Shown piece after piece: positions 1 through 64,000 of a stretch of DNA of 64,000 bases. The notes under the pieces were generated by a model. That model had not been told where the DNA came from. It ran no database searches and worked only from the letters and a program-made list of their open reading frames with translations. The translations under genes were made by a program, and so were the position numbers. The stretch is from positions 69,975,561-70,039,560 of the forward strand of contig NC_088775.1 in the NCBI RefSeq assembly GCF_954871325.1, read 5' to 3'. Numbering within the stretch: position 1 is the first letter of the stretch; every line of letters begins with the position of its first letter. The stretch is from Gordionus sp. m RMFG-2023. Taxonomy: Eukaryota; Nematomorpha; Gordioida; Chordodea; Parachordodidae.

Positions 1-920
1 AATTCTTTTTGTTTTTGAATTTTTTATAATCTAATTTTTATTATTTATATAATCTAATTTTTGTTATTTGTTATAATCTAATTTTATTTTATAAACGGCG
101 TAACCTTACTTTTTTAATATTATTTTACTTTTTTGTATTTCGTTTATATTCTAATTTGGACTTATAAAAAATGTATATAATAGAAGTGTGAAATGGAAAA
201 AATAGTATTAATAAAGTTAAATATAAATAAACACCTTTTTACCTTTGTGCACGTATTCATGTTACTCTACAATAGGATATCAAGAATTGTAAAATAAATA
301 AATTCCCTGATAAATTATATAAAACAATAGAAAATCATATTTATCATTTTAATATATTTAAAACTATTAAATCTATTTTAAATAAAATTTTTACAAATCG
401 AAAATGGCCGCCAATATTTATAAAGCGATGAAAAAATATATAATAAATAAATATTTTATAATTTTAATGGTCGCCAATATATTTGAAGCGATGCAAACAT
501 CTTAAAAATCTATACGATATTGATTCTACAATAGCAATATATCACTACGGTATTGAATCTATAATGATATCAATACGGTATTGAAGTTACAATGGGTATT
601 GATTTCACAATCAATACACCGGCTCTGATGTAAACATATGCCAGGCTTATAATAATTTTTTCTAAATATTCCATGGGTAATTACGATTATGTAGCACATA
701 CTTATTTTATCTTATATTTTGCCCGTCAAGATGATAGTGAAATAAGAATTTTCTTTTTTATTAGTTGATGAAATATATTTTTTATTGTGGACATAAATTA
801 AAATTAATAACCATATACTTCATAAATAAATAATAAATTTTGAATAACCCCTGTGATGGATAAATCAAAAATTTACTTATCTATCTTATGAGATGTGATT
901 CAGAAATTTATATTTATTAA
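1..920. other. AT-rich non-coding stretch
   Basis: No coding potential was recognised. The first 170 bases contain short ATAATCTAATTTT repeats and a stretch (about 95-165, GCGTAACCTTACTT onward) that resembles, in inverted orientation, about 3,790-3,900, so the two may be remnants of a long terminal inverted repeat around the 1-4 kb region. Around 520-632 the motif TATTGATT/CAATAC recurs several times and ends in CAATACACCGGCTCTG, which read in reverse starts CAGAGCCGGTG like a hAT end. Both readings are weak because the region is so AT-rich. Confidence 0.3.
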
Positions 921-924
921 AATA

Positions 925-1575
925 TTTGTTATACATAAATTAAAATTTTTAACTTGGTTTGTTTTTATTGATTTGGGTAGATTAAGATTTTGGTGAATAG
1001 TAGATTTTGGTAGTGTCCAATTTAAAAAAATTTATTTGTTAACATAAATTAAAATTTTTAACTTCGTTTGTTTCTATTGATTTGGGTAGATTAAGATTCT
1101 GTTGAATGGTACATTTCGGTAATATGATTCGTAGAATCTAATTTAAATAAATTTATTTGTTAACATTAATTAAAATTTTTAACTTTGTTTGTTTTTATTG
1201 ATTTGTGTAGATTAAGATTCTGTTGAATGGCACATTTCGGCAATATGATCCGTGGAATCTAATTTAAATAAATTTATTTTTTAACATAAATTAAAATTTT
1301 TAACTTCGTTTGTTTTTATTGATTTGGGTAGATTAAGATTCTGTTGAATGAATGGTACATTTTGGTAATATGATTCGTGGAATTTAATTTAAAAAAATTA
1401 ATTTATTAAGATAAATTAAAATTTTTAACTTGGTTTATTTTGATTGATTTTGGTAGATTAAGATTCTGCTGAATGGTACATTTCGGTAATATATATCGTG
1501 GAATCTAATTTAAAAAAAATCTATTTAATAACATAAATTAAATTTTTTAACTTCGTTTGTTTTTATTGATTTTGT
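925..1575. repeat. Tandem array, about 122-bp unit, six copies
   Basis: A unit beginning CATAAATTAAAATTTTTAAC and continuing through TTTGGGTAGATTAAGATTCTG, GGTACATTTCGGTAATATG and GTGGAATCTAATTTAAA recurs at about 934, 1,042, 1,162, 1,283, 1,409 and 1,529. Copies differ by substitutions and small indels. The last copy runs into a separate duplicated segment at 1,573. This is direct sequence evidence for a minisatellite-like array; no open reading frame follows the period. Confidence 0.85.
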
Positions 1576-2300
1576 TGAAGCAATAATGCCTTCTTTAGAT
1601 TTTGGTAGTGAAACGTTCCATTGTTTGGTTTTGTTGAATGGTATCTTGTGTAGGAATCTAAAAAAAATAATAAAATAGATTTTAATGGCCCACAGTATTT
1701 TTAATTTTTGGAAGGCAATTATAATAATTCCTCTATCTGCTGAAACTTATCAGCAATATAAGATTTGCAATCTAATTTTTAGTTCAACTTGTTCTTGATT
1801 TTCAGTATCTTCAAGATGATTGGATGTTGAAGCAAATTGTTTATTTCCAGTATCTTCAAGATGGTTGGATGTTGTAGGAATAAGACTTTGTTTGTTCCTT
1901 TTCTTGATACGACAAAGTGCCTGTCTCTTTCTAGCTTTCTCCTTATGTTGATTTATTATTAAAATTTAAAAATATAAGAATTACTCAATTTTATAAAAAT
2001 AAGTTTAGTTTAAAATATTTATTATTGTGGACAATTACTAAATATATACTTCATAAACATATTTATAAAAAATAATGGAAAATATTAGAATAGCCCCTCA
2101 CCTAATAAATATATATTTCGGAATCACATCTTAAAAATATAAAATTTACTCTTGTTGAAGCAATAATGCCTTCTTTAGATTTTGGTAGTATGAAACGTTC
2201 CATTGTTTGGTTTTGTTGAATGGTATCTTGTGTAGGAATCTAAAAAAAATAATAAAATAGATTTTAATGGCCCACAGTAATGTTCAACTTGTTCTTGATT
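1573..2300. repeat. Duplicated 120-bp segment and short TTCAAGATG repeats
   Basis: A segment starting TTGAAGCAATAATGCCTTC, including ACGTTCCATTGTTTGG and ending near TTTTAATGGCCCACAGTA, occurs at 1,573-1,695 and again at 2,155-2,279. A shorter phrase (TTTCAGTATCTTCAAGAT) occurs at about 1,799, 1,846 and 2,299. The phrase GGTTTTGCTCGATG(T)TGTGTCTG is doubled at about 2,343-2,420. The block reads as a decayed dispersed repeat. No gene was recognised between here and 2,940. Confidence 0.6.
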
Positions 2301-2941
2301 TTCAGTATCTTCAAGATTAAGATGTGTAAATTGAAAGTATATGGTTTTGCTCGATGTGGTGTCTGTTAAAAAATATAATACTGATGATTGAAGGTTTTGC
2401 TCGATGTTGTGTCTGTTAAAAAAAATATCAATTTTTGTAATTATTATATTATTATATGTTTTGTAATTGTTTTTTGTATTGAAATTCTTTTTTTGAAAAT
2501 GGCGGTTCGATTTGGTTTATGAATGCGTGTTTGATATGTTTAAGCTATGATGGTTTTTATTGAATATATATATTATAGATTTGAATTCCTTAGCTCTTGT
2601 AGGATTATCTGCAAACATTTTTTTCATACTAATGTTCCTTCCTGCCTATTGCCTCAAAATACTTCTGAAATGCTTTCCATGATTTATAGAAGATTAAATC
2701 CATTTTGCTAATATGATCTAAATTGGCTTAAAATTGCTATGATAGATAGATAGATAAATTATAGATATATAGAAAGAACAATATATTTGACATCAATTAA
2801 GACAAAATATTTACATTTCAACTTAGAAATATAATGCTATTTAAAATAAAATATAATAATATAGATGGCGCTAAATATCATGGAGATTAAAACTACAATT
2901 TAACATAACTTAAATACTTCCGAATTTGTTAATATTAATTA

Positions 2942-3285
2942 AATATTATTAAGAATCACTCCCTATTTAAGTAGGACAAACGTCCAATAATTAATAAAGA
3001 AGTTGAATATTACATAATATATCTTCTTATATAATAAAAGGCTTGTCACAGTCACAGTCACAACTGTGACATTATATAGTCAATTATTTTACCTGATAAT
3101 AGTCAATTATAATTTTGTTAATATATTATGTAATATTCAACTTCTTTATTAATTATTGGACGTTTGTCCTACTTAAATAGGGAGTGATTCTTAATAATAT
3201 TAATTGACTATTATCAGGTAAAATAATTGACTATATAATGTCACAGTTGTGACTGTGACTGTGACAAGCCTTTTATTATATAAGA
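2942..3285. repeat. Interleaved inverted repeats, order A-B-A'-B'
   Basis: Block A (about 2,942-3,022) is repeated as its reverse complement A' at about 3,119-3,200. Block B (3,025-3,109) is repeated as its reverse complement B' at 3,201-3,285. The B pair matches over 85 bases with no mismatch seen by eye; the A pair is nearly as good. The order is A, B, A', B' and not A, B, B', A', so the two pairs cannot both form simple nested hairpins. Block B contains GGCTTGTCACAGTCACAGTC, and similar GTGAC...GGCTTTTATATA sequence lies beside the tRNA-derived units at 38.4-38.9 kb, which suggests a relation to those SINE-like elements. Confidence 0.85.
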
Positions 3286-3468
3286 TACTATTAACAATAA
3301 ATAAAGTCAATGTACTTTTTTGTGAATCCAATATTGTAAATCCTAATGGTCTCCCGCTTTTATTTAATTTCTTAGGTAATTGAATTTCTTTTATGATATT
3401 ATTTATACATTCATTTTCTAGACTATTATAAAAATCTTTTTTAAAAAAATTGGGACATTATTTTTATT

Positions 3469-3777
3469 TTACTGTATATTAGGATCCACGTTTGAGTGTG
3501 TAAGATCCTCAGTTAATACATTTGCTATACTATCATTCGAGAATATCTGACCATTATTTTCATTTGAGCTTGTATTGAAATTATTTGAGGAAATAATTGG
3601 TAATATGCCTTTCATAGCAAAATCATGTAGTTTGTCAAAAGCCTGAGCAAACCCATGTTTCAAATTAGGTGGTAATAATGATATGGTGTGATGAAAAGAA
3701 AGAAGGAAAGGCTTTACCTGCGAGTAAGTAAAAATATATTTTATTATTATTAACTTTATTATATCTATCTTTTCCAT
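3469..3777 (-). CDS. Short open reading frame of unknown origin
   Basis: A 102-residue frame (ATG to stop) downstream of, and on the same strand as, the MULE transposase remnant. It begins with a hydrophobic, lysine-rich stretch, has a middle segment with NLKHGFAQAFDKLHDF, and ends rich in Asn, Ser and Thr. No family is recognised. It could be the C-terminal part of the neighbouring transposon, an exon, or chance; the ordinary codon mix of the middle segment slightly favours real ancestry. Function unknown. Confidence 0.2.
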   Translation of the reverse strand: MEKIDIIKLIIIKYIFTYSQVKPFLLSFHHTISLLPPNLKHGFAQAFDKLHDFAMKGILPIISSNNFNTSSNENNGQIFSNDSIANVLTEDLTHSNVDPNIQ

Positions 3778-4194
3778 TTTACACTTCGTTTATATATATA
3801 TTTTACAAATCAAAATTAGAATACGATATTAAAAAAACGAAAAACAAAAAGTAAAATATTACAAAATATAAGTAAGATTACGCAAAATTACAAAAATAAA
3901 AAGTTAAATTGAAAAGATAAATTTGAATTTATAAAAAGTAATATAAGTTGAATTAAAAATAAAAGGTTAGATTTGAATTCATAATTTGAATTCACAATTT
4001 GAATTCGCAACATGTGAAAAAGCATATTTTGATTTTTAAAATAATTATAGGATATTTGGTCATTAAAAAGGGTTTTTTTGAATTTAATCCCCTTTTTGTT
4101 ATTTAATATATATTGAAAAATGTCGATGGATTTTTAAAATAATTTTTGTGCCACCTTTGATGACATAATTTTTCATCGTAAAGATCACTATTAT

Positions 4195-5690
4195 TTTTTT
4201 TCCTTTCCATAAATACATGTCTGCATGGTAATTGCATATTTAAAAAAAGGGGCAATCACAATAAAACATATTTGATTGGCAAACAATATTGCAGTTATCA
4301 CCAACATTATATTCATATTTTAACTCTTTGTATGCATATTCTGTTAACAATTTTCTATAATTAGCCAATGTTTGATCTTCCTCATTTATAAATGAGATTT
4401 TAATTTTTTTCATTGAATTATTATGTTCCCTTTCAGCACTTAAATTTTAATTGACATAATTAAATCAGTAAACATATTTGGAAGGGTAGAGTATTTGGTT
4501 ATGTTAATTATTAAATATTTGTTAATGCTTTCTACCCTGTTATTTGTATATTGTTTAAAGTTTAAAGGATATCTTTTCCAAGCATCGGACCATTCATATC
4601 TGATATGATGCCAGCCAGAAAAATAGTTAAATAATGATTCTAAATTTAAATTAGTTAATTTGTAATAATTTTCAAAATATATGTCAGAAGACTGTGCATC
4701 TAGCAAGCTATACAACAGATGCTTCTTTGAAGCATTTGTGATGCTACATCAAATGACTCCGATTTGACAATCCATACACATATAATATGTGATCTATTAT
4801 TTCCATCAATTGATACCAAAATATACACAGGCATATGCCTATTATTTAATCGATATGTTGCATCCACACATATTACTTCAGGATATTTTAAAAAAATATA
4901 CTGCATTTGATGAGTTTGATAATATATACCAATTAGATTCCCATCTACAGTATATAATTCCATATTAGCATCATTATCTTCTTCAACTTTATCTATCATT
5001 GTAATTAAATCATTATCATAAGTTTTTTTTGTATTTTTGTCTATATTATACAAATCTCTTAGGGTTATAAACTTTCCTTCAGAAAATAGTTTATTTTTTA
5101 TTTTGGATTTATTTCCTCCTGTAGTTATAGCTTCAACTACAAATTTATACTGTGCTTCATTAAGCTTTCTTTGTCTGAGTAATGATTGGTATAAATTTTC
5201 ATCTAAAATTAATCAAAAAATGCATTTTTCATTTGTTTTAAAAACATTATTTCATACTTTTATCTTATATATATTCTATCAAAATTTAATAAATTAACCC
5301 TATAAGCCTATCCAGTATCCATATCACTAAGTTAAATTATATATTTATCTTAATAATTTCAAGATTATGTGCCTTTACCATGGGGATGATTGTGATTTTC
5401 ATGCATATCCTTGGACAAATAATTTGTTTTTCATGAATGTAATTTGCAAATGGAATTGACATCCTTGTTTTATAGACATGTAATTGCGTAGACCTGTGGA
5501 TTTTGTATTGTACTTTCCACCAAATATACAAAGAAATTTTATGCTTTTATATCTAAATTTTTCAAAAAGAGGTGATTTTAAAATATTTGAATCTGATATA
5601 TAAAGATTTATGTAATTTAAATTTTCATATTGCTTTATAGCATCTTGTAAATCTTTATAGGATAAAAATATATATCCTTCTTTCATATTT
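4195..5690 (-). pseudogene. MULE (Mutator-like) transposase with FAR1-like N-terminus and SWIM finger, decayed
   Basis: Cut-and-paste transposase. Read on the minus strand from 5,686, the parts come in the usual order. First is a FAR1/ZSWIM-like N-terminal domain (CQFHLQITF then HENHNHP near 5,370-5,400). Then comes a helical segment at 5,050-5,205, entered through a possible intron acceptor (ATTAATTTTAG). The MULE core at 4,700-5,053 has the family signature YPEVICVDATYRLNNRHMPV, whose first Asp is a catalytic candidate. The segment 4,440-4,715 contains NRVESINKYLIIN. A SWIM zinc finger (CDCPFF ... MQLPCRHVF) lies at about 4,205-4,290. Frame changes separate the HNHP motif, the two core segments and the SWIM finger (one base short in a T run), so the gene is broken. 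Terminal inverted repeats were not found. Confidence 0.85.
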
Positions 5691-6050
5691 AAGGTATTAC
5701 TATGGTAGTACTTTTTGGTGACATTCTAAAATCTGATATATAAAGATTTATGTATCTTAAAAAGATATTACTATGGTATTACTTTTTGGTGACATTCTAA
5801 AATCTGATATATAAAGATTTATGTATTTTAAAAAGGTATTACTATGGTAGTACTTTTTGGTGACATTCTAAAATCTGATATATAAAGATTTATGTATTTT
5901 AAATTTTTATATTGCTTTATAGTTTACTAAATATTGGGAAATAAGTAAGATATTACTATGGTAGTACTTTTTGGTGACGTTCTAAAATCGGATATATAAA
6001 GATTTATGTATTTTAAATTTTTATATTGCTTTTTATAGTTTACTAAATTT
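5690..6050. repeat. Tandem repeats derived from the MULE 5' end
   Basis: A unit GGTATTACTATGGTAGTAC then TTTTTGGTGACATTCTAAAA then TCTGATATATAAAGATTTAT recurs about four times (starting near 5,693, 5,765, 5,837 and 5,950), some copies extended by TTTTATATTGCTTTATAG. The second part of the unit is also present inside the transposase coding sequence at 5,585-5,640. The array was therefore built from the transposase 5' end plus its leader. Confidence 0.8.
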
Positions 6051-6351
6051 CGTCCACGATATTATTTATACATCCATTTTATTATAAATACAAATTTTAA
6101 ATGATTCGTTATATTTTCGTAACTTTTTTATCGATTCGGAAAATGCGTATAAATAAGAAAAAATATAACTTTTATTTCTTGCTAATACGCCATTTGGCGT
6201 AAGTCTATCATCTCCCATATTTTAAATATATTGATAACCAAAATTAGTTGGAAGTTTTACAGGTCACAAAGATTGATAGATTAAAAATAACAACACCAAA
6301 ACTAAATAAGATAAGGATATATTTTATATGTAATATTTTTTAATTTGTAGA

Positions 6352-6546
6352 ATGTTTAACAATCATAGTAGTAAAGATGAAATTATGAAGATAGGTTCTC
6401 CTGAATCAAATCCGAATTTTAAAATTCTAGATGGAAAATTTTATAAAGTAATTCATGTGAAAAAGAACAAGGTACAAGCTGAATGTCAAAATTGCACAAG
6501 TAAAAAAGTTTACAGTTTTAACAAACTCATCTTCAAACTTTGTTAA
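6352..6546 (+). pseudogene. BED-finger-like N-terminal fragment of a hAT-type protein
   Basis: A 64-residue frame whose centre, FYKVIHVKKNKVQAECQNC, resembles the start of BED-type zinc fingers in hAT transposases (a lysine/valine run followed by AEC..C). The following His pair of a full BED finger is absent. It is preceded by an acceptor-like TTTGTAG. It lies head to head with the MULE remnant. Most likely an exon or fragment of a hAT transposase; a host BED protein fragment cannot be excluded. Confidence 0.35.
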
Positions 6547-6695
6547 TTAGACATATTAAAGTATATTATACATTTTTATTTTATAATTATTAACATAATA
6601 ATACGTATACTTAAGTCGCTCCTAGATAATTGTTATTAAAATTTTTTATAGAAGATAGTTGAATATCAAATTATAATCATTGGATATATATTTTT

Positions 6696-7866
6696 TAGGG
6701 ATGTATCGATACCACTTTTTTGGAGTCCGATCCGATATTCCCGATATTAAATTGATATCGGTCGATTACCGATCCGATATCATATCTAATTTTGTATTCT
6801 GTAAAGATACCAATGGTTTTCATTTATAATATACTTTTTATTGGTTAATGATGCTTTCTACCAAGTGAATGTATGGAAATATTTTAAATACCAATCTAAT
6901 TTGCTAAATACCGACCAAAATTTATTAAAATGTAATAAGATACTTATTATTTAATATATTAATACGGAATCACGTGGTCGAGTCCGGCCTTCTATATCAT
7001 CCCCCCAAGGATGGAACCACCAAGTTAGAATAAGAAAAAAAACATGATCATTCCCGGGATTCGAATCCGGGAGCATGGGATAAGTGAGCCAAGCTCTTGC
7101 CTACTAGGCCATAGAGGCTTTCCAAAAATTACGATTTTTCAAATATATATTATAAATATATTTGGTAGTGCCTATCCAAATTCAAATTTGATAGATGGTA
7201 CCTTAAGGTAGTAAGCATCATTAACCCTTTTTATTAGTATAACGTCTATAATTTAACTATAAATATATTATAATGATCACTTATAGTTTATATACAATTC
7301 AATTGCAATTCTATAAAAATATAAAATATTTTTATTGTTAAATCACTTTTATATAATAAGTAAGTAATAACATTTCACTTTTATATAATAAGTAATAACA
7401 TTAATCTATATATATAATAAGTAATAAACAATTATATTATGAAATTTGAAATAAATATTGAAAATAATATTTAACATTATGATATCGAAGATTTCTTTTT
7501 AGAAATACCAATATTTCCAATTTATCAGAGGTCAGCATGCGATGATAGTAACTGTCAATATCACCAACTTCACTAAAAAAGATTCTGAAGAAAATTTCGC
7601 ACACTATAATAAACAGGATGCGCAAAAAAAACAATATGGCAGAATGTTTATTAATTATTTATTATTATTAAAAAAATATACATAAAAATGGATTTCGATT
7701 TTATTTATAAAAATAAATGATCTTAGATATAACTTTTTTTAAAAATTTTATAACATTTTATTTTTGTTAAAGAAGCCATTTTATATCAAATTTTATAATA
7801 TTGGCCGACGGATATTTTAAAGGGTGAAGTCGGCCCGATCCGATAAAAAATATCGGCACATCCCTA
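6696..7866. mobile_element. hAT MITE, TAGGGATGTACCGATA family, with nested MITE
   Basis: The ends are TAGGGATGTATCGATACC on the left and CGGCACATCCCTA on the right, flanked by 8-bp direct repeats ATATTTTT/ATATATTT (one mismatch), as expected for hAT. The subterminal region repeats CCGATCCGATAT and GATATCGG motifs. The interior has no open reading frame of note. Another MITE (6,843-7,226) is inserted inside. A second full copy lies at 21,139-21,870 and a left-truncated copy at 14,885-15,341; alignment with these confirms the outline. Confidence 0.85.
6843..7226 (-). mobile_element. tRNA-containing MITE, 9-bp target duplication (MULE-like), copy 1
   Basis: The ends form an imperfect 20-bp inverted repeat: GGTTAATGATGCTTTCTACC on the left, and the reverse complement of the right end is GGTTAATGATGCTTACTACC. 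It is flanked by a perfect 9-bp direct repeat CTTTTTATT (6,834-6,842 and 7,227-7,235), and the relative at 21,139-21,870 shows the empty site. Inside, on the minus strand, lies a tRNA-derived segment (about 7,118 down to 7,048) with an A box TGGCCTAGTAGGC and a B box GGATTCGAATCCC plus a pairing T stem. A 9-bp duplication points to a Mutator-like superfamily; other 9-bp groups remain possible. A pol III promoter inside a cut-and-paste MITE is unusual. Confidence 0.85.
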
Positions 7867-8630
7867 ATATATTTTATATATAATTATTTTAGCAAGTTCT
7901 TATTAGAGGAAATATTTAAGCTACACTTGATATATAACATTAGATAATTTTAAAAGGCTCTTAATAAAATAATTATAATAAAGTAGAATTTAACTTTATT
8001 AGTTACTTTTATTTATTTATGATATAAGAAAAATTACATTACAGCATTTATTTACAAAATTTAATCAATTTAAAATGCATTAAAGAAAATTGTTATGTAT
8101 TTAATAATTATAATATAATGTACATTAATTTCATATTTTTTATATATAATTAATAATTTTGCAAGAAATATATAAAAAAATTTGAAAAGAGATTTAAATG
8201 ATATTTATATATATGATATTACAAAAAATATCACAAACAAGTAATGATAAATACTTATTAAAGATAATGAATAAAATAAAACTAGTGTTTTTTTAGAGAC
8301 TCCATTTAGCCATATAATCCGAATATAAGCTATATTTAAAACAACACAGAAAATAACCTGCAAATTCTAATAAAACATTTGATTTAATTTTTTTTTCTTA
8401 TTTGCAAATTTTCAACTCCCATTAAATATATTACTCTCCCTTCCCTGTTTAAGCTATTAATGGGCAAAAATTAATATTAAAATCCCTGTTTATTATAATT
8501 AATTCATTAATAAATATTTTATTAATTATTGCAAATATTCATCCTTATATGTGTATGCTATGTTCTTCACAAATAAATAATAAAAGCTGTATTTTATAAA
8601 CTATTCTAATTTAATTGGTAATGATAATTT
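7867..8630. other. AT-rich intergenic stretch, nothing recognised
   Basis: Between the hAT MITE and the repeat upstream of RFC4 the sequence is almost pure A/T with occasional CC. No open frame, repeat or RNA gene was found on either strand. Confidence 0.5.
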
Positions 8631-8798
8631 AAAAGTATCTTGTATTTAAAATACTCTAATTTAGTAAAAGATACAAGTATCTTTTATCTTGTATCTTTTT
8701 GATATTTTGAAAAAGATACTAGTATCTGTATCTAAGATTCATTTTTTTATTAAGAATCTGTATCTAGATTCTTTTTCTGGAGGACCTGCCCAACTCTG
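8631..8798. repeat. hAT end fragment upstream of RFC4
   Basis: The stretch repeats AAGATACAAGTATC, GATACTAGTATCTG and TCTGTATCTAGATTC and ends GCCCAACTCTG, which in reverse starts CAGAGTTGGGC. Both the end and the repeated GTATC motif match the style of the complete hAT at 27,877-30,824 (CAGAGTTGTTAAA with GATACAGATAC repeats). No matching left end or target duplication was found, so this is a fragment. It lies 111 bases before the RFC4 start codon. Confidence 0.55.
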
Positions 8799-8909
8799 GT
8801 TATAATTTTCAGATTAGCAGCGTAGTATGGAACTATTTAAAGACCGCGCATCTTTTAGCAATAGTCTAATTTTTACATTTTGCTTATTACTCGTGTAGGA
8901 AAGGGCTTG

Positions 8910-9804
8910 ATGGAGGCATATTTGAAAAAAAAAGTTGAGCCCTATGAAAATAATTTAGATTCTATTGATGAAAAGGAATTTAATAAGAAGGTATTTCCCA
9001 AAAAAATAAAAGAGAGTAAAAAAAAAGTTCCATGGGTTGAAAAATAGTAAGATATTATACAATATTATCTAAATTTTTTAATATTAGCCGCCCCAAATCA
9101 GTTGACGAAGTGTCTTGCCAAGAAGAAATTATTTCGGTCTTGAAAAAATGCATAGAAGGATCCAATGTTATTTAATAATTTATTTATAAATTTAATTATA
9201 TTTAGCTTCCCAATTTATTATTTTATGGACCACCTGGTACTGGCAAAACTTCAACAATTATGGCAGCTGCTAAAGATTTATTTCATGATCAGTTAAAAGA
9301 TAGAGTTTTAGAACTTAATGCATCAGATGAAAGAGGGATTAAAGTTATCAGAGAAAAAGTTAAAATATTTGCACAAAATGCAGTTTCATCTCATATGTTG
9401 CCAAAGTAATTTTACAAAAAAAATTTATCAACATTTTTTTAACCAGTGGCAAACAAAGCCCATCATTTAAGATAATAGTTTTGGATGAGGCAGATTCTAT
9501 GACATCATTTGCACAAGTTAAATTTTAATTTATTATATTTGAACAATTTTTTAGGCAGCCTTGAAAAGAATAATGGAGAAAGAATGTAAAACTACCAGAT
9601 TTTGCATAATATGTAATTATATTAGTCGGTTAGTCAAATTTATATATTAAAAAAAATATAATACTTTTTTTTATTGTTAGTATCATTGAACCTATTACAT
9701 CACGATGTGCTAAATTCCGTTTTAAACCATTGGCAACATCAGCATTAATTAATAAATTAAACTACATATGTACTCAAGAAGGGGTGGACATTGAGAATGA
9801 AGAA
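8910..9804 (+). CDS. RFC4: RFC4 exons 1-6 (AAA+ ATPase core)
   Basis: Six exons separated by introns of 41, 39, 41, 38 and 52 nt, encoding residues 1-228. The start ATG at 8,910 gives [13 protein letters not shown], matching the charged N-terminal tail expected of this subunit; no in-frame upstream ATG fits. Splice junctions that split codons are exon 1/2 (Tyr), 3/4 (Asn) and 5/6 (Arg). The introns are almost pure A/T with donors such as GTAAGAT and acceptors TTTAG or ACCAG. The core has all expected ATPase residues, so the gene looks functional. Confidence 0.93.
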
Positions 9805-12800
9805 GTTAAATAGCATGTCATTATTTTATGAAATTACATTGATTTTGTTTATTATTTGAAAACAGTGCTGTAAACATTACTTATAAGATACAATATTACT
9901 ATTATGATACTGCCTGAAAAAAAATATTTTTACTTTACTTATTGCTTTTCAAAAAAAATTAAAAGTAACATTACTTTCAAAATAAGGGCCATAGTATATT
10001 TTAATATTTATTTTTTTCCACGTACCATATATATTAAAAGGCTATACAATATTATTGATAGATGTACTTATCAATATAAATTTACATTACATTTTTTAAT
10101 TTTTTATTTATTTTTAACAATTGCTTTTCAAAACTGATAAACAAGAACATTTATCACTTAACACATCTTCTCTTCTAAACACACATCAAAGACCTGCAGG
10201 CCCGGCCCTAAGCCCAGCCAATCCTGACCCGGGTACCAGGGCCGGGCCTGAAATTTTTTTTTTTAAAAAACCCGGGCCGGGCCTGAATTTTTTTTTTTAA
10301 GATATCCAAGCTGGGTCATATTTTTAAAAAAAATTATACAACATGAATTATATTCGTCAACTAGATATGGTAATAATGATTATATATAGTTATGATTAAT
10401 ATAATGTTTGGTGAAAAGGGTGATTCTACATCAAATCGACCAAAAAAACGAGATTTTCGGCCAACCATCTCAAAAATTAATTAAACTTGACATGTTAGTT
10501 ATTTATTGTAAATGTTAATAAAATCAAAATTTTAGAGTGCTAGCTCAACCAGATCCAAAGATATACGCCTTCAAAGTGGAAAATCATGAAGTGCGTGATT
10601 TCATTAAATCTTGTTATTTTTAAAAATACTTAAGGTAGAGTTACAAAATATATATCATTTTATAGCCCTTAAAATTTTACGTTGGAAAATATTAAAAATT
10701 CAAAAAATTTCAAGTGTTTTCTTATTTCCGGTGAGAATAAAATAATTAACATTGTTAGGAAGGGATAATTTTTGGGTGTTAATATTCACTAAAAATGTTT
10801 ATTACCTTTATATTAAACGATTTAATAAAAAATCTCGATAGCCATTTTTGTTTTTTTAATTTTATTTGAATTTTTATTATTTTTATAAATAAAAAAATGT
10901 AATATAGATGGCGTTATATATATTTTTTTATAATATATAATTTTTAATAAAAATATGAATAGTATTGTTATTAAAATTAAAAAATCAATTGAGTATAACC
11001 AAGAACGACGTCCTGGGGCGATATGTAAGCAGGCAACCCATGTAGATATTATTTTATTGACGCTATATTGTAAAATGAACATATTTTAAAATTTTATATT
11101 CAAACTATTATAATTTTCCGCTTATTCATAGAAATTCCTAAGACCATAATTTGTAGATATATCCTTTCATTGTTGTGGATCTAGTATAGTTATTATTTGA
11201 AAATAACGATTTTATCAGCTTATTTTATTTTTGTATTCCTTATCATCGCTACCAATCAATTATCATATATTTCAAAACTTAAACATTATTTACAACCAAA
11301 TGAATTTATGATAATTTGTGATTTCTCTGAAAATTATGCATTTATAATCCAAGACACTGTTCAAGGATTTCACTGGAATAATAATCAAGCTATTATCCAT
11401 CCTATGATAGCATATTTGAATAATGGCAATATAGAAAACCTTAATTATATGGTAATATCAGAATCGCTTCAACTTGATGTTATTGCAGAACCTTATATCT
11501 ATTCATTAAAAAAGTTTAAACTTGGGACAGCCATGGGCTTTTTAGTTATTGGGATTTAAAAAATTAAAAAATAAATATTTTCTTCAAAAATAGATGGCGC
11601 TCCTTTATAAAATAACGCGTTTTCTTAAAATTATTATTTTTTTAAACTTTTTTTTATTTTTAAACATTAATAGCAAGATTTTCTATCATTAATATCATGA
11701 AATGAGATTATTTAGCTGCGGTTATAATCATTTTTTTCTTATAAAAATTTTAATATTCGAAAATTTTATAAATTTTGTAGATATAATTGATAAATTAAAA
11801 TTCATGAAAGATATTACCTATTTTCGGTTTTTCATTAAATTTAGTTTTTTTGATGCCACGATAATTTCCTGTTGCGATAAATTATATGTACGCCCAGTAG
11901 CCAATGATAGGCTAACTATTGTTTATTATTTTTTGGTATGAAAAGGATATCTTGTGCAGCTAGATAAACAAAAGAATTTGCTGGTCCTTTAAGGTGAAGA
12001 AAATTAATTTTTACTTCATCTCTAATTACATTCACTTCTTGTACAAATCCTAACCACCAATCGTTTTCATATGCACAGTATATGCTACATATCCTCTAAT
12101 CTCATCGATTAATTGATCCTCAATCAAAGGATCCTCACGTGGATATACTATATTCTCCATAATAAATGTCTGCGAATTAGAATATAGTTTAGTGTTGAGT
12201 TTAAGAATTACTCGCCTTAAAATAATTATATAATTTTTTAAAATTATTAAGAACTAACCTTTTTTGAGCGTTCACTCGTTCCCCCTTTTCAATGCTAGAT
12301 TGTGCAATCTTTTTTTCTTGGTAATACCCTACTAACTTCATCACTGCAAATTTTTTTTTAACAATATCAACTGTTTTTTGATTGAGATATTTTTGCAGAC
12401 TTTCGATTTGGAGTTGAAAGAATTCCCTTTTCTTCTAAAACGATTTTGGAATTATATGCCATATGATTATGTAGCGTTGAATGTCATTTTTATTTTATTT
12501 GCGCTCCAATTAGGAGGCTGAATGGTCAGTAATTGATATTTTTTTATTTTTAGATAAATTAGAATATTGTAATTTCATATTATTGAGTAATATCATTATT
12601 ATCTTTTGTACCCGATTCTGGATTAATTATTATATCTGAAATAAGCTTTCTATATTTTCGCTATTTTTTTGGATAATTTTTTTCGGTTAGTTTTTTTTCT
12701 TAATAGGAGATATTCCAATTTGTTTAGAGTTATATTGATTGTATCTATTGATGTTGATACTATGCTGATATTATTTACATATTAGCTATCAGAATAGTTA

Positions 12801-15800
12801 TATTTTCAATATTTTTTTGTGATAACCATTTACGACATTTATCACAAATATAGTATTCCGTCTCAATGTTTGGATATTGTGTCATTCACGTCATGACTTT
12901 ACGCGGGTACTTTTTATAATTTAAGTGTTTAGATTCTTTAAAAGGATTTAACGCATTTATATTTTATACATTATAAATAATTTTTAAAAGAAAAATAATT
13001 AATATCAAAATATTTATAAAATACAAATTAATTAATATTTGGGCAGGTGCATGAGAATTTGCTTTTATCTTTCAACAATTAATTATTACATTTTCTTGTA
13101 TCTTTTTAGGGAATTTATTCATTTATTATAAAAACAACCAATTTTTACAAGTTATCAAGATAATAATAATAATAAATAAGCCTATCAAACTATATATAAT
13201 ATTTTTTCATGATAGTAATGCTAAAAAATCTTATTATTTATGTTTAAAAATGAAAAAAGTTTAAATAAATAATAATCTTAACAAAACACGTTATTTTATA
13301 TTGATTTTTATAATCGTAATAACTAAAAAACCCATGGCTGTCCCAAGTTTAAATTTTTTTGATGAATAGATATAAGGTTAGAAAACAAAAAAATATTAAA
13401 TTCAAAAAAATTTGGAAAGCGAAACATCTGGAGTTTTCATGTTTAAAATTTATAACGTAAATAAAAATCGCAACAATATTATTTCAAAAAAATTCTTAAT
13501 ATTTAATAAAAGGCCTTTAATAGAGTTACAAAATGACATATAACTTATATTTTTAAAATCATTATTTTTTTAACTTATTTCCATTTTAAAAAATCGTATT
13601 TTTCGAAAAAGGTCATTTTTGGCACTTTTGACTATCTCAGGAACTATGAGTACTAGGAGGCTAAAATTTTGGATTCGATGCCTTCTAATGATATTCTATC
13701 AGCATACCAAATTTTATCGAAATTAAAAAAGTCGGGTAGAAGAGTTATCGATTTGGTATGGAATTACCCAATTCATAAAAGGAATCAAAATTCAATTTGT
13801 AATGTTAAAAAAAATCCAAAATTTTTAATAGATAGAGTAGCTTAAAATTTTTTTTTTGTTATATCTGATTTAAAAAATTTAATGAGTCACATTAAGCTAG
13901 TTTTTTTAAATGGCTAACTCAAGATTTTAGCCAAAAGTGAATTATCTAAGATTGAAGATTTTGTCCACAGTTGGCAGAAAGATTTGGGCATCTATTGAAT
14001 TCCGAAGCGTAGGTAATAATATTTTCTTGATAGTTCTATTTAATAATTGGCAAAATGGAGTTGTTTAACAATACTACACTCAGCCATATACATTGCCCAT
14101 ATTTAAATAAGATAATGTATTTTTTGAGAATTAATAAAAACAAAATACACATAGTAATTCGTAAAAGTTTTTTTTGAATAGAAAATATTAATTTTATGCA
14201 GGGTTGCGCATTTGATCGGTCAAAAATAAATGTTTTTAAGACAAAATTACTTTATTTTATATATAATATTAAAAATTGAATTTACATAATATTAAATTAT
14301 ATTTTTTTAAATTTTATAATTAATGTTTGGCTCTCCGTGGCATAGTCTTTTTCTGATTTATATTCAATATTATCATTTTCAATTTTTTAATCAATCTTGG
14401 GTTATGATATACTCTTACCAATTTTCCTGTTGTCGAGATCTTCAATCGATTTCTTTTCCTCGTATAAATATTACTCCAAACCGACCAATTTCCTTCCGAA
14501 AAAGAAGTATAACTAGGAATTGTTAGTAAAATATTAGGTATTTCTCTTTATGTTAAAGATGGGCAAAGCCCATTCCAACAACTTGAGGCCGAAATCTGAT
14601 TTTTTTTTTAGAGAGTTACTATTTTCCACATATCTTGGTTATTAAATATGCCGCCGTTTTTACTTCTGAAATTTATGATATCACTTAATATTTGATTATC
14701 ATCAACTTGTAAAATGCCTAATTCTTGTATTATTTCACATGTTTCATCAAACTCACTACTACTAAGATGCTCCCCTTATTTTAGTGATCCATTAAATAAT
14801 TAGCAGTTTGAGCACATGTATTTGGATCGTTTTTTCTTTTTAAGCATATTTTTATTTTTTTTCCTTCAGATGCAGAATTTTAAAATCATCTAATTTTGTA
14901 TTCTATAAAGATACCAATTAATTTTAATATAATTTTTATTAGTATAACCTCTATAATTTAACTATACCATAACTTATGTCATTTAAATATATTATAATCC
15001 TGCGGAGATGGTAACTGTCAATATCATCAGCTTCACTAAAAACAGATTCCGAAGAGATTATCGCACACTTTTATAAACAGAATGCGCAAAAAAATAACAA
15101 TATGGCAGTTTATTAATTTATTATTATTAAAAAAGTATACATAAAAATGGATTTTGATTTTATTTATAAAAATAAATGATTTTAGGTATAACTTTTTTAA
15201 AAAATTTTATAACATTTTATTTTTGTTGAAGACGCCATTTTATATCGGATCGTATCGGCAAAATTGGCCTACAACCAATATTTTAAAATGGGTAAAATAT
15301 CGGCCCGATCTGATCCGATAAAAAATATCGGCACATCCCTAATTATTAGAAAGAGTTTCCCAAAGACTCCTATGGTGTTGGTAATTATACGCATATATAT
15401 TAAAGAATAATCTAAAAGTGTAATTTTTTTCATCCAAAATATTTCTTCATTTAATATATTATTGGTAATTTCTTTTGGACAAATATTCAACTTCTCCAAC
15501 AGCTACATTTTATTGACGATGCTAATCTTGTTTAGTTAATTTGTACATAATGTAATATAAATTGTAGTAATTATCATTCACAAACCATGCTTTAGCAAAA
15601 TTATTATATTTATTTATATATTGAGATCCAATCAAATTAATAATGGGAAAAATTATTTTATTTTTATATTTTAAAATGAAATTCTTTCATTTTATTATGA
15701 AAATCTTATATTTTAATATACAATTATAATTAAATTGATGCCTTGATCTTACAAATATATTTTAAAATATATTATAACCTAATTAGATTGATAAACATGC

Positions 15801-18800
15801 TGTAAATACAATATTAGTTAATTAAATTAGTATATTTATTCACCAATAATATTTTAGAGTATCTAACTACGTCATTTGACCGACTTGTCAACCCTGCTTT
15901 ATACTAATAAATGATTATTTTATATTTATACTGAATTATATTGAAATAAAAAAAAATTGGTTTTATAAATTAATTCTAGTGTGTTTATTTTTTTAGTTAC
16001 GAGTTTTTCTTTTAAAAGGTATTGAGTAACATTATGACAAGCTGAAAATCACCAATCAATTATCCAACATGTAAGTTAAACGATGAATTAATAATCTGAT
16101 TTATATGCATGGATAATTGGGATATTTGTACATTATAATAGTATTTATTTTTTTAAAAAACTTAAAATAGGAATCAAACATTTAAAAAATAAGACAAGAA
16201 ACGTCATTAATTTACTCATAACTTTAAAAGAGTAATGAATGACCTTACTTTTATCTAAAAAAGAAACGCCACTAGTAATGGCGTTACTTTTAACGACGAT
16301 ACTTTACAGCACTGTATAAAAATGATATAGAATTTTTATCCTTTATTGTATTTCACAATTTATTATTTTAATAACAGGTATTGAAATTTATTGTAGAAGT
16401 TAGTGAGGGGGATATGAGAAAAGCTATCACTTATTTACAAAGTGCTTTCAGATTTATTAAGGATGGCGAACAGATATCTAAATATGATATATGTGAAATA
16501 GCTGGGGTAATACATATATTTAAAATGACAAATAACATTTGTATTTTTTATAGATCATACCTGATGAATGGATGAATAAATTTCTATATTTTTACAAAGA
16601 TGGCCATTTGAAAAAATTGATTAAATTTGTTGAAGTTAAATTAATAAATTATTTAATTAATTTTACACCCTTTCGCGCTCATGGATAACTTTTGGAATCA
16701 TAATTTTTCAATAGTAATTTATATGTATTAAAAATGGTCATTGATAACTTTTGAAATCATATTTTTAATTTTTAATATTTGCTCTTTCGTATTTTATCAC
16801 TAACTCTTTTCTTTCATATGTTATTATATCATATTATAGTTTTAAAAAATCAATTTTTCTCACCATTTTCGCGCCAAAATTTAAATTCATATTTTCGGTT
16901 ATCAAAACTTGCTAAAAATATAAGTAATAATTGTATTATTAATATATATATATTAATATTTTTATATAAAAATTATCATCTTTTTAAACATTTTAGGTGC
17001 TGGAATTTGAGCATAATGCCATTTGGCATCAATGGTCATTTCTTATGCACTAAAATATTTTTTTATCAATAAATGGGAATTTTAGTCAAATTATTTAGGA
17101 TATTTAGATTTAGGGTTAAAACGGAAGTGGCGAGGGGGGGGGTAATCAGATTATATTTTGATAATAGTTAGCTGTATTGATTATTTAATGTCTAATAGTT
17201 TTCTTGGATATAGGGATAGGTCCTCATAAAAATTATATATATATAACATGTAATAATATGAGATACTTTTTAATCACTATGCATTTAGATATGACTACAC
17301 TTATCCCCGAGAGTGATATTTCTGAAGACAATTATTATCCTTTGCTAGGAGATGATTTGCCAACCTAATCTTATATTACAAATGAACTAGGTCTTGAATT
17401 GGAGGATATAATCGAAGATACTACTATAACTTAAATAAAAGATAACCCTCTTTGGCCTAAGAAAGACATTGGAAACATGAATACAGAATTTACTCCTATG
17501 GTGGAAATTCCTGAACCAGATTCAACTCCTCTAACCTATTTTCGTAAATTTTTGGACAACCAAATGATCAGCAATTTTTCATCAGAAACAAATATTTATT
17601 CCTTCCAATGTTGTGGAAAATCTATAAATACTGATAGCAATGAAATTGGAAATTTATTGGAATACATTTGTATACTAACTTAGTTAAGATGTCTTCTATA
17701 CGGCAGCATTGGTCGGTTGAGACATCTATTCCACAAGTATCAGAAACTATGTCCCGCAATCGTTTTCTTTTGATCCAAAAATTTTTCCATATTAATAATA
17801 ACAAATATATGGTAAATAGAGAAGATAAAGGTTACGACAAATTATTCAAAATTCAACCTTTCATATGCCAGCTATAAAAAAATTCAACTCGAAGAGAAGT
17901 TAGCTGTAGACGAATTTATAATTCCTTTCAAGAGGCCCTCTAAATTAAGGCAATACATTAAATCGAAGCCCCATAAATGGGGGATAAAAGTGTTTGCCCT
18001 ATGTGGCTCTTCTGGATTTATATATGATTTTGAAATATACTAGGGAAAGTCTACTAATACTATAAAATCATATTTAGGTATCAGTGGAGATATCGTACTT
18101 CGCCTGTCTGAAATAATACCATCAAATAAAAACCATAAATTATATATGGATAATTTTTCTCCTCATACCAATTATTTATGATTCTTAAAAAAAAGGGTTG
18201 GGTGTCCAGAATGGTAAGGTCTAATCGATTATCAGGATGCGCACTTAAAAACGATAAGGCTTTAAAAAAGGAAGGAAGAGGCGCTGTAGATTATAAAAGT
18301 GAAAAAAACGCTATTATTTTCAGCATGGCAGGACAACAAAGCTGTTATTACAATATCTAATTTTATAGGTGTTTTACCTACGACCAAAATTAAACGATGG
18401 TCTGTATCGGACAAAACCTTTATAAATGTAGAAATGCCCGCTATAGTTAAAAACTATAATGAGGGAATGGGTGGAGTAGATCTTCACGATATGCTGGTGG
18501 AGTTATATAGGACAGATATTAAATGGAAAAGATATTATATGCGAATGGTTTTCCATTTATTGGATTCTTGTGTAATAAATGCATGGCTTATTTATAGACG
18601 CTATATGAAAATCAAATTTGTGCAGTGGCGTACTCACATTTTTTTTGAAATTGCTTATATTTTTGGATTTGTTAAAATTGTTTTATATTTTCATATAACA
18701 AAATTTTAGGGTATTTTATTATATATTTTACATTCCTTTATTAATTAAAATATTTTCAAAATGTTGATATTTTATATAATACAGATTTTAATATTAAAAA

Positions 18801-21800
18801 TTATAATGTATAAAGACTATTTAAAAAAAGTAATTTTTTCAATTATATAAAATATGTGTAATTTTTATACAAATAATGGTATTTAAAAAAATATGATGTA
18901 TTATCTTATAAATAATACTTTTTTTACAAAAAAAAATGATTATATATTAAAACTAATAAAATTTTATAGCTATTTTTTGATTTGAATTTAAAAAGAGAGA
19001 TCTACTTTTCTCTGAGATTTTGCTAATTCATCTAGAATCAAATTTTTATTTAAAATAATCTCCTTATAAATATTCAATAGGGCTAATCCATTTAAACCTT
19101 TTTCACCGGTTGTGTTTCTTAAATAGGTTTTTAACCTTTTTAAAGTTGAAAAAGACCTTTCATTAGTGCAGGTACTAATTGGCAAAGTAGCTAAAATAAT
19201 TAATAATCTTTTGATATTAGGCAGGGAATCTAAAATGCAATTACACATGGAAAGGGCCTGCAGAGCATTTTTTGGTCTCAAAGAATACCAGAGACCTGCA
19301 GAGGTACCATTTGCACGGCCCGGCCCGGTTTTAAAAATTTCAGGCCCGGCTCGGAATTTTTTTAAATTATATTCGACTTGGTATATACAAAAATTCACCT
19401 ATGAGGTATTTTACCATATTTTTCAGCCAGTATTATCGCTTATTATTTAAAAAATGCATGTAAAAAGCTAATATTTTGAGAATATTATATTGAATTTATA
19501 AAACTGTTATTTATAAAAATGGATATTTTGAGCATATACTATATTTTATATTGCATTTATAAAAATAAAACTAATATTCATAAAAATGGTAATAATATTT
19601 GTCATATACTATATTTTATATTACATTTAAAAAAATAAAACTAATATTTAATTTATAAAAATGGAAAGTATTTTGAGAATATAATATATTGTATTTAATT
19701 TACCATTTAATTTATAAAATAAAAATAAATCGCTATTTAAAAAAATGCATGTATAATAAATAGTATTTTGAAAATATAATCTAATTGCACAATATTAATA
19801 TAATTTATTTTATAATATAAATTTTTAACAAAAGAAGATAATTGTATTATATAATATTGTAAAAAAAAATAATGAAAAATGTTGGATTAAAAACTTTCAT
19901 TACTCAAGGTAAATATAATAAATGCAATAAATATTTGACAGTTTGCAAAGTAAAAAACCAGCATGATTGACGAAACCCTATACTCAAGAAAGATATTAAA
20001 AATTCACAAATTATCATGAAGAAAGAGAAGCATATCTACCTTTTCAGGTTGAAGATTACTTCTTCTTTCTTCAAGAATTCTCTCAGTAGTGGAAAAATTC
20101 CGTTCACAGCTTGCACTTAAAGCAGGAATTGCCAATTTTGCTAAAATTGGAAATTCGCTTTGATGAGCCGCCCATCACTCTAACAAATTATCCACCTTAA
20201 ATGTTTTATCTATTATTTATGTAATTATAATATTCATCATCGGGTATTGACATATTACCAGAATTATCATCGCCCCATTTGTCATAAAACGATTCAGTTT
20301 GTTTAACAACAGTCGTAATTTGACTGGTCGATGTTATTTCATTTACTTCCTGAGCCTCTTGTAATTTAATATAATCTTTTATATAGTTTTCCGTCATTTT
20401 GCGATCTGTCCCTGACTACATACGTAATTGCTTGATTTTGGGACAGAGAAAAAGAGAAATAAAATGATACTTGTGTAAAACAAATTTTTCAATTAAAAAA
20501 TGCTTTATATTAAGTAAAATCAATTTTATTTCTCCTTTTCGCTTTGAAAGGTATTACAAAGTTTAAGAAGTGATATTCCTTTATTTGATTGTTTTGGTAA
20601 AATATATTCTAAAAATTTAGATATGAATTATAAAAAAATATATTAATAATACTTGAATATTGGGGCTTATTTAAGATATTCCTTTATTTGATTGTTTTGG
20701 TAAAATATGTTGTAAAAATTTAGATATGAATTATAAAAAAATATATTAATACTTTGAATAAATTTGCAGGAAATTAATAATTAGATCGATCTGTGGGTTA
20801 ATAGGTAGTGTTAACCATCACCCAATATTATATTAATCATAACTATAATATAATATAATCTTATAACCATTAACTCATAATGTAAAAATTTTTATAAAAA
20901 ATATTAAGGCCCGGCCCGGGTTTAACAATTTTAGGCCCGGCCCGGGTTTAACAATTTTAGGCCCGGCCCGGATATGTTTAAAAAAATTTTTTTTAGGCCC
21001 GGCCCGGATATATTTAAAAAATTTAAAATACTGCCGGGCCGGGTTTAAGGCCGGGCCTGCAGGTCTCTGAAGAATACCCTATTCTGTCAAGATTTTTATA
21101 CCAAAATTCGACATCACAAGGTAACTTATCATATGAACTAGGGGTGTACCGATACCACTTTTTGGAGGCCGATCCGATCCGATATTTCAGATATTAAATT
21201 GATATCGGCCGATAACCGATCCGATATCATATCTAATTTTGTATTCTGCAAAGATACCGGTTTTAATTTTTAATATACTTTTTATTAGTACAACATCTAA
21301 AATTTTACTATACCATAACATATGTCATTTAAATATATTATAATGGTCAGTTATAGTTTATATTCAATTCAATTGCTATTATTTATATAATAAGTAATAA
21401 CATTAATCTATTTACATAATTAGTAATAAAAAAATATATTATGAAATTTGAAATTAATATTTAAAATTAATATATCGAAAAAGAAAGAAAGAAAGAAAGA
21501 AAGAAAGAAATCTTTTTATATCAGAGATATGTCGGCGGTGATGGGGACTGTTAATATCACTAGCATCACTAAAAACAGATACTGAAGAGATTAATGAACA
21601 CTTTTTTAAACAGAATGCGAAAAAAAATAACTATATTGCAGAATGTTTATTAACTAATTATTTCTATTAAAAAAATTAAACATAAAAATGTATTTCGATT
21701 TTATTTATAAAAATAAATGGTTTTTTAGATATAACTTTTTTTAAATTTTGTTAAAAGCGCCATTTTATATCGGATCGGAAAATTTTATAATATTTGCCGA

Positions 21801-24800
21801 TAACCGATATTTTAAAATGAGCGAAATATCGGCCCGATCCTATCCGATATAAAATATCGGTACATCCCTAATATGAACTTACTAAATCATCAGCATAAAA
21901 CTCTGAGATTTTTTTAATATCCTCTCATGTTTCAAGTGTAATCAATAGTTTAGACTCAACCGGCAAAAGAAAATAAAAGCTTTTTAAAATATAATGATTA
22001 ATAAATCTTTCTTTTAATTGAAATAAAATGTATTAATAAGGGGAATAAAAATGTTTATTTTATAAAAATCCTCAATCGTAGATGCATCAATATTTGATCG
22101 ATTGGATTGTCTCTCTAGGTTTAAAAATTTCAATTTCAAACATATTAGCAATCTCCTTTACTTTTTCATATATTTCATGAAATTTTTCATCCACATTCTC
22201 TCTTATTTGTTAATATTTCAACAATATCCTTTGCTCTATTCATAATCTCCCTTAAATCCAAATCAATTTTTTGTAGCATTTTGCTAAAATCATATGTATA
22301 ATTAAATAAAAAATAAACACATTGAATTGAAATTAAAAACTGTGGCTTAATAATAGCCTGCAAAAGATTTTCGGCATCTGCTGAATCTTTTTCCTTGCTT
22401 GATATATAAAATTCGAGTGCTGCAAAGACAACATCATATAGTTCAATAAAGAGTTTCACCGACTCTTGTCTTTCGATGAATCTGGTCGGACAAAATCTTT
22501 TTAGTTTTTTTTTTGATTTTTTGAGTCAATATTATGATACGTTTGAATATATAACTCCCGGTGGTGTAAAATAGCTGCAAATTAAAAATAAATATAAAAA
22601 TAATCAAATGTGTATATCTATTATTATTTTTAAAACATAAAAATCAAACGTTTATTAAGAATTTATTAAATTAAAAAAAATATATTTTCATTTTTCATGG
22701 GGGGGGGGGTTCCCATGCCTACGCCACTGAATTTATGACATTATTGGTATTTAAATCTCAAATAGCAAAAGGGCTTATGCTAGCAAGAAAGGATAATAAT
22801 AAGAAGACTGGAAGATCTTCCAGTATAGTTGTAAAGAGAAGAAAAGCCATAAATATTGTCCCCATATCGGATATAAGATATGTCCAAGTAGGTCATTTCC
22901 CAAAGCCCGTAACAATTAAACAAAGGTGCAAGTATTGCGTAGATGCATATTCAAGAATTACGTGTCAAAAGTGTAATATTTATTTATGTTTAAATAATAA
23001 ACGAAATTGTTATTTGTCATTTCATATGAAATAAAATATTTTTTTAAATGAACTTGCATTTTGCCCATTGATGACATTTGGAATCATTGAATATTTTTTG
23101 ATAGAAATACTCGAAATAAGTTTTTTTGATAAAAATGTGTTATTTGTGTCTATAATAAGTATCTCTTAAAAAAAAAATTTTTCATCAAGGGAAAAAAAGT
23201 CGGGCGCGAAAGGGTTAAAAAAATATAAACATTTGTTCAATATAAAAAAATTAATTCTAAATACAAATGATAGATTTAAACTAAATTTTAAATAAATTCA
23301 ATTGTTATAAATTTTGATCTCATTTTGAATCTCCTAAAAAATATTATTGTTTATATTAATTTATATTTATTAATATTTATTCGTATCTCATATTAAATAT
23401 ATATTTTATTACATTTATTATCACATTCATACCTTATTTTATCAATTAATTTCGATTTTAAGTTTTCCGGCGTAATATTTACTTATTATTTTCAAATTTT
23501 AAGTGGCGTAATATTTATCTACCATTTTTAAATTTCTATTCAAATAATAATTATTTCTGAAACTTCTGGTCCAACAGGGAAAAAGAAATTGCAACCTTGT
23601 CCAACGAGATAGAGCCTCTTCCATCAAGCACTAACAGCTATTAAGAGAAGAGCCAATTATTTGCTATTACTGAAATATCACAATGGCCTGAAAGAAATAT
23701 TTCCTCAGAAGCAAGAAAATTATTGGATTCAATGCTTATTCCAAATTTTATTTCTCATTAGAATGTATTATTTAATTATACAACTATTTTAAGTATTACT
23801 TTTCAAAAACATGACATTGATTTGATTAAGAAGATGAGAATAGCGGAGAGCATTTTATCAGAACTCAAGGAAATTAGGGCTAATTTTGTTGAAGTATTTT
23901 ATATTTTATTTATTGTTGAGTCAAAAGCAGATATATTACGTGTTTAATATTTGTCTCCCCTGACTTGTAGCAAGGCAAGCTCATCGTTAAAACATTAATA
24001 TATGATCAGTAGAAGAGTATATCTTAAATACAGAAACATTTATAACCCAAATAAATGAATTTTTAATTCATCATGCAGCACTTACATCTGCAAATATTAC
24101 TTCCACAAAAGCCTTCCCTACCTTTTTCAGATGGTGATAGAAAAAAAAATATTTGTTAGATTTTTATTATGAAGATGTTAAAGTATCTTATGATGCCTTA
24201 CTAGCTGAATAACTATGTTTATAAGATTAACTATAGTTGATATAGTCCCAAAAAATGCTATGGATGCTCTGCATTATTTCAACCACATTTTAGATTACCA
24301 ATGTATTAAAAGGGTTTATAAACTCTTCCCATTAGTAAACTAATAAGAGAACACTCTCTTTTTTAAGAAGAATAACAGAGGCCTGCAGAAGTACCATTTG
24401 CAGGGCACGGCCCAGATTTTTTTTAAAGATTTTTAACGGCCAGGCCTGGGTTTTTTTAAGCCCAGCTTTTTAAAAAAAATTTTTAGGCCCGGTTCGGCTT
24501 TTTTTTAATTTTCAGGCTCGGCCCGGCTTTTTTTTAATTTTCAGGCTCGGCTCGGCTTTTTTTAAATAAAATTTTCAGGCCCGGCCCGGATTTTTTAAAA
24601 ATAAATTATATTTATTTTTGATTTTTATAGCTAATAATAACGATTTCAAATATAGGCTGTTTTAAAAAATACAGCCCGGCCTGGGTGTTTTTTTTAAAAT
24701 AATTCAGGCCCGGCTTGTGTGTTTTTTTAAAAAAATTCAGGTCCGGTCCTGGAAAAAAATTTTGGGCCCGGCCCGGGTATATTAAAATAATTAAAATACT

Positions 24801-26932
24801 GTCCGGCCCAGAGGCCGGGCCTGCTGGTCTCTGAAACATACCAAGAAGTACAACATGTGAAAGTAGATTGAAAGGTTTGGATCTTTTGAATATTCATAGG
24901 CATTTGATATGAGATAATTGAAAAATTAGCTCAATCCCAAACAAAGATTGGATTTTACAATAATATATAACATACAAAATACAATTATTCCTAAGAAACT
25001 TTTTGTGTAAAGGCTCAAAAAATTCAAATTTCTATTTTGGGTCATTTAAGTGATTATTTACATATAATTTTTTTATAATTCACATTAATTTAAAATTGTG
25101 TATTAGGTATAGTTATTAGTCCTAATAAATTTATGCTTGATATTTTTAAAAAACAATAATATTTCTTAAAAAAAATTATTATCCTCCCCCTCCCCCCCAC
25201 AGACCAAATTCCTGCGTACGCGCCTGCTTGGCATCAAGTTACATCACCATCGAAATTAAGAAGTCCCTGAGATCTCCAATATCCACTCCGATTCTCGTTC
25301 TTTTTGTAAGGCATTTTTGAGCCTAGATTATTATCAAAATATTACTCCTAACCAATTTCTGAATACTGCTAAAAACGAATGGACGTAATATATCAAAGCA
25401 CAACTGAATTTTCAAATTCTGCAAAGCAACCACTTGTCAAAAATACTGTTTAATACTTTGTCATGCAAATGCTGCAAAATGTTAATCTGATGCATGTTGA
25501 CAATCCCTCCTTAATCACAATCCAAAACGGCACTCACCATTTTAAGTATAATCAAATCTGATTGTTTTAATTAAGGTCAACAGGCTTTCCGAATTTATTT
25601 CCTGTCAATCATCGAAATATAGGAAATGAACTAGGTATTTTCATGTATTTATACATCTCCTTGACACAATTGGTCATGTTGTGAGTGTGAATGAATTTTG
25701 AGGCATGACAGGTTTTTATCAAAAAAATGATTAGGCATGAATAGAAGATTTCCTTGAATCACGGAAAATATTCTTAAAGTTATTTAATTAAATAATTGGC
25801 CTGGGGGGGGGGGGGTATGATGCAATAACTTAATCTACAAATATTTATATTTTATCAAATTTCTACTATTCCGTTTACACTATTTTATCATACTAAAAAA
25901 AATTTACTCTGATTTAGAAAAATCAAACCTTATTAAAAATAATAAGCTTTTCTTCTGTGAAGATAATGCCAGTGTTAATTTTGGCAAGAATCAAATCCTA
26001 AATTTCATCAGGTTATCATCTGTTCTTGCGACAGAATTTTTTTCTCTTAAATTTATAGCCCTTGAAAATTTATTTTCTTTTGTTAAATATTCACCAATTT
26101 TTATTCTTGAAGATGAATTAGCACTTAATTATAAGTAGAGTTCTTGCAAAGTGATTTTGTCGATAGCCGACCCAAGTTCAAATTTAGAAAATGCGTATCC
26201 GAGCCAGATCCGAGCACAATTTTTGTAGGGTCGCGCTTCGGATATCAGAAGAAAATTTTTTGTAAATATGTTTGAAATAAGAAAAATGATCTAAAATGCT
26301 ACCTACTTCTTAGATTCCCAATGTCAAGGACAATATCTCACGAATAATGTATTCTTTGATATGATAAAGAACTAGAAATCCTGCAAGGTGGCGATAATTA
26401 AATCGGTGATGCACGAAATTTTCGTTATAAACGCGGTATCTTTGATAAACAAAATATATCGAAATCACTTGAAAACTTTGACTAAGGGAAAATTAGTTAG
26501 CGTTTATCATAATTTACAATAAAGAGAAGGTGTAAACGAAACAATATTTCAAGAATGAATCAAAATTTTACCAAATTTAATATTACGCATTTATTTATGG
26601 AAATATTTATATACCTAATAAAGTGAATACTGTCATAATATTTATATTTTATACACTCATTAGCTCTATATTTATTCTATTTTTCTTTTTTCTCTTTATT
26701 TTACAAGGAGTTTATGCGAACTGGCTATTCTGTCACACAAATGATCTATCAGTTGACTCATAGAATTAACAATGAGAGCTCTGCTCAAGAATCGATCAAT
26801 ATTTTGAATGCAAATTGCGCTATTTTGGAAAAATGTGCCGAGGTTGAATATCGTTTGTTAGATGGAGCTGATGAAGAACTTCAATTGCTTGATTTGATGT
26901 CTTTTATATTTCAAAAACTCAAAAAAGCTTAA
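8910..26932 (+). CDS. RFC4: Replication factor C subunit 4 (human RFC4 / yeast Rfc2), nine exons
   Basis: AAA+ subunit of the pentameric clamp loader that opens PCNA and loads it at primer-template junctions during nuclear DNA replication and repair. Exons: 8910-9046, 9088-9166, 9206-9405, 9447-9516, 9555-9628, 9681-9804, 16378-16506, 16554-16634, 26708-26932. Together they give an uninterrupted 372-residue protein; human RFC4 has 363. Every junction has GT and AG and keeps frame. Visible motifs are VPWVEKYRPK (RFC box, 40-49), Walker A GPPGTGKT (80-87), LNASDERG (after Walker A), Walker B VLDEAD (150-155), sensor 1 ICNY (181-184), the SRC arginine finger (194-196), and sensor 2 GDMRKA (239-244). 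The C-terminal collar ends in [11 protein letters not shown]. Family assignment rests on recall of RFC4/Rfc2 sequences; the close match in order and spacing makes it secure. Introns 6 and 8 are swollen by transposons. Confidence 0.95.
10187..10330. repeat. GGCCCGG hAT family, end fragment
   Basis: Starts CAAAGACCTGCAGGCCCGGCCC, close to the family end CAGAGACCTGCAG, followed by repeated CCCGGGCCGGGCCTG units separated by T/A runs. No opposite end was found, so it is a fragment. The GC islands are striking in this AT-rich setting. Confidence 0.7.
11197..11559 (+). pseudogene. DFSENY-family (putative DDE transposase) fragment
   Basis: A 120-residue frame containing [20 protein letters not shown], then NNNQAIIHP and [12 protein letters not shown]. 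This order (D-F-S/A-E-N-Y, Q-x-F-H-W-N-N, H-P, then V-V-I-S-D/E) is typical of an uncharacterised, transposon-associated protein family; the acidic residues are candidates for DDE catalysis, which is inference. The first 25 residues are hydrophobic and may be intron or leader read through. The frame stops soon after GTAMGF, where homology ends. About a quarter of the usual protein is present. Confidence 0.55.
11925..12480 (-). pseudogene. C-terminal remnant of the DFSENY-family protein
   Basis: Read on the minus strand, about 12,420-12,260 gives [20 protein letters not shown] and [18 protein letters not shown]. About 12,170-11,935 gives [17 protein letters not shown] then, after a one-base frame change, [13 protein letters not shown] and [15 protein letters not shown] and DILFIPKNN. 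The latter is the small barrel-like C-terminal domain (WW.G.V......V.I.FLHPKGP..SF) that ends members of this family. It lies on the opposite strand to the 11,197-11,559 piece. Confidence 0.5.
14310..15600 (-). pseudogene. hAT transposase remnant
   Basis: On the minus strand, about 15,600-15,345 gives [19 protein letters not shown] and, in 15,499-15,345, [18 protein letters not shown] then [11 protein letters not shown]. After the inserted MITE, 14,795-14,620 gives [18 protein letters not shown] and [17 protein letters not shown]. Then 14,526-14,325 gives the C-terminal hAT signature [20 protein letters not shown] and [11 protein letters not shown]. Order and content fit a hAT transposase C-terminal half; several stops and frame changes break it. 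Confidence 0.7.
14885..15341. mobile_element. hAT MITE, TAGGG family, left-truncated copy
   Basis: From ATCTAATTTTGTATTCT to the right end GGCACATCCCTA the sequence follows the copies at 6,696-7,866 and 21,139-21,870, including GCGCAAAAAAATAACAATATG and the CCGATAAAAAATATCGG end. The left 90-bp terminal part is missing. It interrupts the hAT transposase around it. Confidence 0.8.
16378..16634 (+). CDS. RFC4: RFC4 exons 7-8 (sensor 2 and start of collar)
   Basis: Exon 7 (16,378-16,506, residues 229-271) encodes [20 protein letters not shown] with the sensor-2 arginine and ends CEIAG. A 47-nt intron (GTAATAC...TTTATAG) leads to exon 8 (16,554-16,634, residues 272-298) with [10 protein letters not shown] and KKLIKFVE. 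These match the lid and first collar helices of RFC4/Rfc2. The donor of the 10-kb intron 8 (GTTAAATT) lies only 33 nt before the piggyBac end. Confidence 0.93.
17291..18622 (+). pseudogene. piggyBac transposase, N-terminal and DDE part
   Basis: DDE transposase of the piggyBac (PGBD, DDE_Tnp_1_7) family. It starts at ATG 17,291 ([16 protein letters not shown]), followed by an acidic leader with stops near 17,366 and 17,432. The N-terminal helical domain includes [20 protein letters not shown] (about 17,708) and FHINNN. The catalytic core shows [19 protein letters not shown] (about 17,902), [34 protein letters not shown] (about 18,148) and [11 protein letters not shown] (about 18,470), covering all three acidic positions. 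At least three stops or frame changes break it, one just after the second Asp. The frame ends at the hAT target site and resumes at 22,730. Confidence 0.9.
19289..21069 (-). mobile_element. hAT element B, GGCCCGG family, complete ends
   Basis: Perfect 13-bp ends CAGAGACCTGCAG and CTGCAGGTCTCTG, flanked by a perfect 8-bp duplication AAGAATAC (19,281-19,288 and 21,070-21,077). The relative at 42,395-42,410 (CACAAAGAATACTTTATTC) shows the empty site. Both subterminal regions carry repeats of GGCCCGGCCCGG separated by T/A runs. It encodes a minus-strand hAT transposase fragment, which proves the superfamily of this repeat. Confidence 0.93.
19985..20400 (-). pseudogene. hAT transposase C-terminal part in element B
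   Basis: Minus-strand frame from 20,397 ([18 protein letters not shown]...) runs to a stop after YYNYINNR. It continues after a few bases with [20 protein letters not shown] then [19 protein letters not shown], ending near LLFLHDN. The second part is the hAT dimerisation domain (A.S...ER.FS). The N-terminal two thirds of a transposase are missing, so the copy is non-autonomous. Confidence 0.75.
21139..21870. mobile_element. hAT MITE C, TAGGG family, complete copy
   Basis: Ends TAGGGGTGTACCGATACC and CGGTACATCCCTA, flanked by a perfect 8-bp duplication ATATGAAC (21,131-21,138 and 21,871-21,878). The relative at about 42,445-42,475 shows the unoccupied target. Subterminal CCGATCCGATAT motifs; a (GAAA)n run at about 21,479-21,510. 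No coding sequence. Confidence 0.92.
22730..23034 (+). pseudogene. piggyBac transposase, C-terminal zinc-ribbon part
   Basis: Continues the frame interrupted at 18,622. Reads [19 protein letters not shown], a basic linker, then [14 protein letters not shown] and the cysteine-rich domain [20 protein letters not shown] then [11 protein letters not shown], the zinc-ribbon that ends piggyBac transposases and binds the element ends. All cysteines expected in CxxC...CxxC...C...C are present. Stop at 23,032-23,034, 180 nt before the right end. Confidence 0.9.
23336..25226 (+). mobile_element. Composite hAT, copy 1 (left-truncated)
   Basis: From AAAATATTATTGTTTATATT on, it follows the copies at 36,446-37,935 and 55,672-59,075. 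The right end is C-rich, then CAGACCAAATTCCTGCG and TACGCGCCTG. Plus-strand transposase fragments ([17 protein letters not shown] near 23,715-23,760; a C-terminal LDLLNIHRH near 24,880) belong to the same ZMYM-type hAT group as element A. A GGCCCGG-family element (24,376-24,833) sits in the C-terminal coding part. The left terminal region is missing. Confidence 0.75.
24376..24833. mobile_element. GGCCCGG hAT, short copy inside composite
   Basis: Ends CAGAGGCCTGCAG and CTGCTGGTCTCTG; the interior is almost only GGCCCGG-type motifs alternating with T/A runs. It lies at the same place inside the composite hAT as the copies at 37,726 and 58,233. The flanks AAGAATAA/AAACATAC no longer match well. 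Confidence 0.8.
26708..26932 (+). CDS. RFC4: RFC4 exon 9 (C-terminal collar)
   Basis: Residues 299-372: [20 protein letters not shown], then [20 protein letters not shown] and [17 protein letters not shown] before TAA at 26,930-26,932. The ADGADE/LQL signature of the RFC collar is conserved (here [10 protein letters not shown]). The acceptor is TTACAAG. A polyadenylation-like AATAAA occurs at about 27,060. Confidence 0.93.
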   Translation, partial: EFMRTGYSVTQMIYQLTHRINNESSAQESINILNANCAILEKCAEVEYRLLDGADEELQLLDLMSFIFQKLKKA

Positions 26933-27099
26933 TATTTCACTCATTTGTAAATACATAAACATTTTTATATTTTGATCATGAATGTTATCATAGTATTCGG
27001 TGATTAGATTTTGATATGTGGTCAACATACTTTTTATTAAATATACGATATAGATCATAAATAAACTATTTATTTTAGAATAAAATTTGGTTATTCTTG

Positions 27100-27868
27100 T
27101 ATGAAATATTAAATTAAAAATATATGATAGTTATAACTTTATCCTAGCCCAGCCTTCAGTCCAGGAGTGAGTAAGGAAGATGGATGCAGCCTTTGGACAG
27201 CGAATGGATAGGAGCTGGCCTTCGATCAATGGGATTAATGAGTCACGACAAATATCTATATCAATTCAATTAGCAATGATCAATAAAATAAACTATTAAA
27301 TCACAGTTATAAAACACGCAAACTAAGATAATTAATAGAGCCCCGAAAGACCAGCCCATGAGTGACCTGGCCTGGTTGTAACATCCTTAAATATAGGCCT
27401 GGCTAATTGCCCGAGAATTCTTTTTTTTGCCTGATTGAATATCACAATTATAAAATGAATTTAAAAAATAAGAAAAGTTTTAAAAAAGCAGGAGTTAGGA
27501 ATTTAAAATTATCAATAGGAAAAGTAAATGTAAAAGAAAAGATAAGCATAATTAAATTATCAAAGTTAATGATGAAAAATATAAATTTTAAAATCAGTGT
27601 TGTTAAAAAGAGCCGCCACATTTTTTAAAAAACATTTGGAACACCGCCATTTTAAAAATGGAAACTAACTCTTTTTTGAGGTGGTGCGGGCTCCTCCACT
27701 CCTTTTATTTTATTGAATAAGTTGTTTAAAAAATAATCGTTATTAATGTATTTATTGAATATAATAACAATAATATATATTTATAAATTTAAGAAACTAT
27801 TTAATTATAATAAATGTTGATGAATCGAGTTGTTATTTATATTTCTCTATTTTCGTCATTTTTAAACT
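27100..27868. other. Non-coding flank, possible old MITE
   Basis: GC-richer text at about 27,145-27,235 and 27,335-27,420 (CCAGCCTTCAGTCCAGG; GAAAGACCAGCCCATGAG) and at 27,610-27,710 (GAGCCGCCAC...GGTGGTGCGGGCTCC), the last a loose inverted repeat suggesting a small decayed MITE. A 73-residue frame at 27,407-27,628 is lysine/isoleucine-rich and not convincing. Confidence 0.3.
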
Positions 27869-27876
27869 CAAATTAT

Positions 27877-30824
27877 CAGAGTTGTTAAAAGATACTTTTT
27901 AAATGGATACAGATACATAGTCTCAAAAGTTATCTAGATACAGATACAGCGTCTAAAAAGTTATCAAGATACAGATACAATTTTTAAATGTATCTGTATA
28001 CAGATACATTTTTTATTATGCTTTTATAGGTTTGCATAAACCTAAATTAATATTATATTGTGAAAATTCATGAAATGAGCTAAAAAATTTATTGACGCGA
28101 TATAACATTTATCAGAATATAACTAAAATAATGATTTTAATATAATATATGATTAAATAATTATTAGATTTCAGTAATAAAATATTTTCAAAATTTTGAT
28201 CATTTAGGCATCTTCGTTTATCTGTAAAGACATTTTTAGCAACACTAAATAGTCTTTCCACAGGGGCGCTTGAAGGAATTGTGTTATATTTAATAAATAA
28301 CAATTTTATATCAGGGTATTCTTTAAAAATGCTAAAATCTCTACATTCATTTTTGAAAAAATTATTTAAAATTTGTTGATTATCAAAATTTAAATCATTA
28401 TTAGAAATTATATCTGCTGTAGGGTACTGAAAAAAATCTGAAATTAAATTATTTGCTTTTTTTGGCAGGTTATTTGCTTGCAGTCAGTTGATGACTTTGA
28501 TAATTCACCAGCTAATCTTTGTATCAATTGTTTTCTTTTATTAAGATTTTCTTCCATTTGCAACCATGTCCAATCAAGTTTAAAAAAAGTGTGGAGCATG
28601 GTTGCTATAATATTATCATCTTCAAATAAGGTCACAATAAACCTAGAATTATTAAATATTTTTAATTTATTATATTAATTTACCTATCCTCAATCCCTTT
28701 AAGTAAGGCATCTAAGAGTGATAAACAGAATCTCAGGTTCATTTCTTTAAAATTCTTTAATTTGATAATAAGTTGTGAAATAATTGCACATTAATAAGCT
28801 GTGTACATATACTTATCTCCCTGCAAAATATCAAGGGAATTAGCTATTGGCTTCATTAGCTAATTTAAAATAATGCTATATATATAATTATTATTTATAA
28901 CTTACTAAACAATATTCATGAATAAAATCACATTCATTAAGTAAAAACCTAGGTAGTTTTATTCCATCACATATCTTGTCCACTTTGTCAGATTTAGCTT
29001 TTATAATTTCTGACATTAAATGTAAGGCATTATAGGTGGAGTTCCATCTAGTTATATTAGGACATATAAAATAACGACCAATATATTCCTTAATAATCTC
29101 AGATGAAATAGGAGACTTATTTTGCCTATTCCATATATTTTGGCATTTATGTAGTGTTGTGCTATATATCTAATGAAGAAAATATTACTTATTTAATTAA
29201 AATTAGTTTTACCCTCTGATATTGTTTACACTGCATGGCTCTATTGGCATCCACAGTGGCTATAAGATTCAATGTGTGACTGATGAGGTAAACTAAATGA
29301 TTCTGATAATTCAGAATCCTGTGCAGTATTATAAAGATTTGATATAGAAATTGGCACAACTGCTTCATCTTCCAGATCATCAATTGATTCACTTGTATTA
29401 TTTTCAATTGGCTTGAAAACTCTTTAATAAATTAAGTAATCAATCATATATTATGTTTATATTTATTTATAATAAAATAAACCTAAAACATTTTATGAAA
29501 TTTTTGGCATTATCTGTCATGATCTTTGAAATTTTATTTTGAATGCAATAATCCTTAGCTATATCTTGTAAATTTTTTGCTATTTTATCATATGTATGAC
29601 TACCAGTCATTCTTTTACAAGCCAACGCTATATTTTTCTTTCCAAACTTATTGGATTTATATAGTGAGCGGTTACTCCTATGTATGAACTAAAAATTAAA
29701 ATTTCTTAAAATTGCTGAATAATTTATAATTAATTATTATACAAATTTAAATGTTAGCTATACCGGCGACAGGCACTCCAACAATCTGCTGTTGTGCATA
29801 TTAATGATGGTTCTATAAGACTTTTAATTATTTCTTTCTTTTCATTTTCCCATCTTTGGGAAATTCTACCAACAACTGTCTGTCGGCAAATTATATTTTT
29901 GTGTTGAGCCAAAGTGTTACTCATTTTTTTAAAAGATTTTCAACAATTGAAAATGGCTGCATGCCATCTATAATAAAAGCAATAATTAAATCATCTAAAG
30001 TGCCTTGAGTTAAAGTCAAAGGTCTTTTAGCAAAAATATTATTGGAGGATGAGCCTTGTCCAATATTTTCTTTGGTAGTTTTATTTTCCTTCCCCTTTTT
30101 TATTTTTGTTAACAAGGTTGGATGTTTTCTCTTAAAATTTAAATTAGAATTTTAAATATATAATATCTATACCCTTATGTGATTCACGATATTGCACGTT
30201 GAAGTCATACTGATGGATATTTTTGTATTTTTAGGTAGACACGGCAAACATTTTACCATCAGAGAATTGTTTTCTTTGTTTTGAGATATTATTTTAAACT
30301 ATAAATTGGCCATGGTAAAGCAATAGAACTTGTTGTTGCTTCCTCTTCTTCATCGATATAGATCTAAATAAATATATAAACTTAAAAATTTAGTTATAAA
30401 ATAAAATTTACCATTTCCATATTGTAATATTAAAATTTGTATAGTTTATTGATAAACTCGGACATAATATTTAAATTAATGAATATTTATATATATATTT
30501 TATATATAAGTTTTAATATTTTATGTATATATAATTCTTTATTATAGTATTAATAAATATTAATATATAATATATATATATATATTTATTTATTTCATAA
30601 GCTCATATGAAATAAAATAAATTTTACAGTCAAATATTTTTATTTATAATAAAAAAAGGGGTATATAAAATGTATCTTAAAAAGTATCTAAAAATAGATA
30701 AAGATACCTCTAAAAAAATATCTAGATACAGATACCCTTCTAAAAAATCTATCTAGATACAGATACTACATTTTTATATCTAGATACAGATACATTTTTA
30801 TATCTAGATACTTTAACAACTCTG
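27877..30824 (-). mobile_element. Full-length hAT (Ac-like), CAGAGTTGTTAAA ends
   Basis: A 2.9-kb element with 13-bp perfect inverted ends CAGAGTTGTTAAA and a perfect 8-bp duplication CAAATTAT (27,869-27,876 and 30,825-30,832). Both ends carry 3-5 copies of AGATACAGATAC/TATCTGTATC motifs, probably transposase binding sites (inference). The interior is one minus-strand transposase gene. The perfect duplication and ends make it one of the younger insertions here. Confidence 0.93.
28110..30300 (-). pseudogene. hAT Ac-like transposase
   Basis: The minus-strand pieces in order are: a segment at 30,115-29,921 (KENIGQGSSSNNIFAKRPL, LDDLIIAFIIDGMQPFSIVE); 29,890-29,765, CRQTVVGRISQRWENEKKE and TTADCWSACRR, the conserved start of the RNase H-like core with its Asp; 29,290-29,215, SHTLNLIATVDANRA; 28,635-28,445, FEDDNIIATMLHTFFKLDW; and 28,290-28,160, the dimerisation domain SSAPVERLFSVAKNVFTDKR. 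GT/AG-like boundaries between pieces suggest short introns, so some apparent breaks may be introns, but stops near 28,490 look real. The BED finger expected around 30,150-30,300 was not resolved. Confidence 0.8.
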
Positions 30825-30929
30825 CAAATTATTAATCATAAAAACCATGGAAGACGATATGATGTTAATAACAGATATTTAAATGAATAAAATAAAATTT
30901 CCATCCTAAATTAAATATTTTTCTTTTCT

Positions 30930-31850
30930 AAAAAGGTGGATTGTTTGAAAGTAAAATTACTAAAACGGATGAAGATTTTCAACTTGTGGATATAGATTAA
31001 CATAAGAAAGCTATGATTTTCTATCACAACATTTAAACGCTGCCTGCCACAATATCAATTTAGTGGCCACAGTTGAAGCGAAGAAAGCTTTAGAAAATAA
31101 AAGATTTAAAATTAGATAGCTCAGTTCAAAAGTGTCAATTTTTATGGAGCTATCTAATATAATTAAATAAATGAAAAGATATCAGATAAGGGCAAATACC
31201 ACAAGATGGAATTTATATTATGAATCCAGGGTGTATTGCAAATAAAATATTAAGTGAAAAAGTGCAAATTCTTGATAATTTATGGGATATCATAGCACTT
31301 TAACTCTCAGGAACTTAAATTTTTAGAGTTTTGTTAATGTCTTGCACAATCTCTTATACATGGCATTGATTAAAGATTTATAATTTTATAAAAATAAATG
31401 ATATATTTAAAAATAACTATTGCGGATTTTCAATTATTTATAATGATGATAATTTCATTCCTACTATTATCCACCCTGCATTCAAATCGAATTCGGAATG
31501 TATAAGCAAATATCAAAATAGAGAATTAAAAAATCAATTTTATAAGGAGAAAAAATATTCTTAATAAAAAAGTACGATTACAAAGAAAATATTCGCCAAT
31601 GATTTATAAGATTTTTCTGAATTCAATCAAATTGATTATCAGTAAGATAACATGCTTGACATATTATTTTTCGATAACGATTTAAAAAATATATATTTGT
31701 AAAATATAATACCCCCTTTCCTCTAGTGCTCCTGTGGAGCGCTTGTTGAGGATGATAAATAGCTTTTATGCGATAGGCATAGCTGCTTGCCAGATTAAAA
31801 TTAAAATTTGCTACTTTTAAAAGCAAAAAGAAGCATTAAAAAAATATTAC
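30930..31850 (+). pseudogene. Decayed hAT transposase next to the intact hAT
   Basis: Plus-strand fragments read HLNAACHNINLVATVEAKKA (about 31,030), GQIPQDGIYIMNPGCI with KVQILDNLWDIIA (about 31,190-31,300), and SSAPVERLLRMI (about 31,720), in the order of a hAT transposase of the same Ac-like type as its neighbour. Many stops. No ends identified. The 27,877-30,824 element inserted close to it in the opposite orientation. Confidence 0.55.
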
Positions 31851-32120
31851 TGAAATTTAAATTATCTCTACTTTTATATTTTAACATTTTTTAAGCCTTT
31901 TTATATATAAAGATATTATTACGACTAGTGTTGTTAAAAAGCCCGATTTGTGTCGATTTTAAAAAGGGCTTGATTAAGACTTTAGCCAAAATAATATTAT
32001 GTTAACCTGATGATTTTGCTCACAGATGGCAGGAAGGTTTGGATGACAAAAAAACCTGCTTTTGAGATTAAATTTAAAAATAAAAACCTGATTACCAAAA
32101 TATTTTTAAATATGATTTGG

Positions 32121-32487
32121 GGTTAATGATGCATACTACCAAGTGAATGTATGAAAATATTCTAAATACCGACCAAAATTTATTAAAATGTAATAAGACC
32201 CTTATTATTTAATATATTAATACGGAATCACGTGGTCGAGTCCGGCCTCCTATATATTATCCCCCACCAAGTTAGATTAAGAAAAAACATGACTATTCCC
32301 GGGATTTGAACCCGGGACTACGGGATCAGCAAGCCAATCTCTTGCCTACTAGGCCATAGAGGCTTTCCAAAAATTACGATTTTTCAAATATATATTATAA
32401 ATATATTTGGTAGTGCCTATCCAAATGAAAAATGAACAAAATTCAAATTTGATAGATAGTACCTTAAGGTAGTAAGCATCATTAACC
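32121..32487 (-). mobile_element. tRNA-containing MITE, copy 2
   Basis: Ends GGTTAATGATGCATACTACC and GGTAGTAAGCATCATTAACC; perfect 9-bp duplication ATGATTTGG at 32,112-32,120 and 32,488-32,496. The tRNA-derived segment on the minus strand keeps an A box TGGCCTAGTAGGC (32,344-32,356) and a consensus B box GGGTTCAAATCCC (32,301-32,313) inside a perfect T stem (CCCGGG...CCCGGG). It differs from copy 1 by indels outside the tRNA part. The anticodon arm does not pair well, so it is not a functional tRNA gene. Confidence 0.9.
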
Positions 32488-32496
32488 ATGATTTGG

Positions 32497-33230
32497 TAGG
32501 GGAAGAATGGAAATGCTTTAATTTATTTATGATTGTAATTTTCATGAGAATGCCCAAATTAAATATTGTTCTCATCCAAAATGAGCCAAGTGACTTAAAA
32601 ATTAGCTGGATTTCAGCTGGTAAGATAGTTTTGATTTAAAAAATGCAGCAGAATATGTCTAATTTGGGGACCTTTAGTACCAAGATATTTGCCGAATAAG
32701 ACGTTGATAAATTTATTATCTTAAAATTAGGGAGTTGCCCTAATTATCAGAGCCCAAATTTGATTTTTTTCCATGTAATTTTAATAATACTTCATAATGT
32801 TAGGTTGTATAAAAAATATGTGGTATTAAATTATTTCTTTTGTTTTTTAGAAATAATAGTTCTGATTTTTAGAATGTAAATTTAAGGATACCACATATAA
32901 ATTAAGGAATATTTAAATAAATGTCATAATAAGAAAAATAATTTAATATTTAAGAAGATATTGATTTTTTTGATGCATCATTGGCAAATTTTAATGAAAT
33001 TTTCTATAATTATGTTTTGGTGTTTTTTATATTTAAAATAACTTATTTATTTATTTTTATTAAATTCGAAAGTATGTTAATTTAATTTTTTGATTTTTTG
33101 GACACAGTCTGTTTAAAATATATAGATAAAAAAAATGCTTATTTTATATTAAAATTAAAATCAAAGGAGTGACTAAGAAGTGGCGCTAGAGCCCGCTTTC
33201 AGGAGCTTGAGATTACTTTTAAATATATGC
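32497..33230. other. AT-rich stretch without recognised features
   Basis: No gene or convincing repeat was seen on either strand. The phrase around 32,030 (TTTTGCTCACAGATGGCAGG) just before the MITE resembles 13,955-13,980 (TTTGTCCACAGTTGGCAG), so an old dispersed repeat may surround the MITE. Confidence 0.4.
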
Positions 33231-33478
33231 GTTAGGGCCGTGTCTTAGGTCGACTTATTACTAAATAACCTGCTTTTTATTATCTACTAAACAGCCAAAA
33301 AAGCAAAATAAAAAATTTGAAAAAAAACAAAAAAACGAATAGAAACATAATCAAAAAAAAAGCAAAACGAGAATAAAATACGAAACAACAATGCCATCAA
33401 CTTAAAGTAAACCAAAATAGGATGTCCTAGTTCAAAAGCTTCTTAGACTATTAAGTCGAACCAGGACACAACCTAACT
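33231..33478. mobile_element. Putative MITE, GTTAGG ends
   Basis: The left end GTTAGGGCCGTGTCTTAGG (then TCGACTTATTA) and the reverse complement of the right end, GTTAGGTTGTGTCCTGGTTC (then GACTTAATA), match over about 30 bases with roughly a quarter mismatched. The interior is A-rich. A similar end (CCTAAGGCTGTGTCTAGGTC in reverse) is present at about 48,030-48,056. Superfamily undetermined. Confidence 0.45.
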
Positions 33479-34054
33479 ATTGATTAAAGTAGAGAGATTT
33501 CTTCCCTATAAGCTTTTTCTAAAAATCCGAGCTGCCATGAGCCAGTCTTAGATCTAAATATTTTTTACCACCGGGCTTCGAGCTAGCTTTGGCCAAAAAA
33601 AAGATTTTTAATAATTAATAAAGAAAGAAAGCCGTCTTGGAAATGGGTTGATATTACTTGTGAAAATATAATGTTCCAAATATTAAAAGCAACTGAATAA
33701 AATTTGTAATTTTTTATATTTAAAATCATTTATAATTTTTTTTAATGAAAATGATATGTGTAAAAACTATATTAAAATTAAAGTCTAAAACTAAAGATTG
33801 TATAATTAATTATGGATTTAACAATTATGTTCCCAAAATGGAAACAGAATTATATAATTTTTTGTCTAATATAAAAAAATTCTTTCGCTTTTTTGGTGAA
33901 ATATCTAATTTTACTGCTAAGACTTTTTGAAAACTTAAATGACTATTGGAATGAAAATATAATTGTTGGGATCCTTATAGTTTTTTATTTTTTGGTTTCA
34001 GCCTAAGTAAGCCGATTAATGTTAGTGTTTGAGGGGAATGAAGTGGTCTAAATT

Positions 34055-34395
34055 TAATCGTATATTTAAGATTTACCAAGGGCCCAAGGGATGATTGTCA
34101 AACCTTCAGATCTTAAACCGTCTACGTTTGATAAGTTGGTGGGCTCGAGATCGTTAGGTGTGAGACTGTTAAAATTTATGGATGCTGCGATTTATAGAAG
34201 TGGGATGTTAATGTCTCCCTTGACTGTATTCACAATTTAGACCCTGTCTAACTTTCGAATCTACAGCGGTAATGCATTTGATATGTAGGACAGGACGATG
34301 TTACACCTTAGGCGTAAACCGATGGCGACTCTCAATCGTTTATCTGATAAGGGGTTGCCAAGGTTACGACTAGGGAATACTTCTAAGCATTAGGA
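34055..34395 (-). pseudogene. LINE-like fragment, C-terminal domain region
   Basis: On the minus strand this region matches the C-terminal part of the element at 43,300-44,700. Shared nucleotide landmarks are the start of CAAGGTTACGACTAGGGAAT, ATCTGATAAGGGGTTGCC, GATGGCGACTCTCAATCG and TGATAAGTTGGTGGGCTC. It preserves RVAIGLRLRCNIV in translation (compare RVAIGHRIECNIV in the other copy). It contains stops and is short, typical of a 5'-truncated LINE. 33,480-34,050 and 34,396-35,090 on either side show nothing recognisable. Confidence 0.6.
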
Positions 34396-35099
34396 AATAT
34401 AACATCAAAATCGTGAATTTAAATGAATCAAATAAAAAAAATCACCTAGATCAAATTTTTATCCACTTCCGCATACTAACCCTTTAATATATTGATAATG
34501 GTTACAATATATTATTTTGGTTTTAAACTTGAAAAAATTCTGGTTTCTTTATAAGTCATATGAATTAGCATGTTGTAAATAAAATTTCGAGTTTTTTTTC
34601 CCTTATAAAAGTAATTTTTTGGAATGGAATCTATTCTGAATTTTTTTTTAAAGATTTTAATACTTTTTGTTTATTTGTAGAATTCTTAAATGATGGGTAA
34701 TATATAATATTTATCGTCTTTAAATTATTTTAGTGCGTGGGTTGATGTTTATCACTTTTATCTTTCTTAAGTTCATGTGATAAAAATATTTTTTTGAAGA
34801 TGAGTAATTGTTCGAAAAATAGAAAATCAAAATTGTGTATTATATTTTTATCTTACAAATAAATATTGACTTGTAATTTGTAGTGTTTTTTTATAGTAAT
34901 ATTATGAAAAGAATATCCATCGTTATTCGTCATCTCTAAATTGAATATCTAAAATTTTATCAATCCTTGAAATATTAAAGTAAGTATAGAAGATAAAACA
35001 AATAAAAAAGCTAAAACCCAATAGAGATACCTTTTTAATAAATGTACCGATTTAAAAAAAATCACATGTAAATCTGGCATCTAAATTCAATAATTAGAT

Positions 35100-35620
35100 A
35101 AGATGATGTAAGTTAGTGTTGTTAGCTAGTTTCATAGCAGGGTTCTCTATCACGACGCAATAACTTCATTATAATTATGGGAGGTAGAGGGGATATCTTA
35201 ATTTCCTGAGAATTTCTGATGGTCTGCAATCGGCAAATTTTTAGCTAATGGGAGAGCTTGAGGAGTGGGTTAAAAAATTTTGAACAATAGGTGGGTTAAA
35301 AATATTTTTAAAATAATGGGCAAGTAGACGGGAGATGGATTTGAAATAATTTTCTCGCGAAATGAGGGAGAACGGACTCCTATTTATTAAAAATTATTAT
35401 ATTTATTTAATAAAATTGCATATTTTATAAGTTTAAGTAAATATATATTTAAAATAAAATAAGACAATAAAGAAATTTTTAAACATTTAATGGGCGGGTT
35501 AGACAAAACTTAGATAAATGGGCGGGCGGGTGAAATAAAAAAATATGGGGGTAGATGAGCGGGTAAAACTCTTTTAAGCAATGTGTAATCGAGTGTTTGA
35601 AAACCGGCCCATTGCAGATC
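35100..35620. repeat. GGGCGGGT-rich repeat, probable hAT MITE
   Basis: Motifs GTGGGTTAAAAA, GGTGGGTTAAAAAT, GGGCGGGTTAGACAAA, GGGCGGGCGGGTGAAAT and GAGCGGGTAAAAC alternate with A/T runs, the same plan as the GGCCCGG family but with a different motif. It ends CGGCCCATTGCAGATCTCG; a similar end, GCCCATTGCAGACTTC, occurs at about 38,118. The left end was not fixed. Confidence 0.45.
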
Positions 35621-35905
35621 TCGAATAGTCCCACCAAATATAATATTTTTTCTAAGATTAATTAAGTCTATGGATAAATTATTTTTTTTATTTCACCATG
35701 AACTATTACATACTCTTTATATTAATTATTATTTTTAACATAAATTAAAAAAATACATAGATTCACCTAAAATTATCTGAAATTTACAATGTGGCTACTC
35801 TATACATCCTATCATATATTTCCGATCAAATCAGGTTCTCTAATTTAAAATCGCATTCAAAATTCCTATGGATTCCATATTTTGTTTGGAATATATTATA
35901 TTGGC

Positions 35906-36335
35906 TTAGAAACCTGCAGGCCCGGCTTGGAACGTGCCAGAAAAGGGTATGAAAAATCTAAATCGGGTCAGGCTTAAGATTAAAAAAAAATAAATAATAA
36001 AAATTAGGACTGGGTTGGGCTTATAAATTTTAAAAAAAAATCCGGGCTGAGTCTAAAAATTATGAAAAATTAAAAATTCAGTCTAGGCTCATTTAAAAAA
36101 ATAATAATTTAAATGATATCTTAACCAGTTAAAAAATGTTGGAGAAACCTTACATATTTCATTTACTGTTCATATTTTCAATTTACTTTAAAAACAATTT
36201 GCAAAACACAGCCAAAATTTGTTAAAATAAAGAAATTTTAAATTCTTGGGTCGGGTATAAAAATATATCAACTAAAGGGTTGAGATTATCCGGATAGGAC
36301 ATAAAATTTTGATTTTTGCAGATCTCTGATATTCA
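35906..36335. repeat. Diverged GGCCCGG-family hAT
   Basis: From AGAAACCTGCAGGCCCGGC to TTTTGCAGATCTCTG the ends and the GGGC/GGGCTG motifs inside recall the GGCCCGG family, but copies of the motif are more decayed. No coding sequence; the target duplication is not clear. Confidence 0.55.
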
Positions 36336-36445
36336 TAAAATAATTTGAATTATATATAATTTTGCTTTTGTCAACGACGATTAAAGATCACATTAGTCAG
36401 TTTTTTTTTTAAAAAAATTAAAATTTTCCCGTCAAGAATGACGGG

Positions 36446-37935
36446 CATTGGCGTACGCAGCGGGGGGGAGCAGGGGGACAACCCCCCCCCCCCCCCCCCC
36501 CAAAGCCAAAAAATGCAGATGCCGGATATATTTTTCAAAAATATTTTTGTTTAGAGTGTTGTGCAGATTTAATTTAAAACATTTCCATATTTTTTAATTC
36601 GTTTGTAAATAAAATTTTAACTTGTAAAAATTGATAAGAATATATAAATATGTTATTTTACAACTTTTAACAAGTCAAATAATTTTATTTTCAAATAAAT
36701 TAATAAATATGGAAATGTTTTGAATAAAATTTACACAGTACTATATTAATTTATATTTGTTAATATTTATTCCTATCTCATATTAAATATATATTAAATT
36801 ACATTTATTATCACATTCATCACTAAGTTTATCAATTAATTTCGATTTCAAGTTCTCCGGCGTAATATTATCTTATTATTTTCAAATTTTTAGTGGCGTA
36901 ATATTTATCTACCATTTTTAAATTTCTAGTCAAATAATAATTATTCTGAAATTGTCCAACAGGGAGAAAGAAATTGCAACCTTGTCCTACGAGATAGAGT
37001 CTCCGCCATCAAGCAGTAACAGCTTTTATGGAGTTAGAAGAGCCGATTATTTGCTATTACTGATATATCACAATGGCCTGAAAGAAATTTTTCCTTAGAA
37101 GCAAGAAAATTATTGGATTCAATGCTTATTCCAAATTTTTTTCTCATTAGAATGTATAACTATTTTATGTATTACTTTTCAAAAACATGATGACTGGATT
37201 AAGAAGATGAGAATAGCGGAGAGCATTTTATTAGAATTCAAGGAAATTAGGGCTAATGTTTATGAAGAATTTCATATTTTATATGTTATTGTTAAGTCAA
37301 AAGCAGAGCTATACGTGTTTAATATTTGTCTCACTCGACTTGCAGCAAGGCAAGCTCATAGTTAAAACATTAATATAGGATCAGTAGAAGAGTATATCTT
37401 AGATACAAATACATTTATAAACCAAATAAGTGAATGGTTTAATTCATTATGTAGCACTTACCAATCTGCAAATATTATTTTCATAAATATTTGGGATTTT
37501 TATCATGAAGATGTTAAAGTATCTTATGATGCCTTATTAGCTGAATAACTATGTTTATAAGATTAACTATGGTTGATACATTCCCAAAAAATGCAATAGA
37601 TGCTCTGCATTATTTCAAACACATTTTAGATTATATTCCCAATGTATTAAAAGGGTTTATATATATTAACAACTCTTCCCAATAGTAAACTAATGAGAGA
37701 ACATTCTCTTTTTTAAGAAGAATAACAGAGCCCAGCAGAGGTACCATTTGCAGGGCACGACCCGGATTTTTTAAAGATTTTTACGGCTAAGCTCAATTTT
37801 CAGGCCCGGCCCGGCCTTTTTTAAAATAGAATTTTCAGGCCCGACCCGGATTATTTTAAAATAAATTATATTTATTTTTGATTTTTATAGCTAATAAAAA
37901 CGATTTCAAATATAGGCTGTTTTAAAAAATAATAT
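36446..37935 (+). mobile_element. Composite hAT, copy 2 (right-truncated)
   Basis: The left end CATTGGCGTACGCAGCG is followed by G7, G5 and a run of 20 Cs. The body follows the copies at 23,336 and 55,672, including the start of the inserted GGCCCGG element at 37,726 (CAGAGCCCAGCAGAGGTACC). Homology stops near 37,935 (ATAGGCTGTTTTAAAAAAT). It shows the uninterrupted site (CTAGTCAAATAATAATTATT, about 36,930) for the hAT at 55,958. Confidence 0.8.
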
Positions 37936-38289
37936 TATTATTATAGATAGATATTATTAGATGTTATTTTTTTATTACATAGTTTATAAGTTTAAGTAAA
38001 AAACATTAGAATAATTCATAAAGAGCCAAATCAACCATTATAATAATTTTTATACATTGGATAGGCAAGTTAAACAAAATTTTTAAACAAGTGAGAAGGC
38101 AGGTATACCAAAAATTGCCCATTGCAGACTTCTAATCAGGATGACATCGGAAACAGCAGATCATAATGGATTTTACCTCTGCCAAAAAAATCATTTATAA
38201 ATGATATGCGTCTGCCACTTTTATTTTCCCATGCATTTACCACCAGAGGTCTGCAAATGACAACATTTTCAGGTCCAATAGGAATTTAG

Positions 38290-38480
38290 TTAACATCTCA
38301 AAGGACGGAACCACTAAGTTGGATTAAAAAAATAATAATCATTGCTGAGATTCGAACCTAAATCCATCTGATTTATAATCGACGCTCTTACCGATTAGGC
38401 CAGACACTTTTCAAAATTCACGATTTTTGTGATGTGACTCTGACACTGAGAGTGTGACGGCTTTTATATATTATAGATAT
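38290..38480 (-). repeat. tRNA-derived SINE-like unit a
   Basis: On the minus strand, A box TGGCCTAATCGGT (38,390-38,402) and B box GGTTCGAATCT (about 38,349-38,359) at normal tRNA spacing, preceded by TTTTGAAAAGTGTCTGGCC-like leader and a GTGAC-rich segment ending in TATATAAAAGCCGTCACAC. It shares with the MITEs at 6,843 and 32,121 the sequence from GGAACCAC(C/T)AAGTT to CTTTTCAAAATTCACG, but lacks their inverted ends. Confidence 0.65.
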
Positions 38481-38689
38481 ATCAGTTAGGTCTAGTATAT
38501 ATATAATGATGTATAAGATGGTAATGGTTTTATGGTAATGGAAGATGAATGAATGATTGATAAGATATGATTATTTGATGATTTTTATTGGACGAATATT
38601 TTTTAAAAGAATATTAAAAATTTAAAAATATAAGAATACCTATTTAATAGTTTAAATTTTAAAGTAGCTACAAACTTTGAATCGTATCT

Positions 38690-38869
38690 ATTTGATTAAT
38701 TTTGCCAGATTAAGAAAAAAAAAATATTTATTGGGAATCGAGCAGATTTGTAAACAACGCTCTTACCGATTGGGCCACAGACACTTTTCAAAATTAACCA
38801 TTTTTTAATATATATATTAATAATTGTGAAAGTGTGACTGTCAAAATGTGACAAGGCTTTTATATATAT
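38690..38869 (-). repeat. tRNA-derived SINE-like unit b
   Basis: A second, more decayed copy: A box TGGCCCAATCGGT (38,765-38,777), weak B box GCTCGATTCCC, the same CACTTTTCAAAATTAACC leader and GTGTGACTGTC/TGTGACAAGGCTTTTATA tail as unit a. It abuts the GGCCCGG element starting at 38,870. Confidence 0.6.
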
Positions 38870-39100
38870 CAGAGACCTGCAGAGGTACCATTTGCCCGGC
38901 CCGGCCCGGTTGTAAATTTTTTAGGCCCGGTCCGGATATTTTTTAAAAAAAATTTTTACGGCCCGGCCAGCCCGGATTTAAAAATTTCAGGCCCGGCTTG
39001 TTATTTTTTAAAATTATATTCGACCTGGTATATACAAAAATTTAACTATGAGGTATTTTACCATATTTTTCAGCGAGTACTAATATTTTGAGAATTCAGC
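38870..39100. repeat. GGCCCGG hAT, left part only
   Basis: Starts CAGAGACCTGCAGAGGTACC and follows 19,289 onward through TATATACAAAAATTTAACTA, ending near CAGCGAGTAC. The right end is absent. Confidence 0.8.
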
Positions 39101-41485
39101 ATGCCGATCATAGATATAGAATGAGGGATCCCCCCATTCGTAAATTTGTCTGTTCTCGCATTTTAGCCTATAAAAATTTTTCCCCTACGCACCCCGACCC
39201 CCTCAGTCAAAAATGTAAAAGAAGAATTTGAAAGAAAAATTAAAAAAAGTTAATAACTTTTAAAAATAACTAATTAAAAATTTTTAAGAAAAAGGCCTTT
39301 TTATAAAAAAAGTAAAAATAAAATAATTTTTATAAAAATCGAATATAGCAAAATAGAATAAGGGGACCTACAATAAAATTTATGGTAAAAGCCCCAAGTG
39401 CCAACCCCTCTTGGCAAAATCAAGGCTACTCTAATGGAGACTACCTGCTTGAGCCTCATGCATGGCCTGAAATTATTTTTAATAAGCTTTGGTACTCTTT
39501 AGAATGTAATTGCATTGTTTAGATGTTATCCTCTATGCTAATTTTGGATTATGGTATTAACAGGTTGTTTTGAAATTATGATGATTCTCAAGTTTAGAAT
39601 AAATTTTTAAAATAAAATTTTTAAAATACGTAAATAAAAATAAAAATCATAAAGTAAATTAAGCTATGTTAATAATTAATAAGCATCAGGAGCATGGCTC
39701 AGGAAAAGAGATATTGTATTTTTATGTTATAAAAAGATTTCCACCAAATGCATCATTGTATAGATAATTTATTTTAAAATTTGATACAATTTAGTAGTTA
39801 GCCGTCTTGTCAATGGTATAAACTATAACTCAGCCCTCATATATTGTAGTTATCTTTTTCAAGAGATTGGCATTATGGCACAAGGCAAAGCCATTCTGTA
39901 TTAATTATTTATAAGTTCGGCATTATGTTTATGATTAGGATTAAACGAATTGCATAGGTGAAGTGAAGTTATATTTTTAAAATTTTATCATATAAAAATA
40001 AAAATATTTAAAGCAAATTAATCAAAATAGGAATTTGAAAAATAGTTGGACTCATGGCCATCAGTGTTAAAATGGAATCAACTAATTTTTACCTACGTCT
40101 TTCTTTATTAACTCATTGCTGTAAACAATTCAAACTCCTGAATCTTAAGTTCGTTAGATTAGTTTCCAAACTATCAAATATTTATAAACAGAACTGACGT
40201 TTAAAATTTATAGACAGTATTTTATTTGATTTAAAGAAAAAAATTTCTTCTTTTTATATATTAAAAAATGTAATATTAAATATAATACATTTAATTCTAA
40301 TAAATAATTTATAAAGTTTTTGATTAATAGAACCATCTTATTTAAAATAAATCTCTCACCTCTAAATCACGTAAATAATTTTCTATATATAATAAATCAT
40401 TAGAATAAACTACCCCTAAAAATGTTGAAAATAAAAAATCTTAACAAAAATTGCCTTAAACTTATCAAGTGCTTGTTTTTATATGTATACTGGTATAGAC
40501 TCCTACGTGCTTATATATAGAAGAGTCCTATAAAAAGTAAAAAAAAAATTGTTTGTTAATTAAATGATATCGTAATATTAAATTAAAAAATAATAAGGAT
40601 TATGATATTTTAGTTTGAATTCTGATCATATCAACACTATATATAAAGAAACTTAAAACACAATTTTTTGAGACAAAATTTAAAAATTTAAAAAGAAATA
40701 AATATAAATTAAATATATTTCATTTAAATTCAGCATAACTTTCTCAAAATGCAGGTAAAATTTGAATTATGATATTTTATTATAAAATAGTATTTACTCA
40801 TGTTATGTTTAGACAATTAGATCTTAATGATTCATATACAGATTTTGTGAATCGGAATCGTAATAAATCTGAAACAAAAAACCCGTATCTGTTAGAAACT
40901 GATCAAGAACTATATTTTTCCAAACCAGAATTCAACTAATACCTTATTTGTTTTACGGATGAGCAAATATTTAAAGTCTTTAAATTAGATTAATCGCTTT
41001 TTTAACTTTAAAAATAAAATTGGGGTAGTTTAAAGGTCGGCTTAATATATATATTTAATTAATTATGTAAAATTAATCTGAATAAATGAATTAAAAGGAA
41101 AGTTATATATTTTACTCTCCAAATTTAAATTTTTTAAAATATATTACACAACCTTTTGAAATTATAAATAGCATAAAATTATTTTAAAAAGATGTATAAT
41201 GAAAAATGACAATATAAATTTAACATACATTTTAAAAAACTATTGAACCAGAACTGATTCGTAAATTATATTTATAATCGGATAAAGAACCTTACCAAAA
41301 ATATATAAAATATACTGATTCGAATTCGTATAAAACGGGTTCTCATTGTGCACTCAAAATCTATTTAAAAATTTGAGTAATTATCAAATATTTTAAACAT
41401 ATTTAGGGTATAAAATAAAAAAAGTAATTTATGAGTATTTTAAGCCAATAATACTATGTTTTGTTTATTTTTATATTTAAAATAA
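39101..41485. other. 2.4 kb without recognised features
   Basis: AT-rich, no open frame of note. GC-richer phrases at 39,115-39,215 (GGGATCCCCCCATTCG; CCCTACGCACCCCGACCCC) and at 39,385-39,470 may be worn transposon ends. Short frames at about 40,830-40,940 contain multiple stops. Nothing further can be supported. Confidence 0.4.
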
Positions 41486-42109
41486 ATTTAAAAATGCAGA
41501 TATTTTATACAGATTAAAATATTAAAAATTTTATAGCATATAAATATTTAAAAAAAAAATGTAATTTAACAATTACATAAAATATAAATAATTCTTATGC
41601 AAATAATGATATTTAAAAAAATATGACGATTTCACAATACTTTGAGTAAAAATAGTATTAATTGCATAAATTTTAAGAGTTAATACAAAAATTATACAAA
41701 TGTTATAACTATGAATTCGGCTTCGGGCCAGGCCTAATATTTTTTAAGAAAATTCGGGCCGGGTCGGGCTTTAAATTTTTTTTAAAATATATCTAAATTT
41801 ATCAATTTTATGTTGAATTTTTTATGTAAAATAAAAATATGTGATTTTATTTATAGAAAGTAGACGCCATATAAAATATATCGTTTAATTTGAGTAATTA
41901 TAAAAATTAATTTCTATATTTAAATAAATTCGGGCCGGGCCGGAAAAATTTTTCAAAAAAAATTTCGGGTTCGGGCCGGGCAAAACTCTATGTAAAAATT
42001 TCGGGCCGGGTTGGGCTTGAAAAATTAGGCACGATGCAGATCACTAATAAATATTATATATTAAAACTAATATAATCATATTGCAATTTTTTGATTTGAA
42101 TTTATAAAG

Positions 42110-43030
42110 AGAGGTTTACTTTTCTCTGAGATTTTGCTAATTCATCTAGATTCAAATTTTTTTATTTAGAATAATCTCCTTATAAATATTTAATAGGGCT
42201 AATCTATTTAAACGTTTTTCACCGGTGATATTTTTTAAATAGGTTTTTAACCTTTTAAAGTTGAAAAAGACCTTTCATTCGTGCAGGAACTAATTGGCAA
42301 GGTAGCTAAAATAATTAATAATGTTTGGATGTTAAGTAGGAAATCTAAAGTGCAATTACACATGGAAAGGGCCTGCAGAGCATTTTTTGGTCACAAAGAA
42401 TACTTTATTCTGTCAAGATTTTTATACCAAAATCCGACATCACAAAGTAACTTATCATATGAGCCTACTAAATCATCCGCATAAAACTCAGAGATTTTCT
42501 AAATTCCTCTCGTGTTTCAAGTGTAATCAACAGTTTAGACTGAACCGGCAAAAGAAAATAAAAGCTTGTTAAAGTAAAATTATGACTAATATATCTTTCC
42601 TTTGAATTAAAAATGTATCAATAAGGGAAATAAAAACGTTTATTTTATAAAAATCCTCAATTGTAGATGCACCAATATTTGAGCAATTGGATTGTCTGGA
42701 AACTACTCTAGGTTTAAAAATTTCAATCCCAATCATGTAAGTAATCTCCTTTACTTTCTTATATATTTCATGAAATTTTTCATCCGCATTCTCTCTGATA
42801 TTTGTCAATATTTCAACAATATCCTTTGCATTATTCATAACCTCCCTTATATCCAAATCAATTTTTTGTAGCATTTTGCTAAAATCATATGTATAATTAA
42901 ATAAATAATAAACATATTAAATTGATATTAAAAATTGTGGCTTAATAATAGCCTCCAAAATTCTGAGCATTTGATCTATTTCCTTGCTTGATATATAAAA
43001 TTCCACTGCTGCAAATACAGCATCATATAA
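42110..43030 (-). pseudogene. hAT transposase of element A, second copy
   Basis: On the minus strand: 42,874-42,569 (LQKIDLDIREVMNNAKDIVE, then IYKKVKEITYMIGIEIFKPR and RQSNCSNIG), a diverged middle, and 42,290-42,110 with FKRLKTYLKNITGEKRLN and [10 protein letters not shown]. Same family and order as the split copy at 18,988-22,460. Stops and frame changes are present; the N-terminal part before 43,030 is lost. Confidence 0.7.
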
Positions 43031-43099
43031 TTTATTTAAAAAAATATAAAAATAATCAAATACTGTAGATTAATTATTATTTATTTATTTTTTTTAATA

Positions 43100-44705
43100 T
43101 TTTTTTTTGTTGAACTTCTTTATTATAATTTATCAAATAAAATTATATGAAAATTAACGTCAAATATAAAATAAAATAAAATAAAACTTTATTCTATAAA
43201 AACGGAGGTGGGACTACAAGTTCCCAAAAAACATAAATAATTATATTTTAAAATAGTAATTTGTAGATTTTGTTTTAAAAAATAATATTCTATAGGTTCT
43301 GATGTAAGGGCACTTATCTTATCGCATATATTTTTTAAAAATTTTAAAGTTCCGCTTGACATATGTCCAAGGGAAGAGATAACGATTGGTATAAAAATAT
43401 AATTAGTTAATTTAGAATATTTAATTGTTTTTATTTCTCTGCTATATCAACCGGATTAGAATTTAAATTTTTTGGAAAAGAGGATACGCATGTGAAGTCC
43501 CAAATTAAGGATTTCCCTAAAGACCAAGGCACGGAAGTTAAGCCATCTGGTCTTAGGTCATCATCTAATGATAAATTAGTAGGCTCCAGGATGTTTGGTA
43601 TTTGGGCCCTGGTAAGAGAACGGCTAATAGCTAAATTAATTGCTGCATTGCATGTCTGCCTTGACTATATATACAATTTAGACCATGTATCCCTTTGGAG
43701 TCAACTAATATTTTACATTTGATGCATGTATGTGGCTGAACTATGTTACATTCAATTCGATGGCCTATGGCAACTCTTATTTGTTCATCTGATAAGAGGT
43801 TACCTAGGTGACTTGGTAATGCTTCCAACCATTCATAACCACTAGTACAATCAGCATTCTGTAATAGTTGAATAACTCCAAAGGGGGTTTTATGAGATTA
43901 TTTAAAAAAAATTTTTAATTAAAGGTTCGAAAATTGATTGGTGTGTTAAGATTGTTGGTAAAGCAGCTTTAGGTGGAGCTAATGATACCCAAGCTGTCAA
44001 GGCCGAATTTGAAAGGTTATCTTTAGGATATCATGGCGTTATTCATCAAACGCGATGCCAAAAATGAAGAAAGAGATATAGGGTTTAATGGATATAAATC
44101 TAAACCACCCATTTTCGAGGGTAATTGTGAGAAACCCCAATTAAAATCTTCCAATTTAATATTTAAAATATTTTCAAATATGCATCTAAAAAATCCATGA
44201 ACACGATTAATAATTTAATTATTTAAAAAAAAAGGAAGATGATCTAAAAATATGTAAAATCTTTAGTAAAAATATATATTTTTTTAAAAGAAAAAAGCTC
44301 TGGTTTGAAGGAATTTCTTTTAAAATATTTTCAAGTCCTAATAAGCCTTCGAAAAATTTTTCCACGAACACCCCACAGTTGGAAAAACTGCTCAAAGGTG
44401 AATCAAGAAGATTAATTTCACTTTTTTTAATGATTTTAAACCCCTGGACTTCGAGAGTATTTGAATTTAAAAAGCATATTTCAGATTTAGCTTTATTTAG
44501 AGTAAGACATACGTTTAGAGAATTCTTCTGTATATACTCATCCCTGCTAGAATATTTTTAGAAGGTCCGCAGATGGTACCATCATCTAGATACCATATGT
44601 TTAAATCTAAGTTAAAAAAGGTTTTAAGAGAATGAATTAGGTTATGTATACCTAAACTAAAGATGAGAGGGCCCAAAGGTAATAAATTAAAAAACATAGA
44701 AATAG
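43100..44705 (-). mobile_element. LINE-like element: reverse transcriptase end plus nuclease-like C-terminus
   Basis: The minus-strand pieces in order are: LPLGPLIFSLGIHNLIHSLK and NIWYLDDGTICG (44,697-44,560), the reverse transcriptase region with the Y-x-D-D catalytic motif; LPSKMGGLDLYPLNPISLSS (about 44,140-44,080); HLGNLLSDEQIRVAIGHRI and a zinc-binding-like C..C...H...C stretch (HTCIKCKILVDSKGIHGLNC, 43,828-43,631); and an open segment at 43,630-43,435 with NILEPTNL, LRPDGLTSVPW and KSLIWDFTC, resembling a PD-(D/E)xK restriction-like endonuclease. Truncated before the reverse transcriptase N-terminus, with frame changes, as is usual for a 5'-truncated LINE. Family unresolved; the C-terminal nuclease recalls R2/R4-type LINEs. 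Confidence 0.65.
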
Positions 44706-45219
44706 TTGTTTTTTAAATTTCAACATTTATTATCAATTTAGTAAATTAAAATATTTTCATGCCCCCCGCACTCCTCATTTCAACGCCACTGCTGTGACTA
44801 GTAGGACTAGTTAATTTAAAAATAATATATATCGTGATATCCCTACTTTGCAGTTCCTTTGTAGAGATTTATAAATTTTTAAAATTTAATATTATATCTG
44901 CAAGATCTTATAGGCCACTATTTTAATATTTTAAACCCAGTTTCAAACTTATTCTAGAAACGAACTAATGAACTTATCATTGGCTTCATAAATTTGTTTC
45001 TAGCTATGTCTTATGCATTTTTTTAACTAATATTGTGTAAAATAAAAGTCATAATTGTCAATGATAAAATTTAAAGTTAGACCACTAATATGACTAACCA
45101 TCTTTGCGGGTTAGAATTTACTAAGCTTCATTTGCGCGCAATTAAAAAAACTAGAGTTAAATTTTTCACTTAAAAAATGATCCTATTAGAATAATTTTAC
45201 CTTGCCATACAAAATCTAG

Positions 45220-46830
45220 AACACAAGAATCCTATCTTTCAAAGTATTGAGATATATGATCGCAAATTTATTTCTGTTTAATTATGGAATGAATATGTTG
45301 AAACTAGACGAGAAAGGCAAGCTGGGAAGATATAACAGAGCTCAATTTACTAAATTAAGCACCGATTTAGAAGAACATTGCAAGGAAATGCTTCAAGATA
45401 GGTTAAAAAATTTAGATTGGTCAAATTACGATGGCGAAAAAAATAATAAACACCAACAATCAGTGAGTGATTTATTTCAACAAGATAAGGCTCTAATATT
45501 ATTGGATTTGCTAACAGAACGTACAAATAAAAACTATATAGATCAGAATGACGAAGATATGTATTTTACAAACCCTGGAGAAAGAGTTAAAAATATAGAC
45601 AAGCTAAAAGATGCTCAAATTGATACTCAGTCGATGATGGGTGATAGAGACCAGGAGGACAAACCCTCAAAGCATGGAGAAATTTTGCAAGATTTAATCA
45701 AACAACTCATGCCATCTCGGGCCGGATTAGACACAGGGAGACTTAAAGATTTAGTTGTAAGTGAAAAATTATAAACTGGGTGTTTTTGTTTATAATGCAT
45801 GATATTAATTAAATAAATAGTTTAAACAATTTCATTACTAGCTTTAATTATTTGGACCTATAATAAGCGCAATGATGGTTAAGCAATACCATAATTATTA
45901 CTAAATGACAGCGCAGCTGTATTATTTACCTTTTAATTTAAGTATAGCGATACTATATCATAACCTGCTTACTATAAATGAGGCCTTATGTATTTGCTAA
46001 AGAAATAACTTAAAAAAATATTTAGACGTGATTAACTTTTAAAGTAAGTCTAAATTCAAACTTACTAAGCACATTCATGCCCCTCCCTAGATATTTTATT
46101 AGATAGATATAATTCAAATAAGAGAAAGAAAGGAAGAAAGAAAGAAAGAAATTTGCGTGATCTTCTTCTCGTGGCTTATCTCTGCACAACAATTATAATT
46201 AAATATGGTGTTTTAATCATAGGCGTTATCAAGTTTCCTAGGGGAGGGGGTGGTTTGTAAGTTGAATTTTCTTCGTATTATATTGTATGACTTTAAGTCC
46301 GCCTTCTGTAGGCCTCTCGGGTTACTTTTTAAAGTATATTTTGGTTTTACACTTATTTTTACCTTAAGACTTTTTTCCTAAAAATTTTAATTATAGTTAT
46401 TATTTAAAAAAATTATTCACATTTATACATATTTATTTTTTAAATTATTATTTATAATGAAATATTATAATGATTTTTATAGGAGTGGGGATGAGGGTGG
46501 TGTATGATTTACATTACTTTTTTAAAAGAGACGAAAGATTTCCTTATTCCCGCCTCGGCTATTTTTATTATTTGGGCATGCAATTTTATAATAATATACT
46601 TTTGGTTTACTGTATTTATATCATAGAATTTCAATCGTAAAATTAGCAATCTAAACTGGTTATATTCTCAATATCAAAATCCTTATAGCAGAAAGCCACC
46701 AAATAAAGTTAGTAAAAGAGACCAAGATAATGAACCTGATGATTTTTTAACGTCAGTGTTAAGCCCGGTAGTTAGTGTTATGGGCATTGTACCGAAATAT
46801 AAATCGGCCAGGAAATCAAAAAGTACTTAA
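45220..46830 (+). CDS. Two-exon gene of unknown function
   Basis: Exon 1 is open from about 45,220 (after the acceptor-like AAAATCTAG) and has its first ATG at 45,256; it ends at 45,756 before a consensus donor GTAAGTG. An 870-nt intron ends TATCATAG, and exon 2 (46,627-46,830) continues in frame for 67 residues to TAA. The protein is about 230 residues, hydrophilic and charged, with GKLGRYNRAQFTKLSTDLEE, ALILLDLLTERTN, GEILQDLIKQLMPSR, and a C-terminus SVLSPVVSVMGIVPKYKS with a basic tail. No family is recognised; GKLGRYNRAQF faintly recalls GIT/Spa2 homology repeats, too weak to use. No transposon signature. Additional 5' exons are possible. Confidence 0.55.
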
Positions 46831-48885
46831 TTATCATTTGTAAATTGAGAGTCTACATATTTTTATATAAATTTAGCTATCAGATTTATCTTGTAAATCC
46901 TATATTTTTTACATAATATAATTATATATGTGCATTTATACTATTTATATTTATAGCCTTTGTCTTGATTATAAAACACATATAATATTTTTGATAATAA
47001 ATATCGTAGAAATCGAATAAATATATTTACTCATCATTATTAGTAGGACTAATACAGATAGCATAAGTGGAGAGGGTATAAGAACAAGATGAAAAGGTAC
47101 AATTCTTAAAATGATACTAAGCAAATGGAGAGGAAATAAAGTATTTCATTTAGAAATGAAAACGAATCATAATTCTAAAAAAGGTAACAATGATCTATCT
47201 CATTGCGTTGATTACTTACCTTAAATGTTAATAAGTAGAGATTAAACGTTGCTTAAGGGAACAGAGATTTCAAGTGTTAAGTTTAATATCATCTATATAA
47301 GTTAGCGTATCATTTATATAAATGCTTAAAAAAACCTACAAAATTATTCTTACAAATTATATTTAATAAAAAATACAATTATTTAAAAAGAATTTTGCTT
47401 CTATCTTATAAAAAAATAAATCATATTTTTTTTTTATTGATTTTGCTCTACATATAAACAAAGATCCTAGATTATGTTTAAACTTTTAAAAATTTATTTA
47501 AATATTATTATTACTTTTAAATTTAACTCATTTTAATGTATAGATGAGAAATTTTCCTTACTCCGAGTAACCTCTGTGGAGCCATTCATTCTTATAAAAC
47601 CTCGCCAAAAGGTTTGAGAATTTTATTTATTATTCTTAGCAATTTATCTAATCTGAGCGTGTTTTGGGCAATAATAATTTCTTCCTTCGCGTAATTTTAT
47701 TTTTGAGCACTAAGAGATAATTCTGACTGTTTCAGTATTTATTCTGGTAAATTATATTACATTAGAAATTTCTTTCGGAAAAATCATAACATTATGCACT
47801 ATATCTGGAGTTATATTTTTACGTGTTGTAATTCATAATTCCAATTAATGCCTATTTTTAATAATGTAAAATAAGTTTTTAGGCAGCGTTGCTTGACTTA
47901 ATTTGTGTTCTTAATTCTGAATTCCATTAGAAAAATCAACCTGGACACCTCTTTTTGTTTTACTTTTAAATGATAAATAGGTTCCTATTTTTGACTAAGA
48001 ACAACTATTTAGAAAAGCTTTTAGGAAGAAATCAAACGACCTAGACACAGCCTTAGGTGTTATTTTTTTTACAAAAATTAAGATAACTATATCATAAAAC
48101 ATTTGAGTAATTTAAAATTATATTTTTCAAATAGGGAAACTATCTCCTGCAACTAGTAAGCTTTTGCACTGGGCCATGGTCCTTGAGACTGGTTCAGACC
48201 GTAAATCCTAAATAAAAAGACCGCTTTAAGATTGAACTTTTTATTTAGAAAATATTTTTGTTCTTACCTAATTTAATTCTTGTTTTATTATTTTATTAAT
48301 ACAAAAGTATTTTATGTTAACAATATCAAATTAAATATGAATAATATAATATAATAAATTATAATATTGAATTTGAATAAATGCTAATGTCTTTGTTTGT
48401 AGAACTGCACTGGAAGGGTATAAGAAGGACTTAAAGCCGGTGTAGATCTATTCCATTTTGTCCATTATACTTCTAATATTAGTTAGTTCATATGTTCAGG
48501 TTAGGGAATGGGCATATCTACTCAAAAATTATAATTAATTTCTAATTACAATTAGTTAAAAAAATTTTAACTTAATTATAATGGCTAATTCCTCTTTTAA
48601 AAACGGTAAAAATAGTAAATAATTACTAAATACATATAATATTTGCATAATTACAATTCCTTTTATATTAAAATTAAAAAAGTAGGATTTTAATAAAAAT
48701 CATAAAAAATATAGAGAAACTTAATTAAATAGCATAGATGTGTAGGCTTCCTCGATCGATGTGATTTCCACCTCATTGTTGTTTCTAGTTCTCGAGGTAA
48801 TGAAACATATTCTGTGGACCCGAATTTTCATCAGTCTTATCCTCGCCTATCTCCATCTATAGGTGGTCCTTCTACATTTTTCAAA
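46831..48885. other. Intergenic stretch, few features
   Basis: No gene recognised. A GTTAGG-type MITE end occurs at about 48,030-48,056. TAATTAC/ATTAGTTA repeats at about 48,520-48,660 resemble 61,255-61,405 and may be ends of one MITE family. Just before, inside the intron at 46,115-46,150, is a (GAAA)n run. Confidence 0.35.
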
Positions 48886-49668
48886 TTCTCAATTATTTCT
48901 GACTCCATATTTTCTTCATTTTCTTCCTCTCTCCCTGACTTCTCCATTTTTTCGCTACATCCCGTTTTCGTAGTTGATCAGCATGCTTTCGTATCGTTCT
49001 ATCTTTACTTTCTACTAAATAGGAATATCTACCAGTTCTGGATGATTTTATAATTCCTCTTTTCCAACCTGAATTGGTTTCATTATGTACCCATACAGGT
49101 TGTGAAAAAAAATCATGGTTTGATTGTATATTATTATTTTGCAATTTTTATAGATAATTTCTTATAATATATCTCGAATTCCCTCATTTGAATGTGTTTA
49201 TCATGCGATTTTTGTCGCATATTAGATCGTTCCATCCCAATCTAATCCAGTTCTTAGATTGCGCCCCAACAATAATCTTACTGCCATTCTGTATGTTGTC
49301 AAAGCTTCTCCCATACTTAGCTTCCTCTGGCTCCTTAATATCTTTTCTAGTGGCAAAATATGGATACTTAAGTGTTCGTATTGTTCTTTTAGCTAACTTT
49401 TGGGATGGTAAGGTTTTAATGTTATAATTTAATATTTTTCTTTAAATAGAATCCTCGATAATCTTAGAATAAACATAGGGCCATTTATCTGACACAATTT
49501 ATCTTGGCGTTCCCAAACGTGTTAACCATTTCCTTAGCGCGTGATTATTGTTGTTGATCTCTCATATCAACTAGACCTCAACCCATTTTATATGTGCAAC
49601 AACTCCAACTAGGTTCCGCGAAATCTCGATGAATGCGTTTCCATGGCGTATTAGAGATGTACCACGCA

Positions 49669-49694
49669 CAGGGACCCGAAGTGAACCGTAACGA
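49669..49694. repeat. Short remnant end of the CAGGGACC hAT
   Basis: Begins CAGGGACCCGAAGTGAACCG, like the end of the hAT at 50,941-51,847, and stops after about 26 bases where the inverted Gypsy copy begins. It marks the far side of the original hAT insertion in the integrase region. Confidence 0.65.
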
Positions 49695-49696
49695 AC

Positions 49697-52600
49697 AACT
49701 ATATCAACCCACATTGGGTATTTTCGATATCAATGTATGCCTTTCGGCCTTTATAGTGCGTCGACTATTTTCCAACGCGATAATATCATAAAGGAAAAAA
49801 ATGATGTAGAACATTTGAACAATGTAAAAAAATATTAATGAAATTAAAACAGGCTGGTATGAAGGCAAAATGGGGGGAAATTCGTTTTTTAAAAGAATCA
49901 GTTCTTTTTCTAGGATTTGTAATAGATGAAAATGGAATCCACACGAAGGAAAAAATAGATGCTATTTGAAGGATACCAACTCCTAAGAATATACGCCAAT
50001 TGAGATATTTTTAGGACTTGTGAATTATCACGAGAGATTTTTACCACATTTACATGGTATAGCCGTTCTACTGAATGAATTAACAAGCATTAAAAGTTCC
50101 TGAAGTTGACTGACAGGAAACAAGATGTATTTAATAAAATAAAGCAGCTTTTGTCAACAAATAAAACTTTAATTCCTTATTCGTGCCAATCATATTGGAA
50201 TGTGGGCCTCCAACACTGGTTTTAGAGTTGTATTACTTCACGGAGTTAAAAAGGGTTTTAGCAGACCTATCGCATTTGCTTCGCGAACATTATTGGAGTC
50301 AGAAAATTATGCACCAATAGAAAAAGAGGCAGGAGCATTTTTGTGTGAAATTAAAAAATTTCATACTTAAATATATTATGAACAGATCACAAACATTTTG
50401 AAAAATTATTTAAGATATCCAATAGTCGATTAACGCGCTGAAGATGGAAAATGTCCGCATATGATTTTGAAATTGAATATCGTCCAGAAAAAGAAAACAT
50501 AATGGCTGATACATTATCTAGACTTCAGAAACATGAAAAATTAGAGCAATAAATTTGCTCGATATCTTGGTCAAGTTGAAATCCAGAAAGAAACAAGGAA
50601 ATTTAGGTTTGAAGGTAAAGTGATTAAAAACATCAAGTGAGGATGGGTGGGGTTTGATGCGAAAAATGATGTAGAGTTAGTTCGTTTTAAGAATCGGCGG
50701 GAGGAATTATCAGTAGATCGAGATGTCATTGAATGGAAAGTTGGTAATTCCAACCGTGTTGAGGAAATCAATATTAACTATTATACACAGGGGGCATCCA
50801 TGAATAAATGTTATGTAATCAATTTTTAGAATGTATTTTTGGTGGCCTAATTGTGATAAAGACATTGAACAACATTATCGCCAATGTATCTCATGTCAAA
50901 GTTATCGGTCGAATATAATGTAGATTCCTTTATATGCGTTCAGGGACCCGAACTGTTATTTATAACGGTTCAGTTTGGTTACGGTTCAGTATGTAAAAAA
51001 TTATAATGGTTACGTTTAGGGTACGGTTCTTAAGAAGAAATTTACAAAAGTTCGGTTTGGTTCAGCTAATTATAAAGGTTTAAAAGGTTCATTACGGTTA
51101 GAAATTTTTTATTTATTGAAGCAACCCCATCTAATTTATTTTTATTAAAAGCATCTATGAATTATATATAAAAAAAATATATAAGATTCAAAATAACTCA
51201 TTTTTAAATATATTATTTGAAAGTATAAGTAATATATTTTCTAATATAAATGGATTCCTTTTTATTCGTTGTGACGATAACACAAATTTTAACCCCGAAA
51301 AAGCCCTTACCATAACCGTAACCGAACCGATATAATTATTTTTTGAAGGAGAAAGAACCCTTAAAAGGGTTAAACCGGTTCAGTTTTTATATTTTAGGAA
51401 TCGAAAAAATTTGATTATCCAGAATTATATAAACTTTCTCTTATAGTACTGGTGGTTCCCGCAACACAAGTTTCTGTAGAAAGGGCTTTATCGGGGCTAA
51501 AATTTGTGTTATCGTCACAACGAACATAAAGGAATCAATTTATATTAGAAAATATATTACTAATACGTTCAAATAATATATTTAAAAATGAGTTATTTTG
51601 AATCTTATATATTTTTTTTATATATAATTCATAGATGCTTATAATAAAAATAAATTAGATGGTGTTGCTTCAATAAAAAAAATTTCTAACCTTAATGAAC
51701 CTTTATAAACCTTTATAATTAGCTGAACCAAACCGAACTTTTGTAAATTTCTTCTTAAGAACCGTACCCTAAACGTAACCATTATAATTTTTTACCTACT
51801 GAACCGTAACCAAACTGAACCGTTATAAATAACAGTTCAGGTCCCTGAACGCATATAAAGGAATCCACATTATATTCGACCGATTACTTTGACATGAGAT
51901 ACATTGACGGTAATGTTGTTCAATGTCTTTATCACAATTAGGCCACCAACAATACATTCTAAAAATTGATTTCATAGCATTTATTCCTGGATGCCCCCTG
52001 TGTATAATAGTTACTATTGATTTCCTCAACACGGTTGGAAATACCAACTTTCCATTCAATGACATCTCGATCTACTGATAATTCCTCCCGTTGGAAATAC
52101 CAACTTTCCATTCAATGACATCTCGATCTACTGATAAATCCTCCCGCCGATTCTTAAAACAAACTAACTCTACGTAATTTTTCGCATCAAACCCCACCCA
52201 TCATCGCTTGATGTTTTTAATCACTTTATTTAGAAACCTAAATTTCCTTGTTTCTTTCTGGATTTCAACTTGACCAAGATTTATATCGAGCAAATTTATT
52301 GCTCTAATTTTTCATGTTTCTGAAGTCTAGATAATGTATCAGCCATTATGTTTTCTTTTTCTGGACGATATTCAATTTCAAAATCATATGCGGACATTTT
52401 CCATGCTCAGCGGGTTAATCGACTATTGGATATCTTAAATAATTTTTCAAAATGTTTGTGATCGGTTCATAATATATTTTCGTCCAAAAATAAAAGTATG
52501 AAATTTTTTAATTTCACACAAAAATGCTCCTGCCTCTTTTTCTATAGGTGCATAATTTTTCTCTGACTCCAATAATGTTCGCGAAGCAAATGCAATAGGT

Positions 52601-53165
52601 CTGCTAAAATCCTTTTTAACTACGTGAAGTAGCACAACTCCAAAACCAGTGTTGGAGGCCCACATTCCAATATGATTGGATAACGAATTAAAGTTTTATT
52701 TGTTGACAAAAGCTGCTTTATTTTATTAAATACATCTTGTTTCCTGTCAGATCAACTTCAGGAACTTTTAATGCTTGTTAATTCATGCAGTGGAGCGGCT
52801 ATACCATGTAAAAGTGGTAAAAATCTCTCGTGATAATTCACAAGTCCTAAAAATATCTCAATTGGTGTATATTCTTAGGAGTTGGTATCCTTCGAATAGC
52901 AACTATTTTTTATTTCGCTGTGGATGCCATTTTCATCTATTACAAATCCTAGAAAAAGAACTGATTCTTTTAAAAAACGTATTTTCCCCCATTTTGTCAT
53001 CATACAACCTATTAATTTCATTAATACTTTTTTTTACATTGTTCAAATGTTCTACATCATTTTTTTCCGTTATGATATTATCGCGTTGGAAAATAGTCGG
53101 GGCACTGGAAAGGCCGTAAGGCATACATTGATATCGAAAATACCCAATATGGGTTGATATAGTTA
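49697..53165. repeat. 3.4-kb palindrome over the Gypsy fossil
   Basis: The left arm (49,697-51,310) is the reverse complement of the right arm (51,478-53,165), around a 167-bp spacer centred near 51,394. Outer parts of the arms are Gypsy pol sequence; the inner 370 bp of each arm are hAT sequence. Arms look more than 90 percent identical by eye. The right arm is longer mainly because it has a tandem duplication of about 58 bp near 52,085-52,145. Confidence 0.85.
50941..51847. mobile_element. Fold-back hAT, CAGGGACC ends
   Basis: Ends CAGGGACCCGAACTG and CAGTTCAGGTCCCTG; the inverted repeat continues for about 370 bp, with repeats of GGTTCAGTTTGGTTACGG. The central unique part and inner right arm encode, on the plus strand (about 51,405-51,530), YPELYKLSLIVLVVPATQ then VSVERALSGLKFVLSSQR, a hAT dimerisation domain. 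It sits at the centre of the palindrome in the Gypsy fossil. Confidence 0.8.
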
Positions 53166-54930
53166 GGTATTCCTGCCAATAGATCATCCATAGTTGGTAT
53201 TATAAGGTAATCATATAAGATAATTGGATTTAATGTAACCTTAAAATCAGCACAGATCTTGATTTCTCCACTTGTTTTGCTCACGTTAATTGATGGAGTA
53301 CCCACTTCATACGCGTTTTTTGTTGCGTCAATCTCCTTCAATATTCCTGATTTAATCAATCTATCGAATTCCATTTCAATTGGTTTTCTTAATGGAAAAG
53401 GAACTCCACGTGCTGGGTATGATTTCGGCCTTGCTGCCTCACTAAGATATATGCTAACTTCAAATCCATCCTGACTTATTATCGAAAACACTGGCAAATT
53501 CTAAAGTCATGGCAGCAATTTGCTTACCAATTGTTATAATATCTTACTTGTTATACTACGTATTGTAACTTGTCGTGAAATAAACATATTAAATGCCCAT
53601 GGTAGTCCAAAAAGTGGTATGTCATTTGAACGTAACCACGATTGGTAATGGTCGACCTATATTTTTAAATTGCACTCTTACAATAGTTTCACCAAGGAAG
53701 TTCAACTGTTGATTGCCGTAAACTGACAATGGTTTTGTTGGTCCAAGATTTGATCTGCCAATTTCATCCCAATATTGTTTTACAATTACCGATACCTGTG
53801 AGACTGTATCATAATCAAATTAATCAGTTACGTTTATCTTAATGGATAACTCAGCACTGTTTCTACCAATTTGGAAGATGTTGTTAATTGAATCTGATAT
53901 TTCATTATCATCTTGATGCATAGCATGTAGCATACTTTCCTTACAGTATTTTGCATAGTGCCCCACCTTTTGGCAATTATAACATGTTACCCTTGATGCA
54001 AATCATTGGGGTAAGGTGTGAGTTATTCCACATCGGGAACAGTTAATGTTTTTATACATATCATTATCGCTCAATTTACTATCCGCTTAAAATTGTTATT
54101 ATAATTAATATAATAATTAAAATTTCCTATTTCTTTAATATTTATGTGGGTACTTTTGCTTAAGGGGATTTTCATGATTATACTTCAATTGATCCTTAGG
54201 TTTATTGACCTTTTTTACCATCATATTGTAACTTCATTCTCAGCTCTTTCCATTGCCAAAGTCTATTTAAAACTTGTTGAGAGCTTACCCTTTCTTTCAG
54301 GTCATTTATTCCATTTGAAAATCTGATGCGAATATCTTTCTCCAATGCAGCCATTTTAACCAGCCACCACCTGATCTCTCAATCTTCCATCAAGATCAGA
54401 TTCAAATTTACACTCTTGTGGCAATCTTTTAAGCCGACCTGCAAACTCAGCAACTTCTTCGCTTTCCCCTCTTTCTGTTAAAATAAACTTAATCCTAGTA
54501 CCAAACAAATTAGAAGTGGGTTTAAACACTGCCTTGCCAATTTCAACTGTTTCATCATAATTAAGTTACTTCAAGATTCTTGGATATAAAAATGACCTCA
54601 TATCTGACAATATACTAATCCCCATGTAAGCAAATAGTATTTTTTTTCTTAGTTTCTTTATTTTTTAATATCCCTCTTATCTCCAACACATCATCTTTAT
54701 ATTCAATATAGTCTTCAAAATCAAAATTGTTTTGTTTATCAAAATTATCAAATTTAACTTGAATTATATTTATTAATTTAAAATTGTTTTTTTTACTCGA
54801 TTACCATTATTCGTTTCACTTAAGATATTCATTTCACCACTCTTATTAATTAAAATGTTTGATCATCACTTTTAACAATTACAGCAGTTAGCTTTTCTTC
54901 TTTATTCTTAAAATCCTTTGTCGCCATTAA

Positions 54931-55350
54931 ATTAATTTTTATTGTGTAATCATTTATGCCACATAACAAAAAATATTTTACCTGACAATCATAAAAACAT
55001 AAAAGTCATCATAATATAATCCAAATAGAGTGTAATATAGAATGTATGAACTATAATAATATATTATATAGCATTTATCACATGTCTTAATGATAGATAT
55101 TATAGGCATACATTTGAAGTTCCTTTTCTAACCTAATCAATAAATTTGAAATGGTTGGAGCTAAGAACGTTGGCTATTTAACCACAGGGGAGGGAGGGGG
55201 GTCGACGGGGTTCGATGGTCCGAGATTGTCGGAGAGTGGGACTGGTGGACCAGATTTAGTGGGCATTTTAGTTATCGTAACCACGTCGCGGGTCGCACAG
55301 AGTGAAGAAAACAACATTTTAATTAACGCATGTTGGTTATAGTAAAATAG
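54931..55350. other. Flank between Gypsy fossil and hAT nest
   Basis: Perhaps part of the Gypsy leader. A GC-richer stretch at 55,180-55,300 (GGGGAGGGAGGGGGGTCGAC; GGGACTGGTGGACC) has a 63-residue frame at 55,151-55,342 that is not convincing as a protein. Confidence 0.3.
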
Positions 55351-55957
55351 CAGTGTTATTAAAAGCTACTTTTAAAAGTAGCGCGCTATCGCTACCGCTA
55401 TTGTTTTCAAATGAGTAGTACGTTAAAAGTAGCTCTTTTTACGCTATTGATATTTTTTTAAATATTTTTTACGTAACTTTATTTCCACAAATAAAATATT
55501 GGTATAAAAACATGACTATAATTTGTTACATATATATATATATATAATTTATTTATTATTGCACTTTAATAATAATAACATTTCGGTACTGTCATACCCA
55601 AGTCTAGAGCGACGATCAGAAAGTATAAGCTTTGCCATACTAAATAATCGTTTGGCATTAACACTTGAGAGCATTGGCGTACGCAGCGGGGGGGGGAGCA
55701 GGGGGACAAATCCCCCCCCCCCAGCCAAAAAATGCAGATGCCGGATATATTTTTCAAAAATATTATTGTTTATATTAATTTATAATATTTATTCGTATCT
55801 CATATTAAATATATATTTAATTACATTTATTATCACATTTATATACTATTATATCAATTTATTTCGATTTCAAGTTTTCCGGCGTAATATTCACTTATTA
55901 TTTTCAAATTTTTAGTGGCGTAATATTTATCTACCATTTTCAAATTTCTAGTCAAAT

Positions 55958-57395
55958 CAGGCGCGTAACCAATCTGTTTTCATAAATATCATTTTAAGCT
56001 AATAAAAATTTACCCCCCTCCTCCCCCCAATTAAAATTTTACAAATATTTGAATATTAATTTTCCAACATATTATTCAATAAAATGGAAAAATATTTAAT
56101 CAAAGAGATTGAAATCAAACGATAATTTATTTTATTATTATATATATTTATTTTATTAAATTCAAAATTAGTAGTGAGTTAGAATTAATAAGTATTTTTA
56201 TTAATATTTTAATTATTAATGTATTTCTATAATTTTTTAAAAATTTTTCATTTTTACTTCCATTTTGTAGAACAGAAGAAATAGAAATACAAAAGTTAAA
56301 TAAGGCTAAGCATGAAAAAAAGTAATGTGTCGTCAGATGCGATATCATTATTGAATTCAATTGATCAATCAGAGTTTATCATTGCTGCTAGTTGCATCAA
56401 TAAATTATTTTTAGCTCACTACTATAGAAATTTACAAAAACCAAATTTAGATTTGGTTCAGGTTATTGATTTGGCGGAAAATATATATGAACAGGTAGAT
56501 ATAATAAGAATGAATGTAGATAAATATTTTCATAATATTTATCTAGACGTTGAATCGAAGGCTAAATTTTATGATACAACACTAATTAAACCTCGTCTAG
56601 CACCTAGGCCATTATTGATATGAAAATAAATATTGGTTCAACTGAAGAATATTATAAAATATCCATTTTCATCCCATTCTTAGATACTTTTTTATCGTAA
56701 ATTACGGTTTTTAGATAAAAAAAAACAAGTCTTTAGCAATCTTCAAGTTTAATTACCCAAAGATCCTTCATCGTTTTCTAATGTCACTATTGGTAAAATT
56801 AAATATTTAGCAAATTTTAATTCCTATGATATTTAGCTCTGTTAAATATCCACAGAGATTTGGTTCCAACGACAAACGAAATTCTTGATGAATTGGCAAC
56901 ATTCCCACTAAAATTAAAAATCACATTATAATTATAGAAATTATTTTGTATAATACGTATTTGATAAGAAGTTAAAAAAAAATTTGTTAATTTAATTATT
57001 TTCTAGTCAATATTTTATACATACTACTATTAGTATTTTCAATAAAAAAATTATATTCTACTTATATTGTATGAGAATTTAAGCTGAGGCTAGTTTTTAA
57101 AGCAAATATTATAAAAAAATGACATTACACTTTATTTCAACTTTATATTTAAAAAAACTTTATTAAATATAATATACCTAACTTGAAATAATAAAAAATA
57201 GGCTTGTAATATCCATAAGCACGAATTAGTAAATAATAGTTAAAAATAGAAATATAATTATTATTAAATTATAAATAATTTAATAGAATAGCTAAAACAT
57301 AAGACCCGGCCGAAGGCCAGGTAACGGGGTTTGGGAGCGAAGCCCCCAGAAATCCCCCCCCCCTTCCCTATAAGAAAATCCTGGATACGCCACTG
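55958..57395 (+). mobile_element. hAT element, CAGGCGCGTAACC/CAGTGGCGTATCC ends
   Basis: The left end is CAGGCGCGTAACCAATC and the reverse complement of the right end is CAGTGGCGTATCCAGG; flanks AGTCAAAT (55,950-55,957) and AGTCAGAT (57,396-57,403) are an 8-bp duplication with one mismatch. The copy at 36,930 shows the empty site. It encodes the transposase fragment at 56,312-56,623. Confidence 0.88.
56312..56623 (+). pseudogene. hAT transposase fragment (ZMYM type)
   Basis: A 103-residue frame with DAISLLNSIDQSEFIIAASC, LQKPNLDLVQVIDLAENIYE and IYLDVESKAKFYD, matching the helical middle of ZMYM-type hAT transposases; compare [20 protein letters not shown] in element A. Only this middle part remains; further in-frame pieces after 56,640 are degraded. 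Confidence 0.65.
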
Positions 57396-58232
57396 AGTCA
57401 GATAATAATTATTTCGGAAACTTCTTGTCCAACAGGGAAAAAGAAATTGCAACCTTGTCCAACGAGATAGAGTCTCTGCCATCAAGCAGTAACAGCTTTT
57501 AAGGAGTTAGAAGAGCCAATTATTTACTATTACTGAAATATCACAATGGTCTGAAAGAAATATTTCCTCAGAAGCAAGAAAATTATTGGATTCAATGCTT
57601 ATTCCAAATTTTATTTCTCATTAGAATGTATTATTTAATTATACAACTATTTTAAGTATTACTTTTCAAAAACATGACATTGACTTGATTAAGAAGATGA
57701 GAATAGCGGAGAGCATTTTATCAGAACTCAAGGAAATTAGGGCTAATGTTGATGAAGAATTTTATATTTTATTGTTGAGTCAAAAGCAGAGCTATACGTG
57801 TTTAATATTTGTCTCCCTCGACTTGTAGCAAGGCAAGCTCATCGTTAAAACATTAATATATGATCAGTAGAAGAGTATATCTTAAATACAGAAACATTTA
57901 TAACCCAAATAAATGAATTTTTAATTCATCATGCAGCACTTAATAATCTGCAAATAACTTCCACAAAAGCCTTCCCAATCTTTTTCAGATGGTGATAGGA
58001 AAAAAAATATTTGTTAGATTTTTATTATGTAGATGTTAAAGTATCTTATGATGCCTTACTAGCTGAATAACTATGTTTATAAGATTAACTATGGTTGATA
58101 TAGTCCCAAAAAATGCTATGGATGCTCTGCATTATTTCAAACACATTTTAGATTAAATTCCCAATGTATTAAAAGGGTTTATAACCCATTAGTAAACTAA
58201 TGAGAGAACATTCTCTTTTTTAAGAAGAATAA

Positions 58233-58675
58233 CAGAGGCCTGCAGAAATACCATTTGCAGGGCACGGCCCGGGTTTTTTTCAAAGAATTTTTACGGCCAA
58301 GGTTTTTTAAAAAATTTTCAGGTCCGGCCCGGCTTTTTTCAAAAATTTTTTTAGGCCCGACTCGGCTTTTTTTTAAAAATTTCAGGCCCGGCCCGGCTTT
58401 TTTTTAAAAAATTTCAGGCCCGGCTCGGCTTTTTTTAAAATAAAATTTTCAGGCTCGGCCCGGATTTTTTAAAAATAAATTATATTTATTTTTGAGCTAA
58501 TAATAACGATTTCAAATATAGGCTGTTTTAAAAAATACAGCCCGGCTTGAGTGTTTTTTTTTAAAAATTCAGGTCCGGCCGGGGTGTATTTTTAAAGTAA
58601 TTTCGGGCTCGGCCCGGGTATATTTAAAAAAATTAAAATACTGTCCGGCCCAGGGGCCGGGCCTGCAGGTCTCTG
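58233..58675. mobile_element. GGCCCGG hAT, short copy inside composite copy 3
   Basis: Ends CAGAGGCCTGCAG and CTGCAGGTCTCTG with about ten GGCCCGG-type motifs separated by T/A runs. Same insertion point in the composite as at 24,376 and 37,726, between LRRIT-like and SRLKDLDLL-like coding sequence. Confidence 0.85.
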
Positions 58676-60562
58676 AAAAACATACCAAAGTACAACTTTT
58701 GAAAGTAGATTGAAAGATTTGGATCTTTTGAATATTCATAGGCATTTGACGACAAGCAAGGATGAGATAATTGAAAAATTAGCTCAATCACAATGAAGAT
58801 TGGATTTTACATTGTAAATGTATAATATATAAAATGCAATTATCCCTAAGAAACTTTTTGTGTAAAGGCTCAAAAAATTCAAATTTCTTGGGTCATTTAA
58901 GTGATTCTTTACATGTAATTTTTATATAATTCACAATAATTTAAAATTGTGTATTAGAAATAGTTATTAGTCCTAATAAATTTATTCTTGATATTTTTTA
59001 AAAACAATAATATTTCTTAAAAATTTTTATTATCCCCCCCCCCCCCCCCAGACCAAATTCATGCTTACGCGCCTGCTTGAGGGCAACGCAGTATTAAATT
59101 TAATAAACACAATTTTTATATGAAAATCATCAAAATTATTTAAATAAGTGTTTTTAGATTTTAAAAAAAGCATCTAGAGGTTCAATAATAGTATTATTAT
59201 TTATTTCAAAAAAATCATCTATGGAAGGCCGCGGTTTCGATCTTTCTATAATATTAGTATCGTGGTTAGGCATGGCATATTTAACGTTACCATCAGCCTA
59301 TCAATCTGCCATTTAGATTCAGTCAAATTAATGTATGGCCAATTTAACTTAAAACTAAAATGAACGATAGCAGCTATTTCATCATACAGATCTGGAAATC
59401 TAATTTATATAAATCGATTGTATTTATTATAAAAAAAGAAGAATACCTTTTTAATTTTCAAAATTTGAAATTATCTGAGATTAAGATTCATTTATAAAAA
59501 AATATTAAAAAGCATTAAATTATGGTAAATAAAGAATATTAAAATATAATTATTATACACAACACAAGGTAATTAATAATATATTAATTTTGTATTTTAT
59601 ATAAATACTATATATTAATATTATAGATTGTGTTGTAAATTAAGCCAATTTAAATTATGGCTAATCAAGCAATAAATCATTCATTTTATATAATTGTATA
59701 ATAGAAAATAAAAATAAAGTTTTGACCTTTTCTCAATGTCTTGAACAGTATCTATTATAAAGTTCATTATGACTTTCTCAGCCAATTTTTGAGATACACC
59801 TGGTGTTGATGAATCCAAATTGCTTAATTTTGTTTGAATTAAATTTGATTTATCTTCTTCCATTACCCCAAAACTTTTGAGATATTTTTCAATCTCTTTA
59901 TAATTTGAGGTGTGAACAGTCTAAAATTATAACAGTAATACTTAGAATACGGAGATAAGTACATAAAAATGATTGAAATAACTATTTTAAAATGCTTTAA
60001 ATAATTTAGATAAAATTTATGAATATAAAAAAAAATGATTTGTCTTTGATTTAAATTTATTTTAAAAATTAAGGTTAGCCTACACATTGATATTAAATTT
60101 GTTTAATATATTACCTTTAAATGCTTTTTCAAATTAAAGCTTGTATGATTTAAGGATAAATTTTGCGACACATCTTGCATCGAAACCGATATTCAGTAGT
60201 ATTTTTTCTCCAAGATTAAGGTATTTTTTGAATTTTGAGAAAGGATAATCTATATTTTTCTCATTTTCCAAAGAAATTTCGCTATCTTCAACAATCTCAC
60301 ACATTTTTAATAACTAGATTTATAATGCTAACTAGATTTTTAATGTATATTTTAAATATAAATTTAAATTTCAAAATTAAATTAAATAAAAGGATTATAA
60401 TTTTAAATTTAATAAAAATATTTTTTAATAATTTTTAGATGTATTTCTTATGTAAAATTAAAATTTCGAAATTAGTAGCGAGCTACCGCTATCGCTATTT
60501 TCTAAAAAAACCGCTAAAGCTACCGCTACTGAAAAAAGTAGCGCGCTATTTTAACAGCACTG

Positions 60563-63500
60563 GTAAACACTATAATATTAAATTTATTTTTAACTAATAT
60601 TTTAAAAAACTGTATATAACTTTTTTTTTAAAACAGTTCGTTAGTTAAATTTGTTCTATAATATTTATTTAGCAAAGTTGCAAACCTAATTAGTCTTCCT
60701 AAAGGTGCTGATTAAGCCAACATGCTTTAGACCTTTTATAACAAAATTTGGCATTATATTATTAGCCACTTGATGACTTATTTTGGATGACTTTCAAAAA
60801 TAAAGTTTGTTGAATATTTGCTTTTGATAATTCATTAAAAAAAATTTTAAAAATGATTAAATTGTGTTAATATAAAAGGATTTTGTCTCTAAAGAAACAT
60901 AGGTAGTAACAAAAGGTTAATATTTAAATATAACTTCATATGTTTTAGGAAATTACTGGTGGTTTGATTATGGCCCTTTACGATTTGATATCAGGTACAC
61001 AAGCATAGTTTGTGGTTTTACTATTTTTACCAATTATATAAAATAAAATTTGATTGAATATTGACAATTTTGAAGAGTAATTCGGAGTTATCACCAGAGT
61101 CCAAGGTTAATTTAAAGATTCAGAATCTCTTATTATGTTTCCGCCAAAGTTATGGATAAAATTTAATAGTTTTAAATATAAAAAATATAAATGCATGTTT
61201 GCAATTATTAAGCGTTTTCCATACAAATTAATTAAATAAGAAAAGAGATTAATATAATTACAAATTATAACTGCCAATTCCTAATTACAAGCCTGAGAAA
61301 TATAATTAATTATAATTTTTATCTTACTTTTTATGTGAAATTAATTAGTTACTAATTAAAAAGAAGGATTTATAATTATGTAATTAATTACATAATTAAT
61401 TTAATTACTGCTCAACCTTGGATCAGTTTGATATTTAACTAATGGTACACTGAGGAAAGTGACTTTGGGCTCATGAATGGCTATTAAAATTAAGAGTAGA
61501 GTGAATTTTTAAGGTATTTTTATTTTTTTATTTTAATGATGAAAGATAAAAATAGATGCTTCATAGGATGTCTCTTTAATAATTTCTATTTGGAATAAAA
61601 TTAAATTATTTTAAGTTACTTGTTATGGACGATACATTAAATAAAATATTTCGGTGAACACATATTTTGTATTTTTATTGGGACTATAAGTAAAATGCTT
61701 TTTAACAAACTTTTCTTTTTCATAGTATATTGCAAAATAAAAATAAACTAAAAGAAAAATCATAAAAACTAAAGTGACTCCAAAAAAGTAATAAAAAATA
61801 AAATATAAAAATTTAAAAAATATATGAATTATAGCAAAGCATATTTTAATATTAATAAAAGATTGGTCCGGACATCGGTCCTCAAAAAAGATAGACCCTT
61901 TGATCAATCCAGGTCGGTCCAAATCCAGGAACATGTTGACCTTCACTAATCTAAAACTAGTTACCCTCCAGACATAATTTGTTTATATAATTTTAACAAA
62001 ACTTGAAATACCTCTTTCTTGCCCTACAGGTTTCTTTAAGCAAATTATAATTTTATTCTTTTTAAATCTGAGAAAGAATGTTTATGTATGAACTTAGTAT
62101 AAGATTTTTTAAAATAGAACCATGATATTGGAAAATAAGTTATTATTTTTAGGAATTTTCTCAAATTTTTTAGGTATTATAAATTTATTTTCAAATTTTT
62201 AACTTACCATGATTAATCATAGGTTAAAGGAATTTGATAAATAGCCAATATATTATTATTATTTTTATATAAATCTTTTTAATTCAGAAGATAATTAAAT
62301 CGAAAATTAAAAAGAATAATCTTAGGTTCAATAATAATAACTGTTTAATGTTTCTTTTATTATGGCAATGTATTAAAATTGGTTTTTTCGAATGTGTGAA
62401 AAACTTTGTCTATTTTTATGTCATGTTAACAGGCCCGTAGCCAGGAATTTTATGTTGGAGAGGGGGGGGGGATATTTATTTGAAATAAAACAAATAGTCA
62501 GACATTCATAGAATTCTTTTTTGTAAATGCAAATAATTATAAATATACAAACGATATTTATTTCTAAATTTTAACATAAAGTAAAAACTAAATTTTGGAG
62601 TATTTTTTTCATAAGCCATTAGAACTAAATTTTATTTTTGTTTATCTTTCATTGATTTTCTGGTGTTCCATAAAACCCTCAAAGCTCACAAGAAGCTGGA
62701 TGCCCCAATCATAATAGCTACTGATAGTATTTATATTTCTTTAAATACTATGTGATAATTTATTTTATACATAATATTATTTTATTTTCAAAATCATATC
62801 ACTCTTACTCCAGTCGCTTCCCTTTGCGATTTTTATTTCAAGATGTAATTCTTGATGTTAAGAATTAATAAAGAAATGTCTTCAATCGGTTTTTAATAGT
62901 GAAGCTGGCTAAATTTACCCTTTTACTAATATTTTTTCTTTATACTAGCTACAAACCACTCCAAATGATAGAAAAGAATCTAAAATAAGGCAAAATCAAA
63001 GAAGAAATGCATAACGACGCATATATGCAAAAGGCACAAAATAAAATCAAAATGATGCAAAATCAGAGATAAGCGATAAAATGACTTACACGTATTGTTT
63101 GAATACACAAAAAATATGTTAAAAAATTATTAATAAATTATGCATGGATCAGCACTCAAAATGATGGAAAAAGATATGAAAATACATTAAAAATTTTATT
63201 AACTTTTTTTGGAGAAAGGTAGTGTTAAATTACTTCTCTTTGGCCAACTCTTAAACAGCTTAGCCAAGTTTTTATTCTAAAATATTTATTTCAATCTTCT
63301 TGAGACTGAATCAAAAAAGTTAAAACCAATTTTTTAGGCTAGCTTGGCTACTAAGGCACAATAGAGGACAGATTTAGAACATTTAACCACATTACTTCTT
63401 CCAAACGCGTTTAGATCATAGAAGAGGGGAAGGGGGGAAGGGGGGTGATTTGACTTTTTAAAATTTTTTTCTTATAAAATTGTTAGCATCAAATTAAAAA

Positions 63501-63999
63501 TATTATCTGATTGGATAATAATTACTATGCCTACAATGCAGATCTAAGTCTACTTTACCTTTCTGAATTGTATTATCACTAATGATAACAAAATTTATTT
63601 AAAAATCAATTTTAACGTTTTCGCCAAAATTAATTAAAATTCAAAAATGACAATTTGACAATTGTTACCTTGTATTTTACATACATTAGCACATTATACC
63701 AAATATATTTTAAATATCCATTTAAAATTATTTTCGCCCCCCAAAAAAATTAAAAATACTTTAAAATAATGATATGGCATTTGTGACCTTTATCTGAATT
63801 ATGTTTAATAATTTAATGGAAGGCAATAAAAATTAAAAAATTATATTTTTAACACTTTATTAACACTTTATTAACACTTTTAACACTTAAATATTTAACA
63901 TTTTGTGCTCTACATATATACATTTTAAATTTACATTTTTACATATTAAAAATAAAGTTTTTTAAAAGGTTATATAAAAAAAGAATTTCGACAAGTTGT
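60563..63999. other. 3.4 kb without recognised genes
   Basis: AT-rich. Probable transposon ends: CAGGCCCGTAGCCAGG with a run of ten or more Gs at 62,431-62,475 (typical hAT start; no partner seen); CGGTCC/GGTCGGTCC motifs at 61,865-61,925; TAATTAC repeats at 61,255-61,405; GGGGAAGGGGGG at 63,427-63,447. A small tandem run of TTAACACTTTA lies at 63,848-63,900. The 107-residue frame at 61,623-61,946 is mostly Phe, Ile and Tyr and not credible. Confidence 0.35.
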
Positions 64000-64000
64000 C

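Follow-up and report, generated by a model that had tools for sequence, protein, structure and literature searches.

The element at positions 6834-7235 of the window (by which the complete 64-kb stretch of DNA analyzed in the current work is meant) combines inverted ends and a target duplication, being marks of DNA transposition, with an internal tRNA-like segment of the kind that is found in a SINE. This combination raises the question of how the element spreads, for which the initial annotation had offered two readings: either a SINE or tRNA gene was captured by a MULE-like MITE, or a single element makes use of two modes of spread.

Two copies of the element in the window

Copy 1 is a MITE of 384 bp (6843-7226, on the minus strand, the strand being that of the tRNA-like unit), delimited by the left terminal inverted repeat GGTTAATGATGCTTTCTACC (6843-6862, plus strand) and by a right terminal inverted repeat (7207-7226, minus strand). 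The 20-bp inverted ends that had been claimed for this copy are complementary at 19/20 positions (95%, one mismatch), and the claimed target duplication is indeed perfect, the 9-bp sequence CTTTTTATT being present on both sides (6834-6842 and 7227-7235). Copy 2, a MITE of 367 bp with the same orientation as copy 1 (32121-32487, minus strand), is located between two perfect 9-bp copies of ATGATTTGG (32112-32120 and 32488-32496).

The tRNA-derived core with A and B boxes described by the initial annotation was likewise recovered on the minus strand of copy 1, where the A box TGGCCTAGTAGG occupies 7100-7111, the B box GATTCGAATCC, with one mismatch (family consensus GGTTCGAATCC), occupies 7057-7067, and a terminator-like T8 run is located behind the tRNA-like body at 7035-7042. 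The predicted Pol III transcription unit of ~87 nt (7035-7121, minus strand) would consist of a 3-nt leader, the tRNA-like body and the T-run, its extent being deduced from the boxes and from the retro-copied unit in locus L102 (see below). In copy 2, the interval from A box to B box (B box GGTTCAAATCC) is situated at 32302-32356 and a T6 run is found behind the tRNA-like body at 32282-32287, both on the minus strand.

The 12-mer GGTTAATGATGC occurs exactly four times in the window, these being both ends of the two elements. When up to two mismatches are allowed, seven matches are obtained in the window as compared to 5.24 expected by chance, and the mismatch-tolerant 12-mer alone is therefore no proof of an element, the reality of which rests on the paired ends and the 9-bp repeat. 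The A box/B box pattern, which was composed after the sequence had been seen and in which one B-box position was loosened (R) to admit copy 1, occurs exactly twice in the 64 kb (7057-7111 and 32302-32356, both on the minus strand) and in none of 100 shuffles.

A young family with 9-bp target duplications

The genome (287 Mb in 267 contigs) was searched with the whole element and with its core, which yielded 60 loci and, upon removal of copies without two placeable ends and of repeats of one locus, 50 distinct copies with both ends. The family consensus is 402 bp in length, and the identity of the 50 copies to this consensus ranges from 95.1 to 99.5%, which indicates that the MITE family is young, bearing in mind that these copies are the best search matches, a choice which favors high identity. 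Genome-wide, the exact 22-bp end is present 647 times and the reversed control pattern is absent (0 occurrences); the family thus amounts to hundreds of near-identical copies, in which no coding capacity was seen.

Target duplications of 9 bp are typical of MULEs. Among 70 distinct copies of the MITE, the 9-bp duplication is perfect in 53, contains one mismatch in ten and shows three or more mismatches in seven, and no 9-bp repeat was obtained in 2000 shuffled flank pairings. The expectation that every copy is flanked in this manner consequently holds for 63/70 copies (with at most one mismatch) but not for the other seven.

Relationship of the MITE to MULE transposons

An odd GGTTAATGATGC end was located at C4:11925937, at a distance of 1.3 kb from a MULE transposase match, and the protein piece near this end contains the Pfam MULE domain PF10551 (6.7e-16). 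A 30-mer search retrieved three ends of this kind, each at a separate locus with its own flanks. All three start with GGTTAATGATGCTTAC, which is identical to the first 16 bp of the MITE, and each is placed within ~2.3 kb of fragments of the same C4 MULE family; for one of these three 16-bp-sharing MULE copies, inspection of 6 kb did not reveal the far end. A further three copies of the C4 MULE family begin 16 bp further in, at GGGTAATGAT, and are without the 16 bp. One of the latter is 6,495 bp in length, has inverted ends of at least 170 bp and is flanked by the 10-bp direct repeat GTGGCCCCTA, as read from the flanks by eye. The start GG(T/G)TAATGAT is common to the MITE and the MULE family, and beyond the terminal 16 bp no convincing sequence common to the two was found. 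Considering that three MULE copies begin with the first 16 bp of the MITE, mobilization of the MITE by a MULE is likely, and from the shared ends we infer that the C4 MULE family, or a near relative of it, would perform this function. The search for an autonomous partner was in this sense partly successful, in that a MULE family with related ends was obtained, but one which is only a likely relative of that partner.

Three other candidates for the partner were rejected. The window itself contains an ORF of 170 aa with MULE/ZSWIM-type domains (4700-5212, minus strand), to which more than two dozen genomic pieces correspond with an identity of at least 86%; it belongs to another MULE family (40% identity to the likely partner), and in 15 loci of this family only 2-mismatch words of the MITE end were seen, nearly all of them at two recurrent places within the match. 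A homologue search with this ORF found none, and no match was obtained in a plasmid collection. An end pair of 9.8 kb (L076-L077, C1:22558554-22568412) was found to be a single MITE into which another element has inserted, the 9-bp repeat GACATTGGT of the MITE being preserved around the whole; the nested insertion measures ~9.4 kb, has tandem-repeat ends and an ORF with a BED zinc finger, and is hAT-like by reading. Finally, the 1.74-kb pair L079 (C1:36233559-36235296) is a composite which has the same terminal motif and contains the MITE body 28-402 together with ~1.4 kb of other sequence, and which is bounded by the 8-bp repeats AGAAAGTA (flanks read by eye).

Structure of the tRNA-like unit

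Read along the minus strand, the unit is composed, in this order, of GCCTCTA, the A box TGGCCTAGTAGG, the B box GGTTCGAATCC located 32 nt further on, CATG and the T-run. The boxes were scored in 62 copies, being the 50 copies mentioned above and 12 copies chosen for lacking the exact core. In this sample, the A box is perfect in 48 copies and has one mismatch in 12, the B box is perfect in 54 and has one mismatch in six, the spacing between the two boxes is 32 nt in 58, and the longest T-run comprises at least six residues in 60. A strict motif for both boxes, as expected of the internal promoter of a SINE, was found in 49/62 copies.

ARAGORN and Rfam called no tRNA in the window, and the segment is therefore considered to be tRNA-derived rather than a standard tRNA gene. 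Across 49 loci, ARAGORN called a tRNA in one (L013), as tRNA-Ser(act). An Rfam scan of two copies gave no tRNA match; in one of the two, the T arm was aligned to tmRNA (tRNA clan) with 11 bits and an E-value of 0.017, far under the family cut-off. The recognized cloverleaf of a functional tRNA gene is accordingly not a property of the unit in these scans, and the fold predicted for it surpasses that of shuffled sequences by a small margin only (z -1.57).

A solitary unit fused to a dispersed repeat

Locus L102 contains a solitary, full tRNA-like unit, the T-run of which is fused in sense to a ~395-bp repeat at the 5' start of the latter (GATTATTGGCC..). Within its predicted transcribed part, the unit departs from the consensus by three substitutions, and its T-run is T7 instead of T8. 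The 5' limit of the unit, TTAAAAGCC, is situated 3-6 nt before the tRNA-like body, and a similar leader is present in some MITE copies. Unit and repeat together form a joint insertion between two copies of AATTTCCCGTCT, a target duplication of 12 bp. The empty site, without the insertion, is preserved in L105, a paralogue located nearby.

The ~395-bp repeat is likely to be a SINE or the end of a LINE. Three other copies have nearly identical starts and ends, target repeats, scored as 10 and 13 bp, are present in two of four examined copies and absent from the other two, and one copy scanned with Rfam gave no convincing match. The repeat (L102:120-252, L106, L107, L108) has many copies and a tail reading ..ATCACGTATCACGT.

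Considering that the breakpoints of L102 are placed at the expected transcript ends, and that there is one 12-bp duplication, the locus fits a jump of a reverse transcriptase onto a finished Pol III RNA. On the arrangement of this one locus (n = 1), L102 has the appearance of a chimera that arose from such an RNA by a template jump; it may also have been formed through a DNA-level accident. A second case of the L102 type was not present among the places retrieved by the two context-excluding patterns that are described below.

Variability within the unit

Variability in the non-box part of the tRNA-like segment (MITE consensus 203-278) exceeds that of the remaining element, which does not apply to the boxes. 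Non-CpG variable sites amount to 28/49 in the non-box segment versus 79/274 in the rest of the element when the 50 copies are used (p 2e-4), and to 28/49 versus 52/274 when the 31 full-length-query copies are used (p 1e-7). For non-CpG sites with G or C, the corresponding values are 18/24 versus 39/68 (50 copies, p 0.15) and 18/24 versus 27/68 (31 copies, p 0.004). The faster change at non-box sites could be due to transcription-linked mutation or to absent constraint, and no conclusion was drawn from it because the copies are related and were picked by similarity.

Lost constraint would allow the variability of the non-box part if the unit were a dead passenger, that is, a silent sequence copied along with the MITE, in which case L102 would have arisen by DNA-level shuffling of a MITE fragment. 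The weak tRNA calls (ARAGORN in 1/49 loci, Rfam in neither of two copies) agree with such a passenger. We nevertheless regard this explanation, which survives best among the alternatives, as unlikely: L102 breaks where a transcript would be expected to end, carries one 12-bp duplication and has the empty paralogue L105, and the boxes, their spacing and the T-run are kept in nearly all 62 copies, an argument which says little in a young family.

Within the tRNA-like segment, the boxes carry 0.010 substitutions per site as compared to 0.042 in the rest of the segment (50 copies). The proportion of variable sites in the boxes and in the rest of the segment is 9/23 versus 32/53 in the 50 copies (Fisher p 0.13) and 7/23 versus 32/53 in the 31 full-length-query copies (p 0.02), and relative to the rest of the element the boxes show no greater conservation (p 0.48 and 0.28); all of these p-values are too small, the copies being related, not independent, and picked by similarity. 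Constraint on the boxes is thus suggestive at best. Were the promoter selected at the level of the transposon, the unit could aid the element, with Pol III/TFIIIC occupancy holding copies in open chromatin or steering insertion, and the lower variation of the A and B boxes within the segment is what such selection would predict; we place this second alternative among the unlikely ones as well, given that the boxes do not stand out from the element as a whole and that the comparison is made on related, similarity-chosen copies.

The tRNA-like segment as a regular part of the element

The first 100 of the 647 exact ends (C1, to 41.03 Mb) were taken as a census, in which 37 pairs with ends 350-412 bp apart and 26 unpaired ends were obtained. 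The short, non-coding and homogeneous structure of a MULE-type MITE was found in all 37 paired elements, all of which fall within this length range. The exact 16-bp tRNA core is present between the ends in 25/37, and the remaining 12, whose sequences were inspected, all align along the full consensus, with 9-bp repeats that are perfect in 11 and have one mismatch in the twelfth. The tRNA-like segment is therefore contained in 36 of the 37 paired elements (25 by exact core, 11 by sequence), so that its supposed presence in every copy was confirmed for these 36 but not for L095 (350 bp), in which most of the segment, including the B box, has been deleted. As for the unpaired ends, nine of the 26 are near an exact core, two belong to a MITE split by nested insertion and one to L079.

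The exact 16-mer core TGGCCTAGTAGGCAAG occurs 229 times in the genome. Forty of these cores are located in the census stretch of C1, and 34 of them adjoin an exact MITE end, as judged by position; the other six comprise three MITEs with worn ends, two cores (L101 and L104) in a module within another inverted-repeat element, and the solitary unit of L102. Two patterns which exclude the MITE's own 5' context, with sensitivities estimated at 40% and 70% from an assumed base composition, matched 4 and 11 places, the 4 being included in the 11; the first context-excluding pattern, a weak one that catches perhaps one in eight unrelated flanks, had given no match. The 11 places are L102, L112, whose module limits are those of L101 and L104, and nine MITEs, of which seven were recognized by sequence, one is L019 and one lies inside a paired census element.

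The module was observed at L101 (C1:19955400), L104 (C1:37618950) and L112 (C2:29998900), where the inner part of the MITE (consensus ~22-318) is enclosed within another repeated element with identical limits in all three. As the tRNA-like unit is included, this element represents a second carrier of the unit. In L101 and L104, the ends of this second carrier resemble CTTTCATATAAAAACC, and GGTTAATGA of the MITE end is still present at the L104 joint.

The arrangement that would point to simple insertion of a SINE, namely MITE copies lacking the tRNA part together with a tRNA part bounded by its own duplication, was looked for. According to the accessible text of PMC6887750, recent insertion of a SINE into a MITE copy is the route that its authors propose for the MITE MER6, and in the present family it would imply that the composite exists side by side with a second form. 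This is improbable here, given that the empty form was found in 0/37 paired elements of the census stretch, i.e. the first 41 Mb of C1 (the 17 unpaired ends with no exact core nearby could include copies without the tRNA-like unit), and that searches with the exact core found no free SINE population carrying it. An old, diverged SINE family would escape exact-core searches, and an ancient SINE origin of the segment may therefore stand.

Proposed origin and spread of the element

Taken together, the element is probably a 402-bp MITE which is moved as DNA, likely by a MULE, and which regularly carries a predicted Pol III tRNA-like unit specifying an ~87-nt RNA that ends in the T-run. Of the two initial readings, it is the MULE-like MITE with a captured tRNA-derived unit that agrees with the ends shared among the copies, the 9-bp duplications and the unit in 36/37 paired elements. 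An ancestor would have picked up a tRNA gene or the head of a SINE prior to the expansion of the family, and the transposase would come from a relative of the C4 MULE family. Pol III would transcribe the unit from the internal A and B boxes, with the RNA ending at the T-run; this predicted transcription has one independent genomic witness, L102. At that locus, a LINE-type reverse transcriptase, upon reaching the 5' end of the ~395-bp repeat, would have switched to the finished Pol III RNA at the 3' end of the latter and continued through the unit. The Pol III RNA would not be the vehicle of the MITE's own spread.

The other reading, in which reverse transcription provides the entire element with an additional, SINE-like mode of spread, was not upheld and is hardly credible in spite of the Pol III-type promoter and the one unit-level retro-copy (L102), in view of boundaries which are those of a DNA transposon (constant ends, which are inverted repeats instead of a start just before the A box and a LINE-like or simple-repeat tail, an A box that begins 131 bp inside on the minus strand, and duplications of 9 bp in 63/70 copies with at most one mismatch rather than of variable length) and of an internal T-run which would stop a Pol III transcript early, such that it would include neither end. 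The nearest approach to a second mode of spread is the single retro-copied chimera of L102, in which the tRNA-like unit alone is involved.

A more far-reaching version of the proposed origin, for which we suggest the term 'MITEp3', is advanced as a tentative and rather doubtful possibility. The family would then be a DNA-transposon counterpart of SINEs and TRIMs which seeds hundreds of active Pol III units, the RNAs of which are taken by LINE-type reverse transcriptases to give rise to new tRNA-headed retroelements, and L102 would be a SINE at birth with a transposon promoter. The chimera of L102 points to a specific way in which new SINEs could obtain their head from a DNA transposon and, if this reading of the locus is true, a cut-and-paste transposon would be a possible seed for SINE-type retroelements. 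For annotation purposes, it is noted that such copies could be misfiled as SINEs or as tRNA pseudogenes.

Comparison with known systems

Pol III promoters are known in SINEs and in some LTR miniatures, to which a DNA transposon that keeps such a promoter intact in hundreds of young copies would add a third type of carrier. In the literature searched, in which the coverage of subscription papers is small, no DNA transposon was found to be described as containing an intact Pol III unit of the tRNA type. As the movement of the present carrier needs no RNA, any upkeep of its promoter could be studied apart from retroposition.

The family resembles MULE-derived MITEs in its inverted ends, its 9-bp duplications and the presence of a MULE family with related ends in the same genome, and is unlike them in its tRNA-like unit, which comprises both boxes and the T-run. 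The closest class II parallel is MER6/MER6A, a Tc1/Mariner MITE containing a V-SINE which, as described in the accessible text of PMC6887750, has lost its tRNA head, preventing transcription, and belongs to a family that is no longer active. Both are class II miniature elements that carry and spread a SINE-type module; as far as that text goes, the present young family differs in keeping a head-like part with a T-run behind it.

On the side of the retroelements, the accessible text of PMC10886601 describes the TRIMp3 group (Cassandra, Helenus and Ajax) as LTR miniatures with Pol III promoters, 4-5-bp duplications being reported for Helenus and Ajax, for which RNA serves as the template; the term 'DNA transposon' is absent from the main text of that paper. 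TRIMp3 elements, so described, share with the present family that they are non-autonomous, are moved by the machinery of another class and have the Pol III promoter of a small-RNA gene aboard. They are unlike it in their LTRs, the present carrier being a DNA transposon with inverted ends and 9-bp duplications. A DNA-transposon counterpart of the Pol III-promoter TRIMs is, judged from these sequence features, the best reading of the family.

L102, in turn, can be compared to the chimeras of LINE-1 and small RNAs for which the accessible text of PMC13174262 gives target duplications of 9-19 bp in eight tRNA cases, template switching or RNA ligation as the explanation, and antisense tRNA halves as the form of most tRNA chimeras. 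Similar to these, L102 joins a small-RNA sequence to a retroelement within one target duplication; unlike those described there, its unit is full-length and in sense, and the RNA would derive from a MITE.
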